This document shows positions 1 to 64,000 of a stretch of DNA of 64,000 bases, in pieces; position 1 is the first letter of the stretch; each line of letters begins with the position of its first letter. This stretch comes from Betaproteobacteria bacterium HGW-Betaproteobacteria-7 (GTDB taxonomy: Bacteria > Pseudomonadota > Gammaproteobacteria > Burkholderiales > Rhodocyclaceae). Under the pieces are notes generated by a model that was not told the DNA's origin, did not search any database, and was given only the letters and a program-made list of their open reading frames with translations. Location: positions 62,001-126,000 of the forward strand of contig PHCE01000012.1 in the NCBI GenBank assembly GCA_002840765.1. Direction: 5' to 3'. Made by a program: the position numbers and the translations under genes.

Positions 1-1770
1 CTTGAGATCGGTTTCCTTGCCGTACTTGGCTACCGACGCCGCGTAAAAGGAGCCTTGCCACATCGGGTCTTCCGGCACCAGGCCGCGGATTTGCGCGAAA
101 CTGGTGACCCCGGACTTGACCGTTGGCAGACCTGCCTCGCTGCCGCCGTATTTTTCGCCGGTGATTATGTTCTTGGTTGTCCAGCCTTCCGATGTCCATA
201 TCTGGCCGGCGAGCGCCGCGACGTCCAGTTGGTTGGTTGCCGGGCCGAAAGTGCCTGCGAAACTGGCGCCGCTGGCCCACAAGGATCCGGGCAATTTGTC
301 AGAATCGAATGTCGGATTGACATCACTGATGACCATCTGGGTCGGTTTGGCACAGACATTGAAGCCCGAGCCACCATAGGGGTTCGTCCAGCTCAGCACG
401 GCCGGCAACTTCGGATCCTCGTTTTGCGTCAATCCACCGGAAAGAGCGGTTCCATCCCAATAGTCAGTGGTTCTGGTAGCGCCGGCGAGGTAGCGCAGCC
501 CCTCGTACATCATTTCCGCGACCGGGTTGCCGACGGTGTTGGACGACGAAGATTCACCGGTCTTAGAGCTATAAGCACCTCCGCCAGCACCACTGAAGGG
601 ACGGACCTGCAAGCGGTCGATCGTATAGACCATGCCTTTGACGGAGGTCGAGAAGATGCCCGTGGATGCGTCGACTTCGTCGGTAAAGCTCGAGATGGCC
701 TTGCGTAACATGCCACCATTGAAATTCTTGACCGATGTGCCGGTCAGCAGGCCAAAATAGACCGAATTCTGCTCGCCAAAGTCATGAAGGATGCCGACGG
801 GCTTCTTGTTCTGTCCGTAAGTTTTGCAATAGCCATTGGCATCCGCACCCTTATTCGGCGTCTGGTCGTCGTCGCCGCTGGTATCACAGACCACCACGCG
901 TACGTTCAGATTGGTCGGGGTGACGGCGGTGCCGTTTAGTGGTGTATCGGCCACCGCCGAAGTCTCAGCCGCGATCCAGTCCCAAGCCCGTTCGCCGCGG
1001 TTGGTCAGGATGCGCAACAGCGGTGGGTTATTGGCCGCGGTACTGCCCAGGGTGACATTGGCGAACAGGTGCCGCTTGCCTGCAGTCGGCTGGCTCAGGG
1101 GCGTATAGTCGGCGATATCGTAGCCGTCCACGGTCGTACTGGTGTATTCCTTGCCGTAGGCATGCAAATCCTGAGGAATGTTGGCCCGTTCAAGCACCGT
1201 GTGCGAGGTCTTCTTGCCTGATACATAGGTCAGATCAAGATAGCGCTTGCCGCCGTAAAGCACCTTGCGCAGTGCATCAATCCGGGTCGTCGTCATGTAG
1301 TTCAGGAAGTCGCCACTCCATGGCGAGGTAAGGCCGCTCTTCGAATAGCTCGTACATTTTTTCGTGCCTGTATCGGTGTCACCGATGGGCACGAAGGCTT
1401 TCAATGTACCAGCTGAGCCGCCACTACCATAGGCATAATCCTTGTATTCGTAGCACTTGTAGGGATCGAAATAGCCATAGTAGTCCAGGATATTGGTCTT
1501 GTAGGCCTTGGCGACCGGGTCGTATTCCTTGAGTTCCGGGTTGTAGCGGGTATCCATGACGCCGTCGCCGTTGATGTCGCTGGCATCGTCATAGGCTTCG
1601 ACGAAGAGGCGCGAATCCCGCTGCATGGTCATCAGGATCAGCGGGGCGGCCGAGACATTGCCGATCAGTGGCATCGAATAGAGTCCGGAAAAGCTTTGCG
1701 CGTATGCAGTCGGCGGCAGCGCCGCGGCGGCGAGCGCCAGGATCAACAAGGGGGTATGTAGCTTTTTCAT
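1..1770 (-). CDS. pilY1: Type IV pilus tip/assembly protein PilY1 (partial, 3' end outside window)
   Basis: PilY1/PilC-family protein that sits at the type IV pilus tip and acts in pilus extension, adhesion and surface sensing. Only the N-terminal 590 residues are in the window, and the frame stays open to base 1; the family is usually above 1,000 residues. A signal peptide ends near AYA-Q (about residue 24). An EF-hand-like Ca site DINGDGVMD lies at about residues 65-73, followed by the Tyr/Asp-rich segment typical of betaproteobacterial PilY1. The start at 1770 is preferred over an in-frame ATG at 1776, because GAGGA lies 6 nt before it and abuts the other. It is the last gene of the minor pilin operon, 21 nt after pilX. 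The C-terminal propeller domain cannot be checked here. Confidence 0.9.
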   Translation of the reverse strand, partial: MKKLHTPLLILALAAAALPPTAYAQSFSGLYSMPLIGNVSAAPLILMTMQRDSRLFVEAYDDASDINGDGVMDTRYNPELKEYDPVAKAYKTNILDYYGYFDPYKCYEYKDYAYGSGGSAGTLKAFVPIGDTDTGTKKCTSYSKSGLTSPWSGDFLNYMTTTRIDALRKVLYGGKRYLDLTYVSGKKTSHTVLERANIPQDLHAYGKEYTSTTVDGYDIADYTPLSQPTAGKRHLFANVTLGSTAANNPPLLRILTNRGERAWDWIAAETSAVADTPLNGTAVTPTNLNVRVVVCDTSGDDDQTPNKGADANGYCKTYGQNKKPVGILHDFGEQNSVYFGLLTGTSVKNFNGGMLRKAISSFTDEVDASTGIFSTSVKGMVYTIDRLQVRPFSGAGGGAYSSKTGESSSSNTVGNPVAEMMYEGLRYLAGATRTTDYWDGTALSGGLTQNEDPKLPAVLSWTNPYGGSGFNVCAKPTQMVISDVNPTFDSDKLPGSLWASGASFAGTFGPATNQLDVAALAGQIWTSEGWTTKNIITGEKYGGSEAGLPTVKSGVTSFAQIRGLVPEDPMWQGSFYAASVAKYGKETDLK

Positions 1771-1791
1771 GGCCATTCCTCGCCTAAGGCA

Positions 1792-2418
1792 TCATTGACT
1801 GGTATACGTGGCTTGCAGTATCACCACCGTGTTGGCCGAGCTACCCCAGCCTTTGGCGGTTACGCGGTATGACATAAGCAGGTTGCCGTCGACGGGCATT
1901 TCCTCAATGACATATCTGGGCAACTTGATTGGTTTGCCGGCCTTACCGACATCACCGCTGGCGACGAAAGTGACATGATCACCGCTGCCGGTGAAAGAAC
2001 AGTTTGTGGTTTCCCAGGGGTATTCGTTCCAGAAATCGATTGAACTGCCATCCCAACGGGTGCCGGAGGTAAAGGTGCTGTTGGTTGCTGCAAAGTACGG
2101 CACGCCGGTATTGAGCTTGTAGATGCCCTTGGCGGTACAAGCTGTGCCGTTGAATGTGGCCGACGATGGCGCCGAGGTGACGGATAGATATTTTTCCGCT
2201 GCGCGCAAAGCCGACTCGGCCGCCTGGAAGGCGATGCCCCGGTCGCGAACGTTGCCGGCCATGCGCTCCTGCATGGTGGCCGTGCGCAGGGCCGTGAAGG
2301 CAAGCATAGTCAGGGCGACCATCAGGATGAGGCCGACGAAAAGTATTGCCCCGCCTTGTCGGCCCATGGTGGGCATGTTCTGGCGCGACGCGGAAATGGG
2401 CCGGGTGGTTAGCATCAT
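1792..2418 (-). CDS. pilX: Minor pilin-associated protein PilX
   Basis: PilX-type minor pilin (208 aa) that helps prime type IV pilus assembly with PilV, PilW, FimT and PilY1 in the inner membrane. After a short basic N-terminus comes a GGAILFVGLILMVALTML hydrophobic helix, then the TATMQERMAGN-like and AFQAAESALRAAE segments typical of PilX. A classic prepilin G-F cleavage site is not obvious, which is common in PilX. The start overlaps the pilW stop as ATGA, so translation is probably coupled; two consecutive ATGs (2418 and 2415) are possible starts. A second methionine about 17 codons in, before GRQGG, could also be used. Confidence 0.85.
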   Translation of the reverse strand: MMLTTRPISASRQNMPTMGRQGGAILFVGLILMVALTMLAFTALRTATMQERMAGNVRDRGIAFQAAESALRAAEKYLSVTSAPSSATFNGTACTAKGIYKLNTGVPYFAATNSTFTSGTRWDGSSIDFWNEYPWETTNCSFTGSGDHVTFVASGDVGKAGKPIKLPRYVIEEMPVDGNLLMSYRVTAKGWGSSANTVVILQATYTSQ

Positions 2419-3554
2419 GGGTCGGTGGAGAGCAGTGTGCGGTTACGGATGCTGATGGTGCTGCCGACGACGAGCCGCAAGTGCTTGTCGGTTGGTGTCA
2501 CCGTGGCGCTGTTGAAATAGACCTTCTGAATGTCGGTGGTCAGATTGTTTTCCGGGGAGCGAACGAGCAGGTCGATACGTACCGACTTGACCAGCGACCA
2601 ATTGGTGACGCCTGAAGCAGTTTGGTAGCTGGTCGGATAACCGGTCGTTGTGGCAGCTACGCCGTACTTGACCTGGAAGCTTTCAATGTAGGGAACCAAG
2701 GCGATTTCGGTGCTATTAACCATGTTCTTGCGATACAGGGTGGGTATGCCATCGGCGTCATTTTTTACGTAGTAGGCGTTGCGTGTCAGTTTCAGCAAGG
2801 AGCCGCCCTTGTAGTTGTTGCCCCAGTCCTTGCAGCTATTTCCCCAGGCCGGCGAGGTGCAACCGCCGCTGTTGCCGGTGCTGTGGACTATGATTCCACT
2901 GGAGTTAACCTGACAGGCTTGGAAAATCACGGAGTTCTTGCAATCGGAAGCAATCAGGATGTCGCCTTCCTGGACGCAGTTGGCCAGATCCGTGCCGGTC
3001 ACGTTGACGCCGATGTTGGCGGCATTGCCGCCCGGGGGATCCTTGTCGATTGTCACAGCACTAGCAGCTGAATTCGTTCCCTCGCAGGGATTGCCGGCAC
3101 GGCTGAGTTCCAGTACATCGGTGCCGCTGAGCGGCGTAATGCCGAGGGCTGTGATTGCCGCGGTGACGTTTTCGTGGCCGTGGATCGGTTCGCTTGCGCC
3201 GACGGTCGCACAGCCAGTTCCGCCGAGTGTGCAGATGACGGTTGGTACGGTGGCGGTGGGCCAAGCGCAAGCAGCCGCGCTGCCTCCGGCCTGATAAGCA
3301 GAGGCTAGGCTGGCGCATCCAAAATCACCGCCTTGCCGGATATCCCGGCTCAGGTACTCGAAGGCCAGACGGGCGCTTTCCTGCATCCGGGCCAGGTTTT
3401 CCTGGACCTGGTAGGTTTTTTTGCTGCCGACATAGATATAGCTGACGCCAAGAATCAAGAACAGGCTGATGGCTAGCGCGACCAGCAGTTCGATCAGCGA
3501 AAAGCCGGTAGGAAGATTTCGATGGAGCGGGGGGCTAAGCAGAGTTATTTTCAT
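2415..3554 (-). CDS. pilW: Minor pilin PilW
   Basis: PilW-family minor pseudopilin (379 aa) of the type IV pilus priming complex. The prepilin peptidase site is visible as GFSLIELLVALAISLFLIL, with Gly(-1), Phe(+1) and Glu(+5), followed by the N-methylated hydrophobic helix. Next comes the conserved ARMQESARLAFEYLSRDIRQGG segment, which marks PilW. The open frame extends upstream to 3755, but that extension overlaps pilV in another frame and lacks pilin character, so the methionine at 3554 (MKITLLSPP) is taken. It lies 17 nt after pilV and overlaps pilX by 4 nt. Confidence 0.88.
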   Translation of the reverse strand: MKITLLSPPLHRNLPTGFSLIELLVALAISLFLILGVSYIYVGSKKTYQVQENLARMQESARLAFEYLSRDIRQGGDFGCASLASAYQAGGSAAACAWPTATVPTVICTLGGTGCATVGASEPIHGHENVTAAITALGITPLSGTDVLELSRAGNPCEGTNSAASAVTIDKDPPGGNAANIGVNVTGTDLANCVQEGDILIASDCKNSVIFQACQVNSSGIIVHSTGNSGGCTSPAWGNSCKDWGNNYKGGSLLKLTRNAYYVKNDADGIPTLYRKNMVNSTEIALVPYIESFQVKYGVAATTTGYPTSYQTASGVTNWSLVKSVRIDLLVRSPENNLTTDIQKVYFNSATVTPTDKHLRLVVGSTISIRNRTLLSTDP

Positions 3555-3571
3555 GTTTTCAGAGTTTCCCG

Positions 3572-4060
3572 TCAGAAAACGCAGCTTTCGCCAATAGCGC
3601 AGCCCTGGGTTTCGACGGACAGGGACTGCGTAGTGCCGCCGCCGGTGCCGCGGGCATCGTTCCACTGGATGGTGACGCGCAGGGTGCTCGCACCAGCGGC
3701 CGCCTCGATCTTGGCCTTGCTCGAAGGAAGCTGGTTGCCAAGCGCAGTGAGCCATTCTTCCTTGTCAATGTCCACCATGGCGCTCGCCGAACCCGGCGTC
3801 AGCTTGCCATTCACGAAACTGCCACCGGTATCGTAGCTGCCGGCAATCAGGGCCTTCTTGTTGGCGCGCATGCGGTCGAGCATGTCATAACCCAGGAAGG
3901 TCGCTGTTGAACGGTAGTAGGCGCTCTGGTTGTTCTTGATGCCGGTGATCTGCATCGAGGCGACGCCGAGCAGGCCGAAGGAAATGACGACGATCGCCAC
4001 CAAGACCTCGATCAATGAAAGACCGGATTGATGATTTGGGAGGGAGATTTTTGAGGGCAT
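3572..4060 (-). CDS. pilV: Type IV pilus modification/minor pilin PilV
   Basis: PilV-type minor pseudopilin, 162 aa. The prepilin motif reads SGLSLIEVLVAIVVISFGLL (Gly -1, Leu +1, Glu +5), followed by GVASMQITGIKNNQSAYYRS and the DMLDRMRAN segment typical of PilV. The rest is a small globular C-terminal domain with two late cysteines (CAIGESC), probably disulphide-bonded. It starts 6 nt after the fimT stop and is the second gene of the operon. No strong Shine-Dalgarno is seen, so translation is probably coupled to fimT. Confidence 0.88.
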   Translation of the reverse strand: MPSKISLPNHQSGLSLIEVLVAIVVISFGLLGVASMQITGIKNNQSAYYRSTATFLGYDMLDRMRANKKALIAGSYDTGGSFVNGKLTPGSASAMVDIDKEEWLTALGNQLPSSKAKIEAAAGASTLRVTIQWNDARGTGGGTTQSLSVETQGCAIGESCVF

Positions 4061-4066
4061 GTTTGC

Positions 4067-4606
4067 TCAGGTGCAGGTGTGATTCTTAACGGAAACGCTT
4101 CCGCTCACGTTAATGGAAATCTGCCGTGATTGATCGTTGGCGCCACCCTGGCGGCACAGATTGAAATTGCCCGAAATTCCCACGTCAGAGGCATTCACGG
4201 CGACGCCAAGCGCGTTGTAACGAACGGCTAGAGGGAAGTCGGAACTGGTCAACGTATTTCCGCCAGCCAACGCATCGTGCACCTGCAATAGCGTACTTTC
4301 GGTCTTACAGAAGTCGGCTGCCGCGGAGATGGTCCGTGCGGTGCTACTATCAACGAACACCCGCCACCCATCGCTCCAATTATTGGCGGTGGCACTGACG
4401 CGCTTGACGCAAACCGGAGCTCCTTGGCGGACGGCCTCGGAACGGGCTGTATTGAGTGCTGAAATAAGATCGTTGGCCTGGGTGGTGAGGCGATTTCTGG
4501 CGAGCAAATCGGTAAAGGAAGGCAGGCCGATCGTCAGCAGAATGGCAGCGATCACCATTGCTATAAGTAGTTCGATCAGGGTGAAGCCTGGGGCACGAGA
4601 ACGCAT
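4067..4606 (-). CDS. fimT: GspH/FimT family minor pseudopilin
   Basis: FimT/GspH-type pseudopilin (179 aa), first gene of the minor pilin operon. The prepilin cleavage motif is PGFTLIELLIAMVIAAILLT, followed by the GspH signature region NRLTTQANDLISALNTARSEAVRQ and a C-terminal half with Cys residues. The open frame reaches 4750, but the ATG at 4606 is the start: a strong AAGGAGG lies 6 nt upstream and the upstream codons are not pilin-like. Only the minor-pilin set is here; the major pilin and the assembly ATPases must be elsewhere in the genome. Confidence 0.87.
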   Translation of the reverse strand: MRSRAPGFTLIELLIAMVIAAILLTIGLPSFTDLLARNRLTTQANDLISALNTARSEAVRQGAPVCVKRVSATANNWSDGWRVFVDSSTARTISAAADFCKTESTLLQVHDALAGGNTLTSSDFPLAVRYNALGVAVNASDVGISGNFNLCRQGGANDQSRQISINVSGSVSVKNHTCT

Positions 4607-4627
4607 GTTTCCTCCTTGAATATCAAG

Positions 4628-4719
4628 TGTATCGATACATGTGTTGCATGCGCCGGCCGGGCGATGAGCGGTATGCATCGCGGGGTGACTGGTCGGTCGG
4701 TGGCGACGCTGATACATGT
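4628..4719. promoter_or_regulatory. Palindrome and direct repeat upstream of the minor pilin operon
   Basis: The region between fimT and rpsT holds a perfect 12-bp palindrome TGTATCGATACA at 4628-4639. The 9-mer GATACATGT occurs at 4634-4642, overlapping the palindrome, and again at 4711-4719. The position just upstream of fimT suggests an operator for the pilin operon. This is inference; no known regulator consensus was matched. Confidence 0.3.
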
Positions 4720-4800
4720 CGTTACTCGCATCGCCATGCCGTAGTTGCACTGAGTAGGTTCCTGTTTTTTCAGATGGTTCTTTATTTGCAAATCCACTTG

Positions 4801-4809
4801 TGGTAAACT
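4801..4809 (+). promoter_or_regulatory. Candidate extended -10 promoter of rpsT
   Basis: TGGTAAACT reads as an extended -10 element (TG-N-TAAACT) 36 nt before the rpsT start. It lies in an AT-rich stretch of an otherwise GC-rich region. The -35 region (TTTATT at the expected spacing) is weak. Confidence 0.4.
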
Positions 4810-4845
4810 GCTGCGTTTTATTGCTCTAATTAACGGATTAAATTC

Positions 4846-5112
4846 ATGGCCAACAGCGCACAAGCCCGCAAGCGCGCCCGTCAAGCTGACGGGCAGCGCG
4901 CCCACAACGCAAGCCTGCGTTCGACCCTGCGTACCGCGATCAAGCGTGTGCGTCAGGCGATCCTGGCTGGCGACAAAGCCGCCGCCCAGGGCGTTTATCA
5001 GCAATCTGTCGCGGTTCTCGATCGTATCGCCGACAAGAAGATCGTGCATAAGAACAAGGCTTCTCGTACCAAGAGCCGCCTGTCTGCCCAGATCAAGGCC
5101 CTTGCTGCCTGA
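4846..5112 (+). CDS. rpsT: 30S ribosomal protein S20
   Basis: Small-subunit ribosomal protein S20 (88 aa), a three-helix bundle that binds 16S rRNA early in 30S assembly. The N-terminus [20 protein letters not shown] and the segment [20 protein letters not shown] are diagnostic. The length is normal for the family and the protein is strongly basic. It is transcribed alone between a short AT-rich promoter region and a strong rho-independent terminator. Codon use is strongly biased, as expected for a highly expressed gene. Confidence 0.98.
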
Positions 5113-5135
5113 TCCTTGCGTGATCAAATAAGAAT

Positions 5136-5157
5136 GGCGCCTGTGGGCGCCTTTTTT
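5136..5157 (+). terminator. Rho-independent terminator of rpsT
   Basis: GGCGCC (5136-5141), a TGTG loop and GGCGCC (5146-5151) form a 6-bp GC stem followed directly by six T. It ends 45 nt after the rpsT stop. Confidence 0.9.
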
Positions 5158-5180
5158 GTTGCCGATTTTTTTTGATCAGT

Positions 5181-5480
5181 TTATTTCTTGTCGCTGATGA
5201 TGCAGACGCCGTCCACGATCTGCAGGTCATTGTCCTGGGCGAAATTGAGCATGAAACGGTAGGCCATCGGTTCGACTTCGCCCAGTCGGCCATCGACGAA
5301 AACGGCTTTTTCCCCGTTGTAATCGCCGGGGCCGACGTAGGGGGAGTATTTCATCTTGCGTTCGGCGCCGAAGGCAGACATGACGCCGCAGAGGCGTTCG
5401 GCCCAGTCGCTCGGGCGGAATTTTTTCCCTTCTTTGGTTAGGCCAACAATGATGAAAGTGGTCGATTCGTGTGTTGTCAT
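5181..5480 (-). CDS. DUF3579 domain-containing protein
   Basis: Conserved 99-aa protein of the DUF3579 family, common in betaproteobacteria and often found next to rpsT and the arginine genes, as here. The family core GKKFRPSDWAERLCGVMSAF is present, followed by KYSPYV and a C-terminal segment with MLNFAQDNDLQIVDGVC. It has no signal peptide or membrane segment, so it is probably cytosolic. The biochemical role is unknown. It is convergent with rpsT and probably transcribed alone. Confidence 0.85.
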   Translation of the reverse strand: MTTHESTTFIIVGLTKEGKKFRPSDWAERLCGVMSAFGAERKMKYSPYVGPGDYNGEKAVFVDGRLGEVEPMAYRFMLNFAQDNDLQIVDGVCIISDKK

Positions 5481-5537
5481 TGTTTTACTCTGCGTTGGGG
5501 GCGGTGCGACCTAGTCGCGCAGATTTTAGCAGAAGGC

Positions 5538-5563
5538 TTCCGGCTGTGGCAGTGCGGCCGGAA
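5538..5563. repeat. 7-bp inverted repeat in the 5481-5658 intergenic region
   Basis: TTCCGGC (5538-5544) pairs with GCCGGAA (5557-5563). A second short hairpin, TGCGAC-CTA-GTCGC, lies at about 5505-5518. Both sit between the divergent DUF3579 gene and the small Cys-rich gene and could be RNA hairpins or operators. No T-run follows. Confidence 0.35.
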
Positions 5564-5598
5564 ATTGGGCGAAACTTCTTTCGTTTTAACGCGATAGA

Positions 5599-5627
5599 TT
5601 GTGTTTGTAGAATCGACTGCATATACT
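5599..5627 (+). promoter_or_regulatory. Candidate sigma-70 promoter of the small Cys-rich gene
   Basis: TTGTGT (5599-5604), a 17-nt spacer and TATACT (5622-5627) form a good sigma-70-like promoter. It lies 31 nt before the GTG start at 5659. Confidence 0.5.
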
Positions 5628-5658
5628 CGATCTAATCCCATGATCTGACGGAGGTTCC

Positions 5659-5889
5659 GTGCAGACAGTTGTCATTACGAAGTACCTGTTTCGCATTCGC
5701 ACGCGTAGCGGCGTGCTGGTCGAAAACCTTGCCATTTCCGGTCGTGATGAGGCGGATGCCCGGCGCAAGCTGTGCACTATCTGCCGCGGCTGTGAGGTGC
5801 AGGCTTGCCAGGTGGTGCGCCCTTCGCCAGTTGGGCGCAACGGGAACCCGAACTACGAGGATGTCGTCGATCTGATCATCGCTTCGTGA
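5659..5889 (+). CDS. Small conserved hypothetical protein with a four-Cys cluster
   Basis: A 76-aa protein of unknown function. The GTG start is supported by ACGGAGG 4 nt upstream and by a good promoter. The N-terminal half is beta-rich (ITKYLFRIRTRSGVLVENL). A cluster C-x2-C-x2-C-x4-C (CTICRGCEVQAC, about residues 39-50) could bind a metal. The end overlaps the 3' end of the convergent parA-like gene by 14 bp. No family name could be assigned. Confidence that it is real rests on its start signals and composition. Confidence 0.6.
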   Translation: MQTVVITKYLFRIRTRSGVLVENLAISGRDEADARRKLCTICRGCEVQACQVVRPSPVGRNGNPNYEDVVDLIIAS

Positions 5890-6652
5890 GCTGCATGTCG
5901 CCACGGGTGACGAGTTCGGCGAGCAGGCTCTGGTAGTCGTGGGCGCCTCTGCTGGAGGCGTTGCGGCGGAAGACATCCTGGTTGACTGAAGGGCTTTCGG
6001 CGACGGTGACGTTTTCCGAGATGACGGTGTCGAGCACCTCATCGCCGTAGCGTTCGCGTAGTTTGCGGCGCACGTCGTCGCTCATTCGCCGGCGGCGGTC
6101 GAAGCGGGTCAGCAGGTAGCGGCGTTCGACGCGGCGCTTGATGACGGGTTCCAGCACCTGCAGCGTACGCGTGATGTGGTCGGCGGCCTGTAGCGACAGG
6201 TAATCGGTCGACACCGGGATGATCAGGCGTTCACAAGCGAAGATGGCGTTCAGGGCGAGGACGCCGATATAGGGGCAGCAGTCGATGATGCAGGGGCGCT
6301 CTGGGTCACTGGTTAGTGTTGCATCGAGACCGAGGCGGAGCTTGTTGAGGATGGCTGGCCCCTTGCCGAAGATGGAGTCGACCTTGATCAATTGCTGGTG
6401 TGCCGGAACCAGATAACCGATGTGCTCCCAGGGAATTTCCAGTTCGCTCAGGCTGCGTGTGTCCTGATAGAAGGCGAACAAGCTGCGACTTGCCTCGACC
6501 GGTGCCTGGCCGTGAATGCTCGAAAGGTGCCCTTGCGGGTCGAGATCGAGAAGTAGTGAGGGGGATCCGGAGCGGTGCAGGGCGGCGCCAAGATTAAGCG
6601 CAGTCGTCGTTTTTCCGACGCCCCCCTTCTGGTTGAAAATGGCGATGCGCAT
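5876..6652 (-). CDS. ParA/Soj-family ATPase (orphan)
   Basis: ParA-type deviant Walker ATPase, 258 aa. It has the Walker A motif KGGVGKTT at residues 9-16, a LLLDLDPQGHLSS motif, and the CIIDCCPYIGVLALNA Walker B region. Such proteins position chromosomes, plasmids or large protein complexes. No parB-like gene is beside it, so it may serve cargo other than DNA, or be an uncharacterised chromosomal ParA. It is convergent with the small Cys-rich gene (14-bp overlap) and divergent from argD. Confidence 0.85.
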   Translation of the reverse strand: MRIAIFNQKGGVGKTTTALNLGAALHRSGSPSLLLDLDPQGHLSSIHGQAPVEASRSLFAFYQDTRSLSELEIPWEHIGYLVPAHQQLIKVDSIFGKGPAILNKLRLGLDATLTSDPERPCIIDCCPYIGVLALNAIFACERLIIPVSTDYLSLQAADHITRTLQVLEPVIKRRVERRYLLTRFDRRRRMSDDVRRKLRERYGDEVLDTVISENVTVAESPSVNQDVFRRNASSRGAHDYQSLLAELVTRGDMQLTKR

Positions 6653-6750
6653 GGTTTTGCCGTTCTATACAAGGCTCTATTTTTCACTTAACATTCCATT
6701 TTCTGCAACTCTTTCGGAAGATCGTCGTTCGAATAAGTTGCGTTTGTTCC

Positions 6751-6766
6751 GGCGGCGATGGCCGCC
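6751..6766 (+). promoter_or_regulatory. GC hairpin and T-rich tract in the argD leader
   Basis: GGCGGC (6751-6756) pairs with GCCGCC (6761-6766) and is followed by GTTTTCGTTTTATG. The structure resembles a weak intrinsic terminator only 24 nt before the argD start, so it may attenuate argD or reduce its translation. This is inference from position. Confidence 0.4.
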
Positions 6767-6790
6767 GTTTTCGTTTTATGGGGTTGCCTC

Positions 6791-7963
6791 ATGTCGCATG
6801 TCATGAACACCTATGCCCGTTTGCCCGTCACCTTCAGCCATGGTCAGGGCAGTCGGATTTTCGATTGCGAAGGACGCGAGTACCTGGATGCCTTGTCCGG
6901 AATCGCCGTGTCGACGCTCGGCCACGCCCATCCCAAACTGGTAGCCGCGATTGCTGCTCAGGCCGGGCGCATGCTGCACACCTCCAATCTGTACCGCATT
7001 CGCGAGCAGGAGCAACTAGCCGACAAGCTCTGCGAGCTGTCCGGCATGCAGGAGGTTTTTTTCGGCAATTCCGGTGCTGAAGCCAACGAGGCTGCGATCA
7101 AGCTGGCGCGTTTCTACGGTCACAAGAAGGGTGTCGAACTGCCGACGGTGATCGTCATGGAAAAGGCTTTCCATGGACGTACCATGGCGACCTTGTCGGC
7201 CACGGGCAATCGCAAGGCGCAGGCCGGTTTCGAGCCGCTGGTCGCTGGCTTCGTCCGCGTGCCCTACGGCGATTTGGCGGCGATTCAGGCGGTTGCCGAG
7301 CACAACAAGAACATCGTCGCCGTCATGCTGGAAATCATCCAGGGCGAGGGCGGCATCCATCTGGTTGATTCGTCGTACTACCGCGGTGTGCGCGAGATCT
7401 GCGACGCCCACGAGTGGCTGATGATCTGCGACGAGGTCCAATGCGGCATGGGGCGCACCGGCAAATGGTTCGGCTTCCAACAGGCGGGTGTCCAGCCGGA
7501 TGTGGCGACGCTGGCCAAGGGCCTGGGTTCGGGCTTGCCGATCGGTGCCTGTCTGGCCGGCGGCCGGGCTGCTGGGCTGTTCGGGCCGGGCAACCATGGT
7601 TCAACCTTCGGTGGCAATCCGCTGGTGTCCACGGCCGCCCTGACGACGCTGCAGGTGATCGAGGAGGAGGGGCTGCTCGACAACGCGGCCCGTATCGGCG
7701 CCCTGATTCGCCAGTTGTTCGGCGAGGCGCTGGCTGGCGTCAAGGGTCTGGTCGAGATTCGTGGTCATGGGTTGATGATCGGTATCGAGCTGGATCGCCC
7801 CTGTGGCGAACTGGTCGGTAAGGGGCTGGCGGCCGGGCTGTTGATCAACGTGACGGCCGATACGGTTGTGCGTTTCCTGCCGCCGCTGATTTTCAGCGAA
7901 AGCGATGCCCGCGAGTTGGTGGCGCGCACGGTGCCGCTGATCAAGGAATTTCTGGCGGCCTGA
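6791..7963 (+). CDS. argD: Acetylornithine aminotransferase
   Basis: PLP-dependent class III aminotransferase (390 aa) that converts N-acetylglutamate semialdehyde to N-acetylornithine in arginine synthesis, and often succinyl-DAP in lysine synthesis. Family marks: LDALSGIAVSTLGHAHP, FFGNSGAEANEAAIKLAR, the cofactor-binding ICDEVQCGMGRTG, and the PLP lysine in TLAKGLGSG (about K243). The ATG at 6791 is chosen; an ATG four codons later is possible. The open frame reaches back to 6758, but that part carries the leader hairpin. It is followed 3 nt later by argF, forming an arginine operon. Confidence 0.95.
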   Translation: MSHVMNTYARLPVTFSHGQGSRIFDCEGREYLDALSGIAVSTLGHAHPKLVAAIAAQAGRMLHTSNLYRIREQEQLADKLCELSGMQEVFFGNSGAEANEAAIKLARFYGHKKGVELPTVIVMEKAFHGRTMATLSATGNRKAQAGFEPLVAGFVRVPYGDLAAIQAVAEHNKNIVAVMLEIIQGEGGIHLVDSSYYRGVREICDAHEWLMICDEVQCGMGRTGKWFGFQQAGVQPDVATLAKGLGSGLPIGACLAGGRAAGLFGPGNHGSTFGGNPLVSTAALTTLQVIEEEGLLDNAARIGALIRQLFGEALAGVKGLVEIRGHGLMIGIELDRPCGELVGKGLAAGLLINVTADTVVRFLPPLIFSESDARELVARTVPLIKEFLAA

Positions 7964-7966
7964 ACC

Positions 7967-8887
7967 ATGGCGATCAAACATTTTCTGCAGTTCAAGGATT
8001 TCACGCGTCAGGAGCTCGAATATGTTTTCGAGCGTACGCGCTGGATCAAGAACCAGTTCAAGTCCTACCAGAAGTACTGGCCGCTGAGCGACCGGACGTT
8101 GGTGATGATTTTCGAGAAGGCCAGCACGCGTACCCGTCTCTCCTTCGAGGCCGGCATGCAGCAGCTGGGCGGCGCGGCGATCTACCTGAATACCCGTGAC
8201 TCGCAGCTCGGTCGTGGTGAGCCGGTCGAGGATGCTGCCCAGGTCATCTCGCGGATGAGCGACATCGTGATGATCCGCACCTTTGAGCAGGACATCATCG
8301 AACGCTTTGCCGCCAATTCGCGGGTGCCGGTGATCAACGGCCTGACCAATGAATACCACCCGTGCCAGATCCTGGCCGACATCTACACCTACATCGAGCA
8401 TCGCGGTTGCATTCAGGGCAAGACGGTGGCCTGGGTCGGCGACGCCAACAACATGTGCAACACCTGGCTGCAGGCGGCTGAGGTGCTGGATTTCAAGGTT
8501 CACGTGTCGACCCCGCCCGGCTACGAACTGCAGCCGGAACTGATCGCCGGGGTCGATGCCTCACGTTTCCAGGTCTTTGCCGATCCGATGGAAGCCTGTC
8601 GTGGTACCGATCTGGTGACCACCGACGTGTGGACCTCGATGGGCTTCGAAGCCGAGAACGAGGAGCGCATCAAAGCCTTTGCCGACTGGTGCGTCGATGG
8701 CGACATGATGCGCGTGGCCGATGCGCAGGCCGTGTTCATGCACTGCTTGCCGGCCCATCGCGGCGAGGAAGTGACCGCCGAAGTCATCGACGGGCCGCAA
8801 TCGGTGGTCTGGGACGAAGCCGAGAATCGCCTGCATGTGCAGAAGGCGCTGATGGAATATTTGCTCCTGGGTCGTCTGAGCCAGTAG
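7967..8887 (+). CDS. argF: Ornithine carbamoyltransferase
   Basis: Ornithine transcarbamylase (306 aa), which makes citrulline from carbamoyl phosphate and ornithine. The carbamoyl-phosphate motif STRTR lies at residues 53-57, the HPCQILAD motif in the middle, and the ornithine-side HCLPAHRGEE near the C-terminus. The length is normal. It starts 3 nt after argD, so the two are co-transcribed. An 84-nt gap with a long inverted repeat separates it from argG. Confidence 0.97.
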   Translation: MAIKHFLQFKDFTRQELEYVFERTRWIKNQFKSYQKYWPLSDRTLVMIFEKASTRTRLSFEAGMQQLGGAAIYLNTRDSQLGRGEPVEDAAQVISRMSDIVMIRTFEQDIIERFAANSRVPVINGLTNEYHPCQILADIYTYIEHRGCIQGKTVAWVGDANNMCNTWLQAAEVLDFKVHVSTPPGYELQPELIAGVDASRFQVFADPMEACRGTDLVTTDVWTSMGFEAENEERIKAFADWCVDGDMMRVADAQAVFMHCLPAHRGEEVTAEVIDGPQSVVWDEAENRLHVQKALMEYLLLGRLSQ

Positions 8888-8889
8888 CC

Positions 8890-8935
8890 AGTGGCTTGAG
8901 TTGCCAGCGATGGCCTGCCGTCAACTCAAGCCACT
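8890..8935 (+). repeat. 14-bp perfect inverted repeat between argF and argG
   Basis: AGTGGCTTGAGTTG (8890-8903) is perfectly complementary to CAACTCAAGCCACT (8922-8935), with an 18-nt loop. It starts at the argF stop. There is no T-run directly after the stem; a T6 occurs 16 nt downstream, just before the argG Shine-Dalgarno. It could stabilise the argDF message, attenuate argG or bind a regulator. Confidence 0.75.
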
Positions 8936-8971
8936 CGATCTTGATAACTGGGTTTTTTAAGGAAGTTTCAA

Positions 8972-10276
8972 ATGAGCGACATAAAGAAGGTTGTGCTGGC
9001 CTATTCGGGCGGTCTGGATACCTCGGTCATCCTCAAGTGGTTGCAGGATGTGTACAAGTGCGAAGTGGTTACCTTCACGGCCGACCTCGGTCAGGGTGAA
9101 GAGCTGGAGCCGGCGCGTGCCAAGGCGCTAAAGGCTGGCATCAAGCCGAAGAACATATATATCGACGATGTCCGCGAAGAGTTCGTCCGCGACTTCGTTT
9201 TCCCGATGTTCCGCGCCAATACCGTCTATGAAGGCGAATACCTGCTCGGTACCTCCATCGCCCGGCCGCTGATTGCCAAGCGCCTGATCGAGATCGTCAA
9301 TGAAACCGGTGCCGACGCCATCTGTCACGGTGCGACCGGCAAGGGTAACGATCAGGTGCGTTTCGAACTCGGCGCCTACGCGCTGAAGCCGGGTATCAAG
9401 GTCATCGCGCCGTGGCGCGAGTGGGACCTGATGTCGCGCGAGAAGCTGATGGCCTATGCCGAAAAGCATGGCATCGAGATCGACATGAAGCACAAGAAGG
9501 GCGGCTCGCCGTATTCGATGGACGCCAACCTGCTGCACATTTCCTACGAAGGTCGCCACCTGGAAGATCCGGCAGCTGAAGCCGAAGAGTCGATGTGGCG
9601 GTGGACCGTGTCGCCGGAAAAGGCGCCGAACAAGGCTGAGTACCTCGATCTTGAGTTCGCCAAGGGCGATGTGGTCGCAGTCAATGGCAAGAAGCTGAAG
9701 GCGCATGAAGTGCTGGCCCTGCTCAACGAACTGGGCGGCAAGCACGGCATCGGCCGTCTCGATCTGGTCGAGAACCGCTATGTCGGCATGAAGTCGCGTG
9801 GTTGCTACGAAACCCCGGGCGGAACGATTCTGCTGCGTGCCCACCGCGCCATCGAGTCGGTGACGCTGGACCGCGAAGTTGCGCACCTCAAGGATGACTT
9901 GATGCCGCGCTACGCCAGCCTGGTGTACAACGGCTACTGGTGGAGTCCGGAGCGCAAGGCGCTGCAGGTGCTGATCGACCACACGCAGCAGACGGTGAAC
10001 GGCACGGTTCGCCTGAAGCTGTACAAGGGCAACGTCATCATCGTCGGCCGCGATTCAAAGACCGACTCGCTGTTCGACTCGACCATCGCCACCTTCGAGG
10101 ACGATGCCGGTGCCTACGACCAGCGCGATGCCGGCGGCTTCATCAAGCTCAACGCGCTGCGTATGCGTATTGCCGCCAACCTGGCAGCGCGCAAGGCGGG
10201 CAAGCCGGTGAAGCCGGCCGCAGCCAAGACTGTCAAGGCTCCCGCTAAAAAGCCGGCAGCCAAGAAGAAGGGCTAA
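8972..10276 (+). CDS. argG: Argininosuccinate synthase with basic C-terminal tail
   Basis: ATP-dependent ligase that joins citrulline and aspartate to argininosuccinate (434 aa). The PP-loop ATP site is [12 protein letters not shown] near residue 10. [14 protein letters not shown] and [18 protein letters not shown] are family signatures. The last 35 or so residues (from about NLAARKAGK) form a Lys/Ala/Pro-rich tail with repeated [18 protein letters not shown] units, absent from ordinary ArgG enzymes of about 400 residues. GGAAG precedes the ATG. It is followed by the DUF2788 gene 3 nt later. Confidence 0.95.
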
Positions 10277-10279
10277 GCA

Positions 10280-10504
10280 ATGGAGAGCGGCACCGTATTC
10301 GGCCTGAACGAGGAGCAGATCGCTGACTTCTTCTCGACCTGGGGTGTCGGCGCCTTCATCCTGTTCATGCTGTTCATCATCGGCGAAATCGCCTGGAAGT
10401 CGAAAGCCGGCAAGATGGGTACGTTCATACTCTTCTTCGTGCTGGCTTTCGGCATGGTCGGTTTCATCGCCAAGTCCATCATCGAAAAAATGTGGGGTAT
10501 CTGA
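10280..10504 (+). CDS. DUF2788 domain-containing small membrane protein
   Basis: A 74-aa inner-membrane protein of the DUF2788 family. It has two hydrophobic segments, about residues 22-39 (GVGAFILFMLFIIGEIAW) and 46-66 (MGTFILFFVLAFGMVGFIA), joined by a short basic loop. Function is unknown. It starts 3 nt after argG, and its stop is directly followed by the ppnP ATG, so the three are probably co-transcribed. Confidence 0.8.
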   Translation: MESGTVFGLNEEQIADFFSTWGVGAFILFMLFIIGEIAWKSKAGKMGTFILFFVLAFGMVGFIAKSIIEKMWGI

Positions 10505-10822
10505 ATGTCGCAGTACGACAACGTTTCCGTAGTCAAGAAGGCCAATGTTTATTTCGACGGCAAGTGTGTCAGCCACACCGTGGTGCTGGCTGATGGCACG
10601 AAGAAGACCGTCGGTGTGATCCTGCCGTCCAGTTTGACCTTCAACACCGGCGCGCCGGAAATCATGGAAGGCGTCGGCGGTGCCTGCCGGGTCAAGCTAA
10701 AAGGCGAGTCCGAGTGGAGCTCGTATGGCGAGGGGCAATCCTTCGATGTGCCGGGTAACTCCAGCTTCGAGATAGCCGTCGCCGAGGGCGATGCCTACCA
10801 CTACGTCTGCCACTTTGGATAA
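10505..10822 (+). CDS. ppnP: Pyrimidine/purine nucleoside phosphorylase PpnP
   Basis: Cupin-fold nucleoside phosphorylase (105 aa, formerly DUF1255/YaiE) that cleaves purine and pyrimidine nucleosides with phosphate. Family marks are [40 protein letters not shown] and the C-terminal [18 protein letters not shown]. Length is normal. It abuts the DUF2788 gene and lies 5 nt before yajQ. Confidence 0.9.
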
Positions 10823-10827
10823 GCATC

Positions 10828-11322
10828 ATGCCAAGCTTTGACTTCACCTCCGAAGCGGACATGGTGGCGTTGAAGAACGCCATCGATGTCACCTCCCGCC
10901 AGATCGACAACCGCTACGACTTCAAGGGCACCACGGCCAAGGTCGAGCTGAACGAGAAGGACAAGGTCATCATCCTGTGGGGCGACTCCGACTTCCAACT
11001 CGACCAGATCAAGGACCTGCTTTTCCCGGCGATGGAGAAGAAGGAGAAGGAAAGCGTCAAGCGCCTCGATCACCAGAAAGTGATTAGCGTCTCCGGCAAC
11101 AAGGTCAAGCAGGAAATGAAGATCAAGGACGGCATCGACAGTGATCTGGCGAAGAAGATCGTCAAACTGGTCAAGGATGGCAAGCTCAAGGTCCAGGCCT
11201 CGATCCAGGGCGATACCGTGCGCGTTCAGGGGGCCAAGCGCGATGACCTGCAGGGCTGTATCGCCCTGATCACCAAGTCGATTACCGACTTTCCGATCAA
11301 GTACGGCAATTTTCGCGACTGA
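10828..11322 (+). CDS. yajQ: YajQ family cyclic di-GMP-binding protein
   Basis: YajQ-family protein (164 aa) with two ferredoxin-like domains; characterised homologues bind cyclic di-GMP and modulate transcription. The N-terminal MPSFDFTSEADMVALKNAID, the central NRYDFKGT and the C-terminal KSITDFPIKYGNFRD are diagnostic. It ends the argDFG-DUF2788-ppnP-yajQ run and is followed by a strong bidirectional terminator. A GGDEF protein at 24.8-26.0 kb could supply cyclic di-GMP. Confidence 0.93.
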   Translation: MPSFDFTSEADMVALKNAIDVTSRQIDNRYDFKGTTAKVELNEKDKVIILWGDSDFQLDQIKDLLFPAMEKKEKESVKRLDHQKVISVSGNKVKQEMKIKDGIDSDLAKKIVKLVKDGKLKVQASIQGDTVRVQGAKRDDLQGCIALITKSITDFPIKYGNFRD

Positions 11323-11350
11323 GCGTTTGCTTGGCAGCCGGGCGAACGAG

Positions 11351-11375
11351 AACGGGCAGCCTGGCTGCCCGTTTT
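11351..11375. terminator. Bidirectional terminator between yajQ and the amidotransferase gene
   Basis: An 11-bp stem (11351-11360 with 11364-11373) has a 3-nt loop and is followed by T4 on the plus strand. It lies between convergent genes and could stop both transcripts; the minus-strand tail is weaker. Confidence 0.8.
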
Positions 11376-11379
11376 GCTT

Positions 11380-12093
11380 TCAGCGCAGCAGGCCGCCGAT
11401 CCACACCGAATACAGCTGTTCCGATAGTTGCCGCATCACCGGCAGGCGACCGGCGGTTTCGTCGCGCATCACTGCCGGCGTCTGCACACTCGGCTGGTCG
11501 GCCACGGCAATTGCCTCGTCGGCCCACTGGCCGCACCAGGTGGAAATCATCTCCGGCGTCATCTCGACATGGCACTGCATGCCCAGGTGCGGGCCGAGGG
11601 CGAACATCTGGTTGGCGCAGTAGTCATTGGCCAGCAACCGGGTGGCGCCCGGCGGGATGCTGAAGGTTTCGCCGTGCCACTGGAAGATCGTGGCCCGCTG
11701 GCTGGCGTAATCGCCAAGCCAGTGGCGGGCGACCGCATCGCTCTCGCCGCAGGCTTCGCCCCAGCCGATTTCCTTGACCGGATTGCGCGTCACGGCACCG
11801 CCCAGGGCCTTACTCATCAGTTGACCACCCAGGCAGTGGCCGATGACCGGAATCTTTCGGGCCACCGCATCCCGAATCAGTGCGCACACTGGCTCAATCC
11901 AAGGCAGCGGGTCGTTGACACTCATCGGGCCGCCCATGAAGCAGAGCCCGGAAAAGCCATCGGCGGTGGCGGGCACCGGCTCGCCTTCGTCGATGGCGAT
12001 CAGCCGCCAGGGAATCTGGTGATGCTCAAGGAATATGGCAAAATAGCCCGGTCCTTCGGTCGGAGAGTGGCGAAAAATGGCGACAGGCAACAT
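11380..12093 (-). CDS. Class I glutamine amidotransferase-like protein
   Basis: Type 1 glutamine amidotransferase of the GuaA-N-like group (237 aa). The triad is visible: Cys87 in PVIGHCLGGQ, and His175 with Glu177 in GMQCHVEMTPE. Stand-alone members hydrolyse gamma-glutamyl bonds or remain uncharacterised; the substrate cannot be told from sequence. The frame is open to 12291, but the ATG at 12093 fits the family N-terminus (MLPVAIFRHSPTEGPGYF). This start overlaps the divergent protease gene head to head. Confidence 0.82.
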   Translation of the reverse strand: MLPVAIFRHSPTEGPGYFAIFLEHHQIPWRLIAIDEGEPVPATADGFSGLCFMGGPMSVNDPLPWIEPVCALIRDAVARKIPVIGHCLGGQLMSKALGGAVTRNPVKEIGWGEACGESDAVARHWLGDYASQRATIFQWHGETFSIPPGATRLLANDYCANQMFALGPHLGMQCHVEMTPEMISTWCGQWADEAIAVADQPSVQTPAVMRDETAGRLPVMRQLSEQLYSVWIGGLLR

Positions 12094-12751
12094 GGCAGGA
12101 ATCCGCAGTCTTGGCAGAATCCTGCATTCTACGCTGCTGGCGTTCGCGGTTTTCGCGGCGGCTCCAGCGACAGCCCAGGATGTTGGCCTGGCCGGCATCA
12201 TGGGCAGCAAGGCGATGCTGATGGTCAACGGCGGCGAGCCGGAAGCCGTGCGGGTCGGTGAATCACTCGGTGGCGTCAGGGTGGTGGCCATCCAGGGCGA
12301 TCAGGTGATTGTTGAAGTCGGCGGCCGCAAACGCCCGCTACGGATCGGGCAACATGCCATCGGCGCAGCTTCAGCCGATGGCTCCGGCAAGATCACCCTG
12401 ACCGCCGACGGCCGCGGACATTTTTATACGACCGGGACGATCAACGGAACGTCGGTGCGCTTTCTGGTCGATACCGGGGCCACGATGATTTCGCTGGGGG
12501 CCAGTGATGCGCGCCGGCTCGGCCTGGATTTCAATCGCGGACAGAAAGGTTTTTCACAGACGGCCAATGGCCAGGTGGTGGTGAGCAAGGTCAAGCTCGA
12601 TACCGTCTCCATCGCCGGTGTCACCCTGCGCCAGGTCGATGCTCTGCTGCACCAGAATGACATGCCGATCGCCCTGCTTGGCATGAGTTTCCTCAATCGC
12701 ATGGAGATGCAGCACGAAGGGGGTACCATGACGCTACGCCAGCGATACTAG
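12077..12751 (+). CDS. Retropepsin-like clan AA aspartic protease (TIGR02281 type)
   Basis: A 224-aa exported aspartic protease-like protein. A signal peptide (LLAFAVFAAAPATAQ) ends near residue 34. A small N-terminal beta domain follows. The retropepsin domain has the active-site FLVDTGAT at about residues 129-136 (Asp132) and the flap/ALLGMSFLNRM segment near the end, as in the TIGR02281 family. Being single-domain, it should act as a dimer. A GGAGAG lies about 9 nt before the ATG at 12077; a second ATG at 12092 lacks one. It probably heads a short operon with the next two genes. Confidence 0.85.
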   Translation: MATGNMAGIRSLGRILHSTLLAFAVFAAAPATAQDVGLAGIMGSKAMLMVNGGEPEAVRVGESLGGVRVVAIQGDQVIVEVGGRKRPLRIGQHAIGAASADGSGKITLTADGRGHFYTTGTINGTSVRFLVDTGATMISLGASDARRLGLDFNRGQKGFSQTANGQVVVSKVKLDTVSIAGVTLRQVDALLHQNDMPIALLGMSFLNRMEMQHEGGTMTLRQRY

Positions 12752-12761
12752 GAGAAACGTC

Positions 12762-13019
12762 ATGCCGCACCGCGATCAGGAAATTGCGCTCTTGCGCCGG
12801 GAAGTTGAAATGCTGATGACGGAACGGCAAGCCTTGTTGCGCGTCGTCGGCGCCGCCACGGCGCTGATCGCCAGCCTCGACAGCAAGCGCCTGCCGGTTG
12901 GCGCGGTGGAGGCGGCCGATATGGTGGCGACATCAATCAACGGCCTTGGCGAGGAAACGCTGCAGGATGCACTGGCTTCGGTTCATGCTGAAATTGAGGA
13001 AGACTCCACGCAGGCATGA
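12762..13019 (+). CDS. Small coiled-coil hypothetical protein
   Basis: An 85-aa cytosolic protein with no recognised family. The N-terminal half (EIALLRREVEMLMTERQALLRVVG) is a likely coiled coil. The rest is an acidic helical region ending in EIEEDSTQA. It starts 10 nt after the protease gene with GGAGAAA upstream, and its stop overlaps the NUDIX start as ATGA. Context suggests co-expression with the CoA pyrophosphatase-like enzyme but not a function. Confidence 0.65.
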   Translation: MPHRDQEIALLRREVEMLMTERQALLRVVGAATALIASLDSKRLPVGAVEAADMVATSINGLGEETLQDALASVHAEIEEDSTQA

Positions 13020-13633
13020 TGCTGGACCTGCAACGCCTGAAGGCCTGCCTGCTCACCCAGCCGCCAGCCACGGAATTCGTTGAGGAGGACGGTGCTGCAA
13101 GCTTGGCTCTGACGCCGGCTGCCGTACTCTTTCCCATCGTTCTGCGGCCGCAGCGGCCGACCGTGCTGTTCACCCAGCGGACCGCCCATCTGCGCGACCA
13201 TGCCGGCCAGGTCAGTTTTCCCGGTGGCCGGGTAGAGGTGGATGATCTTTCGGCAGTGCACACGGCCCTGCGCGAGACTGAAGAGGAAATCGGCCTGGCG
13301 CGTGACCGTATCGAAGTCCTTGGCTTCCTGCCCGAGTACCGGACCGGCACCGGCTTTCGCGTGATACCGGTGGTCGCCTTGGTCGAGCCACCGTTCGAAC
13401 TGCGGCCAGACCCCTTCGAGGTTGCCGAAGTGTTCGAGGTGCCGCTCGATTTTCTGCTCGATCCGGTCAATCACAAACAGCACGAAATGCATTATCGGGG
13501 AGCTTTGCGCCGCTATTACGCGATGCCTTACGGCGACTATTTCATCTGGGGCGCGACGGCCGGAATGATCCGTTCGCTGAGCGAGCGCCTCGGTCTCCAT
13601 GCGCCGGTGCCTTGTGGTATCGTGGCGCTTTAG
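13016..13633 (+). CDS. NUDIX hydrolase, CoA pyrophosphatase (NudL) type
   Basis: NUDIX enzyme (205 aa) of the NudL/UPF0035 group, which cleaves CoA and its derivatives to 3',5'-ADP and 4'-phosphopantetheine. The family lead-in TQRTAHLRDHAGQVSFPGGR precedes a Nudix box ending ALRETEEEIGL. The residue expected to be the box's first Glu is not conserved in the canonical place, as in other NudL proteins. The start overlaps the preceding gene by 4 nt. CoA turnover fits the nearby thiolase, but that is inference. Confidence 0.87.
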   Translation: MMLDLQRLKACLLTQPPATEFVEEDGAASLALTPAAVLFPIVLRPQRPTVLFTQRTAHLRDHAGQVSFPGGRVEVDDLSAVHTALRETEEEIGLARDRIEVLGFLPEYRTGTGFRVIPVVALVEPPFELRPDPFEVAEVFEVPLDFLLDPVNHKQHEMHYRGALRRYYAMPYGDYFIWGATAGMIRSLSERLGLHAPVPCGIVAL

Positions 13634-13672
13634 AACAAGAAAACAAGCCGAAAACGGCACTCTCGGCACCCC

Positions 13673-14596
13673 ATGAGTCTTCTCTCGCTGATTGCGGTTT
13701 TTCTCATCGAGCAGCTACAACCCCTCAATTACCGCCGGGTCGTCGCGGAGCCGCTCGGCGCCTGGGCGGATTTCATCGAATCCTGCTGCAATGCTGGAAG
13801 CCGTCGTCATGGCATTCTGGCCTGGTGTCTGGCGGTTCTGCCGCCGGTCTTGGTGCTCGGGCTGATCTACAAAATTCTCTATTCGCTCAGCCCGCTGCTG
13901 GCCTGGGCGCTGAATGTCGGCGTTCTCTACCTGACCATGGGTTTTCGCCAGTTCAGCCATCACTACACGGAAATACAGTTGGCCCTGCGTCTCGGCGACC
14001 TGCCACGTGCGCGCCAGTTGCTCGGTGAGTGGACCGGGCGCTCGACCGAGATGCTCGGTACCGAGGAAATTGCCCGGCTCTCCATCGAGCAGGCGCTGGC
14101 TGCCTCGCATCGCCATGTTTTCGCCGTGCTGCTCTGGTTCGTCATCCTGCCTGGTCCTTGCGGTGCGCTGCTCTACCGGATGGCAGCGGTGCTGCGCGAG
14201 CGCTGGGGTGAGGCCGACGGGGCGGCGCGCGATGAATTTCCCGACTTTGCCCGCCGGGTTTTCGGTATTATCGACTGGTTGCCCTTGCGCGCCACGGCGG
14301 CTGCTTTTGCCATCGTTGGCGATTTTGAGGATGCGGTGTATTGCTGGCGTACCCAACCGGCACGCTGGCCGGACCGCGATCTCGGTATTGTGCTGGCGAG
14401 CGGGGCCGGAGCACTTGGCGTGCAGCTGGGCCGGCCGCTGATTGACGGAGCGGAAACCTCGGATGGTGCCGAACTGGGCTTGGGCGATCCGCCTGATGTC
14501 GATTTCATGCAAAGTGCCGTCGGACTCGTCTGGCGGGCCACGGTGTTATGGATGTTGTTGCTGTTTCTGTTGGGGCTCGCCAGTCTGGTGGGCTGA
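13673..14596 (+). CDS. CobD/CbiB family membrane protein
   Basis: A 307-aa integral membrane protein of the CobD/CbiB family, whose classical members make adenosylcobinamide phosphate in cobalamin synthesis. Visible features: an N-terminal hydrophobic segment with FLIEQLQPL, the GVLYLTMGFRQFSHHYTEIQ motif, a central hydrophobic helix around FAVLLWFVILPGPCGALLYR, and a C-terminal membrane segment. No other cobalamin genes are nearby, and betaproteobacterial members of this kind are often annotated only at family level. A B12-dependent ribonucleotide reductase lies at 26.7-29.6 kb. Confidence 0.82.
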   Translation: MSLLSLIAVFLIEQLQPLNYRRVVAEPLGAWADFIESCCNAGSRRHGILAWCLAVLPPVLVLGLIYKILYSLSPLLAWALNVGVLYLTMGFRQFSHHYTEIQLALRLGDLPRARQLLGEWTGRSTEMLGTEEIARLSIEQALAASHRHVFAVLLWFVILPGPCGALLYRMAAVLRERWGEADGAARDEFPDFARRVFGIIDWLPLRATAAAFAIVGDFEDAVYCWRTQPARWPDRDLGIVLASGAGALGVQLGRPLIDGAETSDGAELGLGDPPDVDFMQSAVGLVWRATVLWMLLLFLLGLASLVG

Positions 14597-14619
14597 ATAA
14601 TTCTTACAAGGAGTTTCTT

Positions 14620-15801
14620 ATGAGCAGAGATGTTGTCGTTCTGAGCGCAGTTCGTTCCCCCATCGGTGCCTTCGGTGGTTCGCTGGCCGACTTTGAGTCT
14701 ACCGAACTGGCCGGCATCGTCATGAAGGAAGCTATCGCTCGCTCCGGTGTCGATCCCCAGGCAATCAACTACGTTACCGTTGGCACGACCATGCCGACCG
14801 ATTCCCGCTACGCCTATGTTTCCCGCGTCGCTTCCATTCAGGCTGGCCTGTCGATGGACTCCGTCGCCATGCAGGTTTCCCGCCTGTGCGCCTCCGGCCT
14901 GCAGGGCATTGTCACTACCGCCCAGAACATCATGCTGAACGATGCCGACTACGGTATCGGCGGTGGCGTCGAAGTCATGTCCAAGGCTGCCTACCTGATG
15001 CCGACGCTGCGTTCCGGCGCTCGCATGGGTGATACCAAGGCTGTTGACTCCATGGTTGCCGTGCTGACCGACCCGTTCGGCGTCGGCCACATGGGCATCA
15101 CCGCCGAAAACCTGGCAGAAAAGCATGGCATCACCCGCGAACAGCAGGACGAGTTCGCCGTCGAATCGCAGCGCCGCGCTGCTGCCGCCATCGATGCCGG
15201 TCACTTCAAGTCGCAGATCGTGCCGATCGTCAAGCAGACCCGCAAGGGCGAAGTCGTGTTTGATACCGACGAGCACCTGAAGCGCGGCACGACCATGGAA
15301 TCCCTGGCCAAGATGAAGCCGGCCTTCAAGAAGGACGGTACCGTCACCGCTGGTAATGCTTCTGGCATCAACGACGGCGCTGCTTTCTTCGTGCTGGCCG
15401 CCGCTGATGTGGCCGCCAAGGCCGGTTACAAGGCCCGTGCCCGCATCGCCGGTTACGCCGTCGCCGGCGTGCCGAACGATGTCATGGGTGAAGGTCCGAT
15501 CCCGGCGACCAAGCTGGCCCTGAAGAAGGCCGGCCTGACGCTGGACCAGATGGACGTCATCGAATCCAACGAAGCCTTCGCTGCCCAGGCCCTGTCGGTG
15601 TCCAAGGTGCTCGGCCTCGATCCGGCCAAGACCAACCCGAACGGCGGCGCCATTGCCCTCGGCCACCCGGTCGGCTGCTCCGGTGCCTTCATCGCCACCA
15701 AGGCGCTCTACGAACTCGAACGCATCGGCGGCAAGTACGCGCTGGTCACCATGTGTATCGGTGGCGGTCAGGGCATCGCCGTGATTCTTGAGCGTGCTTG
15801 A
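14620..15801 (+). CDS. phaA: Acetyl-CoA acetyltransferase (thiolase)
   Basis: Type II thiolase (393 aa) that condenses two acetyl-CoA to acetoacetyl-CoA, the first step of polyhydroxybutyrate synthesis, or works in reverse in degradation. Catalytic residues are visible: Cys90 in SRLCASGLQ, His349 in GHPVGCSG and Cys379 in CIGGGQG. AAGGAG precedes the ATG at 14620; upstream in-frame codons belong to the previous gene's region. Codon use is strongly biased, suggesting high expression. phaC lies at 49.4 kb, so PHA use is likely; the exact chain-length preference (PhaA or BktB) is not determined. Confidence 0.9.
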   Translation: MSRDVVVLSAVRSPIGAFGGSLADFESTELAGIVMKEAIARSGVDPQAINYVTVGTTMPTDSRYAYVSRVASIQAGLSMDSVAMQVSRLCASGLQGIVTTAQNIMLNDADYGIGGGVEVMSKAAYLMPTLRSGARMGDTKAVDSMVAVLTDPFGVGHMGITAENLAEKHGITREQQDEFAVESQRRAAAAIDAGHFKSQIVPIVKQTRKGEVVFDTDEHLKRGTTMESLAKMKPAFKKDGTVTAGNASGINDGAAFFVLAAADVAAKAGYKARARIAGYAVAGVPNDVMGEGPIPATKLALKKAGLTLDQMDVIESNEAFAAQALSVSKVLGLDPAKTNPNGGAIALGHPVGCSGAFIATKALYELERIGGKYALVTMCIGGGQGIAVILERA

Positions 15802-15827
15802 TCATCTCGCGCGTTAGTCAAAACAAG

Positions 15828-15857
15828 ACCCGCCGGAGCGATCCGGCGGGTTTTTTA
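15828..15857 (+). terminator. Rho-independent terminator of the thiolase gene
   Basis: A 10-bp perfect stem (15828-15837 with 15842-15851) closes on a GCGA tetraloop and is followed by a T6 tract. Confidence 0.95.
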
Positions 15858-15880
15858 TTTGCACCACTTTGAAAATGCCC

Positions 15881-15895
15881 GCACCGGCTTGGGGC
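15881..15895 (+). promoter_or_regulatory. NtrC-like enhancer site upstream of the Anbu operon
   Basis: GCACC-N5-GGGGC at 15881-15895 matches the NtrC core dyad GCACC-N5-GGTGC with one mismatch. A further half-site GCACCA starts at 15861, two helical turns away. It lies about 70 nt upstream of a sigma-54-type promoter. Binding is inferred. Confidence 0.4.
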
Positions 15896-15948
15896 GCAAC
15901 ACAGTGTGATGAATTTGTAATCCCATGATTTGATGACATTTTGATCCG

Positions 15949-15964
15949 TGGCACGGAACCTGCT
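15949..15964 (+). promoter_or_regulatory. Sigma-54 (-24/-12) promoter of the Anbu operon
   Basis: TGGCACGGAACCTGCT matches TGGCACG-N4-TTGCW at all but one position, with correct GG-to-GC spacing. It ends 38 nt before the ATP-grasp gene start. Confidence 0.6.
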
Positions 15965-16002
15965 GAAACTGTATCGAGAGCATCCTCAGTGACGAGTCCA
16001 AC

Positions 16003-17415
16003 ATGAACTTCTATAACGAGATGTACGATGCCAACGGCGGCGTCAGGGAGCACTACAAGGGATACGAGGCTTGGCTCAAGGCAACTCCGGGCGAGCGCAT
16101 CGAGCGCAAACGGGCCGAGGCCGATCTGGCCTTCCACCGCGTTGGCATCACCTTCGCTGTCTATGGCGAAGAGGCCGGTAAGGAACGCCTGATTCCCTTC
16201 GACGTCATCCCGCGCATCATCCCGTCCGCCGAGTGGAAGGGCATGCAGAAGGGCTTGCGCCAGCGGGTCACGGCGCTCAACATGTTCCTGCGCGATGTCT
16301 ATCACGATCAGGAAATTCTCAAGGCCGGCAAGGTTCCGGCCGAGCAGGTGCTGAACAACGCTCAATATCGTCCGGTGATGCAGGGGGTCGATCTGCCCGG
16401 CGACATCTACGCCCACATCGCCGGTGTCGACATCGTGCGGGCTGGGGCCGGCGAGTGCTACGTGCTGGAAGACAACCTGCGCGTGCCGTCGGGGGTCTCC
16501 TACATGCTGGAAGACCGCAAGATGATGATGCGGCTCTTCCCCGAACTGTTCGCCCGACACAAGGTGGCGCCGGTCCAGCACTACCCGGATATGCTCCTGG
16601 AAAAGCTGCGCGCCGTCGCGCCGACGGGCGTCAGCGACCCGACCGTTGTCGTGCTGACGCCGGGCGCCTACAACAGCGCCTATTTCGAACATACCTTCCT
16701 GGCCCAGCAGATGGGTGTCGAACTGGTCGAAGGCCGCGACCTGTTCGTCCAGGACGAGGTGGTCTACATGCGGACGACGCAGGGGCCACAGCGCGTCGAC
16801 GTCATCTACCGCCGCATTGACGACGACTTCATGGATCCGCTGGCCTTCCGCCCCGATTCCGCCCTCGGCGTGCCAGGCATCCTGAAAGCCTATCAGGCCG
16901 GCAACGTGACGCTGTCCAATGCCATCGGCACCGGTGTCGCCGACGATAAGTCGATCTACCCCTACGTGCCGGAGATGATCCGCTTCTATCTCGGCGAGGA
17001 ACCGATCCTCAACAACGTGCCGACCTACATGTGCCGCAAGGCGGACGACCTCAAGTACGTGCTCGCCCACCTGGCGGAACTGGTGGTCAAGGAAGTTCAC
17101 GGTGCCGGCGGCTACGGCATGCTGGTCGGCCCGGCATCGACGAAGGAACAGATCGAGAACTTCCGCCAGTTGCTGATCGCCAAGCCGGAAGGCTACATCG
17201 CCCAGCCGACGCTGGCCCTGTCCAACTGCCCGACCTTCGTCGAAGAGGGCATCGCGCCGCGGCACCTCGACCTGCGGCCCTTCGTGCTGTCCTCGGGCAA
17301 GTGTGTGGATATGGCGCCTGGCGGCCTGACCCGGGTCGCCCTGACCAAGGGCTCGCTGGTGGTCAATTCGTCGCAGGGCGGCGGCACCAAAGACACCTGG
17401 GTCCTTGAAGACTGA
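16003..17415 (+). CDS. Circularly permuted ATP-grasp protein of the Anbu cluster
   Basis: A 470-aa circularly permuted type 2 ATP-grasp protein (DUF404/DUF407 group). It should catalyse ATP-dependent amide or peptide-like ligation on an unknown substrate. Family marks are the N-terminal YDANGGVREHYKGYEAWL, GITFAVYGEE, LEDNLRVPSGVSYMLEDR, LTPGAYNSAYFEH and the C-terminal KEVHGAGGYGMLVGP. Homologues sit in the conserved cluster with an alpha-E protein, usually a transglutaminase-like protein, and the Anbu proteasome homologue. Here it is the first gene behind a sigma-54-type promoter, 17 nt before the alpha-E gene. Confidence 0.92.
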   Translation: MNFYNEMYDANGGVREHYKGYEAWLKATPGERIERKRAEADLAFHRVGITFAVYGEEAGKERLIPFDVIPRIIPSAEWKGMQKGLRQRVTALNMFLRDVYHDQEILKAGKVPAEQVLNNAQYRPVMQGVDLPGDIYAHIAGVDIVRAGAGECYVLEDNLRVPSGVSYMLEDRKMMMRLFPELFARHKVAPVQHYPDMLLEKLRAVAPTGVSDPTVVVLTPGAYNSAYFEHTFLAQQMGVELVEGRDLFVQDEVVYMRTTQGPQRVDVIYRRIDDDFMDPLAFRPDSALGVPGILKAYQAGNVTLSNAIGTGVADDKSIYPYVPEMIRFYLGEEPILNNVPTYMCRKADDLKYVLAHLAELVVKEVHGAGGYGMLVGPASTKEQIENFRQLLIAKPEGYIAQPTLALSNCPTFVEEGIAPRHLDLRPFVLSSGKCVDMAPGGLTRVALTKGSLVVNSSQGGGTKDTWVLED

Positions 17416-17432
17416 ACAAGGGAGAGAGAAAA

Positions 17433-18380
17433 ATGCTATCGCGTACCGCCGACCACCTGTTCTGGATGTCCCGCTATATCGAACGGGCGGAGAATCTCGC
17501 CCGCCTGCTCGACGTCACCTGGCAGATGTCGCTCGTCCCGCAATCGCTGGAAGCGGCGAACCAGAACTGGAACGCCATCATCGCCCTGAACAGTCTTGAG
17601 GAAAGCTTTGCCAAAAAGTATTCCGAGGTCAATGCCGACAACGTGCTGCGCTTCATGGTCAGCGATCCGGACAATTTCGCCTCGATCTACAGCTGCCTGC
17701 GCCTCGCCCGCGAGAACGCTCACGCCGTGCGTGGCACGGTCACCGCGGAGATGTGGGAAACGCTCAACTCGACCTGGCTGGAAGCCCGCGAAAAGACTTT
17801 TGAACAGATCCTCAATGGCGGCGTCGGCGAATTCTTCGAGTGGGTCAAGATGCGCTCCTCGCTGTCGCGCGGCACGACGCTCGGCACCCTGCTGCAGGAC
17901 GAGGCCTTCCACTTCATCCGCCTCGGCACGCTGCTCGAGCGCGCCGACAACACGGCGCGCATTCTCGACGTCAAATATCACGTGCTGCGCCCGCATGGCG
18001 ACGAGGGCGCCACCGACTTTTACCAGTGGGGCGCCCTGTTGCGTTCCGTTTCGGCCTTCGAGGTGTATCGCAAGGTGTACCGCGACGTGATCACGCCGGA
18101 GCGGGTCACCGAACTGCTGATCCTGCGCAAGGACATGCCGCGCTCGCTGCACTTCTGCATGAATGGCGTGGTCAAGAACCTCGACCTGATCGCCAATCGG
18201 CACTCCGATGAAACTGCGCGCCATGCCGGCATGCTGCATGCCCAACTGCACTACTCCCGCGTCGAGGACATCCTCGCCGAAGGCCTGCACCCGTGGCTGA
18301 CCGACTTCATGGATCGCATCTACGCGCTTGGCGATGGCATCAGCCGCGACTTTCTCGTGCCGATGGCGGAGGCGGCGTGA
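17433..18380 (+). CDS. Alpha-E domain-containing protein
   Basis: All-helical alpha-E protein (315 aa), starting with MLSRTADHLFWMSRYIERAENLARLLDVT, the hallmark of the family. Further marks are LARENAHAVRGTVTAEMWE and FHFIRLGTLLERADNTARILDVKYH. Function is unknown, but the family is tightly linked to circularly permuted ATP-grasp proteins and Anbu. GGGAGAGA precedes the ATG. Its stop overlaps the GTG start of the Anbu gene (GTGA), so the two are translationally coupled. Confidence 0.92.
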   Translation: MLSRTADHLFWMSRYIERAENLARLLDVTWQMSLVPQSLEAANQNWNAIIALNSLEESFAKKYSEVNADNVLRFMVSDPDNFASIYSCLRLARENAHAVRGTVTAEMWETLNSTWLEAREKTFEQILNGGVGEFFEWVKMRSSLSRGTTLGTLLQDEAFHFIRLGTLLERADNTARILDVKYHVLRPHGDEGATDFYQWGALLRSVSAFEVYRKVYRDVITPERVTELLILRKDMPRSLHFCMNGVVKNLDLIANRHSDETARHAGMLHAQLHYSRVEDILAEGLHPWLTDFMDRIYALGDGISRDFLVPMAEAA

Positions 18381-19111
18381 CCTATTGCGTCGCCATGCGC
18401 CTGGATGCAGGCCTGGTTTTCCTGTCCGATTCGCGCACCAACGCCGGCGTCGATCACATCAACACCTTCCGCAAGATGCACGTCTTCGCCAAGGACGGCG
18501 AGCGCGTGCTGGTGCTGATGACCTCGGGCAACCTGTCGATCAGCCAGTCGGTAGTCAATACCTTGCGGGAAAAGCTGGAGTCCGCGCGCGGCCCCAATCT
18601 GAACAAGGTCAGGAACATGTTCGAGGCCGCCAAACACGTTGGCGACTGTCTGCGCGAGGTCCACGACCGCGATGCCGATGCCCTGGAGAAGTTCGGCGTC
18701 GACTTTGCCTCGTCAATGATCCTCGGCGGTCAGATCAAGGGCGAGGAGCAGCGCGTTTTCAGCATCTACGCGGCCGGCAACTTCATCGAGTCAACGCGCG
18801 AGACGCCGTATTTCCAGATCGGCGAATCGAAGTACGGCAAGCCGATCATCGACCGTGTGGTCAGCCCCCAGACCTCGCTCGACGAAGCCGCCAAGTGCGC
18901 GCTGATCTCGATGGACTCGACCATCCGCTCCAACCTCTCGGTCGATCTGCCACTCGACCTGTTGATCTACGAACGCGATGCCCTGAAAGTCAGACAGCAC
19001 GTCAAGATCACCCGCGATACCGCCTACTACGGACAGATTCGCAAGCAATGGGGCGAGCACCTGCGTCAGGGCTTCGCCGCCTTGCCTGATCCAGACTGGT
19101 CCAGTCTTTAG
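18377..19111 (+). CDS. Anbu-type proteasome-like peptidase
   Basis: Proteasome-type Ntn hydrolase of the Anbu group (244 aa). The start is the GTG at 18377, giving M-TYCVAMRLDAGLVFLSDSR. Removal of Met exposes Thr1, with Asp17 and Lys32 at positions expected for the Thr1/Asp17/Lys33 proteasome active site. LTSGNLSISQSV-like and SSMILGGQI segments match the beta-subunit fold. It ends the three-gene ATP-grasp/alpha-E/Anbu operon. The transglutaminase-like gene usually found in this cluster is absent. The substrate is unknown. Confidence 0.9.
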   Translation: MTYCVAMRLDAGLVFLSDSRTNAGVDHINTFRKMHVFAKDGERVLVLMTSGNLSISQSVVNTLREKLESARGPNLNKVRNMFEAAKHVGDCLREVHDRDADALEKFGVDFASSMILGGQIKGEEQRVFSIYAAGNFIESTRETPYFQIGESKYGKPIIDRVVSPQTSLDEAAKCALISMDSTIRSNLSVDLPLDLLIYERDALKVRQHVKITRDTAYYGQIRKQWGEHLRQGFAALPDPDWSSL

Positions 19112-19167
19112 CGGTTAGCGGCGAGGAAGCATTGCCGTTCGCGGCGAATTTGTGCACCCTTTGCTGC

Positions 19168-19839
19168 ATGCAACAGGATCTCTTCTCACTCGCCGACGAT
19201 AGCGGTCTCGAAGCCGTCGCCGGTGGTCGCGGGCGACGCCTTGGTTCGGGCACGGTCCTCCTTCCCGGCCTGGCGTTGGCCGAGGCACCAAATCTGGTCG
19301 CCGAGATCGGCAGCATCGCCAGGGTTGCCCCGTTCCGCAACATGCTGACACCGGGTGGTCAGGCGATGTCGGTAGCCATGACCAACTGTGGTCCGCTTGG
19401 CTGGGTAAGCGACCGCGCCGGGTACCGCTACCAGGCCAACGACCCTGATAGCGGTCAGCCGTGGCCAGCGATGCCGGCGGCCTTCGGCCAACTGGCCAGC
19501 GCGGCGGCAGCGCTGGCCGGTTTTGCCGACTTCGTGCCGGATGCCTGCCTGATCAACCGCTACCTTCCCGGGGCGCGCATGTCGCTGCACCAGGATCGCG
19601 ACGAGCGCGATTTCAGCCAGCCTATCGTCTCCGTCTCGCTTGGCCTGTCGGCCAACTTCCAATTGGCCGGCGAGACGCGCAGCGGTCCGCGCCTGCGCTT
19701 GCCGCTGGTGCACGGTGACGTGCTCGTCTGGGGCGGCCCCGACCGGCTGCGCTTCCATGGCGTGCAGAGTATCGCCGCAGGCGAGCATCCGCTGACCGGC
19801 GCCTGCCGCTACAACCTGACCTTCCGGCGCGCAACCTGA
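19168..19839 (+). CDS. alkB: DNA oxidative demethylase AlkB
   Basis: Fe(II)/2-oxoglutarate dioxygenase (223 aa) that removes 1-methyladenine and 3-methylcytosine from DNA. It aligns closely with E. coli AlkB as remembered: TPGGQAMSVAMTNCGPLGW, QPWPAMP, and INRYLPGARMSLHQDRDE. Iron ligands are His141, Asp143 and His197; Arg214 and Arg220 in CRYNLTFRR bind 2-oxoglutarate. The ATG at 19168 is preferred to one at 19132 because it matches the family N-terminus (MQQDLF). It overlaps alkA by one base. Confidence 0.95.
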   Translation: MQQDLFSLADDSGLEAVAGGRGRRLGSGTVLLPGLALAEAPNLVAEIGSIARVAPFRNMLTPGGQAMSVAMTNCGPLGWVSDRAGYRYQANDPDSGQPWPAMPAAFGQLASAAAALAGFADFVPDACLINRYLPGARMSLHQDRDERDFSQPIVSVSLGLSANFQLAGETRSGPRLRLPLVHGDVLVWGGPDRLRFHGVQSIAAGEHPLTGACRYNLTFRRAT

Positions 19840-20729
19840 TGGCGCCGACGCAGTGCCGGCTTGAGCTGCCGGTCGGTTTCAGGCCTGCCGACATTCTTGA
19901 ATTTCACGGGCGTGATGTTCTTGCCGTCGGCGAGCGCACTACTGCCGACCGGCTGGAAAAGGGCCTCATCTGGCAAGGCCAGCCAGCCTGCCTGAGCATT
20001 ATTTTTCAACCCGGATCGGCCGAAGCCGAATTGGCCATCGATGGTGGCAGCGCCGAGCCAGCAGCGCTAATGGCCGCCGCTCGCCGGCTGCTCGGTCTCG
20101 ACCAGCCGGTCGAGGCGTTCGAACGGGCGCATGCCGGCCATCCGCAACTCGGCCCGCTGCTCGCCCGTCAGGCTGGCTTGCGTGTGCCGCAGGCGGCAAC
20201 GCCGTTCGAAGCACTGAGTTGGGCGATCACCGGCCAGCAGATCAGCCTCGGCGCTGCCGTGTCGTTGCGCCGCAAGCTGTTGCTCGCCGCGGGCCTCCGC
20301 CATTCCGGCGGGTTGCTCTGCTACCCCGATGCCGCCCGCGTCGCTGCACTCGACGAAGCGAGACTGCGCGGCGCCGGTTTCTCCGGCAGCAAGACGCAGA
20401 CGCTGCTGGCCGTAAGCCGGCTGGTGGAAGAGGGGGCTTTGCCGCTCGATGACTGGCTGGCGGCGCAACCAGCCGAGGAGGTCCGCGAACGCCTGTTGGC
20501 GGTGCGTGGCATTGGCCCGTGGACGGTTGATTACGTGCTATTGCGCGGCTACGGCTGGCTCGACGGTTCGCTGCACGGCGATGCCGCCGTGCGCCGCGCC
20601 CTTGGTCGTCTGCTGGACAGAGCGCAGGCACCGGACGAGAAGGAAGCGCGCAGCTGGCTGGTGCCCTTCGCCCCGTGGCGGGCGCTGCTCGCTGCCCACC
20701 TGTGGGCCTCGCTGGCCCTGGCGGCCTGA
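19839..20729 (+). CDS. alkA: DNA-3-methyladenine glycosylase II (AlkA type)
   Basis: HhH-GPD base-excision glycosylase (296 aa) that removes alkylated purines. The central AITGQQISLGAA segment, the helix-hairpin-helix GIGPWTVDYVLLRG and the catalytic Asp248 in LHGDAAVRRAL are visible. The N-terminal 85 residues correspond to the AlkA_N domain. The start overlaps the alkB stop (TGATG), giving a dedicated alkylation-repair operon with direct-reversal and excision enzymes. No ada regulator is in the window. Confidence 0.9.
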   Translation: MAPTQCRLELPVGFRPADILEFHGRDVLAVGERTTADRLEKGLIWQGQPACLSIIFQPGSAEAELAIDGGSAEPAALMAAARRLLGLDQPVEAFERAHAGHPQLGPLLARQAGLRVPQAATPFEALSWAITGQQISLGAAVSLRRKLLLAAGLRHSGGLLCYPDAARVAALDEARLRGAGFSGSKTQTLLAVSRLVEEGALPLDDWLAAQPAEEVRERLLAVRGIGPWTVDYVLLRGYGWLDGSLHGDAAVRRALGRLLDRAQAPDEKEARSWLVPFAPWRALLAAHLWASLALAA

Positions 20730-20733
20730 GGCG

Positions 20734-22368
20734 TCAGGCCGTATCGCTGGCTGGTGCTGCTGGCGCCTCGCGATGCAGGCCATCAAGCAGTCGCGCCGCT
20801 TTGGCCACCTGATCGACGATGCGCCGGAGGGCGCTGAAGCTGCGCGTCAGCGCATCCATTGGCCCCATGGCCAGACGGCCGTCGGCGCCGGCGCCGAGCA
20901 GGGCGGCTTTCAAGGCCTGGTACTCAGCCTCGAAGGCGGCCAGTTGCTCCGCCGTCGCCGGTTGCGGATGCCCACCGGCCGGATCGAACTGGGCGAGCAA
21001 CTGCCCGGCATGGTCGGCCAGCGCGCAAATCCCGTCGTGCAGCGGGCTGCCAGCCAAGGTTGCCACGGCCTCGCGGCCAACCGTGATGTCCGGCGCCAGC
21101 TCCTGGCAGAGATCGTAATAGCCCTGTATGCGCAGCAGCACCGCCAGGGTGCTTGCCGTGCTTTCGGACATGCCGTGCCGGTTGACCTCGGTCAGGAAGT
21201 TGCGCATCGCCTGGCTGAGTCCCGGCTGCGCCGCCGAATCGTCGGGCCGTGCCGGCCGTCCGGCAAGCAGGGCGGTACGGTTGCGGACGCCGCCGAGGGT
21301 CATGCCAGCGAGGCGGAGCATCTCGCGGCGCAGCGCATCGGCGGCCAGCGACGGTACTGAGGCAACGTTGTGGTCGATGTATTGCGGCTGGCCGACTTCC
21401 TCTTCGCGGGTGCGAAAGCGGCCTTGCAGGAAACGCGTCAGGCGATCGGTCAGCGGCCACATCAGGGCGACGCCGAGCAGGTTGAACAGGGTATGGAACA
21501 GCGCTAGGCTGACCGCCGGCGAGGATTCCAGTTCGAAGGCATCGCGCAGGTGGGCAACGCCGGCCAGCAGCAGCGGCAGCATGAGCAGGGCGACGAAACC
21601 GGTCAGCAAGTTGAATATCACATGCGCCAGTGCCGCCCGGCGGGCGTTGGGCGTGGCGCCGATGACGGCGAGCAGGGCCGTCACCGTCGTGCCGATGTTG
21701 GCGCCGATAACTGCTGCCGCCGCTTCCGAGAGCGGGATGATGCCAGCCTGGGCCAGGGTCAGGACCACCACCAAGGCTGCTGCCGAGGCCTGCATGAGCA
21801 CGGTCAGCAACATGCCGGCGAGAACGAAGGCGACCACCGACAGGAGTCCGCGGCCGGACAGGGAGGCCAGATCCAGCGCCTGTTCGCTGCCGGCGAAACC
21901 CTGCTGGATGAAGGAAATGCCAAGGAACAGTACGCCGAAACCGGTGAGCGCGCCGCCGATCGCGCCGCGCCGCGTCTCCGGCCCGGAGATGCGCAGCGCC
22001 ATGCCCAACCCGATCAATGGCAGCGCTGCCGCGTCAACCTTGATCTTCATGCCGACCAGGGCGACCAGCCAGCCAGTCATCGTCGTCCCGACGTTGGAGC
22101 CGAAGAGCACCCACAGCGATTGGCCGAGCGTCAGCAACCCGGCATTGACGAAGCCGATGGCGGCGACAGTGACGGCGCTCGACGACTGGACCATGGCGGT
22201 GACGATGATGCCGGAGAGCAGGCCGCGCCAGCGTGTCTGTGTCGATGACGAGATGATCGCGCCAAGCGCCGGGCCGGCCGCCATTTTCAGGCCGTCGGTC
22301 ATCAGTGCCATGCCGAGCAGGAAAAGGCCGACGCCGCCGAGCAGCACGCCGAATCCAATGCCTTCCAT
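20734..22368 (-). CDS. Na/Pi cotransporter family protein with PhoU-like domain
   Basis: Sodium-dependent phosphate transporter of the NptA/YjbB group (544 aa). The duplicated Na_Pi_cotrans repeats carry QSSSAVTVAAIGFV near residue 61 and MQASAAALVVVLTLA near residue 190, each followed by a GANIGTT/GSNVGTT motif. Eight or so membrane helices fill residues 1-310. The C-terminal 200 residues are a soluble PhoU-like helical domain. Such proteins import or export phosphate. It is convergent with alkA, with 4 nt between the stops. Confidence 0.9.
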   Translation of the reverse strand: MEGIGFGVLLGGVGLFLLGMALMTDGLKMAAGPALGAIISSSTQTRWRGLLSGIIVTAMVQSSSAVTVAAIGFVNAGLLTLGQSLWVLFGSNVGTTMTGWLVALVGMKIKVDAAALPLIGLGMALRISGPETRRGAIGGALTGFGVLFLGISFIQQGFAGSEQALDLASLSGRGLLSVVAFVLAGMLLTVLMQASAAALVVVLTLAQAGIIPLSEAAAAVIGANIGTTVTALLAVIGATPNARRAALAHVIFNLLTGFVALLMLPLLLAGVAHLRDAFELESSPAVSLALFHTLFNLLGVALMWPLTDRLTRFLQGRFRTREEEVGQPQYIDHNVASVPSLAADALRREMLRLAGMTLGGVRNRTALLAGRPARPDDSAAQPGLSQAMRNFLTEVNRHGMSESTASTLAVLLRIQGYYDLCQELAPDITVGREAVATLAGSPLHDGICALADHAGQLLAQFDPAGGHPQPATAEQLAAFEAEYQALKAALLGAGADGRLAMGPMDALTRSFSALRRIVDQVAKAARLLDGLHREAPAAPASDTA

Positions 22369-22516
22369 GTGTCTCCGTGTCGTTGTCGGTATTTGCGGCC
22401 AGCATGGCGCCGGGGCAGGCAGCCGTCAAGCTGGTGACGGCAGACGCGTCAGGCGGGCGGCGCCGGCACGTTGCCGCCGAGTCTATGCCCGCAGCTGCTG
22501 GTCGAAGTCGCCAGTG

Positions 22517-22747
22517 TCAGCGCAGGCGGGTGTTCAGTTGGTCGATGACGCCAGCCCAGTCGGCATCGTCAATGATCTCTTCCTTGAGGAAATCGCGCTG
22601 GGAACTGCTCCAGAATGGCGCCCGGTAGAGGGGGACCTCGTTCGGTAGCGGCCGGTGCGCGGCGATGAACGCATCGATGGCCCCCGGCGCATTGGCCAGG
22701 CCCAATTGGGCGAACAGGTTGCTCATCGTGTGCAGGTTGGCTTCCAT
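22517..22747 (-). CDS. DUF2789 domain-containing protein
   Basis: A 76-aa cytosolic protein of the DUF2789 family. The family pattern MEANLHTMSNLFAQLGL, AFIAAHRPLP, APFWSSSQRDFL and DDADWAGVIDQLN is complete. CTGGAG lies about 9 nt before the ATG. Function is unknown. It is followed, 148 nt later, by the Na/Pi transporter gene in the same direction. Confidence 0.85.
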   Translation of the reverse strand: MEANLHTMSNLFAQLGLANAPGAIDAFIAAHRPLPNEVPLYRAPFWSSSQRDFLKEEIIDDADWAGVIDQLNTRLR

Positions 22748-22856
22748 GGCATTACTCCAGTAGTCAGCGCGGCAGGCATGGCCCCGGTGCCGATGACCGG
22801 CGGGGGAAGGAATAGCGAAGGCGGAACAATCCGCATCGCCTCGTTCATTCGAGTGA

Positions 22857-22883
22857 CATCGCCGGGAACAGTTCCGGGCGATG
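22857..22883. repeat. 27-nt near-perfect palindrome upstream of DUF2789
   Basis: Thirteen bases on each side of A22870 are complementary with a single G-G mismatch (22864/22876). The arms run CATCGCC-GGGAAC and GTTCC-GGGCGATG. No T-run follows on either strand, so an operator or RNA hairpin is more likely than a terminator. Confidence 0.7.
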
Positions 22884-22904
22884 CTGGGGCCCGGATTTGT
22901 TCCT

Positions 22905-23408
22905 TCAGGCCAGGCGCAACACGCCGAACGATGCCTGCGGGCCGCAGAGCAGCCAGATCTGTTCGAAGGGATGGGCCGGCGGAATCTCGATCTCCGCCAG
23001 GTGCGCGGTGAAATCGTTGATATCCCACAGCGGTAGCGCTGAACGGATCAGCAGCCAGACTCGCGGTGCGTGGTAGCTCTTGGTCGCCTTGTCGGCCAGC
23101 AGGCGGTTGAGCGGCGTCAGCAGCCGGATATCCAGCGGTACCAAAGAGGACAGCCGCTTCTCTTCCGATGTCGCTGCCGATTTTCCCTGGCGCCCGAGCA
23201 ATTCCTTGGCATCGGATGCCGTCCCGTAAAAATGGCCAACCTCGATGTGCAAAGGCTGTCCGTCCAGCGCACAAAGCGCATCGGGCTCCGGCGGCTGACG
23301 CAGTTCGCAAAAGGCGAAGCGGGACTCGCCCCACAAGTCGGTCAGGGCGTCGGAAAACTGGATCAGAGCCTCAATTTCGAGATCGTACTTTTCGTTGGTG
23401 TTGGGCAT
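22905..23408 (-). CDS. Hypothetical protein, possible PD-(D/E)xK-like fold
   Basis: A 167-aa protein not assigned to a family. A segment EPDALCALDGQPLHIEVGHF (about residues 41-60) resembles a PD-x(n)-[DE]-x-[VK] nuclease core, with an upstream helix rich in acidic residues. The last part (HPFEQIWLLCGP) is beta-alpha. The catalytic lysine is not clear, so nuclease activity is only a possibility. The frame is open to 23837, but MPNTNEKYDLE at 23408 is the most plausible start. It is monocistronic. Confidence 0.55.
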   Translation of the reverse strand: MPNTNEKYDLEIEALIQFSDALTDLWGESRFAFCELRQPPEPDALCALDGQPLHIEVGHFYGTASDAKELLGRQGKSAATSEEKRLSSLVPLDIRLLTPLNRLLADKATKSYHAPRVWLLIRSALPLWDINDFTAHLAEIEIPPAHPFEQIWLLCGPQASFGVLRLA

Positions 23409-23475
23409 GGCGTGAACAGGCGAAACCCGCGCGAAGGAAAAATCATCGCCTGGGCAGGCGCAGGATGCAACGAAC

Positions 23476-23500
23476 GCGCTATTCATGCAATCAATAGCGC
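23476..23500. repeat. 8-bp inverted repeat in the yidB leader
   Basis: GCGCTATT (23476-23483) pairs with AATAGCGC (23493-23500) across a 9-nt spacer, in the 217-nt gap between divergent genes at 23408 and 23626. It is a candidate operator or leader hairpin. Nothing else recognisable was seen in the gap. Confidence 0.45.
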
Positions 23501-23625
23501 CAGGCTCATACTTCGTTATGGCAACTGGAACAATACTTGGCTTGCGTGGGACTATCGTGCGGACCACAATCCCAACAAAATCGCTACCGTGCGGTGGCGG
23601 TCGGCCAACTCTCGGGAGATCTCGG

Positions 23626-24108
23626 ATGGGACTATTGGATTCATTGGTGAGTGCGGCCTTGGGCGGTGGACAGGGCGAGCAGGCGCAAGGCAGCGCGGGC
23701 GGACTCGATCCGCAGATGATCATGGGCATCATTGGTGTCCTGATGAACAATGCCGGCGGTCTGTCCGGGCTGCTGAGCAAGCTGCGGCAGGGCGGCCTCG
23801 GCGAGGCGGCGCAATCCTGGATCGGTACCGGCGCCAATCAGCCGGTCTCGCCCGATGCCGTGAGTGGCGCCCTGGGCAATGACCTCATGGCCATGCTCGC
23901 CAAGCAGTTGGGCGGTAGCCAGCAACAGGCAGCCGGCACGATGGCCGACTTGCTGCCGGGGCTGATCGACCAGCTGACACCGCAAGGGCAGTTGCCGGCC
24001 GACAATGGCCTGGGCACGCTGGGCGATCTGCTCGGCGGCGGACGCGGCGGCCAGGGGATGGATGCTGGCGCTCTCGCCGGCATGCTGGGTGGCCTGCTGC
24101 GCAAGTAA
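23626..24108 (+). CDS. YidB family protein (DUF937)
   Basis: YidB/DUF937-family protein (160 aa), Gly- and Leu-rich with low complexity. Visible marks: MGLLDSLVSAALGGG at the start, GGLSGLLSKLRQGGLGEAAQSWIGTG, the NQPVSP motif typical of YidB, and the C-terminal LAGMLGGLLRK. Function is unknown. The ATG at 23626 has GGGAG 7 nt upstream; the longer open frame from 23485 is not YidB-like. A terminator follows. Confidence 0.85.
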   Translation: MGLLDSLVSAALGGGQGEQAQGSAGGLDPQMIMGIIGVLMNNAGGLSGLLSKLRQGGLGEAAQSWIGTGANQPVSPDAVSGALGNDLMAMLAKQLGGSQQQAAGTMADLLPGLIDQLTPQGQLPADNGLGTLGDLLGGGRGGQGMDAGALAGMLGGLLRK

Positions 24109-24130
24109 GCGGCCTGCACGCTCCTGGAAG

Positions 24131-24152
24131 CGGCCTCTGCGGAGGCCGTTTT
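24131..24152 (+). terminator. Rho-independent terminator of yidB-like gene
   Basis: A 7-bp stem CGGCCTC/GAGGCCG (24131-24137 with 24142-24148), a 4-nt loop and a TTTTA tail, 22 nt after the stop. Confidence 0.8.
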
Positions 24153-24188
24153 ACATGTACGAGAAATGGTGGGGCTGGATCTGGCTTC

Positions 24189-24716
24189 TCAGTCGATCGA
24201 TCGCCACATGTAGCGTGCCGGCGGCGGGTAGGTGGCCAGTGCCGCCGTGGCCGCCGGGGCGAGTGGCCGGCGCTCGGCGAAACCACATCGCTGCCAGAAG
24301 GCGAAGGCGTCCTGCACGCAGACCAGGGCCGCCTGCGCCAGGTCCTGCCGGCGCGCCGCCTGCAGCGCATGTTCGACCAGTCGCGCGCCGAGGCCACTGC
24401 CGCTGGCTGCTGGCGCCACCGCCAGATCGTGGACATACAGGCAATCGGCCGCCCCGGTGACGACAAACTCGCCACCCAGCGGCGTCACTTTGTCCAGGTG
24501 GGACGGGTAGGTCGCCAGATAGGCGCCGACCTCGCCGCCGATTTCCGCCACCCACGTAAAATCCGCAGCCGCCGCCAGTCGGCCGCGCCAGGTGCTTTCG
24601 TCCTCGTTCATCTCCGGCACGTAGCACTGTCGCTGCACGGCCAATATCGCCGGCAGGTCGGTCGGGTGCATCGGGCGGAGGAAGGGGATATCAAGGGTGA
24701 AAGCTGTGGATTGCAT
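24189..24716 (-). CDS. GNAT family N-acetyltransferase
   Basis: GNAT-fold acetyltransferase (175 aa). The acetyl-CoA site reads LYVHDLAVAPAASGSGLGARLVEHAL (motif A, R/Q-x-x-G-x-G/A type, about residues 92-117), and the C-terminal QDAFAFWQRCGF is motif B. Substrate unknown. It is 44 nt downstream of the GGDEF gene in the same direction and could be co-transcribed with it. Confidence 0.87.
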   Translation of the reverse strand: MQSTAFTLDIPFLRPMHPTDLPAILAVQRQCYVPEMNEDESTWRGRLAAAADFTWVAEIGGEVGAYLATYPSHLDKVTPLGGEFVVTGAADCLYVHDLAVAPAASGSGLGARLVEHALQAARRQDLAQAALVCVQDAFAFWQRCGFAERRPLAPAATAALATYPPPARYMWRSID

Positions 24717-24760
24717 GGCTGTACTAGGCGAGGAGCGAGACGGAAGGGCTTTCTGTCCTG

Positions 24761-26002
24761 TCAGCCGACGACGACTGTATTTCGCCCCGCGGCTTTGGCC
24801 TGATAAAGCGCAGCATCCGCACGTCTGATCAGACTTTCGGTCGTTTCGTCAGCCTGATGTTGGGCCACGCCGATACTCACCGTAATGCGGGGTAACTCGG
24901 AAATCTGGATACCGCTGACGGATATCCGCAAGCATTCGGCGAGATGAGCAGCATTTCCGATATCCGTTTGCGGTAAGAAGATGGTGAACTCCTCCCCACC
25001 CCAGCGACATACTGAGTCGGTGTCGCGAACCCGATTCGCCAGCGTTTTTGCCAGCAGTACGAGTGTCTCGTCACCCTTCTCATGGCCGAATTGATCATTG
25101 ATGTTCTTGAAATGGTCTACATCCAGCATCAGAAGGCTGTAGTTCTCATCTTTACGCCGCCTCTGCTGACGGGCCTTTTCCAGCGATTTGAGAAAGTGGC
25201 GGCGATTCCACAGGCCGCTCAAAGGATCGCGCGATGCCGCATATTCGAGTTCATTCTTCAGGCGTTTTTGCTCTGTCACATCATGAACAACACACAGCAT
25301 GAGCCGCCTGCCTTCTATTTTCAAAGGACAGGCGTAGGTCTGCACATCTCTCAGGCTGCCATCGGCAAGGCGGTGAACAAAATTGAGTGGTCGATGCCCA
25401 CCAGCCAATTTGGCTACTTCGCTCATGATGGGCAGGACCTGACGCCCGAGCGCGTTTATTTCCCAAGTGTGTTTGCGGCAGAAGCCTTCCCGGGTGTGGC
25501 CGTAGAAACGGCATGCCGCCTGGTTGGCATCGACGATCCGGCCTTCTGCCATGGGGTCGATGAGGAGCATGGGCGCTCCATTTGAATGAAAGAGCTGGCC
25601 GTAGAGACTATCCTCAGTGAGGTCGTACTTCTCAGCAACAGCGACCGATGGCAGGCTGGACAAAATGCCTTCTACGAGGATTTGCTCGTTATTTGAATCT
25701 TGTTTGAGCAGTGACAACTGGCAGCTCAGGGGAACAGCCTCGCCATTCAGCTGAAGCGTCCAGATTTCGATAATTGGTTCGCGGGCACGCAGAGCCGGAA
25801 GATAGGCAGCAAGTTGTTCCTCGGCATGGGCTGAGTGGCTGCCGTGGCGCATTGCGTGCACGTCTGACGTGGCGGAAAGCCGTTCGGCCGCGTCGTTGGC
25901 AAAAATAAGTTCGTTTCCCCGGCTCGCGACAATCCATACCGGCGTCGTCAGCAAGTTCAGTGCGCGATGCTCGGGGTGCTGCAAGGTGAACGGCTCACTC
26001 AT
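24761..26002 (-). CDS. PAS-GGDEF diguanylate cyclase
   Basis: Cytosolic diguanylate cyclase (413 aa). The N-terminal part is a divergent PAS-like domain (TPVWIVASRGNELIFANDAAERL), a second PAS follows (MLLIDPMAEGRIVDANQAACRFYG), and the C-terminal half is a GGDEF domain. The active loop is GGEEF at residues 335-339. The inhibitory I-site RDTD lies five residues before it, so product feedback is expected. No membrane segments. MSEPF at 26002 is preferred to the upstream ATG at 26095. Base composition is lower in GC than the neighbours. Confidence 0.9.
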   Translation of the reverse strand: MSEPFTLQHPEHRALNLLTTPVWIVASRGNELIFANDAAERLSATSDVHAMRHGSHSAHAEEQLAAYLPALRAREPIIEIWTLQLNGEAVPLSCQLSLLKQDSNNEQILVEGILSSLPSVAVAEKYDLTEDSLYGQLFHSNGAPMLLIDPMAEGRIVDANQAACRFYGHTREGFCRKHTWEINALGRQVLPIMSEVAKLAGGHRPLNFVHRLADGSLRDVQTYACPLKIEGRRLMLCVVHDVTEQKRLKNELEYAASRDPLSGLWNRRHFLKSLEKARQQRRRKDENYSLLMLDVDHFKNINDQFGHEKGDETLVLLAKTLANRVRDTDSVCRWGGEEFTIFLPQTDIGNAAHLAECLRISVSGIQISELPRITVSIGVAQHQADETTESLIRRADAALYQAKAAGRNTVVVG

Positions 26003-26144
26003 CTGTTCGGCTTGAAGTTGAATTTTGGGCGGCTTGTGATACCGGCAGAGACAAGTATGCCCCGGACGATTCTCCCAGCAAAGAAGCGGGTGCAAAGAAC
26101 GGCAAAGGTCAGAGTTCGCAAATATGCTGGTTGCAATGGCGGCC

Positions 26145-26176
26145 GATCACAAGACCTGATCAATCTGTTTGTGATC
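26145..26176. repeat. 8-bp inverted repeat upstream of the GGDEF gene
   Basis: GATCACAA (26145-26152) pairs with TTGTGATC (26169-26176) across 16 nt that include a TGATCA. It lies in the 199-nt gap between the GGDEF gene and the hypothetical gene at 26202. It could be an operator for the cyclase gene or a weak 3' hairpin of the upstream gene; there is no T-run. Confidence 0.45.
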
Positions 26177-26201
26177 TCGGGGAGCCGACCTCGCCGTTCC
26201 T

Positions 26202-26564
26202 TCAAACCTTTCGTTCCGACTCGGCAACAAGTCGGGCAACGATAGGTTTTGCCTTGTCATACATCTCCTGAGGACCAAAGCGACTTTCCAGTCGCTCGAT
26301 TCCCCTGCTCAGCGATGGGCCAAGCTCAACGCTCGCCTCGTCCAAACCCAGCTTCGATTTCTCGAGTGATAGCAGTAGTTCACGCGGCGAACCTTTGACG
26401 CCATATTCCAAGAGTGCGTAGAAGACACTTCGCGGGATTCCGATATGCGCAGCAATTCGATTCCCGAGTTTGCGGCCTGACCCCGGACCGATCTGTCTCC
26501 AGAAGAAGACTGCCAATCCAATCAAGCCTAGAAAACTAACGACTAAATCGAAGTATCCCAACAT
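26202..26564 (-). CDS. Membrane-anchored hypothetical protein
   Basis: A 120-aa protein of unknown function. One N-terminal membrane helix (YFDLVVSFLGLIGLAVFFW) is followed by a basic linker and a helical cytosolic domain. The sequence IAAHIGIPRSVFYALLEYGV resembles a helix-turn-helix. The ATG at 26564 has GAGG 6 nt upstream; another ATG at 26570 abuts it. Codons such as TTA, CTA and AGT are more frequent than in the neighbours, suggesting a different origin. Confidence 0.6.
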   Translation of the reverse strand: MLGYFDLVVSFLGLIGLAVFFWRQIGPGSGRKLGNRIAAHIGIPRSVFYALLEYGVKGSPRELLLSLEKSKLGLDEASVELGPSLSRGIERLESRFGPQEMYDKAKPIVARLVAESERKV

Positions 26565-26667
26565 CAACATCCTCGCAAACTACGCGAATCAGAGGCCGAA
26601 CTACCGCCGCTGTGCACCTTTCGCGTTCTGGTAGAAAAATTCGTTTTCTGGTCTTGGTCCTGAAAGC

Positions 26668-26695
26668 AAAACGCCCCGAAAATTCGAGGCGTTTT
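26668..26695 (-). terminator. Rho-independent terminator of nrdJ
   Basis: AAAACGCC (26668-26675) pairs with GGCGTTTT (26688-26695), extended inward by CGAA/TTCG after one mismatch. Read on the minus strand, the stem ends in a T4 run followed by GCTTTC. The structure is symmetric and lies 18 nt after the nrdJ stop. Confidence 0.85.
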
Positions 26696-26712
26696 CTTGA
26701 TTCAATCTGCGC

Positions 26713-29610
26713 TTATCCGCAGGTCCCAACCGCCCCGCAAGCTGTACAGAAATCACACCCGTCCTTGCGGATCATCGTGTGGTTGCCGCATTCGCCGCAC
26801 AGCTTGCCCTGGGTCGGCAGCACCTTGTTGCTGGTGGTGTCTTCCGGCGCTTCGAGGATGCCCATTTGCTGCAGTGGGAAGCCGGCTTCGTCGAGGATGC
26901 CGAGCATGGCGTAGCGGTGGATGATCAGCTGGGCGATGTAGGCGACGGTCGACGGGTAGGTCTGCTGCTTGCGCGAACCCGGGACGAAGGCCATGAAGTC
27001 GCCGAACGGCTCGGAGTAGTCGAGCAGCTTGCGCAGCTTCATGCCGATCCAAGCCGGGTCGACGACGCGCATGTCGAGCGACAGCAGCTTGCACAGGCCG
27101 TCGAGGGCGCGCGGGTAGTTGCCGGCGAGCCACATCGAGTAGGGGCGGGTGACGCCATCCGGCAGGGTGATTTCCTTGAGGCCGAGGACGAAATCTTCGC
27201 CGGTCGCGGCGTTGTTGATGTCCACCGTCCAGGAGAGGGTGCCGTCGGTGCCGGTCTTCGGCTCCTTGGTGCTGAACAGGGCGTCCTTGACCGGGGTCGG
27301 GCCGTCGTGGGCGAGGGCGCCGAGTTGTTCGACGCGCCAGCTGATGACCTGGGCCATGGCCGAGACGACGGAGGGCATGCGCTTCCTTTCGCCATGCGGT
27401 GGCATGTGCATTTCGAAGGAGTCGCCCGGGGTCTTGGACAGCGCTTCCAGCTTCATTTCCAGCCAGGCGTGGTCGTTGGCGCGCATGTCCATGGACAGGG
27501 TCTTGGCGACGGCGCCGAGGCCGCGCGGTTCGGCCGGGCCGTTGGCCCAGACTTCGAACGGCCAGGCGTGGCCTTCCTGTTCGACGTGGCCGACGAAGAG
27601 CGCGAACTTGCCGATCGGCGAGTCGACCATGTAGGTCCAGCACAGGTTGCCTTCCGGCAGGTTCGGGCGACCCGGCCAGCGCAGGCTGGAGAGCACCGGG
27701 GCCGGCAGGTTCTTGATTGACAGGCGGCGGTTGGCGTCGGTGACGAAGTCTTGCGGCGACTTGGCGTCGTCGGCGGCTTCCTTGGCCGGTTCGCTCGAGG
27801 TGACCGAGAGAACGGAGCCGAGGACGCTGTTCGGACGATAGGTGGCCAGGCCCTTGAGGCCGGATTTCCAGGCGCCCATGTAGAGATCCTGGAAGTCTTC
27901 GTACGGGTAGTCGCCGGGGACGTTGACCGTCTTCGAGATCGAGGTGTCGATGAACGGGGCGACGGCAGCGACCATGTCGGCGTGGGCCTTGGCGGAGATT
28001 TCCAGGGCAGTGACGAAGTAGTCGGGCAGCTTGGAAACGTCGCCGCCCTGGTGCTTGTACAGACGCCAGGCGTAGTCCTCGACCGAGTATTCCTTGATCG
28101 TGCCGTCCTGCATCCGCTTCTTGCGGCTGTAGGTCCAGGAGAACGGCGGCTCGATGCCATTCGAGGCATTGTCGGCGAAGGCCAGCGAGATGGTGCCGGT
28201 CGGGGCGATCGACAGCAGGTGCGAGTTGCGCAGGCCGTGCTTGCGGATTTCGGCCTTGACGTCGGCCGGCAGGCGCGAGGCGAAGTTGCCGCCGGAGAGG
28301 TAGAGCTCGGCGTTGAACAGCGGGAAGGCGCCGCGTTCCTTGGCCATTTCAACCGAGTACAGGTAGGCGGTGTCGCGCATGAATTCGCTGATGCGGGCGG
28401 CCATGGCGCGGGCTTCCGGCTTGTCGTAGCGCAGGCGGAGCATGGCCAGCGCATCGCCGAGGCCGGTGTAGCCGAGGCCGACGCGGCGCTTGTTGGCGGC
28501 TTCCTGCTGCTGGCGTTCGAGCGGCCAGTGGGTTGCGTCGAGCACGTTGTCGAGCATGCGGGTGGAGATGCGGATGACTTCGGCGAATTCGTCGAAATCG
28601 AATTCGGCCTTGTCGGAGAAGGCGTCGCGGATGAACAGCGTCAGATTGATCGAACCCAGGCAGCAGCAGCCATACGGCGGCAGCGGCTGTTCGGCGCAGG
28701 GGTTGGTGGCCTCAATGACTTCGCAGTAATTGAGGTTGTTGTCCTTGTTCATCCGGTCGAGGAACAGGATGCCTGGCTCGGCGTGGTCGTAGGTGGATTT
28801 CATCACCTGATCCCACAGATCACGGGCGCGCACCTTGCGGTAGGTCCACAGACCGTCGTCGCGCTGGTAGGCGCCGGACGACTTCATATCGGTATTCGGT
28901 TCGGCGCGGTGGGTCAGTTCGACGAAACCGTCGGCATCGACCGCTTCCATGAAGCCGTCGGTGACGCCGATGGAGATGTTGAAGTTGGTCAGGTCGCCCT
29001 TGTCCTTGGCGTGGATGAAGTCCTCGATGTCCGGATGGTCGCAGCGCAGCACGCCCATCTGGGCGCCGCGGCGGGCGCCGGCGGATTCGACGGTTTCGCA
29101 GGAGCGGTCGAAGACGCGCATGTAGGAGACCGGGCCGGAGGCGCGCGACTGGGTGCCCTTGACCCGGGCGCCCTGCGGCCGGATGGAGGAGAAGTCGTAA
29201 CCGACGCCACCACCGCGGCGCATGGTTTCAGCGGCCTGGGCGAGGGCGGTGTAGATGCCCGGCTTGCCATCGGTGTTTTCGACGATGGAGTCGCCGACCG
29301 GCTGGACGAAGCAGTTGATCAGCGTCGCCTGCAGGTCGGTGCCGGCGGCAGAGTTGATGCGGCCGGCCGGGATGAAGCCGTTTTCCTGGGCCCAGAGGAA
29401 ACGGTTTTCCCAATGTGCCTGATCCTTTTCCTGCTCGACTTGTGCCAGTGCCCAGGCGACGCGCTTGCGTACATCGTGGACATTGGTTTCCTTGCCCTTG
29501 GCGTATTTTTCGATCAACACTTCGCCGGAGATTTCCTGCTCCTGCAGGGGGGCGAATTGGGGGGCGGCGGGAATGTCAGTCAGCGACAGTTGTTCGGATA
29601 CCGGGCTCAT
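26713..29610 (-). CDS. nrdJ: Adenosylcobalamin-dependent (class II) ribonucleotide reductase
   Basis: Class II ribonucleoside-diphosphate reductase (965 aa) that makes deoxynucleotides with or without oxygen, using coenzyme B12. The barrel carries [33 protein letters not shown], and the radical-site [14 protein letters not shown] around residue 302. Two TSCPD-like repeats follow (about residues 650-780 and 800-920). The C-terminus is a Cys-rich tail with C938, C941, C952, C955, C958 and C964, likely a zinc/redox-active site. A GAGGAGC lies 6 nt before the ATG. No class I nrdAB is in the window. Confidence 0.95.
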
Positions 29611-29667
29611 TTATTGCTCCTCAGCTTGGCTTGGTTTATCAGGCTTGTTAGTTTTCGAATGGGTCGT

Positions 29668-29696
29668 AATCTACTGCCTATAGTAGGTCGATGCAA
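29668..29696 (-). promoter_or_regulatory. Candidate sigma-70 promoter of nrdJ
   Basis: On the minus strand TTGCAT (29696-29691), a 17-nt spacer and TAGATT (29673-29668) lie about 58 nt upstream of nrdJ. The spacer carries a CTACT/AGTAG inverted repeat (29671-29686) that could bind a repressor. No NrdR box or cobalamin riboswitch was recognised. Confidence 0.45.
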
Positions 29697-29770
29697 TCCG
29701 TTGACTAAATACGGTGTGATGTGCCGCGACTGAAACCGTTTTGTCATGTCGCCGAAAACCCAGAAAAAAC

Positions 29771-29800
29771 AAAGCCCCGCCGACTTTCGCCGACGGGGCT
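29771..29800 (-). terminator. Rho-independent terminator downstream of the AAA ATPase unit
   Basis: AGCCCCGCCGAC/GTCGGCGGGGCT-like stem around a TTTCG loop; on the minus strand it ends in CTTTGTTTTTTC. It closes the minus-strand transcript of the AAA ATPase and the broken small gene. It is nearly identical to the ackA terminator at 31.67 kb. Confidence 0.85.
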
Positions 29801-29840
29801 GTTGGACAAAAATTTTTTGTTGGAGTGCCAGGAGGGCTCT
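29771..29840. repeat. Direct repeat copy A of the ackA 3' end and terminator
   Basis: About 70 bp that aligns with 31669-31740: the hairpin, the A/T-rich spacer and the GAGTGCCAG motif that encodes the last ackA codons in copy B. Copy A is not part of an ackA reading frame, so it appears to be a remnant of a duplication. Confidence 0.7.
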
Positions 29841-29846
29841 GTTTCG

Positions 29847-30065
29847 CTACCCCAGTACCTGGCGGTTGACGAGGAGGAATACGCCCAGCGCAATTTCCAA
29901 CAAGCCGACGATTATTGCTGGAAAGCCCTCAACAATCTGCCAGGTTTCATCACCGGCACGGCCTTTTTTCAGCAACAGAAAGCGTGCCTCTCTGGTAAGA
30001 ATGCTGTGTATGCCAATGGCGATCGCTGCCAGGGCGCATCACAGGGTGAGAGTTTGATTCGGCAT
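29847..30065 (-). pseudogene. Small membrane protein gene with an in-frame TGA
   Basis: From an ATG at 30065 the frame reads MPNQTLTL, then TGA at 30041-30039, then continues open for 63 codons to TAG at 29849-29847. The downstream part (CALAAIAIGIHSILTREA..., then IVEGFPAIIVGLLEIALGVFLL) is a convincing small two-helix membrane protein. No alternative start lies after the TGA except CTG or ATT codons. It begins 14 nt after the AAA ATPase gene and ends before a terminator, so it is the second gene of that unit. It may be a recent nonsense mutation, a sequencing error or recoding; no selenocysteine element was recognised. Confidence 0.55.
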
Positions 30066-30079
30066 CGTTCGCTCTGCCT

Positions 30080-31558
30080 TCAGTTGGCGGGTACTGTCCG
30101 GCTGCTGGCCCAAGTGCGCAAGGCAGAAATTTGTTCTGCCATGACCACCGATAATGGCTGCGTACCGGTAATGGCGTTTTCGACATCCGACTGCCGCAGA
30201 GGGCGTCTGTCAGCATGGGCAGCGTACCCCGCTGCCACTATGGCTTGCTCGATTTCCGCGCCGGAGTAGCCCGTTGTCAATTCGGCCAGGCGCCCAAGGT
30301 CAAAAAGAGCAGGTTCGAGCCTGCGTTTGACCAAATGGATGGAAACGATCTGGCGGCGGGCTGCGTCGTCGGGCAAGTCAACAAAGAAGATTTCGTCGAA
30401 TCGTCCCTTGCGCATTAGTTCGGGTGGTAGCGAGGTGATGTCATTGGCGGTGGCGACGATGAATACAGGCTCCTTGCGCTCGTTCATCCAGGTCAGCAGG
30501 GTGGCGAGCATGCGCCGCGATACGCCGCCATCACCATCTCCAGCGTCGGTGGCCAGTCCCTTTTCGATTTCATCCATCCACAGCACGCAGGGGGCGATCG
30601 TCTGTGCAATGTTGAGGGCGTTGCGTAGATTGGTCTCGCTCTCGCCGTGATATTTGCCATACAACTGGCCAAAATCGAGACGGAACAAGGGTAGTCGCCA
30701 CGATCCGGCGACACATTTTGCGGCCAGACTCTTGCCGGCGCCCTGGACACCGAGAAGCAGTACGCCCTTGGGAGAGGGCAGGCCAGGGGAGTTCGCCGGG
30801 TCGATGAAAACTTCGCGGCGAATCCCGAGCCATTGCTTGAGGCGGTTCAGGCCACCAATTTCCTCCAGTTTTGGGACGTTCGTTTCCAGTGTCAGGAGTT
30901 CCGCAGATTCCATCATCTGATGTTTGTGGCGCAGAACACGGCCGATATCGGCAGCCGTTATGGCGCCATCGTCATGAATCGACATCCGGCACAGTTTGCG
31001 TACGTCGCTTTCGGTCAGTCCGCTGAGATGCTGAGTCAGCAGGCTGATCGACTCGCGCGATCCGGAAACCTTTTGACCGGAACGATCCGCCCACTTCGCG
31101 GCTTCCTCCTTGAGTATCTGGAAAACCCGTTCCTTGCTGGGCAGCTTGGGTTCCAGAACCGCCGCAATCTTCTTCAAATCGCCGGGTAATTCAATCTCGG
31201 GTGCAATCATCACCAGCATGCGCCCGGAGTCCAGGGCCAGAAGATCCTTCAGCAAGCGAATGACAGTGGGGTCCGCGAGGAAATGATGTGCATCGAAAAA
31301 GACATAAACGGAATTGTCTGGCGAGGTCAGAATGTGTCTGAGCGCATCAGGAATCTGATCGGTGTTGTAGACCGGTTTACGCGTGCTTCCCTCGCAGAGT
31401 CCGCCGGTCACACTCCAGGTTGTCACGTAGCGACCATTGAGCAGGGCAAAACGGTCCAACATCGAAAGTACGCGTTGCTCTTCGTGGCTATTGATGATTA
31501 CCAATCCCTGCTTCTGCAGTAGCAACTCTTCCAGCCTGGCAAGATCGTCCATGCGCAA
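30080..31558 (-). CDS. AAA+ ATPase (Ycf46-like)
   Basis: AAA-family ATPase (492 aa). Residues 1-200 form an N-terminal ATPase-like domain without a clear P-loop (LVIINSHEEQRVLSMLDRF), as in Ycf46-type proteins. The C-terminal AAA domain has Walker A GVQGAGKS near residue 270, Walker B VLWMDEIEKG near residue 325, sensor 1 (VATANDI), the arginine-finger region MRKGRFDEIFF and sensor 2 (GYSGAEIEQAI). The role is unknown; the family resembles FtsH/CDC48 ATPases without a protease. A small membrane protein gene follows 14 nt later. Confidence 0.85.
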   Translation of the reverse strand: MRMDDLARLEELLLQKQGLVIINSHEEQRVLSMLDRFALLNGRYVTTWSVTGGLCEGSTRKPVYNTDQIPDALRHILTSPDNSVYVFFDAHHFLADPTVIRLLKDLLALDSGRMLVMIAPEIELPGDLKKIAAVLEPKLPSKERVFQILKEEAAKWADRSGQKVSGSRESISLLTQHLSGLTESDVRKLCRMSIHDDGAITAADIGRVLRHKHQMMESAELLTLETNVPKLEEIGGLNRLKQWLGIRREVFIDPANSPGLPSPKGVLLLGVQGAGKSLAAKCVAGSWRLPLFRLDFGQLYGKYHGESETNLRNALNIAQTIAPCVLWMDEIEKGLATDAGDGDGGVSRRMLATLLTWMNERKEPVFIVATANDITSLPPELMRKGRFDEIFFVDLPDDAARRQIVSIHLVKRRLEPALFDLGRLAELTTGYSGAEIEQAIVAAGYAAHADRRPLRQSDVENAITGTQPLSVVMAEQISALRTWASSRTVPAN

Positions 31559-31665
31559 TCAGTCCTGATTCAAATTAGAAAGGCGCACTCTAACGCATGG
31601 AAAATACTGATGTCATCAAGTGTCGAGTGTGAATTACAGGATCTGCTGGTTTTCCTGGCATGAAT

Positions 31666-31698
31666 GAAAAAGCCCCGCCGACTTTCGTCGGCAGGGCT
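31666..31698 (-). terminator. Rho-independent terminator of ackA
   Basis: Stem AGCCC-CGCCGA (31671-31681) with TCGGC-AGGGCT (31688-31698), one internal mismatch, CTTTCG loop; on the minus strand it ends in T5. Confidence 0.9.
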
Positions 31699-31740
31699 TT
31701 GGCGCAAAAAAAATACTACTTAGAGTGCCAGCAGCGTCTG
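31669..31740. repeat. Direct repeat copy B (ackA 3' end and terminator)
   Basis: Partner of 29771-29840. This copy carries the functional end of ackA (stop at 31720-31722) and its terminator. The two copies flank the AAA ATPase and the broken small gene. Confidence 0.7.
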
Positions 31741-32901
31741 TGCGTGGTGCGCCATCATCCACTCTTCGTTGGTCGGGATGACCAGCACGTCGACGCTGCT
31801 GTTGCCGGCGCTGATCACCAGGTCGTGGCGGGCGTTGGCTTCCGGATTCAGGCGGATGCCCAGCCATTCCGACTGCAGGCAGACGCGGCGGCGGACTTCG
31901 GCGGCGTGTTCGCCGATACCGCCGGTGAACACCACGGCATCGACGCCACCGGCGGCGGCTGCCAGTGAGCCGAGTTCGCGGGCGATGCGGTAGCAGAACA
32001 GCTCAACCGCCTCACGGGCTTCCGGCTTGTCGCTGGAAAGCAGCGTGCGCATGTCCTGGCTGATGCCGGAAACGCCGAGCAGGCCGGATTCCTTGTACAG
32101 GATGCGGGTCATGTCCTTGACCGTCAGACCCTTGGTTTCCATCAGGTGGAGGACGACGCCGGGGTCGAGGTTGCCGCAGCGGGTACCCATCATCAGGCCG
32201 TCGATGGTCGAGAAGCCGAGCGTCGTGCCGACGCACTTGCGATTGATCATGGCCGCCATGCTGGCACCGTTGCCAAGGTGGGCAACGATGACCCGGCCGT
32301 CGGCGCGGTGCGAGTGCTGCGGCAGCGTGCGGGCGATGTACTCGTAAGACAGGCCGTGGAAGCCGTAGCGCTTGATGCCTTCGGCGGTCAGGGCGCGCGG
32401 CAGGCCGAACAGTTGGGCGACGTCCGGCTGGCTGCGGTGGAAAGCGGTGTCGAAGCAGGCGACTTGCGGCACCGTCGGCAGCAGGCTCTGCAGGGCGCGG
32501 ATGCCGGCGACGTTGTGCGGTTCGTGCAGCGGGGCGAGCGGGATGAAGCTGGTCAGGTGTTCGAGTACCTGACCGTCGACCACCGTCGGCTGCGAGTAGA
32601 GGTCACCGCCATGGACTACGCGGTGGCCGACGACGACGATCTGCCAGTCAGCCTGGGTGGCTTGGAACCACTTGAGCAATGCGTCGAAGGCCAGGTCGTG
32701 GCTGACTGCCTCACCGACGATGGCTTGGTCGGCGATCTTCTCGCCGGCGCGGTCCTTGGCCACCATCTTGGTGGCATTGGTGCCGATGCCATCGATCTGG
32801 CCGGAGACTTCGGCGTCCGGCGATAGCGGGTGGGCAAGCGGGAAGAGGGCGAACTTGATGGAGGACGATCCGGCATTGATCGTCAGGATGCCTTGTTTCA
32901 T
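31720..32901 (-). CDS. ackA: Acetate/propionate kinase
   Basis: Acetate kinase family enzyme (393 aa) that interconverts acetyl phosphate plus ADP with acetate plus ATP. ILTINAGSSSIKFALF at the N-terminus, HRVVHGG, ACFDTAFHRSQP, YGFHGLSYEYIA and VIVAHLGNGASM are diagnostic. The start overlaps the stop of the MaoC-PTA gene by one base (TAATG). With that enzyme it forms a phosphotransacetylase-kinase pathway for acetate or other short-chain acids. Its terminator follows the stop closely. Confidence 0.95.
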   Translation of the reverse strand: MKQGILTINAGSSSIKFALFPLAHPLSPDAEVSGQIDGIGTNATKMVAKDRAGEKIADQAIVGEAVSHDLAFDALLKWFQATQADWQIVVVGHRVVHGGDLYSQPTVVDGQVLEHLTSFIPLAPLHEPHNVAGIRALQSLLPTVPQVACFDTAFHRSQPDVAQLFGLPRALTAEGIKRYGFHGLSYEYIARTLPQHSHRADGRVIVAHLGNGASMAAMINRKCVGTTLGFSTIDGLMMGTRCGNLDPGVVLHLMETKGLTVKDMTRILYKESGLLGVSGISQDMRTLLSSDKPEAREAVELFCYRIARELGSLAAAAGGVDAVVFTGGIGEHAAEVRRRVCLQSEWLGIRLNPEANARHDLVISAGNSSVDVLVIPTNEEWMMAHHAQTLLAL

Positions 32902-34319
32902 TAGCTGGTGACCTTGTTGCGGTTGGCGTGGGCGACGAGCGCGGCGATGACGCAGGACGCGGTGCGCGTCTCGGCGGTGTCGGCCCGGCTGGTAAGGACG
33001 ATGGGTACGCGGGTGCCGAGGACGATGCCGGCGGTCAACGCGTTGGCCAGGTATTCGAGCTGCTTGGCCACCATGTTGCCGGATTCGAGATCGGGTACCA
33101 CGAGAATTTCGGCATGGCCGGCGACCGCCGACTTGATGCCCTTGGTCTTGGCGGCGACGATGGAGACGGCATTGTCGAAGGCCAGCGGGCCGTCGAGGAT
33201 GCCGCCGGTGATCTGGCCGCGGTCAGCCATCTTGCACAGGGCGGCGGCGTCGAGCGTGGACTGGATCTTCGGATTGACCGTTTCGACAGCGGAAAGGATG
33301 GCCACCTTGGGTTCGGGAATGCCGATGATGTGGGCGAGGTCGATGGCGTTCTGAATGATGTCGACCTTGTCTTCCAGCGTCGGCGCGATATTTATTGCTG
33401 CATCGGTGATCAACAGCGGCCGGTGGTAAGTCGGCACGTTCATCAGGAAGACGTGGCTGATGCGGCGGTTGGTGCGCAGGCCGTTGGCGCGCGAAACGAC
33501 TTCGCCCATCAGTTCGTCGGTATGCAGGCTGCCCTTCATCAGCGCTTCGGCGTCGCCGGTACGCACCAGGGAGACGGCGATGGCGGCCGAGTCGTGGCTG
33601 TGCGCGGCATTGACGATGCGGATGCCGGAGAGGTCGAGGCCGAATTCCTCGGCGACGGCGCGGATCTTGTTTTCCGGGCCGACCAGGATCGGTTCGATGA
33701 TGCCGGCCTGGAAGGCCATGACCGGGCCTTTCAGGGATTCGTGGTCGCAGGGGTGGGCGACGGCGGTGGGAATCGGTTCCATGCCCTTCACCCGCGACAG
33801 CATCGCCGTGTAGCGCTCGTGCTTGTCGTCGATATGGACTTCCGGCATGTGCACGGCGCGCAGATGCGAGACTTTTTCGTTCGGTGCCAGCACTTCGGCG
33901 GTGCCGCGGACGACCTGCAGGTTGTCCTGGTTGGTGCACACGCAGTCGAAAATGATGTGCTGGTTGTGGTCGAACTTCTGCTTGGCGGTGATGGTGATGG
34001 TGATGGTGTCGCCGATGGTCACCGGCCGGGCGAAATGCAGGGTCTGGTCGACCAGGATGGTGCCCGGACCGGGAAACTGCGTGCCGAGCACCGTGGAAAT
34101 CAGCGAGCCGCTCCACATGCCGTGAGCGATCACTTCGCGGAACATGCCGCTCTGCGAGTAATTCGGATCGACGACGGTCGGGTTGAAGTCGCCGGTCAGG
34201 ATGGCGAACAGCTTGACGTCTTCCGGCATCAGCGTGCGAGTCAGGCTGGACGAATCGCCGATGGCGATTTCGTCGTAGGTCTTGTTCACCAGGTAGTGTT
34301 GCTCGTTATTCACTTGCAT
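32901..34319 (-). CDS. MaoC-like hydratase/phosphate acyltransferase fusion
   Basis: Bifunctional protein (472 aa). Residues 10-150 are a MaoC-like hotdog domain (SLTRTLMPEDVKLFAILTGDFNP, then IAHGMWSGSLISTVLGTQFPGPGT, DQTLHFARPVTIGD). Residues 165-470 are a phosphate acetyl/butyryltransferase domain (GPVMAFQAGIIEPILVGPE, LMKGSLHTDELMGEVVSR, ITDAAINIAPTLEDK, then GTRVPIVLTSRADT). It should make acyl phosphates from acyl-CoA, with the hotdog part acting on enoyl- or hydroxyacyl-CoA. It is followed by ackA with a 1-nt overlap. The domain pairing is known in proteobacteria. Confidence 0.92.
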   Translation of the reverse strand: MQVNNEQHYLVNKTYDEIAIGDSSSLTRTLMPEDVKLFAILTGDFNPTVVDPNYSQSGMFREVIAHGMWSGSLISTVLGTQFPGPGTILVDQTLHFARPVTIGDTITITITAKQKFDHNQHIIFDCVCTNQDNLQVVRGTAEVLAPNEKVSHLRAVHMPEVHIDDKHERYTAMLSRVKGMEPIPTAVAHPCDHESLKGPVMAFQAGIIEPILVGPENKIRAVAEEFGLDLSGIRIVNAAHSHDSAAIAVSLVRTGDAEALMKGSLHTDELMGEVVSRANGLRTNRRISHVFLMNVPTYHRPLLITDAAINIAPTLEDKVDIIQNAIDLAHIIGIPEPKVAILSAVETVNPKIQSTLDAAALCKMADRGQITGGILDGPLAFDNAVSIVAAKTKGIKSAVAGHAEILVVPDLESGNMVAKQLEYLANALTAGIVLGTRVPIVLTSRADTAETRTASCVIAALVAHANRNKVTS

Positions 34320-34420
34320 GTCGGACTCCCGGAAAGGCGCTCACAGGAGAGCACCGGATGGCTGGCAGTATAGTATGTTGCGCTGCAGCAAACAACGCGG
34401 CTACGCCGTTGCCCGGGTCT

Positions 34421-34903
34421 TCAGGCGCGGGCGGCGTAGCGCCGATCGTGGGCGCTGTTGGGAAGCGGGATCTCGACGGCGAGTTGCGGATGCAATTGCT
34501 GCAGGCGGTCGATCACCCACTGGTTGGCTTCGTAGGCAAATTCGCGGGCGGCCAGCGGCGCCCCGGTCAGCGCCTCGATGAAGAGGGCAACAGCGGCCGA
34601 GCGGCTGACGCCGAATTCGCAGTGCACCATCACCGACATGGCGAAGGGCGCCGCCTGCAATTCGCCGATGAAGGCATCGATGCGCCGGGCCATGGCCATG
34701 TCGAAGAGGCCGGGCAACGGCGGCATGAATTCGTCGGCCGGTACGGCATCGAAGAAGGACAGGCGCAGGACGTGGCGGAACATCGGATCGAGCCGGGCTT
34801 CCGGGGTCGTCGGGTCGGTGATCGAGATGACCGCCATGTAGGGATTGCCCTCCAGCGACTCGGCGAGCTTGCGGGAAGTGTAGAAAACCTTGTTGATGGT
34901 CAT
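34421..34903 (-). CDS. Protein tyrosine/dual-specificity phosphatase-like protein
   Basis: A 160-aa PTP-fold protein. The P-loop is HCEFGVSR at residues 94-101 (Cys95, Arg101; C-x5-R), followed by SAAVALFIEAL. An upstream ISITDP may supply the general acid Asp30, and RLSFFDA precedes the catalytic region, as in phage- and plasmid-associated dual-specificity-like phosphatases. It starts 13 nt after the kinase-like gene, so the pair is probably co-transcribed. Substrates are unknown. The C-terminus is rich in Arg/Ala and lacks membrane segments. Confidence 0.75.
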   Translation of the reverse strand: MTINKVFYTSRKLAESLEGNPYMAVISITDPTTPEARLDPMFRHVLRLSFFDAVPADEFMPPLPGLFDMAMARRIDAFIGELQAAPFAMSVMVHCEFGVSRSAAVALFIEALTGAPLAAREFAYEANQWVIDRLQQLHPQLAVEIPLPNSAHDRRYAARA

Positions 34904-34916
34904 TGCTTGCCTGGGA

Positions 34917-35495
34917 TCATTCCATGAAAACCGGGTCGGAGAAGACCAGGGTACCGTCCTTGCGCATCATCAGGTTGTCGGCCTTGATCAGGTCGGGTAG
35001 GGCGCCGTACTCGTCGGAAAAGACTTCCAGCGCCTGCAGCGACTCCTGAACGGCATCGCTCCAACCCATCGGCGTCACCGTCAGGTGATGCAGGGCGATG
35101 CGGCCCATGTCCTGGGCCAGATTGCGCCACATCATGCAGGCGTCGAAGTAGGAGGTGGAAATCTTGGTCGCTACTTCGGAGGTGTCGCCGGCGCCGGGCA
35201 GCGGATAAAGACGCTCGACTTCGACGATGTGGAAAGGATAGCCGCGGCTGGAGCGGCCGGCCGTGCCGTGGTCGGCATAGACGATGGGAAAGTGGCGGCC
35301 GGTCGGCCGGTCGGGGGCGGTGTAGTAGGCGTAGTCGGTGGGCGAGGAGAGGATCTTGTAGACCCGCTCCTGATCGCCGACCGTATCAGCCTCGACGACG
35401 ATGGTGCTTTCGCCGCGACCGATCTCCTTGCGCCCCTTGAGCAGGGGATGATCGGGAACGGGATCGGCGATGATCGGGTCGGGACAGTCAGCCAT
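34917..35495 (-). CDS. Compact protein-kinase-fold-like hypothetical protein
   Basis: A 192-aa protein with kinase-like signatures. IGRGEST (25-31) resembles a glycine-rich loop, VYKIL (Lys47) a beta3 lysine, and DLIKADNLMMRKDGTLVFSDPVF (from Asp168) a catalytic loop with Asn174 and a metal-binding Asp187. The HRD histidine is absent and the DFG is SDP, as in compact phage kinase-like proteins. The ATG at 35495 has a strong GGAGGAG 8 nt upstream; the longer open frame from 35606 is dismissed. It precedes the phosphatase gene by 13 nt. Kinase activity is inference. Confidence 0.6.
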   Translation of the reverse strand: MADCPDPIIADPVPDHPLLKGRKEIGRGESTIVVEADTVGDQERVYKILSSPTDYAYYTAPDRPTGRHFPIVYADHGTAGRSSRGYPFHIVEVERLYPLPGAGDTSEVATKISTSYFDACMMWRNLAQDMGRIALHHLTVTPMGWSDAVQESLQALEVFSDEYGALPDLIKADNLMMRKDGTLVFSDPVFME

Positions 35496-35580
35496 GAGCT
35501 TCTCCTCCGCAGGACTGGTGGGGTTCCAGCCTAGCGCAGGCGAGGGCGGCAGCCCTTGACCTGCGGCAAGGGATGGTGGC

Positions 35581-36369
35581 TCAGGCGACGATGTGGGCGC
35601 CGGCATCGACGTAGATGGTCTGGCCGGTCATGCCCGAAGAGCCCGGGGTGCACAGGAAGGCGGTCAGGGCGCCGACTTCCTCGATGGTCACGGTGCGGCC
35701 GAGCGGTGCCTTCTGGGCGTCGGATTCGAGCAGGTTGTTGAAGTTGGCGATGCCGGAAGCGGCACGGGTCATGATCGGGCCGGGCGACACGGCGAAGACG
35801 CGGATACCCTTGGGGCCGAGGTCGTAAGCCATGTAGCGGACGGCCGATTCGAGCGCTGCCTTGATGATGCCCATGACGCCGTAGTTGCGGACGACGCGCT
35901 CGGCACCCAGGTAGGACATGGTGATCAGCGAGCCGCCGTGGCTCATCAGCGGCTCCAGCGCCTTGGCCATGCGCAGGAAGCTGTGGCAGGAGACGTTCAT
36001 GGCCGAGTCGAAGCCTTCTTCGCTGGCGTCGATGACGCGGCCGTGCAAGTCGTCGGCATTGCAGAAAGCCATCGAGTGGATGGCGAAGTCGAGTTCGCCG
36101 AAGGTTTCGCCGCACTGGGCGATGACGCCTTCCAGGCAGCCCGGTTCGGCAACGTCCAGTTTGAGGAACAGCTTGGCGCCGAGGCCTTCGGCCAGCGGCT
36201 GGGTATAGCGGGCGGTCTTGTCGTTCTGGTAGGTGACGGCGATTTCGCCACCGAGGGCGACGACGGCCTTGGCGACCGCGTAGGCGATCGACTTGTCGTT
36301 GGCGATGCCGGTGATCAGGCCCTTCTTGCCAGCGAGTGGGAGTAGGGGGTTGATGGCTTCCGTATTCAT
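35581..36369 (-). CDS. fabI: Enoyl-[acyl-carrier-protein] reductase (NADH), FabI type
   Basis: Short-chain dehydrogenase-fold enoyl-ACP reductase (262 aa) of fatty acid synthesis. GKKGLITGIANDKSIAYAVA is the FabI nucleotide motif. HSMAFCN follows, and the active site is Tyr-x6-Lys in NYGVMGIIKAALESAVRYMA. VSPGPIMTRAASGI and the C-terminal GMTGQTIYVDAG are conserved. The N-terminus carries about ten extra residues before the Rossmann strand. It is transcribed toward the kinase-phosphatase pair and the MaoC-pta/ackA genes. Confidence 0.92.
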   Translation of the reverse strand: MNTEAINPLLPLAGKKGLITGIANDKSIAYAVAKAVVALGGEIAVTYQNDKTARYTQPLAEGLGAKLFLKLDVAEPGCLEGVIAQCGETFGELDFAIHSMAFCNADDLHGRVIDASEEGFDSAMNVSCHSFLRMAKALEPLMSHGGSLITMSYLGAERVVRNYGVMGIIKAALESAVRYMAYDLGPKGIRVFAVSPGPIMTRAASGIANFNNLLESDAQKAPLGRTVTIEEVGALTAFLCTPGSSGMTGQTIYVDAGAHIVA

Positions 36370-36599
36370 GCTGTTGATCCTCTGTTATGTGCCATATGGC
36401 GCTGATGCAATGCACCATGCCACGGCTATGTTTATTTACGATGACTGGCTTGGGGAAATGCTGTGGTGCACCATCATTGTGTCACAGCGGGATAGCCGGT
36501 TGTTGATCAAGCAGCGAGTCTTGCGTTGATCTCGCGCAAGAATTCGTCAAGTTTTGGTGCTAGGCTGTTCCTGTCTCAAGTGATCGCCGGGAGGTTGTC
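36370..36599. promoter_or_regulatory. Divergent fabI-hoxF control region with palindromes
   Basis: A 230-nt region between fabI and hoxF, more AT-rich than the genes. It holds a perfect 10-bp palindrome TGGTGCACCA (36464-36473), an upstream TGCACCA copy near 36408, an 8-bp TTGATCAA near 36503, and CTTGCG-N9-CGCAAG (36520-36540). Promoters for both operons are expected here, but no clear -10/-35 or sigma-54 pair was found. Confidence 0.4.
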
Positions 36600-38498
36600 G
36601 TGGCACTGAACGATATGCATGCCGAAGCCGTGGCGGGGATTGTGGATCGCGTGGTCGCCCGCTGGCGGCGCGACCCCACCTGCATGGTGCAGATCCTGCG
36701 CGAAGTGCAGGAAGCCTGTGACTGGATTTCACCGGAAGCCATCGACCGCCTGCAGGTCACGCTGGGCGTCCCGCGCACCAAGATCGAGGGCGTCGCCGGC
36801 TTCTATTCCTTCTTCTACACCGAGCCGCGCGGCCAATACCGGGTGCTGTTCTCGGACAACATCACCGACCGCATGCAGGGCAACCGGGCGCTGATGGAGC
36901 GTCTGTGCAACAACCTATGGGTTGAGCGCGGCAAGGTTTCCGAGGACGGTCTGGTCAGCGTCGGCAAGACCGCCTGTACTGGCCTCTGCGACCAGGGGCC
37001 GGGGATGCTGGTCAATAACTACGCGATTGCCGGTCTGACAGCCGAGCGCATTGACGAGATCGCCGAACTGATCCGCAACAAGGTGCCGCTGGCCGAATGG
37101 CCGAGCGCCTATTTCAGGATTGAAGACAATATTCGCCAGGCAGACATCCTGCTCAATGCCGACTTCGCGCCCGGCGAAGCCTTGCTGGCGGCGCGCGCAC
37201 GGGCGCCGAGCGACGGCCTCAACGCCTCGAATATGCGCTCTTGGCGCGAGGGACTGCCCAGCGGCATTGGCGGTCCGGGCGCCACGCTCGATGAAATCAA
37301 GCGTTCCGGCCTGCGCGGCCGCGGCGGCGCCGGTTTCACCACCGGCCTGAAATGGGAGGCCTGCCGCAATGCACAGCTCAAGGCCGACCATCAGCGCGTC
37401 GTCGTCTGCAATGCCGATGAAGGCGAGCCGGGCACCTTCAAGGACCGCGTGCTGCTGGCGAAGTGCCCCGACCTGGTGTTCGAGGGCATGACCGTGGCTG
37501 CCTACGCCATCGGCGCGACGCGCGGCTTCGTCTATCTGCGCGGCGAGTACCGCTACCTGCTCGATCACCTGCAAGCCGTGCTGGCCCGGCGGCGTAGCCA
37601 GAACCTGCTGGGCAAGGACATCTGCGGCTTGCCCGGGGCGGATTTCGATATCGAAATCCACGTTGGTGCCGGTGCCTATGTCTGCGGCGAGGAATCGGCG
37701 CTGATCGAGTCGCTCGAAGGCAAACGCGGTACGCCGCGTAACCGGCCACCATTCCCGGTGACCAACGGCTATCTTGACCAGCCGACCATCGTCAATAACG
37801 TCGAAACCTTTGCCGCTGCGGCACTCATTGCCTTGAAAGGCGGCGACTGGTACGCCGGCATCGGCACCAAGCATTCGGCCGGAACGAAGGTGCTGTCGGT
37901 GTCCGGCGATTGCGAACGGCCGGGCATCTATGAGTACCCGTTCGGCGTCAGCATCCGTCAGGTGCTGGCCGATTGCGGCGCCACCGAGACGCAGGCGGTA
38001 CAGGTCAGCGGGCCGTCCGGCATCTGCGTCGCCGAGGATGAATTCGACCGCATCATCGGCTTCGAGGACATTCCGACTGCGGGCGCCTTCACCATCTTCA
38101 ACAAGAGCCGCGACATGTTCCAGGTGGCGCGCAACTACGTGCATTTCTTCCAGCACGAGAGTTGCGGCTTCTGCACGCCGTGCCGGGTCGGCACCTCGCT
38201 GTTGAAGAACCTGATGGACAAGCTGCATTACGGCAGCGGTTCGCCCTACGACTTTGCCGAAATCGAGAAGCTCAACCAATTGCTGCAATCGATGAGCCAC
38301 TGCGGCCTCGGCCATACGGCCTGCAATCCGGTGCTCGACACCATCGCCAAATTCCGCCCGGCTTACGACAAGCGGATGATGCAGCAGGACTTCACGCCAG
38401 CCTTCAATCTCGACCGCGAACTGTCGTCGGCTCGGCAGATGACCGGGCGCGACGATGCCGCCGCCCATTTGGCAACGGAACACGGAGGCCAGTCATGA
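36600..38498 (+). CDS. hoxF: NAD-reducing hydrogenase diaphorase subunit HoxF
   Basis: Large diaphorase subunit (632 aa) of the soluble bidirectional [NiFe] hydrogenase. Residues 1-165 are NuoE-like, with Cys residues for a [2Fe-2S] cluster (TACTGLCDQGPG). The NuoF-like part has the FMN/NADH loop GLRGRGGAGFTTGLKW near residue 237, GAGAYVCGEESALIESLEG near residue 356, and the [4Fe-4S] motif ESCGFCTPCRVG near residue 520. The GTG start has GGGAGG 5 nt upstream; an ATG five codons later is possible. It overlaps hoxU by 4 nt. Confidence 0.94.
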   Translation: MALNDMHAEAVAGIVDRVVARWRRDPTCMVQILREVQEACDWISPEAIDRLQVTLGVPRTKIEGVAGFYSFFYTEPRGQYRVLFSDNITDRMQGNRALMERLCNNLWVERGKVSEDGLVSVGKTACTGLCDQGPGMLVNNYAIAGLTAERIDEIAELIRNKVPLAEWPSAYFRIEDNIRQADILLNADFAPGEALLAARARAPSDGLNASNMRSWREGLPSGIGGPGATLDEIKRSGLRGRGGAGFTTGLKWEACRNAQLKADHQRVVVCNADEGEPGTFKDRVLLAKCPDLVFEGMTVAAYAIGATRGFVYLRGEYRYLLDHLQAVLARRRSQNLLGKDICGLPGADFDIEIHVGAGAYVCGEESALIESLEGKRGTPRNRPPFPVTNGYLDQPTIVNNVETFAAAALIALKGGDWYAGIGTKHSAGTKVLSVSGDCERPGIYEYPFGVSIRQVLADCGATETQAVQVSGPSGICVAEDEFDRIIGFEDIPTAGAFTIFNKSRDMFQVARNYVHFFQHESCGFCTPCRVGTSLLKNLMDKLHYGSGSPYDFAEIEKLNQLLQSMSHCGLGHTACNPVLDTIAKFRPAYDKRMMQQDFTPAFNLDRELSSARQMTGRDDAAAHLATEHGGQS

Positions 38499-39202
38499 GT
38501 CACACCTTCACGCTCGACGGCAAAGTCATTCCTTTTACCGAGGGGCAGACCATCATCCAGGCGGCCAGCGCCGCCGGCGTCTTCATCCCGCACCTCTGCT
38601 ACCACCCGGAATTCAAGCCGCACGGCTCGTGCAAGCTGTGCACGGTCAAGGTCAACGGCCGGCATACCGCTTCGTGCACGATGCGCGCGGCGGTCGGCAT
38701 GGTCGTCGAGAGCGAGACCGAGGAAATCAATGCCGAACGGCGGGCGCTGACCCAGATGCTGTTCGTCGAGGGCAACCATTTCTGTCCGTCGTGCGAGCAG
38801 AGCGGTAACTGCCAGTTGCAGGCCACGGCCTACCATCTCGGCATGATGTCGGCGCACTACGATCACTTTTTCCCGAATCGCGCCGTTGATGCCTCGCATC
38901 CCGAGGTGCTGCTTGACTTCAACCGCTGCATCCTCTGTTCGCTGTGCGTGCGCGCCAGCCGCGACGTCGATGGCAAGAACGTCTTCGCCTTGTCCGGGCG
39001 CGGCATCAAGACGCACCTGATCGTCAATGCCAAGTCCGGCCAGCTGGCCGATACCGATTTCACGCTGGCCGACAAGGCGGCGCAGGTCTGCCCGGTCGGC
39101 GTCATCCTGACCAAGCGTCGTGGTTTTGCCGTGCCGATCGGCGAGCGCAAGTTCGACAAGGCGCCGATTTCGGAAACGGCCGAAACGACGGAGGGCCGCT
39201 GA
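38495..39202 (+). CDS. hoxU: NAD-reducing hydrogenase subunit HoxU
   Basis: Electron-transfer subunit (235 aa), homologous to the N-terminus of NuoG. The plant-type [2Fe-2S] cluster uses Cys35, Cys46, Cys49 and Cys61. The His-x3-Cys-x2-Cys-x5-Cys site (HFCPSCEQSGNC) and two further CxxC groups (CILCSLC, then a late CP) bind [4Fe-4S] clusters. It links HoxF to the hydrogenase dimer HoxYH. The start overlaps hoxF as ATGA and hoxY begins one base after the stop. Confidence 0.94.
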   Translation: MSHTFTLDGKVIPFTEGQTIIQAASAAGVFIPHLCYHPEFKPHGSCKLCTVKVNGRHTASCTMRAAVGMVVESETEEINAERRALTQMLFVEGNHFCPSCEQSGNCQLQATAYHLGMMSAHYDHFFPNRAVDASHPEVLLDFNRCILCSLCVRASRDVDGKNVFALSGRGIKTHLIVNAKSGQLADTDFTLADKAAQVCPVGVILTKRRGFAVPIGERKFDKAPISETAETTEGR

Positions 39203-39203
39203 A

Positions 39204-39755
39204 ATGAATGCCCCGAAGAAAAAGCTGAAGGTGGCCACCACCTCGCTGGCCGGTTGTTTCGGCTGTCACATGTCCTTCCTCGACATCGACGAGCGACTAT
39301 TCACGCTGCTCGACCACATCGAGTTCGACCGTTCGCCGCTGACCGACATCAAGGTGGTCAGCCCGGGCACCGACATCGGCATCATCGAGGGCGGCCTGTG
39401 CAATGCCGAGAACGTCCATGTGCTGCGTGAATTCCGCCAGAACTGCACAACGCTGATCGCTATTGGCGCCTGCGCCATCAACGGTGGCCTGCCGGCCCAG
39501 CGCAACCATCTGCCGCTGACTGCCATCCTCGAGGAGGTCTATCACACCGGCCACGGGCTGGCCAACGGCATGATCCCCAACGATCCGGAACTGCCGCTGC
39601 CGCTGAACAAGGTGCACCCGATCCATGAGGTGGTGAAGATCGACTACTTCATCCCCGGCTGCCCGCCCTCCGCCGACGCCATCTGGAAGGTGCTGACCGA
39701 TCTGCTGGCCGGCAAGGAACCCGAGTTGGGCCACGGCCTGATGCACTACGATTAA
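39204..39755 (+). CDS. hoxY: NAD-reducing hydrogenase small subunit HoxY
   Basis: Small [NiFe] hydrogenase subunit (183 aa) with the proximal [4Fe-4S] cluster. SLAGCFGCHMSFLDID (Cys18, Cys21), IGACAINGGLPAQRN and FIPGCPPSADAIW supply the ligands. GGAGGG lies upstream of the ATG at 39204; the open frame from 39120 overlaps hoxU and is not HoxY-like. No Tat signal is present, as expected for a cytosolic enzyme. hoxH follows after 12 nt. Confidence 0.94.
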   Translation: MNAPKKKLKVATTSLAGCFGCHMSFLDIDERLFTLLDHIEFDRSPLTDIKVVSPGTDIGIIEGGLCNAENVHVLREFRQNCTTLIAIGACAINGGLPAQRNHLPLTAILEEVYHTGHGLANGMIPNDPELPLPLNKVHPIHEVVKIDYFIPGCPPSADAIWKVLTDLLAGKEPELGHGLMHYD

Positions 39756-39767
39756 TAGAGGTAGAAC

Positions 39768-41231
39768 ATGACCTACCAGCTAGAAACCGCCGCTCACCCC
39801 GAAACCCTGCGCCGCGTGGCGATCGACCCGGTCTCCCGCGTCGAAGGCCACGGCAAGGTCACCATCCTGCTCGACGAGCAGAACAAGGTGCATCAGGTGC
39901 GCCTGCACATCGTCGAGTTCCGCGGCTTCGAGAAGTTCATCCAGGGCCGGCCGTACTGGGAAGTGCCGGTCATGGTCCAGCGCCTGTGCGGCATCTGCCC
40001 GGTGTCGCATCACCTGGCGGCGTCGAAGGCGCTCGACATCATCGTTGGTGCCAAAAAGCTGACGCCGGCAGCCGAAAAGCTGCGCCGGCTGATGCACTAC
40101 GGCCAGATGCTGCAATCACATGCCCTGCATTTTTTCCACCTCTGTTCGCCGGACCTGCTGTTCGGCTTCGACAGCGACGTCACCCAGCGCAATATCGTCG
40201 GTGTCGCCGCGGCGCATCCGGAAACTGCCAAGCGCGGCGTGCTCCTGCGCAAGTTCGGTCAGGAGGTGATCCGCGTCACCGCCGGCAAGCGCGTGCATGG
40301 CACCGGTGCCGTGCCGGGCGGCATGAACAAGTCGCTGACCGTCGCCGAGCGCGATGAGCTGCTCAAGGACATCTATCACATCGTCCAGTGGTCGCGCGAC
40401 GCGGTCCATCTGATCCAGAAGGTGCATACCCAGGATCCCGGCCTCTACAACAGCTTCGGCATCTTCCGTTCCAATTTCATGTCCATCGTCGGCCACAACG
40501 GCGATCTCGACTTCTACCACGGCACCCTGCGTGCTCGCGACGACAACGGCAAGATCATCTTCGACCACGTCGATTATCAGCACTACGACGATTACATCGA
40601 GGAAGAAGTGAAGTCGTGGAGCTACATGAAGTTTCCCTACTTCAAATCGATCGGCAAGGAACAGGGCTGGTACAAGGTCGGTCCGCTGGCCCGGGTGCAG
40701 AACTGCGACCGGATTTCGACGCCGTTTGCCGAGCACGAGCGCCGCGAGTTCGTCGATTATGCCGGCGGCACGCCGATGCATGCGCCGCTCGCCTACCACT
40801 GGACGCGGATGATCGAGATGCTGCATGCCGCCGAGGTGATCAAGGAACTGCTGCACGACGACGACCTGCTCTCCGACGACCTGATGGTCGAGGGCGAACG
40901 GGCGATGGAAGGGGTCGGCGTCATCGAGGCGCCGCGCGGTACGCTGTTCCACCACTACCGGGTCGATGAGAACGACCTGGTGACCATGGCCAACCTGATC
41001 GTGTCGACGACCAACAACAACCAGGCGATGAACGAGGCGGTGCGCCATGTCGCCCGCCGATATCTGCATGGGCGGGAGGTCACCGAAGGCTTGCTCAACC
41101 ACATCGAGGTGGCGATCCGTGCCTTCGATCCCTGCCTGTCCTGCGCCACGCATGCGCTGGGCAAGATGCCGCTGGAAGTCGAACTGGTCGATGTGGAGGG
41201 CGCCGTGGTGCACGCGCTGAGCCGTTCATGA
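39768..41231 (+). CDS. hoxH: NAD-reducing hydrogenase large subunit HoxH
   Basis: Catalytic [NiFe] subunit (487 aa). The N-terminal active-site pair is Cys74 and Cys77 in RLCGICPVSHH, and the C-terminal pair is Cys456 and Cys459 in DPCLSCATH. The 25 residues after His462 form the tail removed by the maturation protease. The cognate protease gene hoxW overlaps the end by 4 nt. The VSRVEGHGKVTI segment near the N-terminus is typical of the family. Confidence 0.96.
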   Translation: MTYQLETAAHPETLRRVAIDPVSRVEGHGKVTILLDEQNKVHQVRLHIVEFRGFEKFIQGRPYWEVPVMVQRLCGICPVSHHLAASKALDIIVGAKKLTPAAEKLRRLMHYGQMLQSHALHFFHLCSPDLLFGFDSDVTQRNIVGVAAAHPETAKRGVLLRKFGQEVIRVTAGKRVHGTGAVPGGMNKSLTVAERDELLKDIYHIVQWSRDAVHLIQKVHTQDPGLYNSFGIFRSNFMSIVGHNGDLDFYHGTLRARDDNGKIIFDHVDYQHYDDYIEEEVKSWSYMKFPYFKSIGKEQGWYKVGPLARVQNCDRISTPFAEHERREFVDYAGGTPMHAPLAYHWTRMIEMLHAAEVIKELLHDDDLLSDDLMVEGERAMEGVGVIEAPRGTLFHHYRVDENDLVTMANLIVSTTNNNQAMNEAVRHVARRYLHGREVTEGLLNHIEVAIRAFDPCLSCATHALGKMPLEVELVDVEGAVVHALSRS

Positions 41232-41758
41232 TCGCGCCGGTCGTCGTTTTCGCCGTCGGCAACCCGAGCCGCGGCGACGATGCCATTGGGCCCTTGCTGC
41301 TCGAACGGCTGGCCGCTTGGCTGGCGGCCGAGGGGCTGGACGGGCATTTCGATCTGGTCGAGGATTTCCAGTTGCAGATCGAGCACAGCCTCGACCTGCA
41401 GGGCCGGCGCCTGGCGCTGTTCATCGACGCCGGAGTGCAGACCCCGGTGCCGTACAGCTTCCTGCGCATCGCCCCGGCTAGCGGCTTTGCCCACACCACC
41501 CACGAACTGCCGCCGGAAGCGGTGCTACAGGTCTTCCGGCAGACCGAGGCGGCCGAGCCGCCGCCGGCATTCACGCTCTGTGTCAGCGGCGAGCGTTTCG
41601 AACTCGGCGAGCCGTTGAGTCCGGCCGCTGAAGCTCATGCAGCGGCGGCCTTCGCCACGCTCGGGCAACTCTGCCGCGACAGCCATGCAGCGGCCTGGGA
41701 GCGTCTGCAATTCAGCGGGAACGCCGCTGTGGCGCCGGCTGTCGAAGGGGCATGTTGA
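41228..41758 (+). CDS. hoxW: Hydrogenase maturation protease HoxW
   Basis: Endopeptidase (176 aa) of the HoxW/HyaD group that trims the C-terminus of HoxH after nickel insertion. FAVGNPSRGDDAIGPLLLERL carries the conserved Glu/Asp region, FIDAGVQ holds the second metal-binding Asp, and HELPPEAVL the His. The start overlaps hoxH as ATGA, so the two are coupled. The remaining maturation genes (hypA-F) are not in the window. Confidence 0.92.
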   Translation: MIAPVVVFAVGNPSRGDDAIGPLLLERLAAWLAAEGLDGHFDLVEDFQLQIEHSLDLQGRRLALFIDAGVQTPVPYSFLRIAPASGFAHTTHELPPEAVLQVFRQTEAAEPPPAFTLCVSGERFELGEPLSPAAEAHAAAAFATLGQLCRDSHAAAWERLQFSGNAAVAPAVEGAC

Positions 41759-41798
41759 ACGCCGGATCACCGATCCGATACTCCCGGGTGGCTTGCTG

Positions 41799-42323
41799 AT
41801 GCTCAGCGGACTGCAAAGAATCCTCGTCGTACTGGCGGCACTGCTCGTCGGGGCCTGCGTTGCCTACGGCGGGCTTGGCCTGCAGCCCGGTGTGGCCACC
41901 GTCGACGACGTGCAGCGCACGCTGGGCGTGCCGTCCCTGCGCTGGAGCAATCCGGATGGCAGTCAGCAGTTCGCCTATCCCCGCGGCCCGGCCGGTACGC
42001 AGACCTACATGGCCTTCTTCAACCCGGACGGTCGCCTCAGTCGCCTGGAAAACGTGCTGCAGATGAGCCACTTCGCCCGCATACGGCCGGGCCAGGACGA
42101 TCAGGAGGCGATCCTGCGCCTGCTCGGTCCGCCGGTCCCGGCGTGGACCGAATACTTCAAGGCGCGCGACGAACTGGTCTGGGAATGGGCCTTCTGCGAC
42201 GACGGCAACAAGCTGGCCCGCTTCGACGTGCTGTTCGACGGCACCTCCGGCCTCGTCCGCAACACCTTCCAGCGTCCGGACCGGCGCGGCCCGCAGGGCG
42301 TGGTTCCTTTTTGCGGCCAGTAG
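41799..42323 (+). CDS. Putative outer-membrane lipoprotein, BamE/SmpA-like
   Basis: A 174-aa lipoprotein. The signal peptide ends in the lipobox LLVGAC (Cys20). The mature part begins GLQPGVATVDDVQRTLGVPS, which resembles the start of BamE/SmpA-OmlA domains, and it repeats a similar pattern later (IRPGQDDQEAILRLLGPP). This suggests two small alpha-beta units. Function is not known. It starts 40 nt after hoxW; the longer open frame from 41637 is inside hoxW. Co-transcription with the hydrogenase is possible but not proven. Confidence 0.75.
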   Translation: MLSGLQRILVVLAALLVGACVAYGGLGLQPGVATVDDVQRTLGVPSLRWSNPDGSQQFAYPRGPAGTQTYMAFFNPDGRLSRLENVLQMSHFARIRPGQDDQEAILRLLGPPVPAWTEYFKARDELVWEWAFCDDGNKLARFDVLFDGTSGLVRNTFQRPDRRGPQGVVPFCGQ

Positions 42324-42401
42324 GGCAACGGCGAAATAGTTGATCCGCATCATGGGCCGGCTGCCGGTTCGCGCCCAAGATGCATCCGGGACACAGCCCT
42401 T

Positions 42402-43136
42402 ATGGCCGGTTTCCTGATCGACATGACATTCCTTGAGAAAGTATTTGCGGCGACTGCGGTCGCCGTCTTTTTTCTGCCGGCCGGCGCCGCCGAGCCGGCC
42501 GATACCCGCTATGCGGCGCTGGCAAGCCTGACACCGGCGGAATTGCTGGCCGAGCGGGGGCGGGCGGTCGAGTTCGACATCGATCTGGCGGCCAGCCCCG
42601 GCTACAGCATCGAGCTGGAGGGCGAGCGGGCGGCGGTGCGCTACCGCATGGCCTTCAACCAGATTGCCGAGGGCTGGAGCTGGCGGCCGCAGGCCGACCC
42701 GGCAGTCGAGGATTACTACCGCTTCAAGTCCCTGCCGTTGCAGTCGGTCGCCGTCGAGCGTGGCGAATACGAGCAGGAGGACAAGATCGGCACGCCGCAG
42801 CGGATGAAGGTCAGCTGGCGCTACGACTACTTTCTGGCCTTCGAGAACCTGTACGACTTTTATGCCCGCCGCGCTGACGACGACGCCGGCTTCAGCGCCG
42901 ATCTGCCGGCCGGCCTGGCCTCGCATCTCGGCCTGCGCGCCAAGGCCCGGCTGATCGAACCGGTGATCGGCGAGAGCACGACCTTCTGGAAGGCCACCCA
43001 TGCCCAGCCGACCGACTTCACGCTGAAGAAGCGCTATCTGGTCGGCGTGCTCGACGAAGTCGATTTCATCGATACGGCGAACGGCCGGGTCGTCTGCCGC
43101 ATCCTGCCCGGCAGCGATCGCTGCAGGGCGCCGTAG
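42402..43136 (+). CDS. Exported hypothetical protein
   Basis: A 244-aa secreted protein with no family assignment. A signal peptide (KVFAATAVAVFFLPAGAAEPA) ends near residue 30. The mature part is acidic and beta-rich, with many Tyr/Phe (RYDYFLAFENLYDFYARRADDD) and two Cys near the C-terminus (CRILPGSDRC). The second ATG at 42423 would place the signal peptide closer to the start and is equally possible; neither has a strong Shine-Dalgarno. Confidence 0.65.
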   Translation: MAGFLIDMTFLEKVFAATAVAVFFLPAGAAEPADTRYAALASLTPAELLAERGRAVEFDIDLAASPGYSIELEGERAAVRYRMAFNQIAEGWSWRPQADPAVEDYYRFKSLPLQSVAVERGEYEQEDKIGTPQRMKVSWRYDYFLAFENLYDFYARRADDDAGFSADLPAGLASHLGLRAKARLIEPVIGESTTFWKATHAQPTDFTLKKRYLVGVLDEVDFIDTANGRVVCRILPGSDRCRAP

Positions 43137-43179
43137 CGCCCCGGTCGGCGCCGGCCCGCTGCGCTGCTAGCATGCCGCC

Positions 43180-44595
43180 ATGAGCCTCTATCACGACCTC
43201 GCCGAGCGCACCGAGCGCCTGATCAGTGCCGGCGTGCTGCGCGCCGGCGACAAGCTGCCGTCGGTGCGCCAGGCCTGCGGCACGCATGGGGTCAGCCCGA
43301 TTACCGTGACCCAGGCTTACTACCTGCTGGAGAGCCGCGGGCTGATCGAGGCGCGGCCGAAATCCGGCTACTTCGTCCGCGCCCGCCTCGGGCGCAGCCT
43401 GCCGGAACCGGAGATGACGCATCCAGTCGGCGGTTCGACGGCGCTGCAGGTCAGCGATTTCATTTTCCAGATTCTCGACAGCGTCCGCGATCCGGCGGTG
43501 GTGCCGCTCGGTTCCAGCTTTCCCAGCCCCTACCTGTTCCCGCTGGCCAAGCTCGGACGCTTTCTGGCCAGCGCTGCCCGGCATTTCGATCCGCTGGCCA
43601 CCGTTACCGACCTGCCGCCCGGCAATGAGGAACTGCGCCGCCAACTGGCCTTGCGCTACTTGGCGCAGGGGGCGTCATCAGTGTCGCCGCAGGAAATCGT
43701 CATCACTTCCGGGGCGATGGAAGGCCTCAACCTGTGCCTGCAGGCGGCGACGCAGCCGGGCGACCTGATCGCCGTCGAGTCGCCGACCTTCTATGCTGGC
43801 CTGCAGGCCAGCGAGCGGCTGGGGCTGAAAGTGATCGAGATTCCCAGCCATCCGCGCGAGGGTGTCAGCCTCGAGGCGCTGGCAGAGGCGCTGCGCCGGC
43901 ATCCGGTCACGGCCTGCCTGCTGATGCTCAATTTCGCCAACCCGACCGGCAGCCTGGTCAGCGACGAGCGCAAGAAGGCGCTACTCGAACTGCTCTACCG
44001 CCACCAGGTGCCGCTGATCGAGGACGACGTCTACGCCGAGCTGTACTTTGGCCGGCAGGCGCCGCGCTGCAGCAAGGCCGACGATCCGGACGGGCTGGTC
44101 ATGCATGTCTCGTCCTTCTCCAAATGCCTGGCACCGGGCTACCGCCTCGGCTGGGTGGCGGCCGGCCGCTTCGCCCGGCAGGTGCAGCGGCTCAAGCTGT
44201 CGACCAGCCTGGCCACCACCGGGCCGGTGCAGATCGCGCTGGCCGACTACCTGAAGCAGGGCGGCTACGAAAGCCACCTGCGCCAGTTGCGGCGGCGCCT
44301 GGCCGAACAGGAGGCCGGTCTGGTCGAGGCCGTGGAGCGGCATTTTCCGGCCGGCACCCGGCTGGCCCGGCCGCGGGGCGGTTATTTCCTGTGGCTGGAA
44401 CTGCCGCGTCCGGTCGATACCCTGGTTTTGCACCAGCAGGCGCTGGCTCGCGGCATCAGCATTGCGCCGGGGCCGATCTTCTCGGCCAAGCGCGAATTCG
44501 CCCATTACCTGCGGCTCAATTTCGGCCACCCGGATTCGCCCGCCCGTCAGGAAGCCATGGCGACGCTCGGGCAGTTGATCGCCGCCCAGCTATAG
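43180..44595 (+). CDS. MocR-type GntR/aminotransferase-like regulator
   Basis: PLP-dependent MocR transcription factor (471 aa). Residues 1-75 are a GntR winged helix (LISAGVLRAGDKLPSVRQACGTHGVSPITVTQAYYLLE). The rest is a fold-type I aminotransferase with the PLP lysine Lys315 in SSFSKCLAPGYRLGW. Family members regulate vitamin B6, GABA, taurine or amino acid genes; the target here is unknown. The 3' end overlaps the end of norF by 6 nt (convergent). Confidence 0.9.
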   Translation: MSLYHDLAERTERLISAGVLRAGDKLPSVRQACGTHGVSPITVTQAYYLLESRGLIEARPKSGYFVRARLGRSLPEPEMTHPVGGSTALQVSDFIFQILDSVRDPAVVPLGSSFPSPYLFPLAKLGRFLASAARHFDPLATVTDLPPGNEELRRQLALRYLAQGASSVSPQEIVITSGAMEGLNLCLQAATQPGDLIAVESPTFYAGLQASERLGLKVIEIPSHPREGVSLEALAEALRRHPVTACLLMLNFANPTGSLVSDERKKALLELLYRHQVPLIEDDVYAELYFGRQAPRCSKADDPDGLVMHVSSFSKCLAPGYRLGWVAAGRFARQVQRLKLSTSLATTGPVQIALADYLKQGGYESHLRQLRRRLAEQEAGLVEAVERHFPAGTRLARPRGGYFLWLELPRPVDTLVLHQQALARGISIAPGPIFSAKREFAHYLRLNFGHPDSPARQEAMATLGQLIAAQL

Positions 44596-44898
44596 GGTCG
44601 CCCAGCGGGCCAGCTGGTGGCCGTAGAAGGCGGTCAGCAGCAGGGCGATCGGGGTGAAGGCGATGAAGGCGCGCAGCACGTTGCGGATGAAGGGCGGCGC
44701 CAGTTCGGCCTCGATGAAGCGGCGGGCGACCAGCGTGCCCTTGAGCCAGACGATGGCGGCGACCAGCACCTGCAGCCAGGCGGCGCCGTGGAACCAGTGG
44801 CCGAGCCCGAGGCTCAGCAGGGTCAGCGCGACCAGGGCCAGCCAGGCAGTCGCCAGCGGGGCGAGGGCGGTATTGGGTTGGGCGGGCGTCGGTGCCAT
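44590..44898 (-). CDS. norF: NorF-like cytochrome oxidase subunit IV family protein
   Basis: A 102-aa membrane protein of the cytochrome c oxidase subunit IV/NorF type, with three hydrophobic helices (WLALVALTLLSLGLGHWF, WLQVLVAAIVWLKGTLVARR, and AFIAFTPIALLLTAFYG). In denitrifiers NorF is needed for full nitric oxide reductase activity. It starts 3 nt after norE. The symbol is given by context and homology at family level. Convergent overlap with the MocR gene. Confidence 0.72.
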   Translation of the reverse strand: MAPTPAQPNTALAPLATAWLALVALTLLSLGLGHWFHGAAWLQVLVAAIVWLKGTLVARRFIEAELAPPFIRNVLRAFIAFTPIALLLTAFYGHQLARWATL

Positions 44899-44901
44899 GG
44901 T

Positions 44902-45516
44902 TCAGGCCAGTACGTAGAAGAACGGAAAGATGATCAGCCAGATGATGTCGGTGGCGTGCCAGTAGCTGGCCAGCGACTCGAGGCCGGAGTAGTCCTCGGC
45001 GCTGTAGCCGCCGGTGACGTGGCGGGCGAGTACCCAGAGGATGCCGAGAATGCCCCACACGGCATGCACCAGATGGTTGAAGGTCAGGTAGTAATAGACG
45101 GTGAAGAAGATGCCCGATTCGCCGTTGATGCCGTTGGCCAGGTTCCAGCGGATCTCGAAATACTTGGCGATCGGGTAGCCGAGCGCCACCACCAGCCCGG
45201 CCAGCAGCCAGTACAGCGAGCGCCGGCTGTGCCCGGCGCGCATCGTGGCCACCGAACAGGCGATGAAGAAGCTGCTGGTCAACATCAGCAGGGTGATCAC
45301 CGTGCCGGCGGTGCGCGACAGGCGCTCGGCGCCCTGCTCGAAGGCATCGGGGAAATGGGCGCGGGCGATGAAATAGACGACGAAGAGCACCAGGAACTCG
45401 ACGAACTCGCAGGTGATCCCGACCCAGATGCCCTTGTTGCCCGGGATGTGCCAGGTGGTGGCCGGCGCGCTGGGCGTGCCGGGTGGTTCGGGGGCGGCAA
45501 CGGTGATGGCCGTCAT
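44902..45516 (-). CDS. norE: NorE-like cytochrome c oxidase subunit III family protein
   Basis: Heme-copper oxidase subunit III-type membrane protein (204 aa, five helices) of the NorE group. PGNKGIWVGITCEFVEFLVLFVVYFIAR, the central TGTVITLLML-like helix, YYYLTFNHLVHAVWGILGIL and the C-terminal YWHATDIIWLIIFPFFYVLA are typical. It supports nitric oxide reductase function in denitrifiers. The norCB genes are not here. The start at 45516 (MTAITVAAPEP) is preferred to 45546, because a GAGGAG lies about 10 nt upstream. Confidence 0.82.
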   Translation of the reverse strand: MTAITVAAPEPPGTPSAPATTWHIPGNKGIWVGITCEFVEFLVLFVVYFIARAHFPDAFEQGAERLSRTAGTVITLLMLTSSFFIACSVATMRAGHSRRSLYWLLAGLVVALGYPIAKYFEIRWNLANGINGESGIFFTVYYYLTFNHLVHAVWGILGILWVLARHVTGGYSAEDYSGLESLASYWHATDIIWLIIFPFFYVLA

Positions 45517-45715
45517 GGCGGAAGACTCCTCGATGGATGCCGCCATTGTTGCAGGCGGTGGCGGAAATGACAGGGACAGATGGCGGAATATCGGCCCGGT
45601 ACAGTCGGTGTCCCGGCCGGGTATCTGTGCCTATCGAAAACTTGCATCTCTGAATCTGTTCCTGTCGGGTGCCCGGTGGTGTACTGGCGGCCGTTCACCG
45701 ATCAGGAGCCGTAGC

Positions 45716-47107
45716 ATGAACAAGCCGGTCAGCAAGGTTCGCGAAGCGAAGCTGGAGCTTTACCGCAAGCAGGGAAAAATCCACGCCCGGGCCGTTGACG
45801 GCCGCTTCAACCGCCTGCGCTGGGCGCTGGTCTGGCTGACCCAGATCGTCTTCTACGGCGCCTGCTGGCTGAGCTGGGAGAGCAACGGCAGTAGCCGTCA
45901 GGCGATCCTGTTCGACATCGCCCACGAGAAGCTGTACCTGTTCGGTCTCGTGCTGTGGCCGCAGGATGCGCTGCTGCTGGCGCTCGTGCTGATCCTGGCG
46001 GCAACCGGGCTGTTCCTGGTGACGGCGCTGGCCGGCCGGCTGTTCTGCGGCTTCCTCTGTCCGCAGACGGTCTATACCGCGATCTTCACGTGGATCGAGG
46101 CGAAGGTCGAAGGCGACCACTTGGCCCGGCTGAAACTCGACCGCAGCCCGCCGAGTGCCGGCAAGCTGCTGCGCAAGGCCGTCAAGCACGGCATCTGGGC
46201 TGTCGTCGCGCTGTGGACGGCGATCACCTTTGTCGGCTATTTCACGCCGATCCGCGAGCTGCTGCCCAGCATTGCCGGCTTGCGCACAGGGCCGTGGGAG
46301 GCGTTCTGGCTGATCTTCTATGCCGCCTTCACCTACGTCCAGGCCGGCCTGGCCCGCGAGGCGGTGTGCCAGCATATGTGCCCCTATTCCCGTTTCCAGG
46401 GCGTGATGTTCGATCCGACCACGGCCAACGTCGCCTACGACCGTCAGCGTGGCGAGCCGCGCAGCGCCCGCCGTCAGGGCGCCGGCGGCGGCGACTGCAT
46501 CGATTGCGGCATCTGCGTCGAGGTCTGCCCGACCGGCATCGACATTCGCGACGGCCTGCAATACCAGTGCATCAACTGCGGCCTGTGCATCGACGCCTGC
46601 GACCAGGTGATGGAGCGCATCGGCGCGCCGCGTGGCCTGATCCGCTTCGCCTCGGAGCGTGAACTGGCCGGTGCGCCGGCACCGCAAGGCCTCGGTGGGC
46701 GGCCGCGGGTTGCCGTCTATGGGGCCTTGCTGCTGGTTTTTTCGCTGCTGGGCGGCGGCTATCTGGCCGAGCGTTCGCTGTTGCTGGTCGACGTGCTGCG
46801 CGACCGCGGTGCGCTGTCCCGGGAAACTGCCGAGGGGCGCATCGAGAATGCCTATACCCTGAAGCTGATGAATCTGGACGATGCACCCCGGCAATACCGG
46901 GTCGCCGTCAGCGGCCTGCCCGGGCTGGAGATCGTCGGTAGCGACCAGTTTGCCGTGGCACCGGCGACGATTCGCCCCGTTTCGGTTACCGTATCGGCCC
47001 CGGGCGGGGCGCTACCCTCCGGCATCCGGCCAATCGCCTTCGAGATCGTGGCCGAGCACGACCCGGCGACCCGGGTGCGCGAGCCGAGCAGTTTCGCGCT
47101 GCCCTGA
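45716..47107 (+). CDS. ccoG: Cytochrome c oxidase accessory protein CcoG (RdxA/FixG)
   Basis: Membrane protein (463 aa) needed for copper handling during cbb3 oxidase assembly. It has about five helices, FCGFLCPQTVYTAIFTWIEAKVEG, and QHMCPYSRFQGVMFDP. It also has two [4Fe-4S] ferredoxin motifs (CIDCGICVEVCP and CINCGLCIDACDQ, about residues 261-300). The C-terminal 120 residues form the FixG immunoglobulin-like domain. AGGAG lies 7 nt before the ATG at 45716. Divergent from norE. The cbb3 structural genes are outside the window. Confidence 0.93.
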   Translation: MNKPVSKVREAKLELYRKQGKIHARAVDGRFNRLRWALVWLTQIVFYGACWLSWESNGSSRQAILFDIAHEKLYLFGLVLWPQDALLLALVLILAATGLFLVTALAGRLFCGFLCPQTVYTAIFTWIEAKVEGDHLARLKLDRSPPSAGKLLRKAVKHGIWAVVALWTAITFVGYFTPIRELLPSIAGLRTGPWEAFWLIFYAAFTYVQAGLAREAVCQHMCPYSRFQGVMFDPTTANVAYDRQRGEPRSARRQGAGGGDCIDCGICVEVCPTGIDIRDGLQYQCINCGLCIDACDQVMERIGAPRGLIRFASERELAGAPAPQGLGGRPRVAVYGALLLVFSLLGGGYLAERSLLLVDVLRDRGALSRETAEGRIENAYTLKLMNLDDAPRQYRVAVSGLPGLEIVGSDQFAVAPATIRPVSVTVSAPGGALPSGIRPIAFEIVAEHDPATRVREPSSFALP

Positions 47108-47140
47108 TTTTTATTTGCAACAAACATGGAAAGGAAGCTT

Positions 47141-47398
47141 GTGCGTCAGAGCAACCCACTGGATGCCAGCATGCCCGTCTGGCTTGACGGGCAGGGCGAG
47201 CCCATCGCCTGCATCGAGAAAATCCGGGTGATGAATGACAACTTCGCTGAACTGCAGCGTGTGTTGATTGACGCCCTGGAGGACGGCATCCTGATCGGGG
47301 CCGACGAAGCCCGGCTACGCGCCTGCTTTGCCGCCTTGGCCAACGAGGTGCCGTTGCCGCTGGTGGGCGCTCGTCAGGCAGAAGGGTGCGCCGGCTAG
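47141..47398 (+). CDS. Small conserved hypothetical protein
   Basis: An 85-aa acidic, probably cytosolic protein of unknown function. The core KIRVMNDNFAELQRVLIDALEDGILIGADEARLRACFAALANEV is helical. Similar small proteins occur near respiratory genes in betaproteobacteria (family-level memory only). A GTG at 47141 with AAGGAAG 3 nt upstream is preferred to the ATG at 47126, which has no ribosome site. It lies 33 nt after ccoG, probably in the same transcript. Confidence 0.65.
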   Translation: MRQSNPLDASMPVWLDGQGEPIACIEKIRVMNDNFAELQRVLIDALEDGILIGADEARLRACFAALANEVPLPLVGARQAEGCAG

Positions 47399-47415
47399 TC
47401 GCCAGTCGCAAGTGC

Positions 47416-47859
47416 TCAGCGATAGACGAGGACCGGCACCTTCGAGTGGGTCAGCACCTTGTTGGTTTCGCTGCCGAGCAGGAAGCCACTGATCCCGCGG
47501 CGGCCGTGGGAGGCCATGAAGATCAGGTCGCAGCCGGATTTTTCGGCCGCCTCGATGATCGCCTCGTAGGGCACGTCGCTGGTGGCGGTGAAGGTACCGC
47601 AGGCGACCCCCGCTTCAGCGCACATCGCCTGTACTTCGCCGAGATACTGGTTGGCCTGGTTGTCGGCCATTTCGGCGAATTTCTCCGGAGTTGTCGGGTC
47701 GATCAGCGCGCCTTCGCCGAAGTAGGCAATCGGATATTCGGGTTTGGCAAAAAAAACGGTGACTCTGGCACCCGCCTCGCTGGCGAAGGCGACAGCGCGC
47801 CGTGCCGTTGCCTGTGACAACTCTGAACCATCGGTGGGAACAAGGATGTGCTTGAACAT
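47416..47859 (-). CDS. Universal stress protein UspA family
   Basis: UspA-fold protein (147 aa). It opens MFKHILVPTDGSELSQATARRAVAFA and ends with the ATP-binding pattern MASHGRRGISGFLLGSETNKVLTHSKVPVLVYR (G-x2-G-x9-G-[ST]). Such proteins appear under stress or low oxygen. AGGAGG lies 5 nt before the ATG. It is transcribed toward ccoG and its small follower, divergent from the exonuclease gene. Confidence 0.92.
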   Translation of the reverse strand: MFKHILVPTDGSELSQATARRAVAFASEAGARVTVFFAKPEYPIAYFGEGALIDPTTPEKFAEMADNQANQYLGEVQAMCAEAGVACGTFTATSDVPYEAIIEAAEKSGCDLIFMASHGRRGISGFLLGSETNKVLTHSKVPVLVYR

Positions 47860-47942
47860 GGTCTACCTCCTGGAACGGTCTGCCGGCGTTGCTTTCCGCC
47901 TTGTTCAGGGTCATGCTACGCCAACTCGGGAGGATTTCAAAC

Positions 47943-49355
47943 ATGCGTCTGGGTTTTCACGGAGCAGCCGGCGAGGTCACCGGTTCCTGCACTTTGGTCG
48001 AGGTGGCAGGCTGCCGTTTCCTGGTCGATTGCGGCATGTTTCAGGGTGGTTCGGAGGCGCGCAGCAAGAACCAGCGGGCGCTGAACTTCGGCTTCGATGT
48101 ACGCAAGCTTGATTTCGTCCTGCTTACCCATGCTCACATAGATCATTCCGGGCTGTTGCCGCGCCTGGCCATGCTCGGCTATCGCGGCCCGATCTACGCC
48201 ACGCCGGCGACTATCGACCTGCTCGCAGTACTGCTGCCGGACAGCGCCCATATCCAGGAGAAGGAAAGCGAATGGCTGCTGCGCAACCGCCACCGGCGCG
48301 GCAAGGGGGAGCGCGGCATTCCGGCGCCGCTGTATTCGGTTGAGCAGGCGCTGGCGACCCTGCGCCTGCTGCGGCCGGTGGCTTACGGCGAGGAGTTGCG
48401 GCCGGCGGACGGCGTGAACGTCCGCTTCCATGATGCCGGGCATATTCTCGGTTCGTCCTGGCTGGAAGTGCTGGTCAGCGGCGAGGGCAAGCCCCGGCGC
48501 CTGATCTTTTCCGGCGATCTCGGCCAGCCCGAGCGGCCGGTGCTGCACGATCCCGAAAAACCCGGCGGCAGCGCCGATGTGCTGCTGATCGAATCGACCT
48601 ATGGCGACCGCCGCCATCGTTCGCTGGGGGAAACCGAGGACGAGATTGTCGATGTCGTCGAACGGACTCGGGCGGCCGGCGGCAACCTGATCATCCCGGC
48701 CTTCGCCGTCGGTCGCACGCAGGAAATCATCTACCTGCTGGCCGGCCTGGTGCGCAGTCAGCGCCTGCGGCCGCTGAAGGTCTATGTCGATTCACCAATG
48801 GCCAACACGGCGACGCGTATCACGCTCAACCACAAGGAACTGCTCGATGGCGAAACGCGCGAACTGATCGCCTGGCAGCAGGCGCATCCGGAAAAGATGA
48901 AGCTGGAATTCGTTGCCGATGTTGAACGTTCCAAGTCGCTCAACGCCATCCGCAGCGGCGCCGTCATCATTTCGGCCAGCGGCATGTGCGAGGCCGGACG
49001 GATCAAGTACCACCTGCGCGAGAACCTGCCGCGCCGCGAATGCAGCATCCTGATCGCCGGTTTCCAGGCGGCCGGCACGCTTGGTCGGCGGCTGGTGGAT
49101 GGGGCGCGCCTGGTGCGCATCTTTGGTCAGCAGGTGCCGGTGCGCGCCCGCATCGCCACCGTCGGCGGCCTGTCCGCCCATGCCGACCAGGCGGCACTGC
49201 TCGACTGGCTGGGTGGTTTTCGCCAGGCACCGCGCCATGTCTTTGTTATGCATGGCGAAGCCGGCTCATCGGCCGCATTCACCGCGGCGATCAAGGAACG
49301 TCATGGCTGGCCGGAGGTGCGTCCGCCGCTCCCCGGCGAGTCCGTCAGCCTGTAA
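47943..49355 (+). CDS. Beta-CASP metallo-beta-lactamase exonuclease-like protein
   Basis: MBL-fold RNA-processing exonuclease-like protein (470 aa, YSH1/CPSF type). The metal site HAHIDHSG lies near residue 60, DAGHILGSSWLEV and FSGDLGQPERP follow, and the beta-CASP insertion reads PAFAVGRTQEIIYLL and YVDSPMANTATRI. The C-terminal motifs are SASGMCEAGRIKYHL and GGLSAHADQAALLDWL. GGGAGG precedes the ATG at 47943; an upstream in-frame ATG at 47889 lies in the shared promoter region. It is 37 nt before phaC. Confidence 0.9.
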   Translation: MRLGFHGAAGEVTGSCTLVEVAGCRFLVDCGMFQGGSEARSKNQRALNFGFDVRKLDFVLLTHAHIDHSGLLPRLAMLGYRGPIYATPATIDLLAVLLPDSAHIQEKESEWLLRNRHRRGKGERGIPAPLYSVEQALATLRLLRPVAYGEELRPADGVNVRFHDAGHILGSSWLEVLVSGEGKPRRLIFSGDLGQPERPVLHDPEKPGGSADVLLIESTYGDRRHRSLGETEDEIVDVVERTRAAGGNLIIPAFAVGRTQEIIYLLAGLVRSQRLRPLKVYVDSPMANTATRITLNHKELLDGETRELIAWQQAHPEKMKLEFVADVERSKSLNAIRSGAVIISASGMCEAGRIKYHLRENLPRRECSILIAGFQAAGTLGRRLVDGARLVRIFGQQVPVRARIATVGGLSAHADQAALLDWLGGFRQAPRHVFVMHGEAGSSAAFTAAIKERHGWPEVRPPLPGESVSL

Positions 49356-49392
49356 GATAGGCTTGGCTCAATAGCGCTAAGAGGTAAGGCAA

Positions 49393-51141
49393 ATGTCTGG
49401 CAATACATCGGCAAGGAACGGCAGCGTCAACATGCATGCACACAGCCCGCTGGAAAGTCTGGGTGATTCGGTGAGCAAGGCCATCGATCCCTACGGCGTG
49501 ACCACTTCACTGCTCAACGCGCAGATGGCCTGGCTGCTCCACCCGCAGGAACTGGCGCGAGCGCTCAATTCCCTGTCCGCCGATCTTATTGCCCTGCAGT
49601 CGCACGTCATGAACCGGGCCGTCGGCATCGCCTCGCCCGATGTCATCAAGCCAAATGCCGACGATGCCCGTTTCGCCGACCCGATCTGGACTGACTCGGC
49701 CACCTGGGACATCATCAAGGAGTGGTACCTGGCCTTCACCCACCATCTCGAGGACATGCTCTTCGAGACCCCGGGGCTGTCGGACAAGGAGCGCCGGCGC
49801 TCTGCCTTCTGGCTGCGCAACTGGCTGAACATGGTGGCGCCGACCAATTTCTTCTGGTTCAACCCGGCGGCCATGCGTCGCTTCGTCGAAACCAACGGCG
49901 ACAGCCTCAAGCAAGGCTGGGAAAACCTGCAGCGCGACATCAAGGCGAAGAACATCCTGATGGTCGAGCCGGATGCCTTCACCGTCGGCAAGGATCTGGC
50001 GACGACACCGGGCAAGGTGGTGTTCCGCAACCGCCTGCTCGAACTGATCCATTACGCGCCGACCACCGAGCAGGTGCGGGCAATGCCCATCGTCATCACC
50101 ACGCCGTGGATCAACAAGTTCTACATCCTCGACCTGACGGCGCGCAAGAGCCTGGTCAAGCACCTGACCGATCAGGGTTTCTCGGTGTTCATCACCAGCT
50201 GGAAGAATCCGGATGAAAGTCTGGCCGAAATCCGCTTCGACGACTATCTGGAGGAAGGCGTCGCCGAGGCCGTGCGCGTCGCCTGCGAGTTCTGCAAGGT
50301 GCCGCAGGTCCATCTGGTCGGCTACTGCATCGGCGGCACGCTGGTCAGCACCTACATGGCCTGGGCCAACAAGCGCTATGCTGCCGACAAGATGCCGGTC
50401 GCCCACTGGACGCTGTTCACCACCCTGACCGATTTCGCTCATCCTGGCGATATCGACGTCTTCATCGACGAGTCGTGCATCAACGCACTGGAAGAATCGA
50501 TGGCCAAAAAGGGCTTTCTCGACGGCAACGAGATGGCGGCTTCCTTCCGCATGTTGCGTTCGAACAGCCTGATCTGGAACTACTGGGTCAACAGCTACCT
50601 GCTCGGCGAGAACCTGCCGGCTTTCGACGTGCTGTTCTGGAACATGGACTCGACGCGCATGCCGCAGGCCATGCATTCCTACTATCTGCGCGAGATGTAC
50701 CTGCACAACAACCTGATCAAACGCGACAAACTCAGCATTGCCGGCGAGGACATCGACCTCGACCGCATCACCCAGCCGCTCTACGTGGTGACCGCCGAGG
50801 ACGATCACATTGCGCCGTGGAAGCAGTGCTACCGCATCCGCAAACAGATCAACGTGGCGGCCCCGGTGCGCTTCGTGCTGTCAACCTCCGGCCACATCCT
50901 CGGCATCGTCAATCCGCCGGCCAAACCGCCCAAGCGGGCCTATTGGATCGCCGAGCCGGAGCGCAACGAGCACTGGGAGCACTGGTTCGAGCGTGCCGAG
51001 AAGAAGCCGGGCACCTGGTGGGAAGACTGGACGCGCTGGCTGGGTGAGCGCAGCGGCCCGCTGGTCGAGGCCTATCCGGCCGCCAATCGCAAGTTCCCGG
51101 CCCTGGGTGAGGCACCTGGCAGCTACGTTCTCGAGAAATGA
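49393..51141 (+). CDS. phaC: Class I poly(3-hydroxyalkanoate) synthase
   Basis: PHA synthase (582 aa) that polymerises 3-hydroxyacyl-CoA into storage granules. The lipase-like box is GYCIGG with the nucleophile Cys312. Asp471 (AEDDHIAPW) and His501 (STSGHILGIVNPP) complete the triad. The N-terminal 200 residues carry the class I conserved region (FNPAAMRRFVETNG). It overlaps the next gene as ATGA. phaA is at 14.6 kb; phaB, phaR and phasins are not seen nearby. Confidence 0.95.
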   Translation: MSGNTSARNGSVNMHAHSPLESLGDSVSKAIDPYGVTTSLLNAQMAWLLHPQELARALNSLSADLIALQSHVMNRAVGIASPDVIKPNADDARFADPIWTDSATWDIIKEWYLAFTHHLEDMLFETPGLSDKERRRSAFWLRNWLNMVAPTNFFWFNPAAMRRFVETNGDSLKQGWENLQRDIKAKNILMVEPDAFTVGKDLATTPGKVVFRNRLLELIHYAPTTEQVRAMPIVITTPWINKFYILDLTARKSLVKHLTDQGFSVFITSWKNPDESLAEIRFDDYLEEGVAEAVRVACEFCKVPQVHLVGYCIGGTLVSTYMAWANKRYAADKMPVAHWTLFTTLTDFAHPGDIDVFIDESCINALEESMAKKGFLDGNEMAASFRMLRSNSLIWNYWVNSYLLGENLPAFDVLFWNMDSTRMPQAMHSYYLREMYLHNNLIKRDKLSIAGEDIDLDRITQPLYVVTAEDDHIAPWKQCYRIRKQINVAAPVRFVLSTSGHILGIVNPPAKPPKRAYWIAEPERNEHWEHWFERAEKKPGTWWEDWTRWLGERSGPLVEAYPAANRKFPALGEAPGSYVLEK

Positions 51142-51767
51142 GCACGGCCACGGCGCTGACGGTGGGCGCGACAGCGTCCGCAGCCGGCGCCGACCTGTTG
51201 CGTATCGTCCGCATCAACGAGCAGATCAAACGCGTCGTCGGTGTTTCCTTCAAGATCAACATCATGGCGCTCAACGCCATCTTCCTGGCCAAGCGGGCGG
51301 GCACGGCGGCCCTCGGCTTCGGTGTGCTGTCCAATGAGCTGCGCGTCTTCTCCCAGGAGTTGCGCGATTGCATGAGCGGGCTGAATGGCCTGATCCACGC
51401 CAGCGTCAACGAGGTTTCGATCATTCTGCGCAATGGTCGTCAGGACCGCCTGCTTGGCGAACTCGCCAAGGGCGGCGCAGTGTTGCCGCTGGTCAGCGGC
51501 GTCCTTGAACGCCGTGCCGGCGAGCGGTCGGCCCATGCCAAGCGGCTCGCCGACTTGCGCCGACAGTTGAAGCGCGCTCTCGAGGATGCCTTCCAACTGG
51601 TCGAACTGGGCGGTGTCCTGGCCAAATCGGCGAAAATCGAGGCGGCCTACGGACAGAGCTTCGCCGCTTCGCTGACCCAGGTTTCATCAGAATTCGACGG
51701 CATCGTCGAAGAGATTCGCGGTGCCCTCGAGTCGCTGCGCCATTCGCCCTTCTTTGCCAGCAAATGA
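51138..51767 (+). CDS. Soluble methyl-accepting-like hairpin protein
   Basis: A 209-aa cytosolic protein. Residues 25-75 resemble the tip of a chemoreceptor signalling hairpin (INEQIKRVVGVSFKINIMALNAIF..RAGTAALGFGVLSNELR). The receptor consensus at this place is I-x2-IA-x-QTNLLALNAAIEAARAGE-x-GRGFAVVA-EVR, so the CheA/CheW contact region is preserved but modified. The remainder is a helical coiled-coil-like tail with no membrane segment. Its start overlaps phaC by 4 nt. It precedes a di-metal ODP-like protein, and chemoreceptor partners of that type are known in other bacteria. Confidence 0.7.
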   Translation: MSTATALTVGATASAAGADLLRIVRINEQIKRVVGVSFKINIMALNAIFLAKRAGTAALGFGVLSNELRVFSQELRDCMSGLNGLIHASVNEVSIILRNGRQDRLLGELAKGGAVLPLVSGVLERRAGERSAHAKRLADLRRQLKRALEDAFQLVELGGVLAKSAKIEAAYGQSFAASLTQVSSEFDGIVEEIRGALESLRHSPFFASK

Positions 51768-51786
51768 TGCCCACCGGAGCCGTTTC

Positions 51787-52524
51787 GTGAAGACGACCAA
51801 GACCATATTCCAGGACGGCGACCACCGCTGGCTGGCCATTGTCCGTGACCCCGACAAGCCAAACTACCTGATCGATACCAACGAATACCTGGTCACCCAT
51901 GGCGATCGCGGCCTGCTCGTCGATCCCGGCGGTGCCGAGATCTTTCCTGCGGTCTTTTCGGCGCTGTCGGCGGAGTTCGATCCGTCGGCGCTGAGCGGCA
52001 TGTTCGCCTCGCACCAGGATCCGGACTGCTGCTCATCGTTGGCCCTGTGGCTGGAATTCAACCCGGCCATGCGCTGCTACGTGAGCTGGATGTGGAGCGG
52101 TTTTCTGCCGCACTTCGGCGGCAGCGGCGAAACCTTCGTGGCGATCCCCGACGAGGGCATGGAAATTCCGGTGGACACCCTGATGCTGCAGGCCATTCCG
52201 GCGCATTACCTGCATTCCTCCGGCAATTTTCATCTCTACGACAAGGTCGCCCGCCTGCTGTTCTCCGGCGATGTCGGCGCCGCCCTGCTGCCGCCGGGCA
52301 TGGATGGCCTGTACGTGAACAACTTCGATGCCCACATCCGGCATGCCGAAGCCTTCCACAAACGCTGGATGGGTTCCAACGAAGCCAAGCGCCGTTGGTG
52401 CGAGCGGGCCAGCGGCATGGCCATCGACCTGCTCTGCCCGCAGCACGGCGCCATCTATACCGGCCCGGACGTCGAACGCTTCATCAACTGGTTCGACGAG
52501 TTGCCGGTAGGGCTGGCAGTGTGA
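51787..52524 (+). CDS. ODP-like di-metal metallo-beta-lactamase fold protein
   Basis: Flavodiiron-related MBL-fold protein without a flavodoxin domain (245 aa). The family metal motif is H76-x-D78-x-D80 in SHQDPDCCSSL, where flavodiiron enzymes have H-x-E-x-D-H. Further ligands are likely in HYLHSSGNFHLYD, LLFSGDVG and CPQHGAIY. It resembles oxygen-binding di-iron proteins (ODP) that sense oxygen or iron for chemotaxis. The GTG at 51787 has GGAG 7 nt upstream. It follows the MCP-hairpin gene by 19 nt and precedes a hemerythrin gene. Confidence 0.78.
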   Translation: MKTTKTIFQDGDHRWLAIVRDPDKPNYLIDTNEYLVTHGDRGLLVDPGGAEIFPAVFSALSAEFDPSALSGMFASHQDPDCCSSLALWLEFNPAMRCYVSWMWSGFLPHFGGSGETFVAIPDEGMEIPVDTLMLQAIPAHYLHSSGNFHLYDKVARLLFSGDVGAALLPPGMDGLYVNNFDAHIRHAEAFHKRWMGSNEAKRRWCERASGMAIDLLCPQHGAIYTGPDVERFINWFDELPVGLAV

Positions 52525-52607
52525 ACGCGGGGTTTTGACTCCGGTCAAGGAGCTGCCTTGGTGCTGCCCGCAGAATGGACGCACCGTACAACGCCCAGAG
52601 CAGCTTA

Positions 52608-53054
52608 ATGACCACAATCCGCACTTTCATGACCGATGATCACCGCCATTGCGACGATCTGCTGGCCGAAGCCGAGCAGGCCATGGCCAAAGGCAATCTC
52701 GAGGCCGGCAAGGCGGCTTTCGGGCATTTCGCCACGGCTCTGCTGGCTCATTTTGCCGCCGAGGAAAAAACGCTGTTTCCATCCTTTGAGGTGAAGACCG
52801 GCATGAGCATGGGGCCGACCCGGGTCATGCGCCTGGAACACGAACAGATGCGCAGCCTGCTCGCCGATGCCCAGGCCGCCCTGGCGGCCGGTGACGGCGA
52901 CGATTACATCGGCTGCGCCGAAACCCTGCTGATCATGATGCAGCAGCACAACCTGAAGGAAGAAAACATGCTCTACCCGATGTGCGACGAGCATCTCGCC
53001 GCCGAATGCAGCGAACTGCTGCAGCATCTCGAAGCGGAGCTGGCCGAGGCATGA
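52608..53054 (+). CDS. Hemerythrin-domain protein
   Basis: Hemerythrin-like four-helix bundle (148 aa). Candidate di-iron ligands are visible: His12/His14 in MTDDHRHCDDLLAE, HFATALLAHFAAEEKTLFPSFE, LEHEQM and MQQHNLKEENMLYPMCDEH. Such proteins bind oxygen or nitric oxide, or repair iron-sulphur centres. MTTIRT at 52608 is taken as the start; an upstream ATG at 52575 also lacks a good ribosome site. It overlaps the next gene as ATGA. Confidence 0.87.
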   Translation: MTTIRTFMTDDHRHCDDLLAEAEQAMAKGNLEAGKAAFGHFATALLAHFAAEEKTLFPSFEVKTGMSMGPTRVMRLEHEQMRSLLADAQAALAAGDGDDYIGCAETLLIMMQQHNLKEENMLYPMCDEHLAAECSELLQHLEAELAEA

Positions 53055-53278
53055 GCCATCCAAAAACCCCGCATGTCGTCGATGCCCGCTACATGGAGCC
53101 GCCCGAGCCCTTCGTCCAGACCATGGAAATGCTCGACCGCTTGCAGCCTGGGGAGAAGATGCTGCTCCTGCTGTTCCGCGAACCGCATCCCCTGTACAAG
53201 GTATTGCGCCAGAACGGCCATGCCTACGAGAGCGAACTGCTGCCCGACGGCACCTTCGAAATCCTCATCTCGCGCTGA
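53051..53278 (+). CDS. DUF2249 domain-containing protein
   Basis: A 75-aa single-domain DUF2249 protein. It resembles TusA-like small alpha-beta domains: VVDARYMEPPEPFVQTMEMLDRL, the LLLLFREPHPLYKVLRQNGHAYES core and the C-terminal FEILI strand. DUF2249 domains are often encoded beside hemerythrins and nitrogen-oxide respiration genes. The start overlaps the hemerythrin stop by 4 nt, and the next gene's GTG follows its stop directly. Confidence 0.82.
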   Translation: MSHPKTPHVVDARYMEPPEPFVQTMEMLDRLQPGEKMLLLLFREPHPLYKVLRQNGHAYESELLPDGTFEILISR

Positions 53279-54586
53279 GTGTCGGCGATGCAGGGGGGGC
53301 TTTCCTTTGACAATGCGCCGCCGCTGGCGGCACCCCTGCGCTTTTTCCTGACGGCGCCGCTGTTCCTCGTTCTTGCCGGCCTGCTGCTGGTTTATGCCGG
53401 GCCGGACATCTTCGCCTCGCGCTGGTTGCCGGCGACGCTGGCCCTGGTGCATCTGATCACCATCGGCTTCATGCTGCAGGTGATGATCGGTGCCTTGCTC
53501 CAGGTGCTGCCGGTACTCGCCGGTGCCGATATCGGCCGGCCATTGCTGGTCGCCCGCCTCGTCCATCCGGCGCTGACACTGGGTACTCTGCTGTTGGCCG
53601 CCGGTTTCCTCAGTGCTTCGCCGTGGTTCTTTCGTCTGGCTGCCGTGTTGTTGTTGGCGGCCATCGCCGTTTTCCTGCTTGCCGCAGGGCGCGGACTGGC
53701 CGCGCAGCCGTCGACCAGTCCGACGATCCGCGGTCTCAAACTGTCCTTGCTCAGCCTGGCCGTCACCGTCGCCCTCGGCGTCACCCTGGCCCTCGGCCTG
53801 GCCCACGGCTGGAGTCTGCCCTACGCCGATCTGACCGACCTGCATGCTGGCTGGGGTTTGGGCGCCTGGGGCGGCGTTCTGCTCGCCGCCATGGCCTACG
53901 TCGTCGTCCCGATGTTCCAGCTGACACCCGGCTACCCGGCGCGTCCCAGCTGGTGGTTCCCGCCGCTGATCGTCATCTTGCTGTTGCTGTGGACGGTGGC
54001 CGCTGCCGGCGGCTGGCACTGGCTGGTGGCCGCCTGCCAGCTCGGGCTGGCCGCTGTCGGCTGCGCTTTTGCCGGACTGACCTTGCGCCTGCAGTTGCAG
54101 CGCCGTCGGGCCCGCGCCGATGCCACCAGCCGCTACTGGCAGAGCGGCTTGTTCGCCGCCATGGCGGCCCTGCTGATGCTCGCTGCCGCCACCCTGTGGC
54201 CGTCGCTCACCGAGTTGCCGGCGTGGACGCCGCTATTTGCCATCCTCTTGATCGCCGGCGCCTTCGTTTCCTTCATCGCCGGCATGCTCTACAAGATCGT
54301 GCCCTTCCTCGCCTGGCTGCACCTGCAACATGGCATCCAGGTCGGCATGCCGGCGCCGAACATGAACCGCCTGCTCGCCGATTCGGCCATGCAGCGGCAG
54401 ATGCGCGCCCATCAACTGGCGCTGGCGCTGCTGGTCGCTGCCGCCTTCCTGCCCGACTGGCTGGCCCGGCCGGCAGGTGGTGCCTTGGCCGTGGCCGGCG
54501 GCTGGTTGTTCTGGAACCTGCTGCAGGCAGCGCTGCGTTACCGCCAGCAGGCCGCCGCCATCGTTGCCCGGCAGGAGGCAGCTTGA
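53279..54586 (+). CDS. 12-TM membrane protein, NnrS/heme-copper oxidase subunit I-like
   Basis: Integral membrane protein (435 aa) with about twelve helices. Histidines sit at helix positions (ALVHLITIGFMLQVMIGALL, LVHPALTLG, LHAGWGLGAWGGVLL, LHLQHG), as in the NnrS/heme-copper oxidase subunit I superfamily. This suggests heme or metal binding and a link to nitric oxide or oxygen. The GTG start directly follows the DUF2249 stop; an ATG three codons later is possible. Exact family membership is not certain. It overlaps the SirB2 gene by 4 nt. Confidence 0.65.
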   Translation: MSAMQGGLSFDNAPPLAAPLRFFLTAPLFLVLAGLLLVYAGPDIFASRWLPATLALVHLITIGFMLQVMIGALLQVLPVLAGADIGRPLLVARLVHPALTLGTLLLAAGFLSASPWFFRLAAVLLLAAIAVFLLAAGRGLAAQPSTSPTIRGLKLSLLSLAVTVALGVTLALGLAHGWSLPYADLTDLHAGWGLGAWGGVLLAAMAYVVVPMFQLTPGYPARPSWWFPPLIVILLLLWTVAAAGGWHWLVAACQLGLAAVGCAFAGLTLRLQLQRRRARADATSRYWQSGLFAAMAALLMLAAATLWPSLTELPAWTPLFAILLIAGAFVSFIAGMLYKIVPFLAWLHLQHGIQVGMPAPNMNRLLADSAMQRQMRAHQLALALLVAAAFLPDWLARPAGGALAVAGGWLFWNLLQAALRYRQQAAAIVARQEAA

Positions 54587-54954
54587 GCTATCTCGCCCTG
54601 AAGCACCTGCACGTTACTTGCGTCGTGCTCAGCGGCCTCGGTTTCTGCTTGCGTGGTTGGTGGATGGCGACAGCGTCGCCGCGACTGCTGGCACGGCTGA
54701 CGCGGGTGCTGCCGCATGTGATCGACAGCACGCTGCTCGGCAGCGCCTTGGTCATGGCCTGGATGAGCGGCCAGTATCCCTTCGTTCACGGCTGGCTGAC
54801 GGCCAAGGTACTCGGCCTGCTCGCCTACATCCTGCTCGGCGCCATGGCCCTCAAGCGGGCGCCGACGCGCGCCGCCCGTTTGCGCTTCTTCGTGCTGGCG
54901 CTGCTCGCTTACGCCTACATCGTTGGCGTCGCGCTGACCCGCAATCCCTTGCTG

Positions 54955-54960
<6 letters not shown>
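54583..54960 (+). CDS. SirB2 family membrane protein
   Basis: A 125-aa membrane protein of the SirB2 family with four helices. LALKHLHVTCVVLSGLGFCLRGWWM at the N-terminus, LPHVIDSTLLGSALVMAW and WLTAKVLGLLAYILLGAMAL are typical. The start is TTG at 54583 with AGGAGG 4 nt upstream, overlapping the previous stop (TTGA). Function is unknown. Its stop overlaps the end of the convergent regulator gene by 6 nt. Confidence 0.82.
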
Positions 54961-56934
<1,974 letters not shown>

Positions 56935-57106
56935 CTCTCCTCCAGCCACTCAACTTGCATTTTTGTTATTTTTCTGCTTCATAACGTAGCACCTGCCCAT
57001 TTAATAAGCAATGCGCTGAACAATTCCGTTGCTACTCTCGCAAATGGCGTGCCAAGCGATGTCGGTTGGACTGCAGCGACGGCGCCATCGTTCAAGCCAT
57101 GTTGTC

Positions 57107-57121
57107 TTGCTCAGCGAGCAA
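57107..57121. promoter_or_regulatory. Inverted repeat next to the pedF promoter
   Basis: TTGCTC-AGC-GAGCAA is a perfect 6-bp dyad ending 2 nt before the -24 element. Its position suggests a modulator of the promoter. The remaining 56935-57106 sequence holds no clear enhancer pair. Confidence 0.35.
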
Positions 57122-57122
57122 C

Positions 57123-57137
57123 TGGCACAGGCTTTGC
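57123..57137 (+). promoter_or_regulatory. Sigma-54 (-24/-12) promoter of the pedF operon
   Basis: TGGCAC-AGGCT-TTGC is an exact match to TGGCAC-N5-TTGC. It lies 49 nt before the pedF start, opposite a divergent sigma-54 activator gene. Confidence 0.82.
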
Positions 57138-57186
57138 AGACAGGTCTCCCACAAGCTGTCCATTCGCATTCACCAAAGGAGACCCC

Positions 57187-57615
57187 GTGAAGCACTCAAC
57201 CCAAACCCTCGGCGCCTTGCTCGCCGCTCTGTTCCTCGCCGCGCAAGTGCCGGCGGCCCTTGCCCACGGCGACGTGGTACCGCAGGCGGTCGATACCACC
57301 GGCCTGAAGAAGCTCGGTGCCGACTGGCAGACGGCCAATCCCTACCGCGAGGAGAAGACGGCGATCCGTATCGGCGACTCCGCCTACAACCAGAATTGCG
57401 CCCGCTGCCACGGCCTCGGTGGCGTCTCCGGCGGTATCGCCCCGGACCTCCGTTACCTGCCGAAGGGCGACGAAGGTGACGAAATCTTCCTGCAACGCAT
57501 CCGCAAGGGGGCCGTTCGTGATGGCCGTGTGTACATGCCGCCGTTCGAGGAAACCCTGAGTCAGGAAGCCATGTGGGCGATCCGCGCCTGGCTGGAGACC
57601 GTCCATGAAGAATGA
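57187..57615 (+). CDS. pedF: Cytochrome c-550 PedF-like
   Basis: Periplasmic c-type cytochrome (142 aa). A Sec signal peptide ends at ALA-H (residue 26/27). The heme site is NCARCHG (Cys71, Cys74, His75), with the distal Met probably in VYMPPFEE. PedF-like cytochromes take electrons from PQQ-dependent alcohol dehydrogenases. The GTG start has AAAGGAGA about 5 nt upstream. It overlaps the next gene by 11 nt and is the first gene of a sigma-54-controlled operon. No quinoprotein ethanol dehydrogenase gene is in the operon. Confidence 0.9.
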   Translation: MKHSTQTLGALLAALFLAAQVPAALAHGDVVPQAVDTTGLKKLGADWQTANPYREEKTAIRIGDSAYNQNCARCHGLGGVSGGIAPDLRYLPKGDEGDEIFLQRIRKGAVRDGRVYMPPFEETLSQEAMWAIRAWLETVHEE

Positions 57616-58450
57616 TCGCCGCCGCTGCCTGCGCGCCCTCGTCGCGCTGCCTCTGAGCCTGGCCCTGCCGGCAATCGCCGATGCGCTGGAAACCGTGCGC
57701 CAGCGCGGCCGCCTGCGCATCGCCATCTACAATGATTTTCCGCCGTATTCGCTGCGCGGCGGCAAGGGCATCGACGCCGACATCGGCCGCGCCATCGCCG
57801 CCCGCATGGGAGTCGCCGCCGAAATCGTCGGTTTCAATGCCGATGAGGACATGAACGACGACCTGCGCAACATGGTCTGGAAAGGCCACTATCTCGGCAC
57901 CCAGCCGGCGGATGTGATGCTGCACGTGCCGGTAGATGAAGTCCTGGCGCGGGCCAACGACAAGGTCCGCATCTTCGGTGCCTACCATCGCGAGACCCTG
58001 GCTGTGGCGCGCAATCCGCAGCGCGTGCCGGCGCTGTCCGGCTCGGCGGCGATGGCCCTGGAAGTGTTCACCCGCGAGAAGATAGGCGTCGAAACGGCCT
58101 CGCTGGCCGACTCCTTCCTGCTCAGCGCCCTCAACGGTCGGTTGCGCGAAAACGTCGTCCATTTCACTACCGTTGCCGAGGCCGGCCAGGCCCTGGCGGC
58201 CGGCAGCATCGCCGCCGTGCTGGCGCCGCGCGCCGAGCTGGAGGCGGCGATCAAGGGGCAGGAGCGGGTGGTCATCGATAGTGCCAAGTTCGCCGAACTG
58301 AAGGTCGATAGCTGGCCGCTCGGCATGGCCGTCAAGGCCGAGGAACAGCCGCTGGCCGAAGCGCTGGCCGCTGCCCTTGGCGAACTCAAGCGCGACGGCA
58401 GCATCGCCGCCATCTTCCGCCAGTACGGCATCACCCATCACGCCGCCTGA
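57605..58450 (+). CDS. Periplasmic substrate-binding protein (family 3-like), PQQ-associated
   Basis: ABC-type solute-binding protein-like (281 aa) with a signal peptide (LRALVALPLSLALPAIADA). The core RGRLRIAIYNDFPPYSLRGGKGIDADIGRAIAARMGV is typical of amino-acid-type binding proteins. No ABC permease genes are nearby, so it probably serves the PQQ dehydrogenase system, as XoxJ-like proteins do beside methanol dehydrogenases. The start overlaps pedF by 11 nt. Ligand unknown. Confidence 0.82.
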   Translation: MKNDRRRCLRALVALPLSLALPAIADALETVRQRGRLRIAIYNDFPPYSLRGGKGIDADIGRAIAARMGVAAEIVGFNADEDMNDDLRNMVWKGHYLGTQPADVMLHVPVDEVLARANDKVRIFGAYHRETLAVARNPQRVPALSGSAAMALEVFTREKIGVETASLADSFLLSALNGRLRENVVHFTTVAEAGQALAAGSIAAVLAPRAELEAAIKGQERVVIDSAKFAELKVDSWPLGMAVKAEEQPLAEALAAALGELKRDGSIAAIFRQYGITHHAA

Positions 58451-58457
58451 GGTCAAC

Positions 58458-59387
58458 ATGCGCCTATTGCTCCCCCTCCTGGCCGTGCTGCTCGGCGGCA
58501 ACGCCGCCGCCGAACCGCTGGCCTACGTGCCGAACGAGAAGACGGCCAGCATCAGCATCATCGACACCGCCAGCGACGAGATACGCGGCGAATTCGCCAT
58601 CGGCCAGCGGCCGCGCGGCATCGCTGGCGGTGCCGGCCGGCTCTATCTGACCGACGGCAAGACTGGCAGCCTGCTGATCGTCGACAGTGCCGCCGGCAAG
58701 CTCGAACGCAGCGTGCCGGTCGGCGATTCGCCGGAAGGGGTCAGCCTGTCGGCCGATGGCAAGCTGCTGGCAGTGGCGCTCGAGGACGACAACAGCGTTG
58801 TCCTGCTCAGTGCGCCGGAAGGCCGCGAGCTGGCGCGCATCAAGGTCCAGGGGAAGAACCCGGAACATGCGGTGTTCAGCCCGGATGGCCGCTGGCTCTA
58901 TGTCAGTGCCGAGGAGGCCGAGCAGGTCGACGTCATCGACGTGGCGGCAAAGCGCCAGGTGGCCAGTATCGCCGTCGGCAAGCGGCCACGCGGCATCGGC
59001 TTCCTGCCTGACGGCAGCCTGGCCTATGTCGCCTGCGAGCTGGCCGGCAAGGTGTATGCGATCGATGTCGCCCGCCAGCAGACGATCGCCGAGATTCCGG
59101 CCGGCCAGTATCCGAACGGGATTGCCGTGCACCCCGACGGCAAGCGCGTCTTCGTCTCCAACGGCCGCGATGCCTCGGTAATGGCCATCGACGTCGCCAG
59201 CAACAAGGTGACGGCCACGGCGGCGGTCGGCAAGCGGCCGTGGAACATGGCGCTGACGCCGGATGGCAGCAAGCTCTATGTCGCCAACGGGCGTTCCGCC
59301 AGCGTTTCAGTGATCGATACCGGGCGCTTCGAGAAGCTGCGCGACATCGCCGTCGGCGAGCTGCCATGGGGCGTCAACATCCAATGA
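58458..59387 (+). CDS. PQQ-dependent catabolism-associated beta-propeller protein
   Basis: Periplasmic YVTN-type beta-propeller (309 aa, TIGR03866-like). A signal peptide (LLLPLLAVLLGGNAAAE) is followed by about seven repeats of the form AYVPNEKTASISIIDTASDEI, LYVSAEEAEQVDVIDVA and VFVSNGRDASVMAIDVA. Members occur with PQQ-dependent alcohol oxidation genes. The role is unknown, perhaps structural or as a redox partner. It lies 7 nt after the binding-protein gene and overlaps the cytochrome b561 gene by 4 nt. Confidence 0.87.
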   Translation: MRLLLPLLAVLLGGNAAAEPLAYVPNEKTASISIIDTASDEIRGEFAIGQRPRGIAGGAGRLYLTDGKTGSLLIVDSAAGKLERSVPVGDSPEGVSLSADGKLLAVALEDDNSVVLLSAPEGRELARIKVQGKNPEHAVFSPDGRWLYVSAEEAEQVDVIDVAAKRQVASIAVGKRPRGIGFLPDGSLAYVACELAGKVYAIDVARQQTIAEIPAGQYPNGIAVHPDGKRVFVSNGRDASVMAIDVASNKVTATAAVGKRPWNMALTPDGSKLYVANGRSASVSVIDTGRFEKLRDIAVGELPWGVNIQ

Positions 59388-59917
59388 ACGCGCCGCGCTA
59401 TACGCTGCCGGCCATCGCGCTGCACTGGGCGCAGGCCATCCTGATCGCCTGGCTGCTCTGGCTCGGATGGACGATGACCGACCTGCCCAAGGGCGCCGAG
59501 CGCAGTGCTGCCTACGGTCTGCACAAGTCGCTCGGCCTGCTCGCCCTGCTGCTGGTCATCCTCCGGCTGGCCTGGCGGCAGCGCCACCCGGCGCCGCCGT
59601 TGCCGGCCAGCGGCTGGGAAGTGGCGCTGGCGAAAGCGACGCACGTCGGGCTCTATCTATTCCTGCTGGTAGCGCCGCTCGCCGGCTATCTGGCCTCGTC
59701 GTTCACACCCTTTGCCCTGAAGTTTTTCGGTATCGAACTACCCAAGGTAGGCTGGCCGGATGAGACGCTGAACGGCCTGTTCAAGCAGATTCACTGGCTG
59801 GCGGTGTGGAGCGGGGCGGGATTGATCGCCTTGCATGTAGCCGGTGCCCTGAAGCATGCGCTGCTGGGCGACGGCCTGTTGAGTCGGATGTTGCCCGGCC
59901 GGCTGTTGCATAAATGA
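59384..59917 (+). CDS. Cytochrome b561-like membrane protein
   Basis: Cytochrome b561/Ni-Fe hydrogenase b-type membrane protein (177 aa, four helices). Heme-ligand histidines sit in IALHWAQAILIAWLLW, YGLHKSLGLLALLLV, ATHVGLYLFLLVAPLAGYL and IHWLAVWSGAGLIALHVAGALKHALLG. It can pass electrons from the periplasm to quinone. It is the last gene of the pedF operon, followed by a terminator. Confidence 0.9.
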   Translation: MNAPRYTLPAIALHWAQAILIAWLLWLGWTMTDLPKGAERSAAYGLHKSLGLLALLLVILRLAWRQRHPAPPLPASGWEVALAKATHVGLYLFLLVAPLAGYLASSFTPFALKFFGIELPKVGWPDETLNGLFKQIHWLAVWSGAGLIALHVAGALKHALLGDGLLSRMLPGRLLHK

Positions 59918-59918
59918 A

Positions 59919-59949
59919 CAGGTGCTCCACGCTGGAGCACTTGTTTCCT
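59919..59949 (+). terminator. Rho-independent terminator of the pedF operon
   Basis: An 8-bp stem GTGCTCCA/TGGAGCAC (59922-59929 with 59933-59940), extended by weaker pairs, followed by TTGTTTCCTTT. It lies between convergent genes. Confidence 0.75.
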
Positions 59950-59977
59950 TTCGGCGGCGAACGAGTTCGCTGGATTC

Positions 59978-61321
59978 TCAGATGACGCCCTGGGCCTGCA
60001 TCGCTTCGGCGACCTTGACGAAGCCGGCGATATTGGCGCCATTGACATAGCTGACCGTGCCGTCGGCGCCGCGGCCGTAGCGCAGGCAGGCCGCGTGGAT
60101 GTTGCACATGATTTCGTGCAGGCGGGTATCGACTTCCTCGCGTTGCCAGGAAAGGCGCATGGCGTTCTGGCTCATCTCCAGGCCGGAAGTGGCGACGCCA
60201 CCGGCGTTGCTCGCCTTGCCCGGGGCGTAGAGCACACCGGCGCTTTCAAAGACTTTCACTGCCGCTGCCGTGGACGGCATGTTGGCGCCCTCGGCGACGC
60301 AGATCACGCCGTTGTTCACCAGGGTCCGTGCATCCTCGCCGTCGAGTTCATTCTGCGTTGCGCAGGGCAGGGCGATGTCCACCGGCACGTGCCACGGGCG
60401 GACGCCGGGCAGGAAGTTGGCCTTGACGCGCTGGGCGTAGTCGCTGACCCGGCCGTACAGGTGGTTCTTCACCTCCATCAGCTCGGCCAGCTTCTCCGGC
60501 GTGAAGCCGTCGTTGTCGACGACCGTGCCGCTCGAGTCGGAAACGGTGACGACCTTGGCGCCGAGCGCCATGGCCTTTTCCACGGCGTACTGGGCGACGT
60601 TGCCGGCGCCGGAGACGCTGACGCGCCGGCCGGCGAAGCTGCAGCCCTGCTGGGCGAGCATCTGCTCGGCGAAATAGACGGTGCCGTAGCCGGTGGCTTC
60701 CGGGCGGATCAGCGAGCCGCCGAAGGCCAGGCCCTTGCCGGTGAACACGCAGTCGGCGCGGTTCGACAGCTTCTTCATCATGCCGGCCATGAAGCCGACC
60801 TCGCGGCCGCCGACACCGATGTCGCCGGCCGGCACGTCGGTGTCGCTGCCGATGTGGCGGAACAGCTCGCTGACGAAGGCCTGGCAGAAGCACATCACCT
60901 CACCCGGGCTGCGGCCCTTCGGATCGAAGTCGGCGCCGCCCTTGCCGCCGCCCATCGGCAGTGTGGTCAGGGCGTTCTTGAAGGTCTGCTCGAAGGCGAG
61001 GAACTTGAGGATGGACAGATTGACCGAGGGGTGGAAGCGAATGCCGCCCTTGTACGGCCCGATCGCCGACGAATGCTGGATGCGGTAGCCGCGATTGACC
61101 TGTACCTCGCCGTGGTCGTCCACCCAGGAGACGCGGAACATGATGATGCGCTCCGGCTCGACCAGGCGGTCGAGCAGGCCGTGCTCGGCATACTTCGGAT
61201 GTTGCTCGATGTACGGCCAGAGGCTTTCGATGACCTCGGTGACGGCCTGCAGGAACTCGGGTTGGCCGGGGTTTCGGGCGGCTACCTGGTTGATGAATTG
61301 TTCAAATGACGTGTAGCGCAC
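59978..61321 (-). CDS. gdhA: NADP-specific glutamate dehydrogenase
   Basis: Hexameric glutamate dehydrogenase of the NADP type (447 aa), which assimilates ammonium into glutamate. The substrate and catalytic region KGGIRFHPSVNLSILKFLAFEQ, PMGGGKGGADFDPKG and VPAGDIGVGGREVGFM, and the Rossmann motif VSVSGAGNVAQYAVEKA are diagnostic. It is followed by a terminator shared with the convergent pedF operon. The rnk-like gene lies 23 nt upstream in the same direction and may be co-transcribed. Confidence 0.95.
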   Translation of the reverse strand: MRYTSFEQFINQVAARNPGQPEFLQAVTEVIESLWPYIEQHPKYAEHGLLDRLVEPERIIMFRVSWVDDHGEVQVNRGYRIQHSSAIGPYKGGIRFHPSVNLSILKFLAFEQTFKNALTTLPMGGGKGGADFDPKGRSPGEVMCFCQAFVSELFRHIGSDTDVPAGDIGVGGREVGFMAGMMKKLSNRADCVFTGKGLAFGGSLIRPEATGYGTVYFAEQMLAQQGCSFAGRRVSVSGAGNVAQYAVEKAMALGAKVVTVSDSSGTVVDNDGFTPEKLAELMEVKNHLYGRVSDYAQRVKANFLPGVRPWHVPVDIALPCATQNELDGEDARTLVNNGVICVAEGANMPSTAAAVKVFESAGVLYAPGKASNAGGVATSGLEMSQNAMRLSWQREEVDTRLHEIMCNIHAACLRYGRGADGTVSYVNGANIAGFVKVAEAMQAQGVI

Positions 61322-61344
61322 GAAACGGGTCTCCCTTTGCTGAT

Positions 61345-61734
61345 TCAGTATTGTGGTGTCTTGTAATCCGTCGCGCCGAGCACTGGCTGGCTGACCGCGA
61401 CGACCGTCAGGCGGCGGCTGCTGCCGGGAAAGTCCCAGTCGATTTCCTGGCCGACTGAGAGGCCGATCAACGCGGCACCGACGGGCGCGAATACCGACAC
61501 CTTGCCTAGTGCGGGGTCGGCTTCTTCGGGGAAAACGATCTCGACTTCGCGGCTGTGGCCGGTTTCAATTTCGGCATAGCGCACGCGCGAACCCATGGTG
61601 ACAATGCTGGTCTGTATTAAATCGTTGTGAACAACAATGGCGCGCTCTAGCTCGGCGCGCAAGTCGGGCGGTGGCTGGGTAGCCATCAGGCGAATGAAAT
61701 CCGATTCGCTGATGATCAGGTTAGTCTGTTGCAT
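61345..61734 (-). CDS. rnk: Nucleoside diphosphate kinase regulator Rnk-like
   Basis: Rnk-type protein (129 aa): a short N-terminal coiled coil followed by a GreA/GreB-like C-terminal domain (TMGSRVRYAEIETGHSREVEIVFPEEADP, then VSVFAPVGAALIGLSVGQEIDWDFP). Rnk binds RNA polymerase but has no cleavage activity. The length and order match the family. It is divergent from the LysR gene across a 139-nt gap and precedes gdhA by 23 nt. Confidence 0.9.
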   Translation of the reverse strand: MQQTNLIISESDFIRLMATQPPPDLRAELERAIVVHNDLIQTSIVTMGSRVRYAEIETGHSREVEIVFPEEADPALGKVSVFAPVGAALIGLSVGQEIDWDFPGSSRRLTVVAVSQPVLGATDYKTPQY

Positions 61735-61873
61735 TTACGATGTTTTTTCTATGTATTGGATGGGTTGTCCAAGGTGGTTGTGACGACCGTGCATGGTAGA
61801 GGCCGGTCGCAGACTTGATAAGCCGGCGAGTTTGAATAAAACTGTTTCCATATTGATAACAAACCGGTGGGTC

Positions 61874-62821
61874 ATGCAGAACGTCAACGACATGTTGTTG
61901 TTCGCCCAAGTGGTCAAGGCGCGCAGTTTTTCCGGTGCGGCTACCCGCCTGGGTATTTCCAAATCGCGGGTCAGCAAGTCGGTGGCCCGGCTGGAAGCTG
62001 AGCTCGGCGTTCAGCTGCTGCAGCGCAGTACCCGGCGGCTCAGCCTGACCGAAGTCGGCGAGGCCTATTTCGAGCATTGCGACCGCATCCTCGACGAACT
62101 GGCCCAGGCCGACAACACCATCGGCAGCCTGCATCGCGAGCCGCGCGGCCGCTTGAAGTTCAGCGCTCCGGTGGCTTTCAGCACCCTGCACGTGGCCCCG
62201 GCGCTGGCCGATTTCATGGCCCAGTATCCCGACCTGTCGGTGGACATGACCATCAGCGACCGCCTGGTCGATCTGGTCGAGGAGGGTTATGACCTGGCAC
62301 TGCGCATCACCCCGGAGCCGGGGCTGAACTTCGTCGCCCGGCGTCTGGCGCCGATCCGCCGCAAGATCTGCGGCAGCCCGGCCTACCTCGCCCGTTGCGG
62401 CGTGCCACAGGCACCGGCGGACCTTGCCGCGCACAACTGTCTCGACTACACCTACATGAACGCCCAGGGGATGTGGCACCTGCACGGCCCGGAAGGCGAG
62501 GTGACCGTGCCGGTCGCCGGCAACCTGCGCATCAACGATGACGAGGCGCTGTCGCAGGCCGTGCTCGGTGGCCTCGGCCTGGCCCTGCTGCCGACTTTCA
62601 TCGTCGGCAGCGAACTGCAGGCCGGGCGGCTGGTCGAAGTGTTGCCCGGCTACGTGCCGGTCGAGCGTTTCATTTATGCCGTCCACCTGCCCAATCGGCA
62701 TCTGCCGCTGAAAGTACGGGCCTTCATCGACTACCTGCAGCAACACTTCGGTGAGGAACCCTATTGGGATCGGCCACCGGCACCGGGAGAAGAACGCCTG
62801 TGGCTGGGCCGCAGTCGCTGA
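61874..62821 (+). CDS. LysR family transcriptional regulator
   Basis: LysR-type regulator (315 aa). The N-terminal winged helix reads MQNVNDMLLFAQVVKARSFSGAATRLGISKSRVSKSVARLE, followed by the effector-binding domain (APALADFMAQYPDLSVDMTISD..DLALRI) of the CrgA/DsdC-like group. The ATG at 61874 is chosen by family alignment over the ATG at 61793. A GTTT-N13-AAAC dyad at about 61848-61868 may be an autoregulatory site. It precedes a PQQ-dependent sugar dehydrogenase by 13 nt, so they may be co-transcribed. Confidence 0.88.
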   Translation: MQNVNDMLLFAQVVKARSFSGAATRLGISKSRVSKSVARLEAELGVQLLQRSTRRLSLTEVGEAYFEHCDRILDELAQADNTIGSLHREPRGRLKFSAPVAFSTLHVAPALADFMAQYPDLSVDMTISDRLVDLVEEGYDLALRITPEPGLNFVARRLAPIRRKICGSPAYLARCGVPQAPADLAAHNCLDYTYMNAQGMWHLHGPEGEVTVPVAGNLRINDDEALSQAVLGGLGLALLPTFIVGSELQAGRLVEVLPGYVPVERFIYAVHLPNRHLPLKVRAFIDYLQQHFGEEPYWDRPPAPGEERLWLGRSR

Positions 62822-62834
62822 CAAGGAGAAGAAC

Positions 62835-63983
62835 ATGCGCAAGGGATTGATCGCCGCCGGCCTGCTGGTCCTGACATTGAGTGGCCTGGCCGGCGCCGCC
62901 GGCCAGCCGGTGCGCAGCGAAAAGGCGACGTTTCGCGTCGCCATCGTCAGCGAAGGCCTGGAGCACCCTTGGGCCGTCGCCTTCCTGCCCGACGGCCGCT
63001 TTCTGGTGACGGAGCGCCCCGGCCGGCTGCGCCTGATTGCCGCCGATGGCCGCGTCGACCCGCAACCGGTGGCCGGCGTGCCGCCGGTGGCCGCAGTCGG
63101 GCAGGGTGGCCTGCTCGATGTAGTTTTGCATCCCAATTTCGCCGACAACGGCTGGGTCTACCTCAGCTATGCCGGTCCCGGGCCAGGCGGCAGCGGTACC
63201 GAAGTGGCACGCGGCCGTCTGCTCAGCGATGCCCGCGGCAGCCGCCTCGAAAACCTGCAGGTGATCTATCGCCAGCAACCGAAATCGAGTGCTCGCGTGC
63301 ATTTCGGCTCGCGCCTGGTGTTCGACCGCGCCGGCTTTCTCTACATCACCCAGGGCGACCGTGGCGAGATGGAGCGCGTCCAGCGCCTCGACGACCTGGC
63401 CGGCAAACTGGTGCGCCTGCATGACGACGGCCGCATCCCGGCCGACAACCCGTGGCAGGGGCAGGCCGGCGCCCGGCCCGAAATTTTCAGCTTCGGCCAC
63501 CGCAGCGTGCAGGGCGCGGCGCTGCATCCGACGACCGGCGAACTGTGGACGCACGAACATGGCCCGCAGGGCGGCGACGAAATCAACATCGCCCGCCGTG
63601 GCCTCAATTACGGCTGGCCGGTGATCACCTACGGCGTGAATTACGGCATCGGCACCAAGATCGGTGTCGGCACTCGGAAGGCGGGGCTGGAACAGCCGCT
63701 GCATCAATGGACGCCGTCCATCGCGCCATCCGGCATGGCTTTTTACACCGCTGACCGCTTCCCCGGTTGGCGTGGTGACCTGTTCGTCGGCGCCCTGAAA
63801 TTCCAGATGCTGGTCCGCCTCGAACTCGAACTCGACGGCGACCGCGTGGTCCGCGAAGAACGTCTGCTTACCGGCCGCGAAGGGCGCATCCGCGACGTTC
63901 GCCAGGGGCCGGACGGCCTGCTCTACCTGCTGACCGATGCGGCGGACGGGAAACTGCTGCGGATCGAGCCGGTGAAGAACTAG
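62835..63983 (+). CDS. PQQ-dependent soluble aldose sugar dehydrogenase
   Basis: Periplasmic six-bladed beta-propeller quinoprotein (382 aa, Asd/YliI type) that oxidises aldose sugars with PQQ. A signal peptide (LIAAGLLVLTLSGLAGAA) is followed by LEHPWAVAFLPDGRFLVTERPGRL, GLLDVVLHPNFADNGWVYLSY, FGSRLVFDRAGFLYITQGDRG, the PQQ/Ca region FSFGHRSVQGAALHP and HEHGPQGGDEIN. AAGGAGAA precedes the ATG. The gene is complete, and nothing further is seen in the last 17 bases of the window. Confidence 0.92.
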   Translation: MRKGLIAAGLLVLTLSGLAGAAGQPVRSEKATFRVAIVSEGLEHPWAVAFLPDGRFLVTERPGRLRLIAADGRVDPQPVAGVPPVAAVGQGGLLDVVLHPNFADNGWVYLSYAGPGPGGSGTEVARGRLLSDARGSRLENLQVIYRQQPKSSARVHFGSRLVFDRAGFLYITQGDRGEMERVQRLDDLAGKLVRLHDDGRIPADNPWQGQAGARPEIFSFGHRSVQGAALHPTTGELWTHEHGPQGGDEINIARRGLNYGWPVITYGVNYGIGTKIGVGTRKAGLEQPLHQWTPSIAPSGMAFYTADRFPGWRGDLFVGALKFQMLVRLELELDGDRVVREERLLTGREGRIRDVRQGPDGLLYLLTDAADGKLLRIEPVKN

Positions 63984-64000
63984 CGGACTCCGCACGCGCC

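Follow-up and report, generated by a model that had tools for sequence, protein, structure and literature searches.

A hairpin protein related to the chemoreceptor tip, encoded next to an oxygen-binding di-iron protein behind phaC: a candidate two-gene sensor

We found that the gene of an oxygen-binding di-iron protein (ODP) is steadily accompanied by the gene of a small hairpin protein related to the signalling tip of chemoreceptors (MCPs). Our preferred reading, to which we give about an even chance, is that of a two-gene sensor, formed by the ODP and its dedicated hairpin partner and signalling most likely to CheA/CheW, which in the window (the whole stretch of 64,000 nucleotides analysed) lies beside phaC and a hemerythrin unit under FNR-type control. 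The steady adjacency of both genes suggests that the small hairpin protein relays an oxygen signal to the swimming or the storage machinery. We infer the metal, the O2 binding, the contact between the proteins, the receiver, the regulator and the physiological output from family identity, linkage, clade, operon context and the FNR-type box.

Regarding the layout of the locus, the six closely set or overlapping same-strand genes that a preliminary description had placed after phaC were all recovered in the ORF list and by reading the sequence (Table 1), and the Pfam matches agree with its naming of the hemerythrin, the DUF2249 protein and SirB2. The phaC stop codon overlaps the start of the hairpin gene through ATGA. 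Based on the sequence and its relatives, the starts were revised to GTG for the ODP, ATG for the DUF2249 protein and P0005, and TTG for SirB2, whereas the hemerythrin probably starts at an ATG within its ORF.

Table 1. Features of the phaC locus, in positions of the window.
Feature	Position	Strand	Basis
phaC, PHA synthase, class I type	49393..51141	+	PF07167, 192.5 bits; TIGR01838, 616.7 bits, slightly below the cut-off of 622.65
Hairpin protein (P0001), 209 aa, tandem MCP-tip-like halves	51138..51767	+	Pfam, hhalign, structure matches
Hairpin first tip, residues 41-69 (NIMALNAIFLAKRAGTAALGFGVLSNELR), MCP tip homologue	51258..51344	+	hhalign, residue counts
Hairpin second tip-like block, residues 156-173 (ELGGVLAKSAKIEAAYGQ)	51603..51656	+	hhalign, 57-row set
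odp (P0002), oxygen-binding di-iron protein family, 245 aa	51787..52524	+	PF19583, solved-structure matches
FNR-type box TTGACTCCGGTCAA	52535..52548	+	Centre 66 bases 5' of hemerythrin Met12 (52608)
Hemerythrin (P0003), probable start; ORF opens at 52575	52608..53054	+	Pfam; box distance
DUF2249 protein (P0004), ATGA overlap with the hemerythrin stop	53051..53278	+	Pfam; sequence reading
Hydrophobic many-TM protein (P0005), without Pfam family	53288..54586	+	Alignment of relatives; Pfam
SirB2-family membrane protein (P0006)	54583..54960	+	Pfam SirB

P0002 is a genuine ODP according to PF19583 (234.2 bits, cut-off 27.2) and to its matches with the solved ODPs 6qrq (E 5.5e-65) and 6qnm (E 4.4e-54). 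The entry 6qrq is titled as an oxygen-binding diiron protein, and we take it to come from Treponema denticola. Thus the ODP-like relative of the preliminary description stands, but its HQDPD motif is the norm of the family and not a departure from it, because both solved structures have HQDPD as well. H76, D78, D80, H143, D162 and H220, which we take to be the metal ligands from the flavodiiron spacing, are invariant in the 14 ODP rows aligned.

The hairpin protein had been described as carrying an MCP signalling-type segment, and the profile searches bear this out, though below the Pfam cut-off. Of its 209 residues, only 26-94 match PF00015 (MCPsignal), with an E of 4.5e-7 and 30.3 bits, under the cut-off of 34.6, whereas residues 16-100 align with the MCP signalling tip in hhalign (probability 99.2, E 1.1e-19), and solved MCP structures are matched at E 4e-10 (1qu7 at 4.2e-10). 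The hairpin of one relative (L113) does exceed the PF00015 cut-off with 43.2 bits; the one in the window reaches no cut-off in Pfam or NCBIfam. No sensor or HAMP domain was found in the hairpin by profile searches, nor was a phasin profile, since Pfam gave only MCPsignal and one chance ATP-grasp match up to E 1.

The second tip was not significant with a set of 28 rows (hhalign probability 1.4), and it appeared with 57 rows (probability 93, E 3e-7), the only set that supports tandem tips; these E-values belong to a comparison of one profile. The two halves match each other with a probability of 73 in the same 57-row set. In Tsr numbering, the first tip has R at position 388 in 48 of the 57 hairpins and E at 385 in none; actually, no acidic residue stands there in any of the 57, those of che operons included. 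In the second tip, E385 is found in 53 and R388 in 9. In 51/57 hairpins the E385/R388 pair is divided over the two tips, tip 1 being basic and tip 2 acidic, unlike in an MCP, which has both residues in one tip. At the position of the receptor E391 there is E in 9/57 and either E or D in 20/57. These changes at 385 and 391 make ordinary receptor packing and coupling to CheA doubtful, also for the hairpins of che operons. The split is as in a single-chain pseudo-dimer. One could go further and propose two fused tips sharing the pair (R first, E second) in around 200 aa. They would be the output adaptor for an entire ODP clade, and in Rhodocyclales their target would have become PHA synthase instead of the chemotaxis array, with the oxygen state thus controlling carbon storage; we consider this full version rather improbable.

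The co-occurrence and gene order of hairpin and ODP, which the preliminary description had offered as a check, held in the relatives. Of 60 genomes, 28 have a hairpin orthologue, and the identical 28 have an ODP with at least 63% identity; they include the genome of the window. In 28/28 loci the ODP gene immediately follows that of the hairpin. The same is true for 80/80 loci of named genomes (the best 80 of 125), a set overlapping with the former; for example, L003 and L033 appear to be one contig. Among ODPs scoring at least 300 bits the hairpin was upstream in 43/44 by rule, the 44th (L155) being recovered by separate searches, compared with 2 of the 45 ODPs under 300 bits with room upstream; these counts are partly circular, as the 57-row hairpin model behind them contains many of the counted hairpins. 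The hairpins of L113-L115 and L155-L184 were first found with the 28-row model (E 5.1e-6 or better), of which L113-L115 are themselves rows. In a tree of 90 ODP rows, the 45 hairpin-linked ones form one side of a single branch (SH-aLRT 96), and the linkage needs 1 change on this tree, compared with 30.4 on average after shuffling.

Some relatives have the pair among chemotaxis genes. CheW upstream together with CheR directly downstream was found in 8/34 hairpin-linked loci (families Pfam-checked in one of them, L113) and in 0/23 others, and was missing in the remaining 26/34. The window's own genome has CheA-type kinases. Among genomes of the genus, CheA is present in 24/25 with the hairpin and in 6/11 without it (p 0.006, kinship uncorrected), a loose association whose bit threshold was picked after the data were seen. 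The tip homology, the constant adjacency and the che context in some relatives thus support the earlier suggestion of a receptor-type output linked to the ODP.

Whether all these genes belong together can be judged from the FNR-type box (TTGAY-N4-RTCAA), which occurs once in the window against 0.10 expected and lies between ODP and hemerythrin in 66/66 loci, its centre 52-80 bases before Met12. Further sites of this box in the window's own genome precede ccoN, cd1 nirS, napD and a hemN-like gene standing back to back with an fnr-type gene. Candidates for the regulator that binds the box are FNR/ANR, DNR and an HcpR-like protein. According to the part of PMC1274295 available, the DNR motif is TTGATnnnnATCAA and the HcpR motif of some groups TTGACnnnnGTCAA, the latter being the exact form of the box in the window. 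Because of this conserved box, the hemerythrin probably starts a second transcription unit, and one operon of six genes was rejected. The preliminary description had proposed the six genes as a candidate oxygen/redox-sensing module behind phaC, which can be read as one co-regulated unit together with phaC. The shared strand, the tight spacing and the order retained in most near relatives agree with this, and so do the boxes that a sister clade has both at the hemerythrin and in the phaC promoter (15/16 loci). Nevertheless, the box splits ODP from hemerythrin in all 66 loci, it is absent from the 51 regions upstream of phaC outside the sister clade, and other lineages have hairpin and ODP without phaC, hemerythrin and the rest; therefore the six genes do not hold as one module, and we judge the co-regulated version unlikely. 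An ODP acting mainly as an O2- or NO-handling enzyme, with the hairpin as structural or assembly partner in a detoxification cluster, would fit the adjoining box-controlled unit and the NnrS or Crp/Fnr-type regulator seen in some relatives' loci. However, Pfam found no flavodoxin or other redox domain in the ODP, some relatives have the pair in che operons, and the accessible part of PMC7666581 treats the T. denticola relative as a sensor, so that we give this reading little credence.

A more local role, in which the hairpin would be a receptor-derived adaptor tying oxygen state to PhaC at the synthase or granule and would have no chemotaxis role in the lineage, appears improbable to us as well, with somewhat more in its favour. 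In the window and in 73/80 loci of named relatives (the best 80 of 125) the pair accompanies a same-strand upstream phaC and not che genes, 57 of them with a gap of at most 300 bases; the ATGA overlap, the altered packing residues of the tips and the sister-clade phaC boxes point the same way. Against it, the phaC linkage was seen only in loci near that of the window: the pair occurs with no phaC nearby in Zoogloea (L109, L111, L112), in L026-L028 and within che operons. Moreover, where the gap exceeds 300 bases (16 loci), 14 loci have a nitronate monooxygenase-like gene (Pfam-tested in two loci) between phaC and the hairpin, and the phaC transcript of Accumulibacter is indifferent to oxygen (PMC6446978, in part). 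That the sensor may be coupled to PHA synthase is read from gene order.

Regarding P0005, H58 and H189 (numbered from a GTG at 53279) are invariant among relatives. No Pfam family exceeded its cut-off, 14 members gave only one chance match to DUF5313 (E 0.081), and no solved relative was found up to E 1. Its identification as NnrS (PF05940) was not supported either (hhalign probability 2.3 against seven NnrS-locus rows). A defence role was also considered, and P0001, P0002 and P0005 had no PADLOC match.

In the two-gene sensor that we prefer, the ODP would bind O2 (or NO) at its di-iron site and change state, and the hairpin, a single-chain piece from a duplicated chemoreceptor tip, would carry the signal onward as its dedicated partner. 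In view of the che operons that hold the pair in some relatives, the likeliest receiver would be the CheA/CheW apparatus. Against this reading stand the company of phaC and not of che genes in the window and most named relatives, the tip residues changed at 385 and 391, the MCP match under the Pfam cut-off and the loose association with CheA. In Rhodocyclales, sensor and polymer synthase would be made together because the pair sits behind phaC, and the adjoining hemerythrin-DUF2249-12TM-SirB2 unit, under an FNR-type regulator, may serve life with low oxygen or NO. Among the Pseudomonadota sampled, one ODP clade is accompanied by a miniature partner of receptor origin; the two stand in chemotaxis operons and, among Dechloromonas-like bacteria, after phaC. 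This offers a small system for asking how a chemoreceptor tip receives its signal from a di-iron sensor, and whether PHA storage responds to oxygen becomes testable in strains of Dechloromonas and Azonexus.

ODP sensing has been described for a spirochete: in the available part of PMC7666581, the T. denticola ODP (TDE2498) is genetically coupled to an MCP homologue without TM and sensing modules (TDE2496), which modulates CheA. Window-type loci are alike in the ODP family and in the coupling of its gene to that of a soluble receptor-like partner, whereas the partner in the window has around 200 aa and two tip-like halves, stays under the Pfam MCP cut-off and sits beside phaC. For ODPs, Muok et al. 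2019 (as partly accessible through PMC7319448) also report operons shared with MCP genes, in two gene orders, or with further signalling genes, as well as fusions to signalling domains; some short hairpins may have been counted there as MCPs, because that of L113 exceeds the MCP cut-off. For Ca. Accumulibacter, the accessible part of PMC6446978 reports that several genomes have an FNR motif before phaC, that the phaC transcript is unresponsive to oxygen despite the motif, and that a hemerythrin is under positive FNR control; it does not mention the ODP, the hairpin or this gene order. DrpA/DrpB and haloarchaeal DUF2249 proteins are induced or act in denitrification and are linked to hemerythrins; the part of PMC11218638 available names neither an ODP nor a receptor-like partner. 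Our search, which extended to sources other than the primary ODP paper, found no published report of this arrangement, and we do not claim its absence from print. The pairing of ODP and receptor is therefore already known, and what look like new elements are the hairpin partner and the phaC setting.

The six genes which the preliminary description had placed on the forward strand behind phaC were all found there as reading frames, coding in order for a 209-aa hairpin protein, an oxygen-binding di-iron protein (ODP), a hemerythrin, a DUF2249 protein, a hydrophobic protein with many transmembrane segments (many-TM) and SirB2. A Pfam family could be assigned to each of these proteins except the many-TM one. 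The hydrophobic family to which this protein belongs is conserved, keeps His58 and His189 invariant and shows the motifs VVPMF and YKI-PF; neither Pfam nor PDB relatives of it were found. The row is ended by a sigma-54 regulator, and the stretch that begins with it also holds what by eye has the look of a quinoprotein alcohol-oxidation cluster, with genes for a cytochrome c, a binding protein and a beta-propeller repeat protein. The gene before phaC stops 37 bases ahead of it. We infer the function of every part of the locus.

Features of the locus (window positions; L numbers are loci of relatives)
Feature	Position	Strand	Remark
RNA-exonuclease type gene	47889-49355	+	metallo-beta-lactamase type, by eye
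phaC	49393-51141	+	upstream of hairpin gene
Hairpin gene	51138-51767	+	tip 1 residues 41-69, candidate tip 2 residues 156-173
Second conserved hairpin block			GGVLAKSAKIEAAYG; tip-like candidate
ODP gene	51787-52524	+	
FNR-type box	52535-52548		TTGAY-N4-RTCAA
Hemerythrin gene	52608-53054	+	
DUF2249 gene		+	
Many-TM gene	53288-54586	+	
SirB2 gene	54583-54960	+	
Sigma-54 regulator	54955-56949	opposite	Pfam
Regulator and quinoprotein-type genes	54955-59387		quinoprotein-type genes by eye
Nitronate monooxygenase-like gene			between phaC and hairpin in L068, L073, L074, L082, L086, L093-L097, L102, L105, L106, L108

The hairpin and ODP genes keep company very faithfully. Of 60 genomes, 28 (the own genome is one of them) have a hairpin orthologue; the same 28 have an ODP of at least 63% identity, and the two genes are neighbours in all 28 loci. 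One more genome (G050) has a 48% ODP with a diverged hairpin, which the orthologue search missed and a 57-row model matched with E 1e-11. Among named genomes, for example of Dechloromonas, Azonexus, Azospira, Azovibrio, Zoogloea, Propionivibrio and Sulfuritalea, some of them shared with the 60-genome set, all 80 loci have the ODP gene downstream of the hairpin gene and in the same orientation, these being the best 80 of 125 relatives. The conserved co-occurrence of hairpin and ODP genes, for which the preliminary description proposed a search, holds in both overlapping sets.

Scans for ODPs covered 369 genomes of the class and 398 of the phylum, and part of the loci were retrieved: from the class, 31 of the 32 ODPs of at least 300 bits, counting that of the window, together with some weaker ones, and from the phylum at most 30. 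Leaving aside the window's own, 44 ODPs reached 300 bits; 43 had a hairpin upstream by our rule, and the last (L155) had one outside the rule, known from the other scans. Below 300 bits, a hairpin preceded 2 of the 45 ODPs with room upstream, namely a cut-off ODP frame (L158) and an ODP behind an 88-aa hairpin-like fragment (L226). In a quick, unrooted IQ-TREE tree of 90 ODP rows, the 45 rows linked to a hairpin, which include L226, form one side of a single branch (SH-aLRT 96), and linkage changes once, against a shuffled mean of 30.4. We read the linkage as gained once and never lost within the sample, as far as an unrooted tree tells. Outside the hairpin clade, in another class of the phylum (L227-L241, L244), a 126-172-aa protein precedes the ODP in 16 of the 18 loci that belong to one family; by eye it resembles roadblock/LC7, and it may be an ODP partner of another kind.

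Regarding the ODP itself, it matches PF19583 with 234.2 bits, and the closest solved proteins are two ODPs, 6qrq (E 5.5e-65) and 6qnm (E 4.4e-54). Its HQDPD had been taken for a departure from H-x-E-x-D-H; since both solved ODPs carry it, it is instead a family mark. H76, D78, D80, H143, D162 and H220 (counted from the GTG at 51787), which we take to be metal ligands by their flavodiiron spacing, are invariant in 14 aligned rows. The own genome has a second ODP paralogue (G000:C21:27688-28410; L032, L116) with 34% identity and no hairpin upstream.

The likeness of the hairpin to the MCP signalling domain, also part of the preliminary description, stands at the level of tip homology and fails at the Pfam cut-off: residues 26-94 match PF00015 partially, with 30.3 bits against 34.6. 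A set of 27 hairpins, drawn from the own genus and from three further families, can be aligned over their length. With 28 hairpin rows against 40 MCP tips, hhalign finds the first half homologous to the tip (probability 99.2, E 1.1e-19), and the top structures for the 28-hairpin profile are MCPs, 1qu7 (E 4.2e-10) followed by 3ur1 and 4jpb, which are represented by short receptor chains. The second block gave a probability of 1.4 with the 28 rows; with 57 diverse members it reached 93 (E 3e-7) against MCP tips and 73, in register, against the first half. The hairpin is likely, though not proved, to consist of tandem tips. At the positions which we take to be E385, R388 and E391 of Tsr, tip 1 is acidic at 385 in 0 of 57 rows and tip 2 has E in 53; R or K stands at 388 in 52 rows for tip 1 vs 10 for tip 2; and E391 is kept in 9 of 57 rows. 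The 40 of 40 comparison MCPs with E at 385 are not independent, because their selection pattern required E or Q there. In 51 of 57 rows tip 1 carries the basic residue and tip 2 the acidic one, and this split suggests, as a hypothesis, that a single chain takes the place of a receptor dimer.

A perfect FNR-type box lies between ODP and hemerythrin in all 66 loci that have both genes, its centre 52-80 bases upstream of Met12 of the hemerythrin. The hemerythrin gene probably heads a second unit behind this box. The window has exactly one such box (0.10 expected) and the own genome 23, vs 6 for the reversed control. Some of these sites are near ccoN, napD, a cytochrome cd1 gene (nirS), a further hemerythrin, a hydrogenase subunit and a hemN-like radical-SAM gene that stands back to back with one of Crp/Fnr type; the remaining ones, in or beside genes without such a link, may be due to chance. 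A passage of PMC1274295 gives TTGATnnnnATCAA as the FNR-like box of DNR and, for HcpR of some groups, TTGACnnnnGTCAA, which is the exact form of the window box. In some relatives NnrS (Pfam in L074 and L089) or a Crp/Fnr-type regulator (Pfam in L093) is inserted between the many-TM gene and SirB2.

We propose that the ODP would sense O2 (or NO), with the hairpin as its relay and the Che array as the most likely receiver, a reading to which, as a whole, we give about even chances; the main rival makes PhaC the receiver instead. CheW upstream with CheR directly downstream was found in 8 of 34 hairpin-linked loci (L113, L154-L158, L161, L162) vs 0 of 23 others, one of which (L120) has a CheB-like match 4.2 kb distant; the hairpins of L154 and L117 come from separate scans. 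L113 reads MCP-CheW-hairpin-ODP-CheR-CheD-CheB, all confirmed by Pfam, its hairpin passing the PF00015 cut-off with 43.2 bits. In the other seven loci the che genes were identified by phmmer matches to L113 proteins, and the order varies, L156 having CheB and L158 two MCPs between CheW and hairpin. The own genome encodes CheA-type kinases, and within the genus a CheA match above 40 bits was found in 24 of the 25 genomes that carry the hairpin vs 6 of the 11 that lack it (p 0.006, kinship uncorrected, bit limit set once the data were known), the exception, G001, being 70% complete. Tips inside che operons also lack E385, so that normal receptor packing appears doubtful from the residues.

As for PhaC, its gene is upstream in 73 of 80 named loci (best 80 of 125 relatives) and within 300 bases in 57, a share biased upward because these loci were picked by close similarity. 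In 14 of the remaining 16 a nitronate monooxygenase-like gene intervenes, confirmed by Pfam in the two tested (L073, L093). Three Zoogloea loci (L109, L111, L112) have hairpin-ODP-SirB2, with neither phaC nor hemerythrin in the retrieved sequence; L110 resembles them, but its contig starts at the hairpin. A box upstream of phaC occurs in 15 of 16 loci of a sister clade vs 0 of 51 in the rest, the clade being defined by hairpins of at most 171 bits, a border drawn after the data were seen. For Accumulibacter, parts of PMC6446978 already describe FNR motifs at phaC, an FNR-controlled hemerythrin and a phaC transcript unchanged with oxygen.

Signalling from ODP through the hairpin to the Che array may be compared with T. 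denticola, where, according to a passage of PMC7666581, a sensorless homologue of MCPs is coupled to an ODP and modulates CheA. Part of a review (PMC6978683) has ODP interacting directly with its cognate receptors, and a section of PMC7319448 also pairs ODP with MCP genes. Going by these sources, the pairing of ODP and MCP genes is therefore already known; the novelty appears to lie in the partner, which is short and of tandem-tip type, in its constant association with a single ODP clade, and in the location behind phaC.
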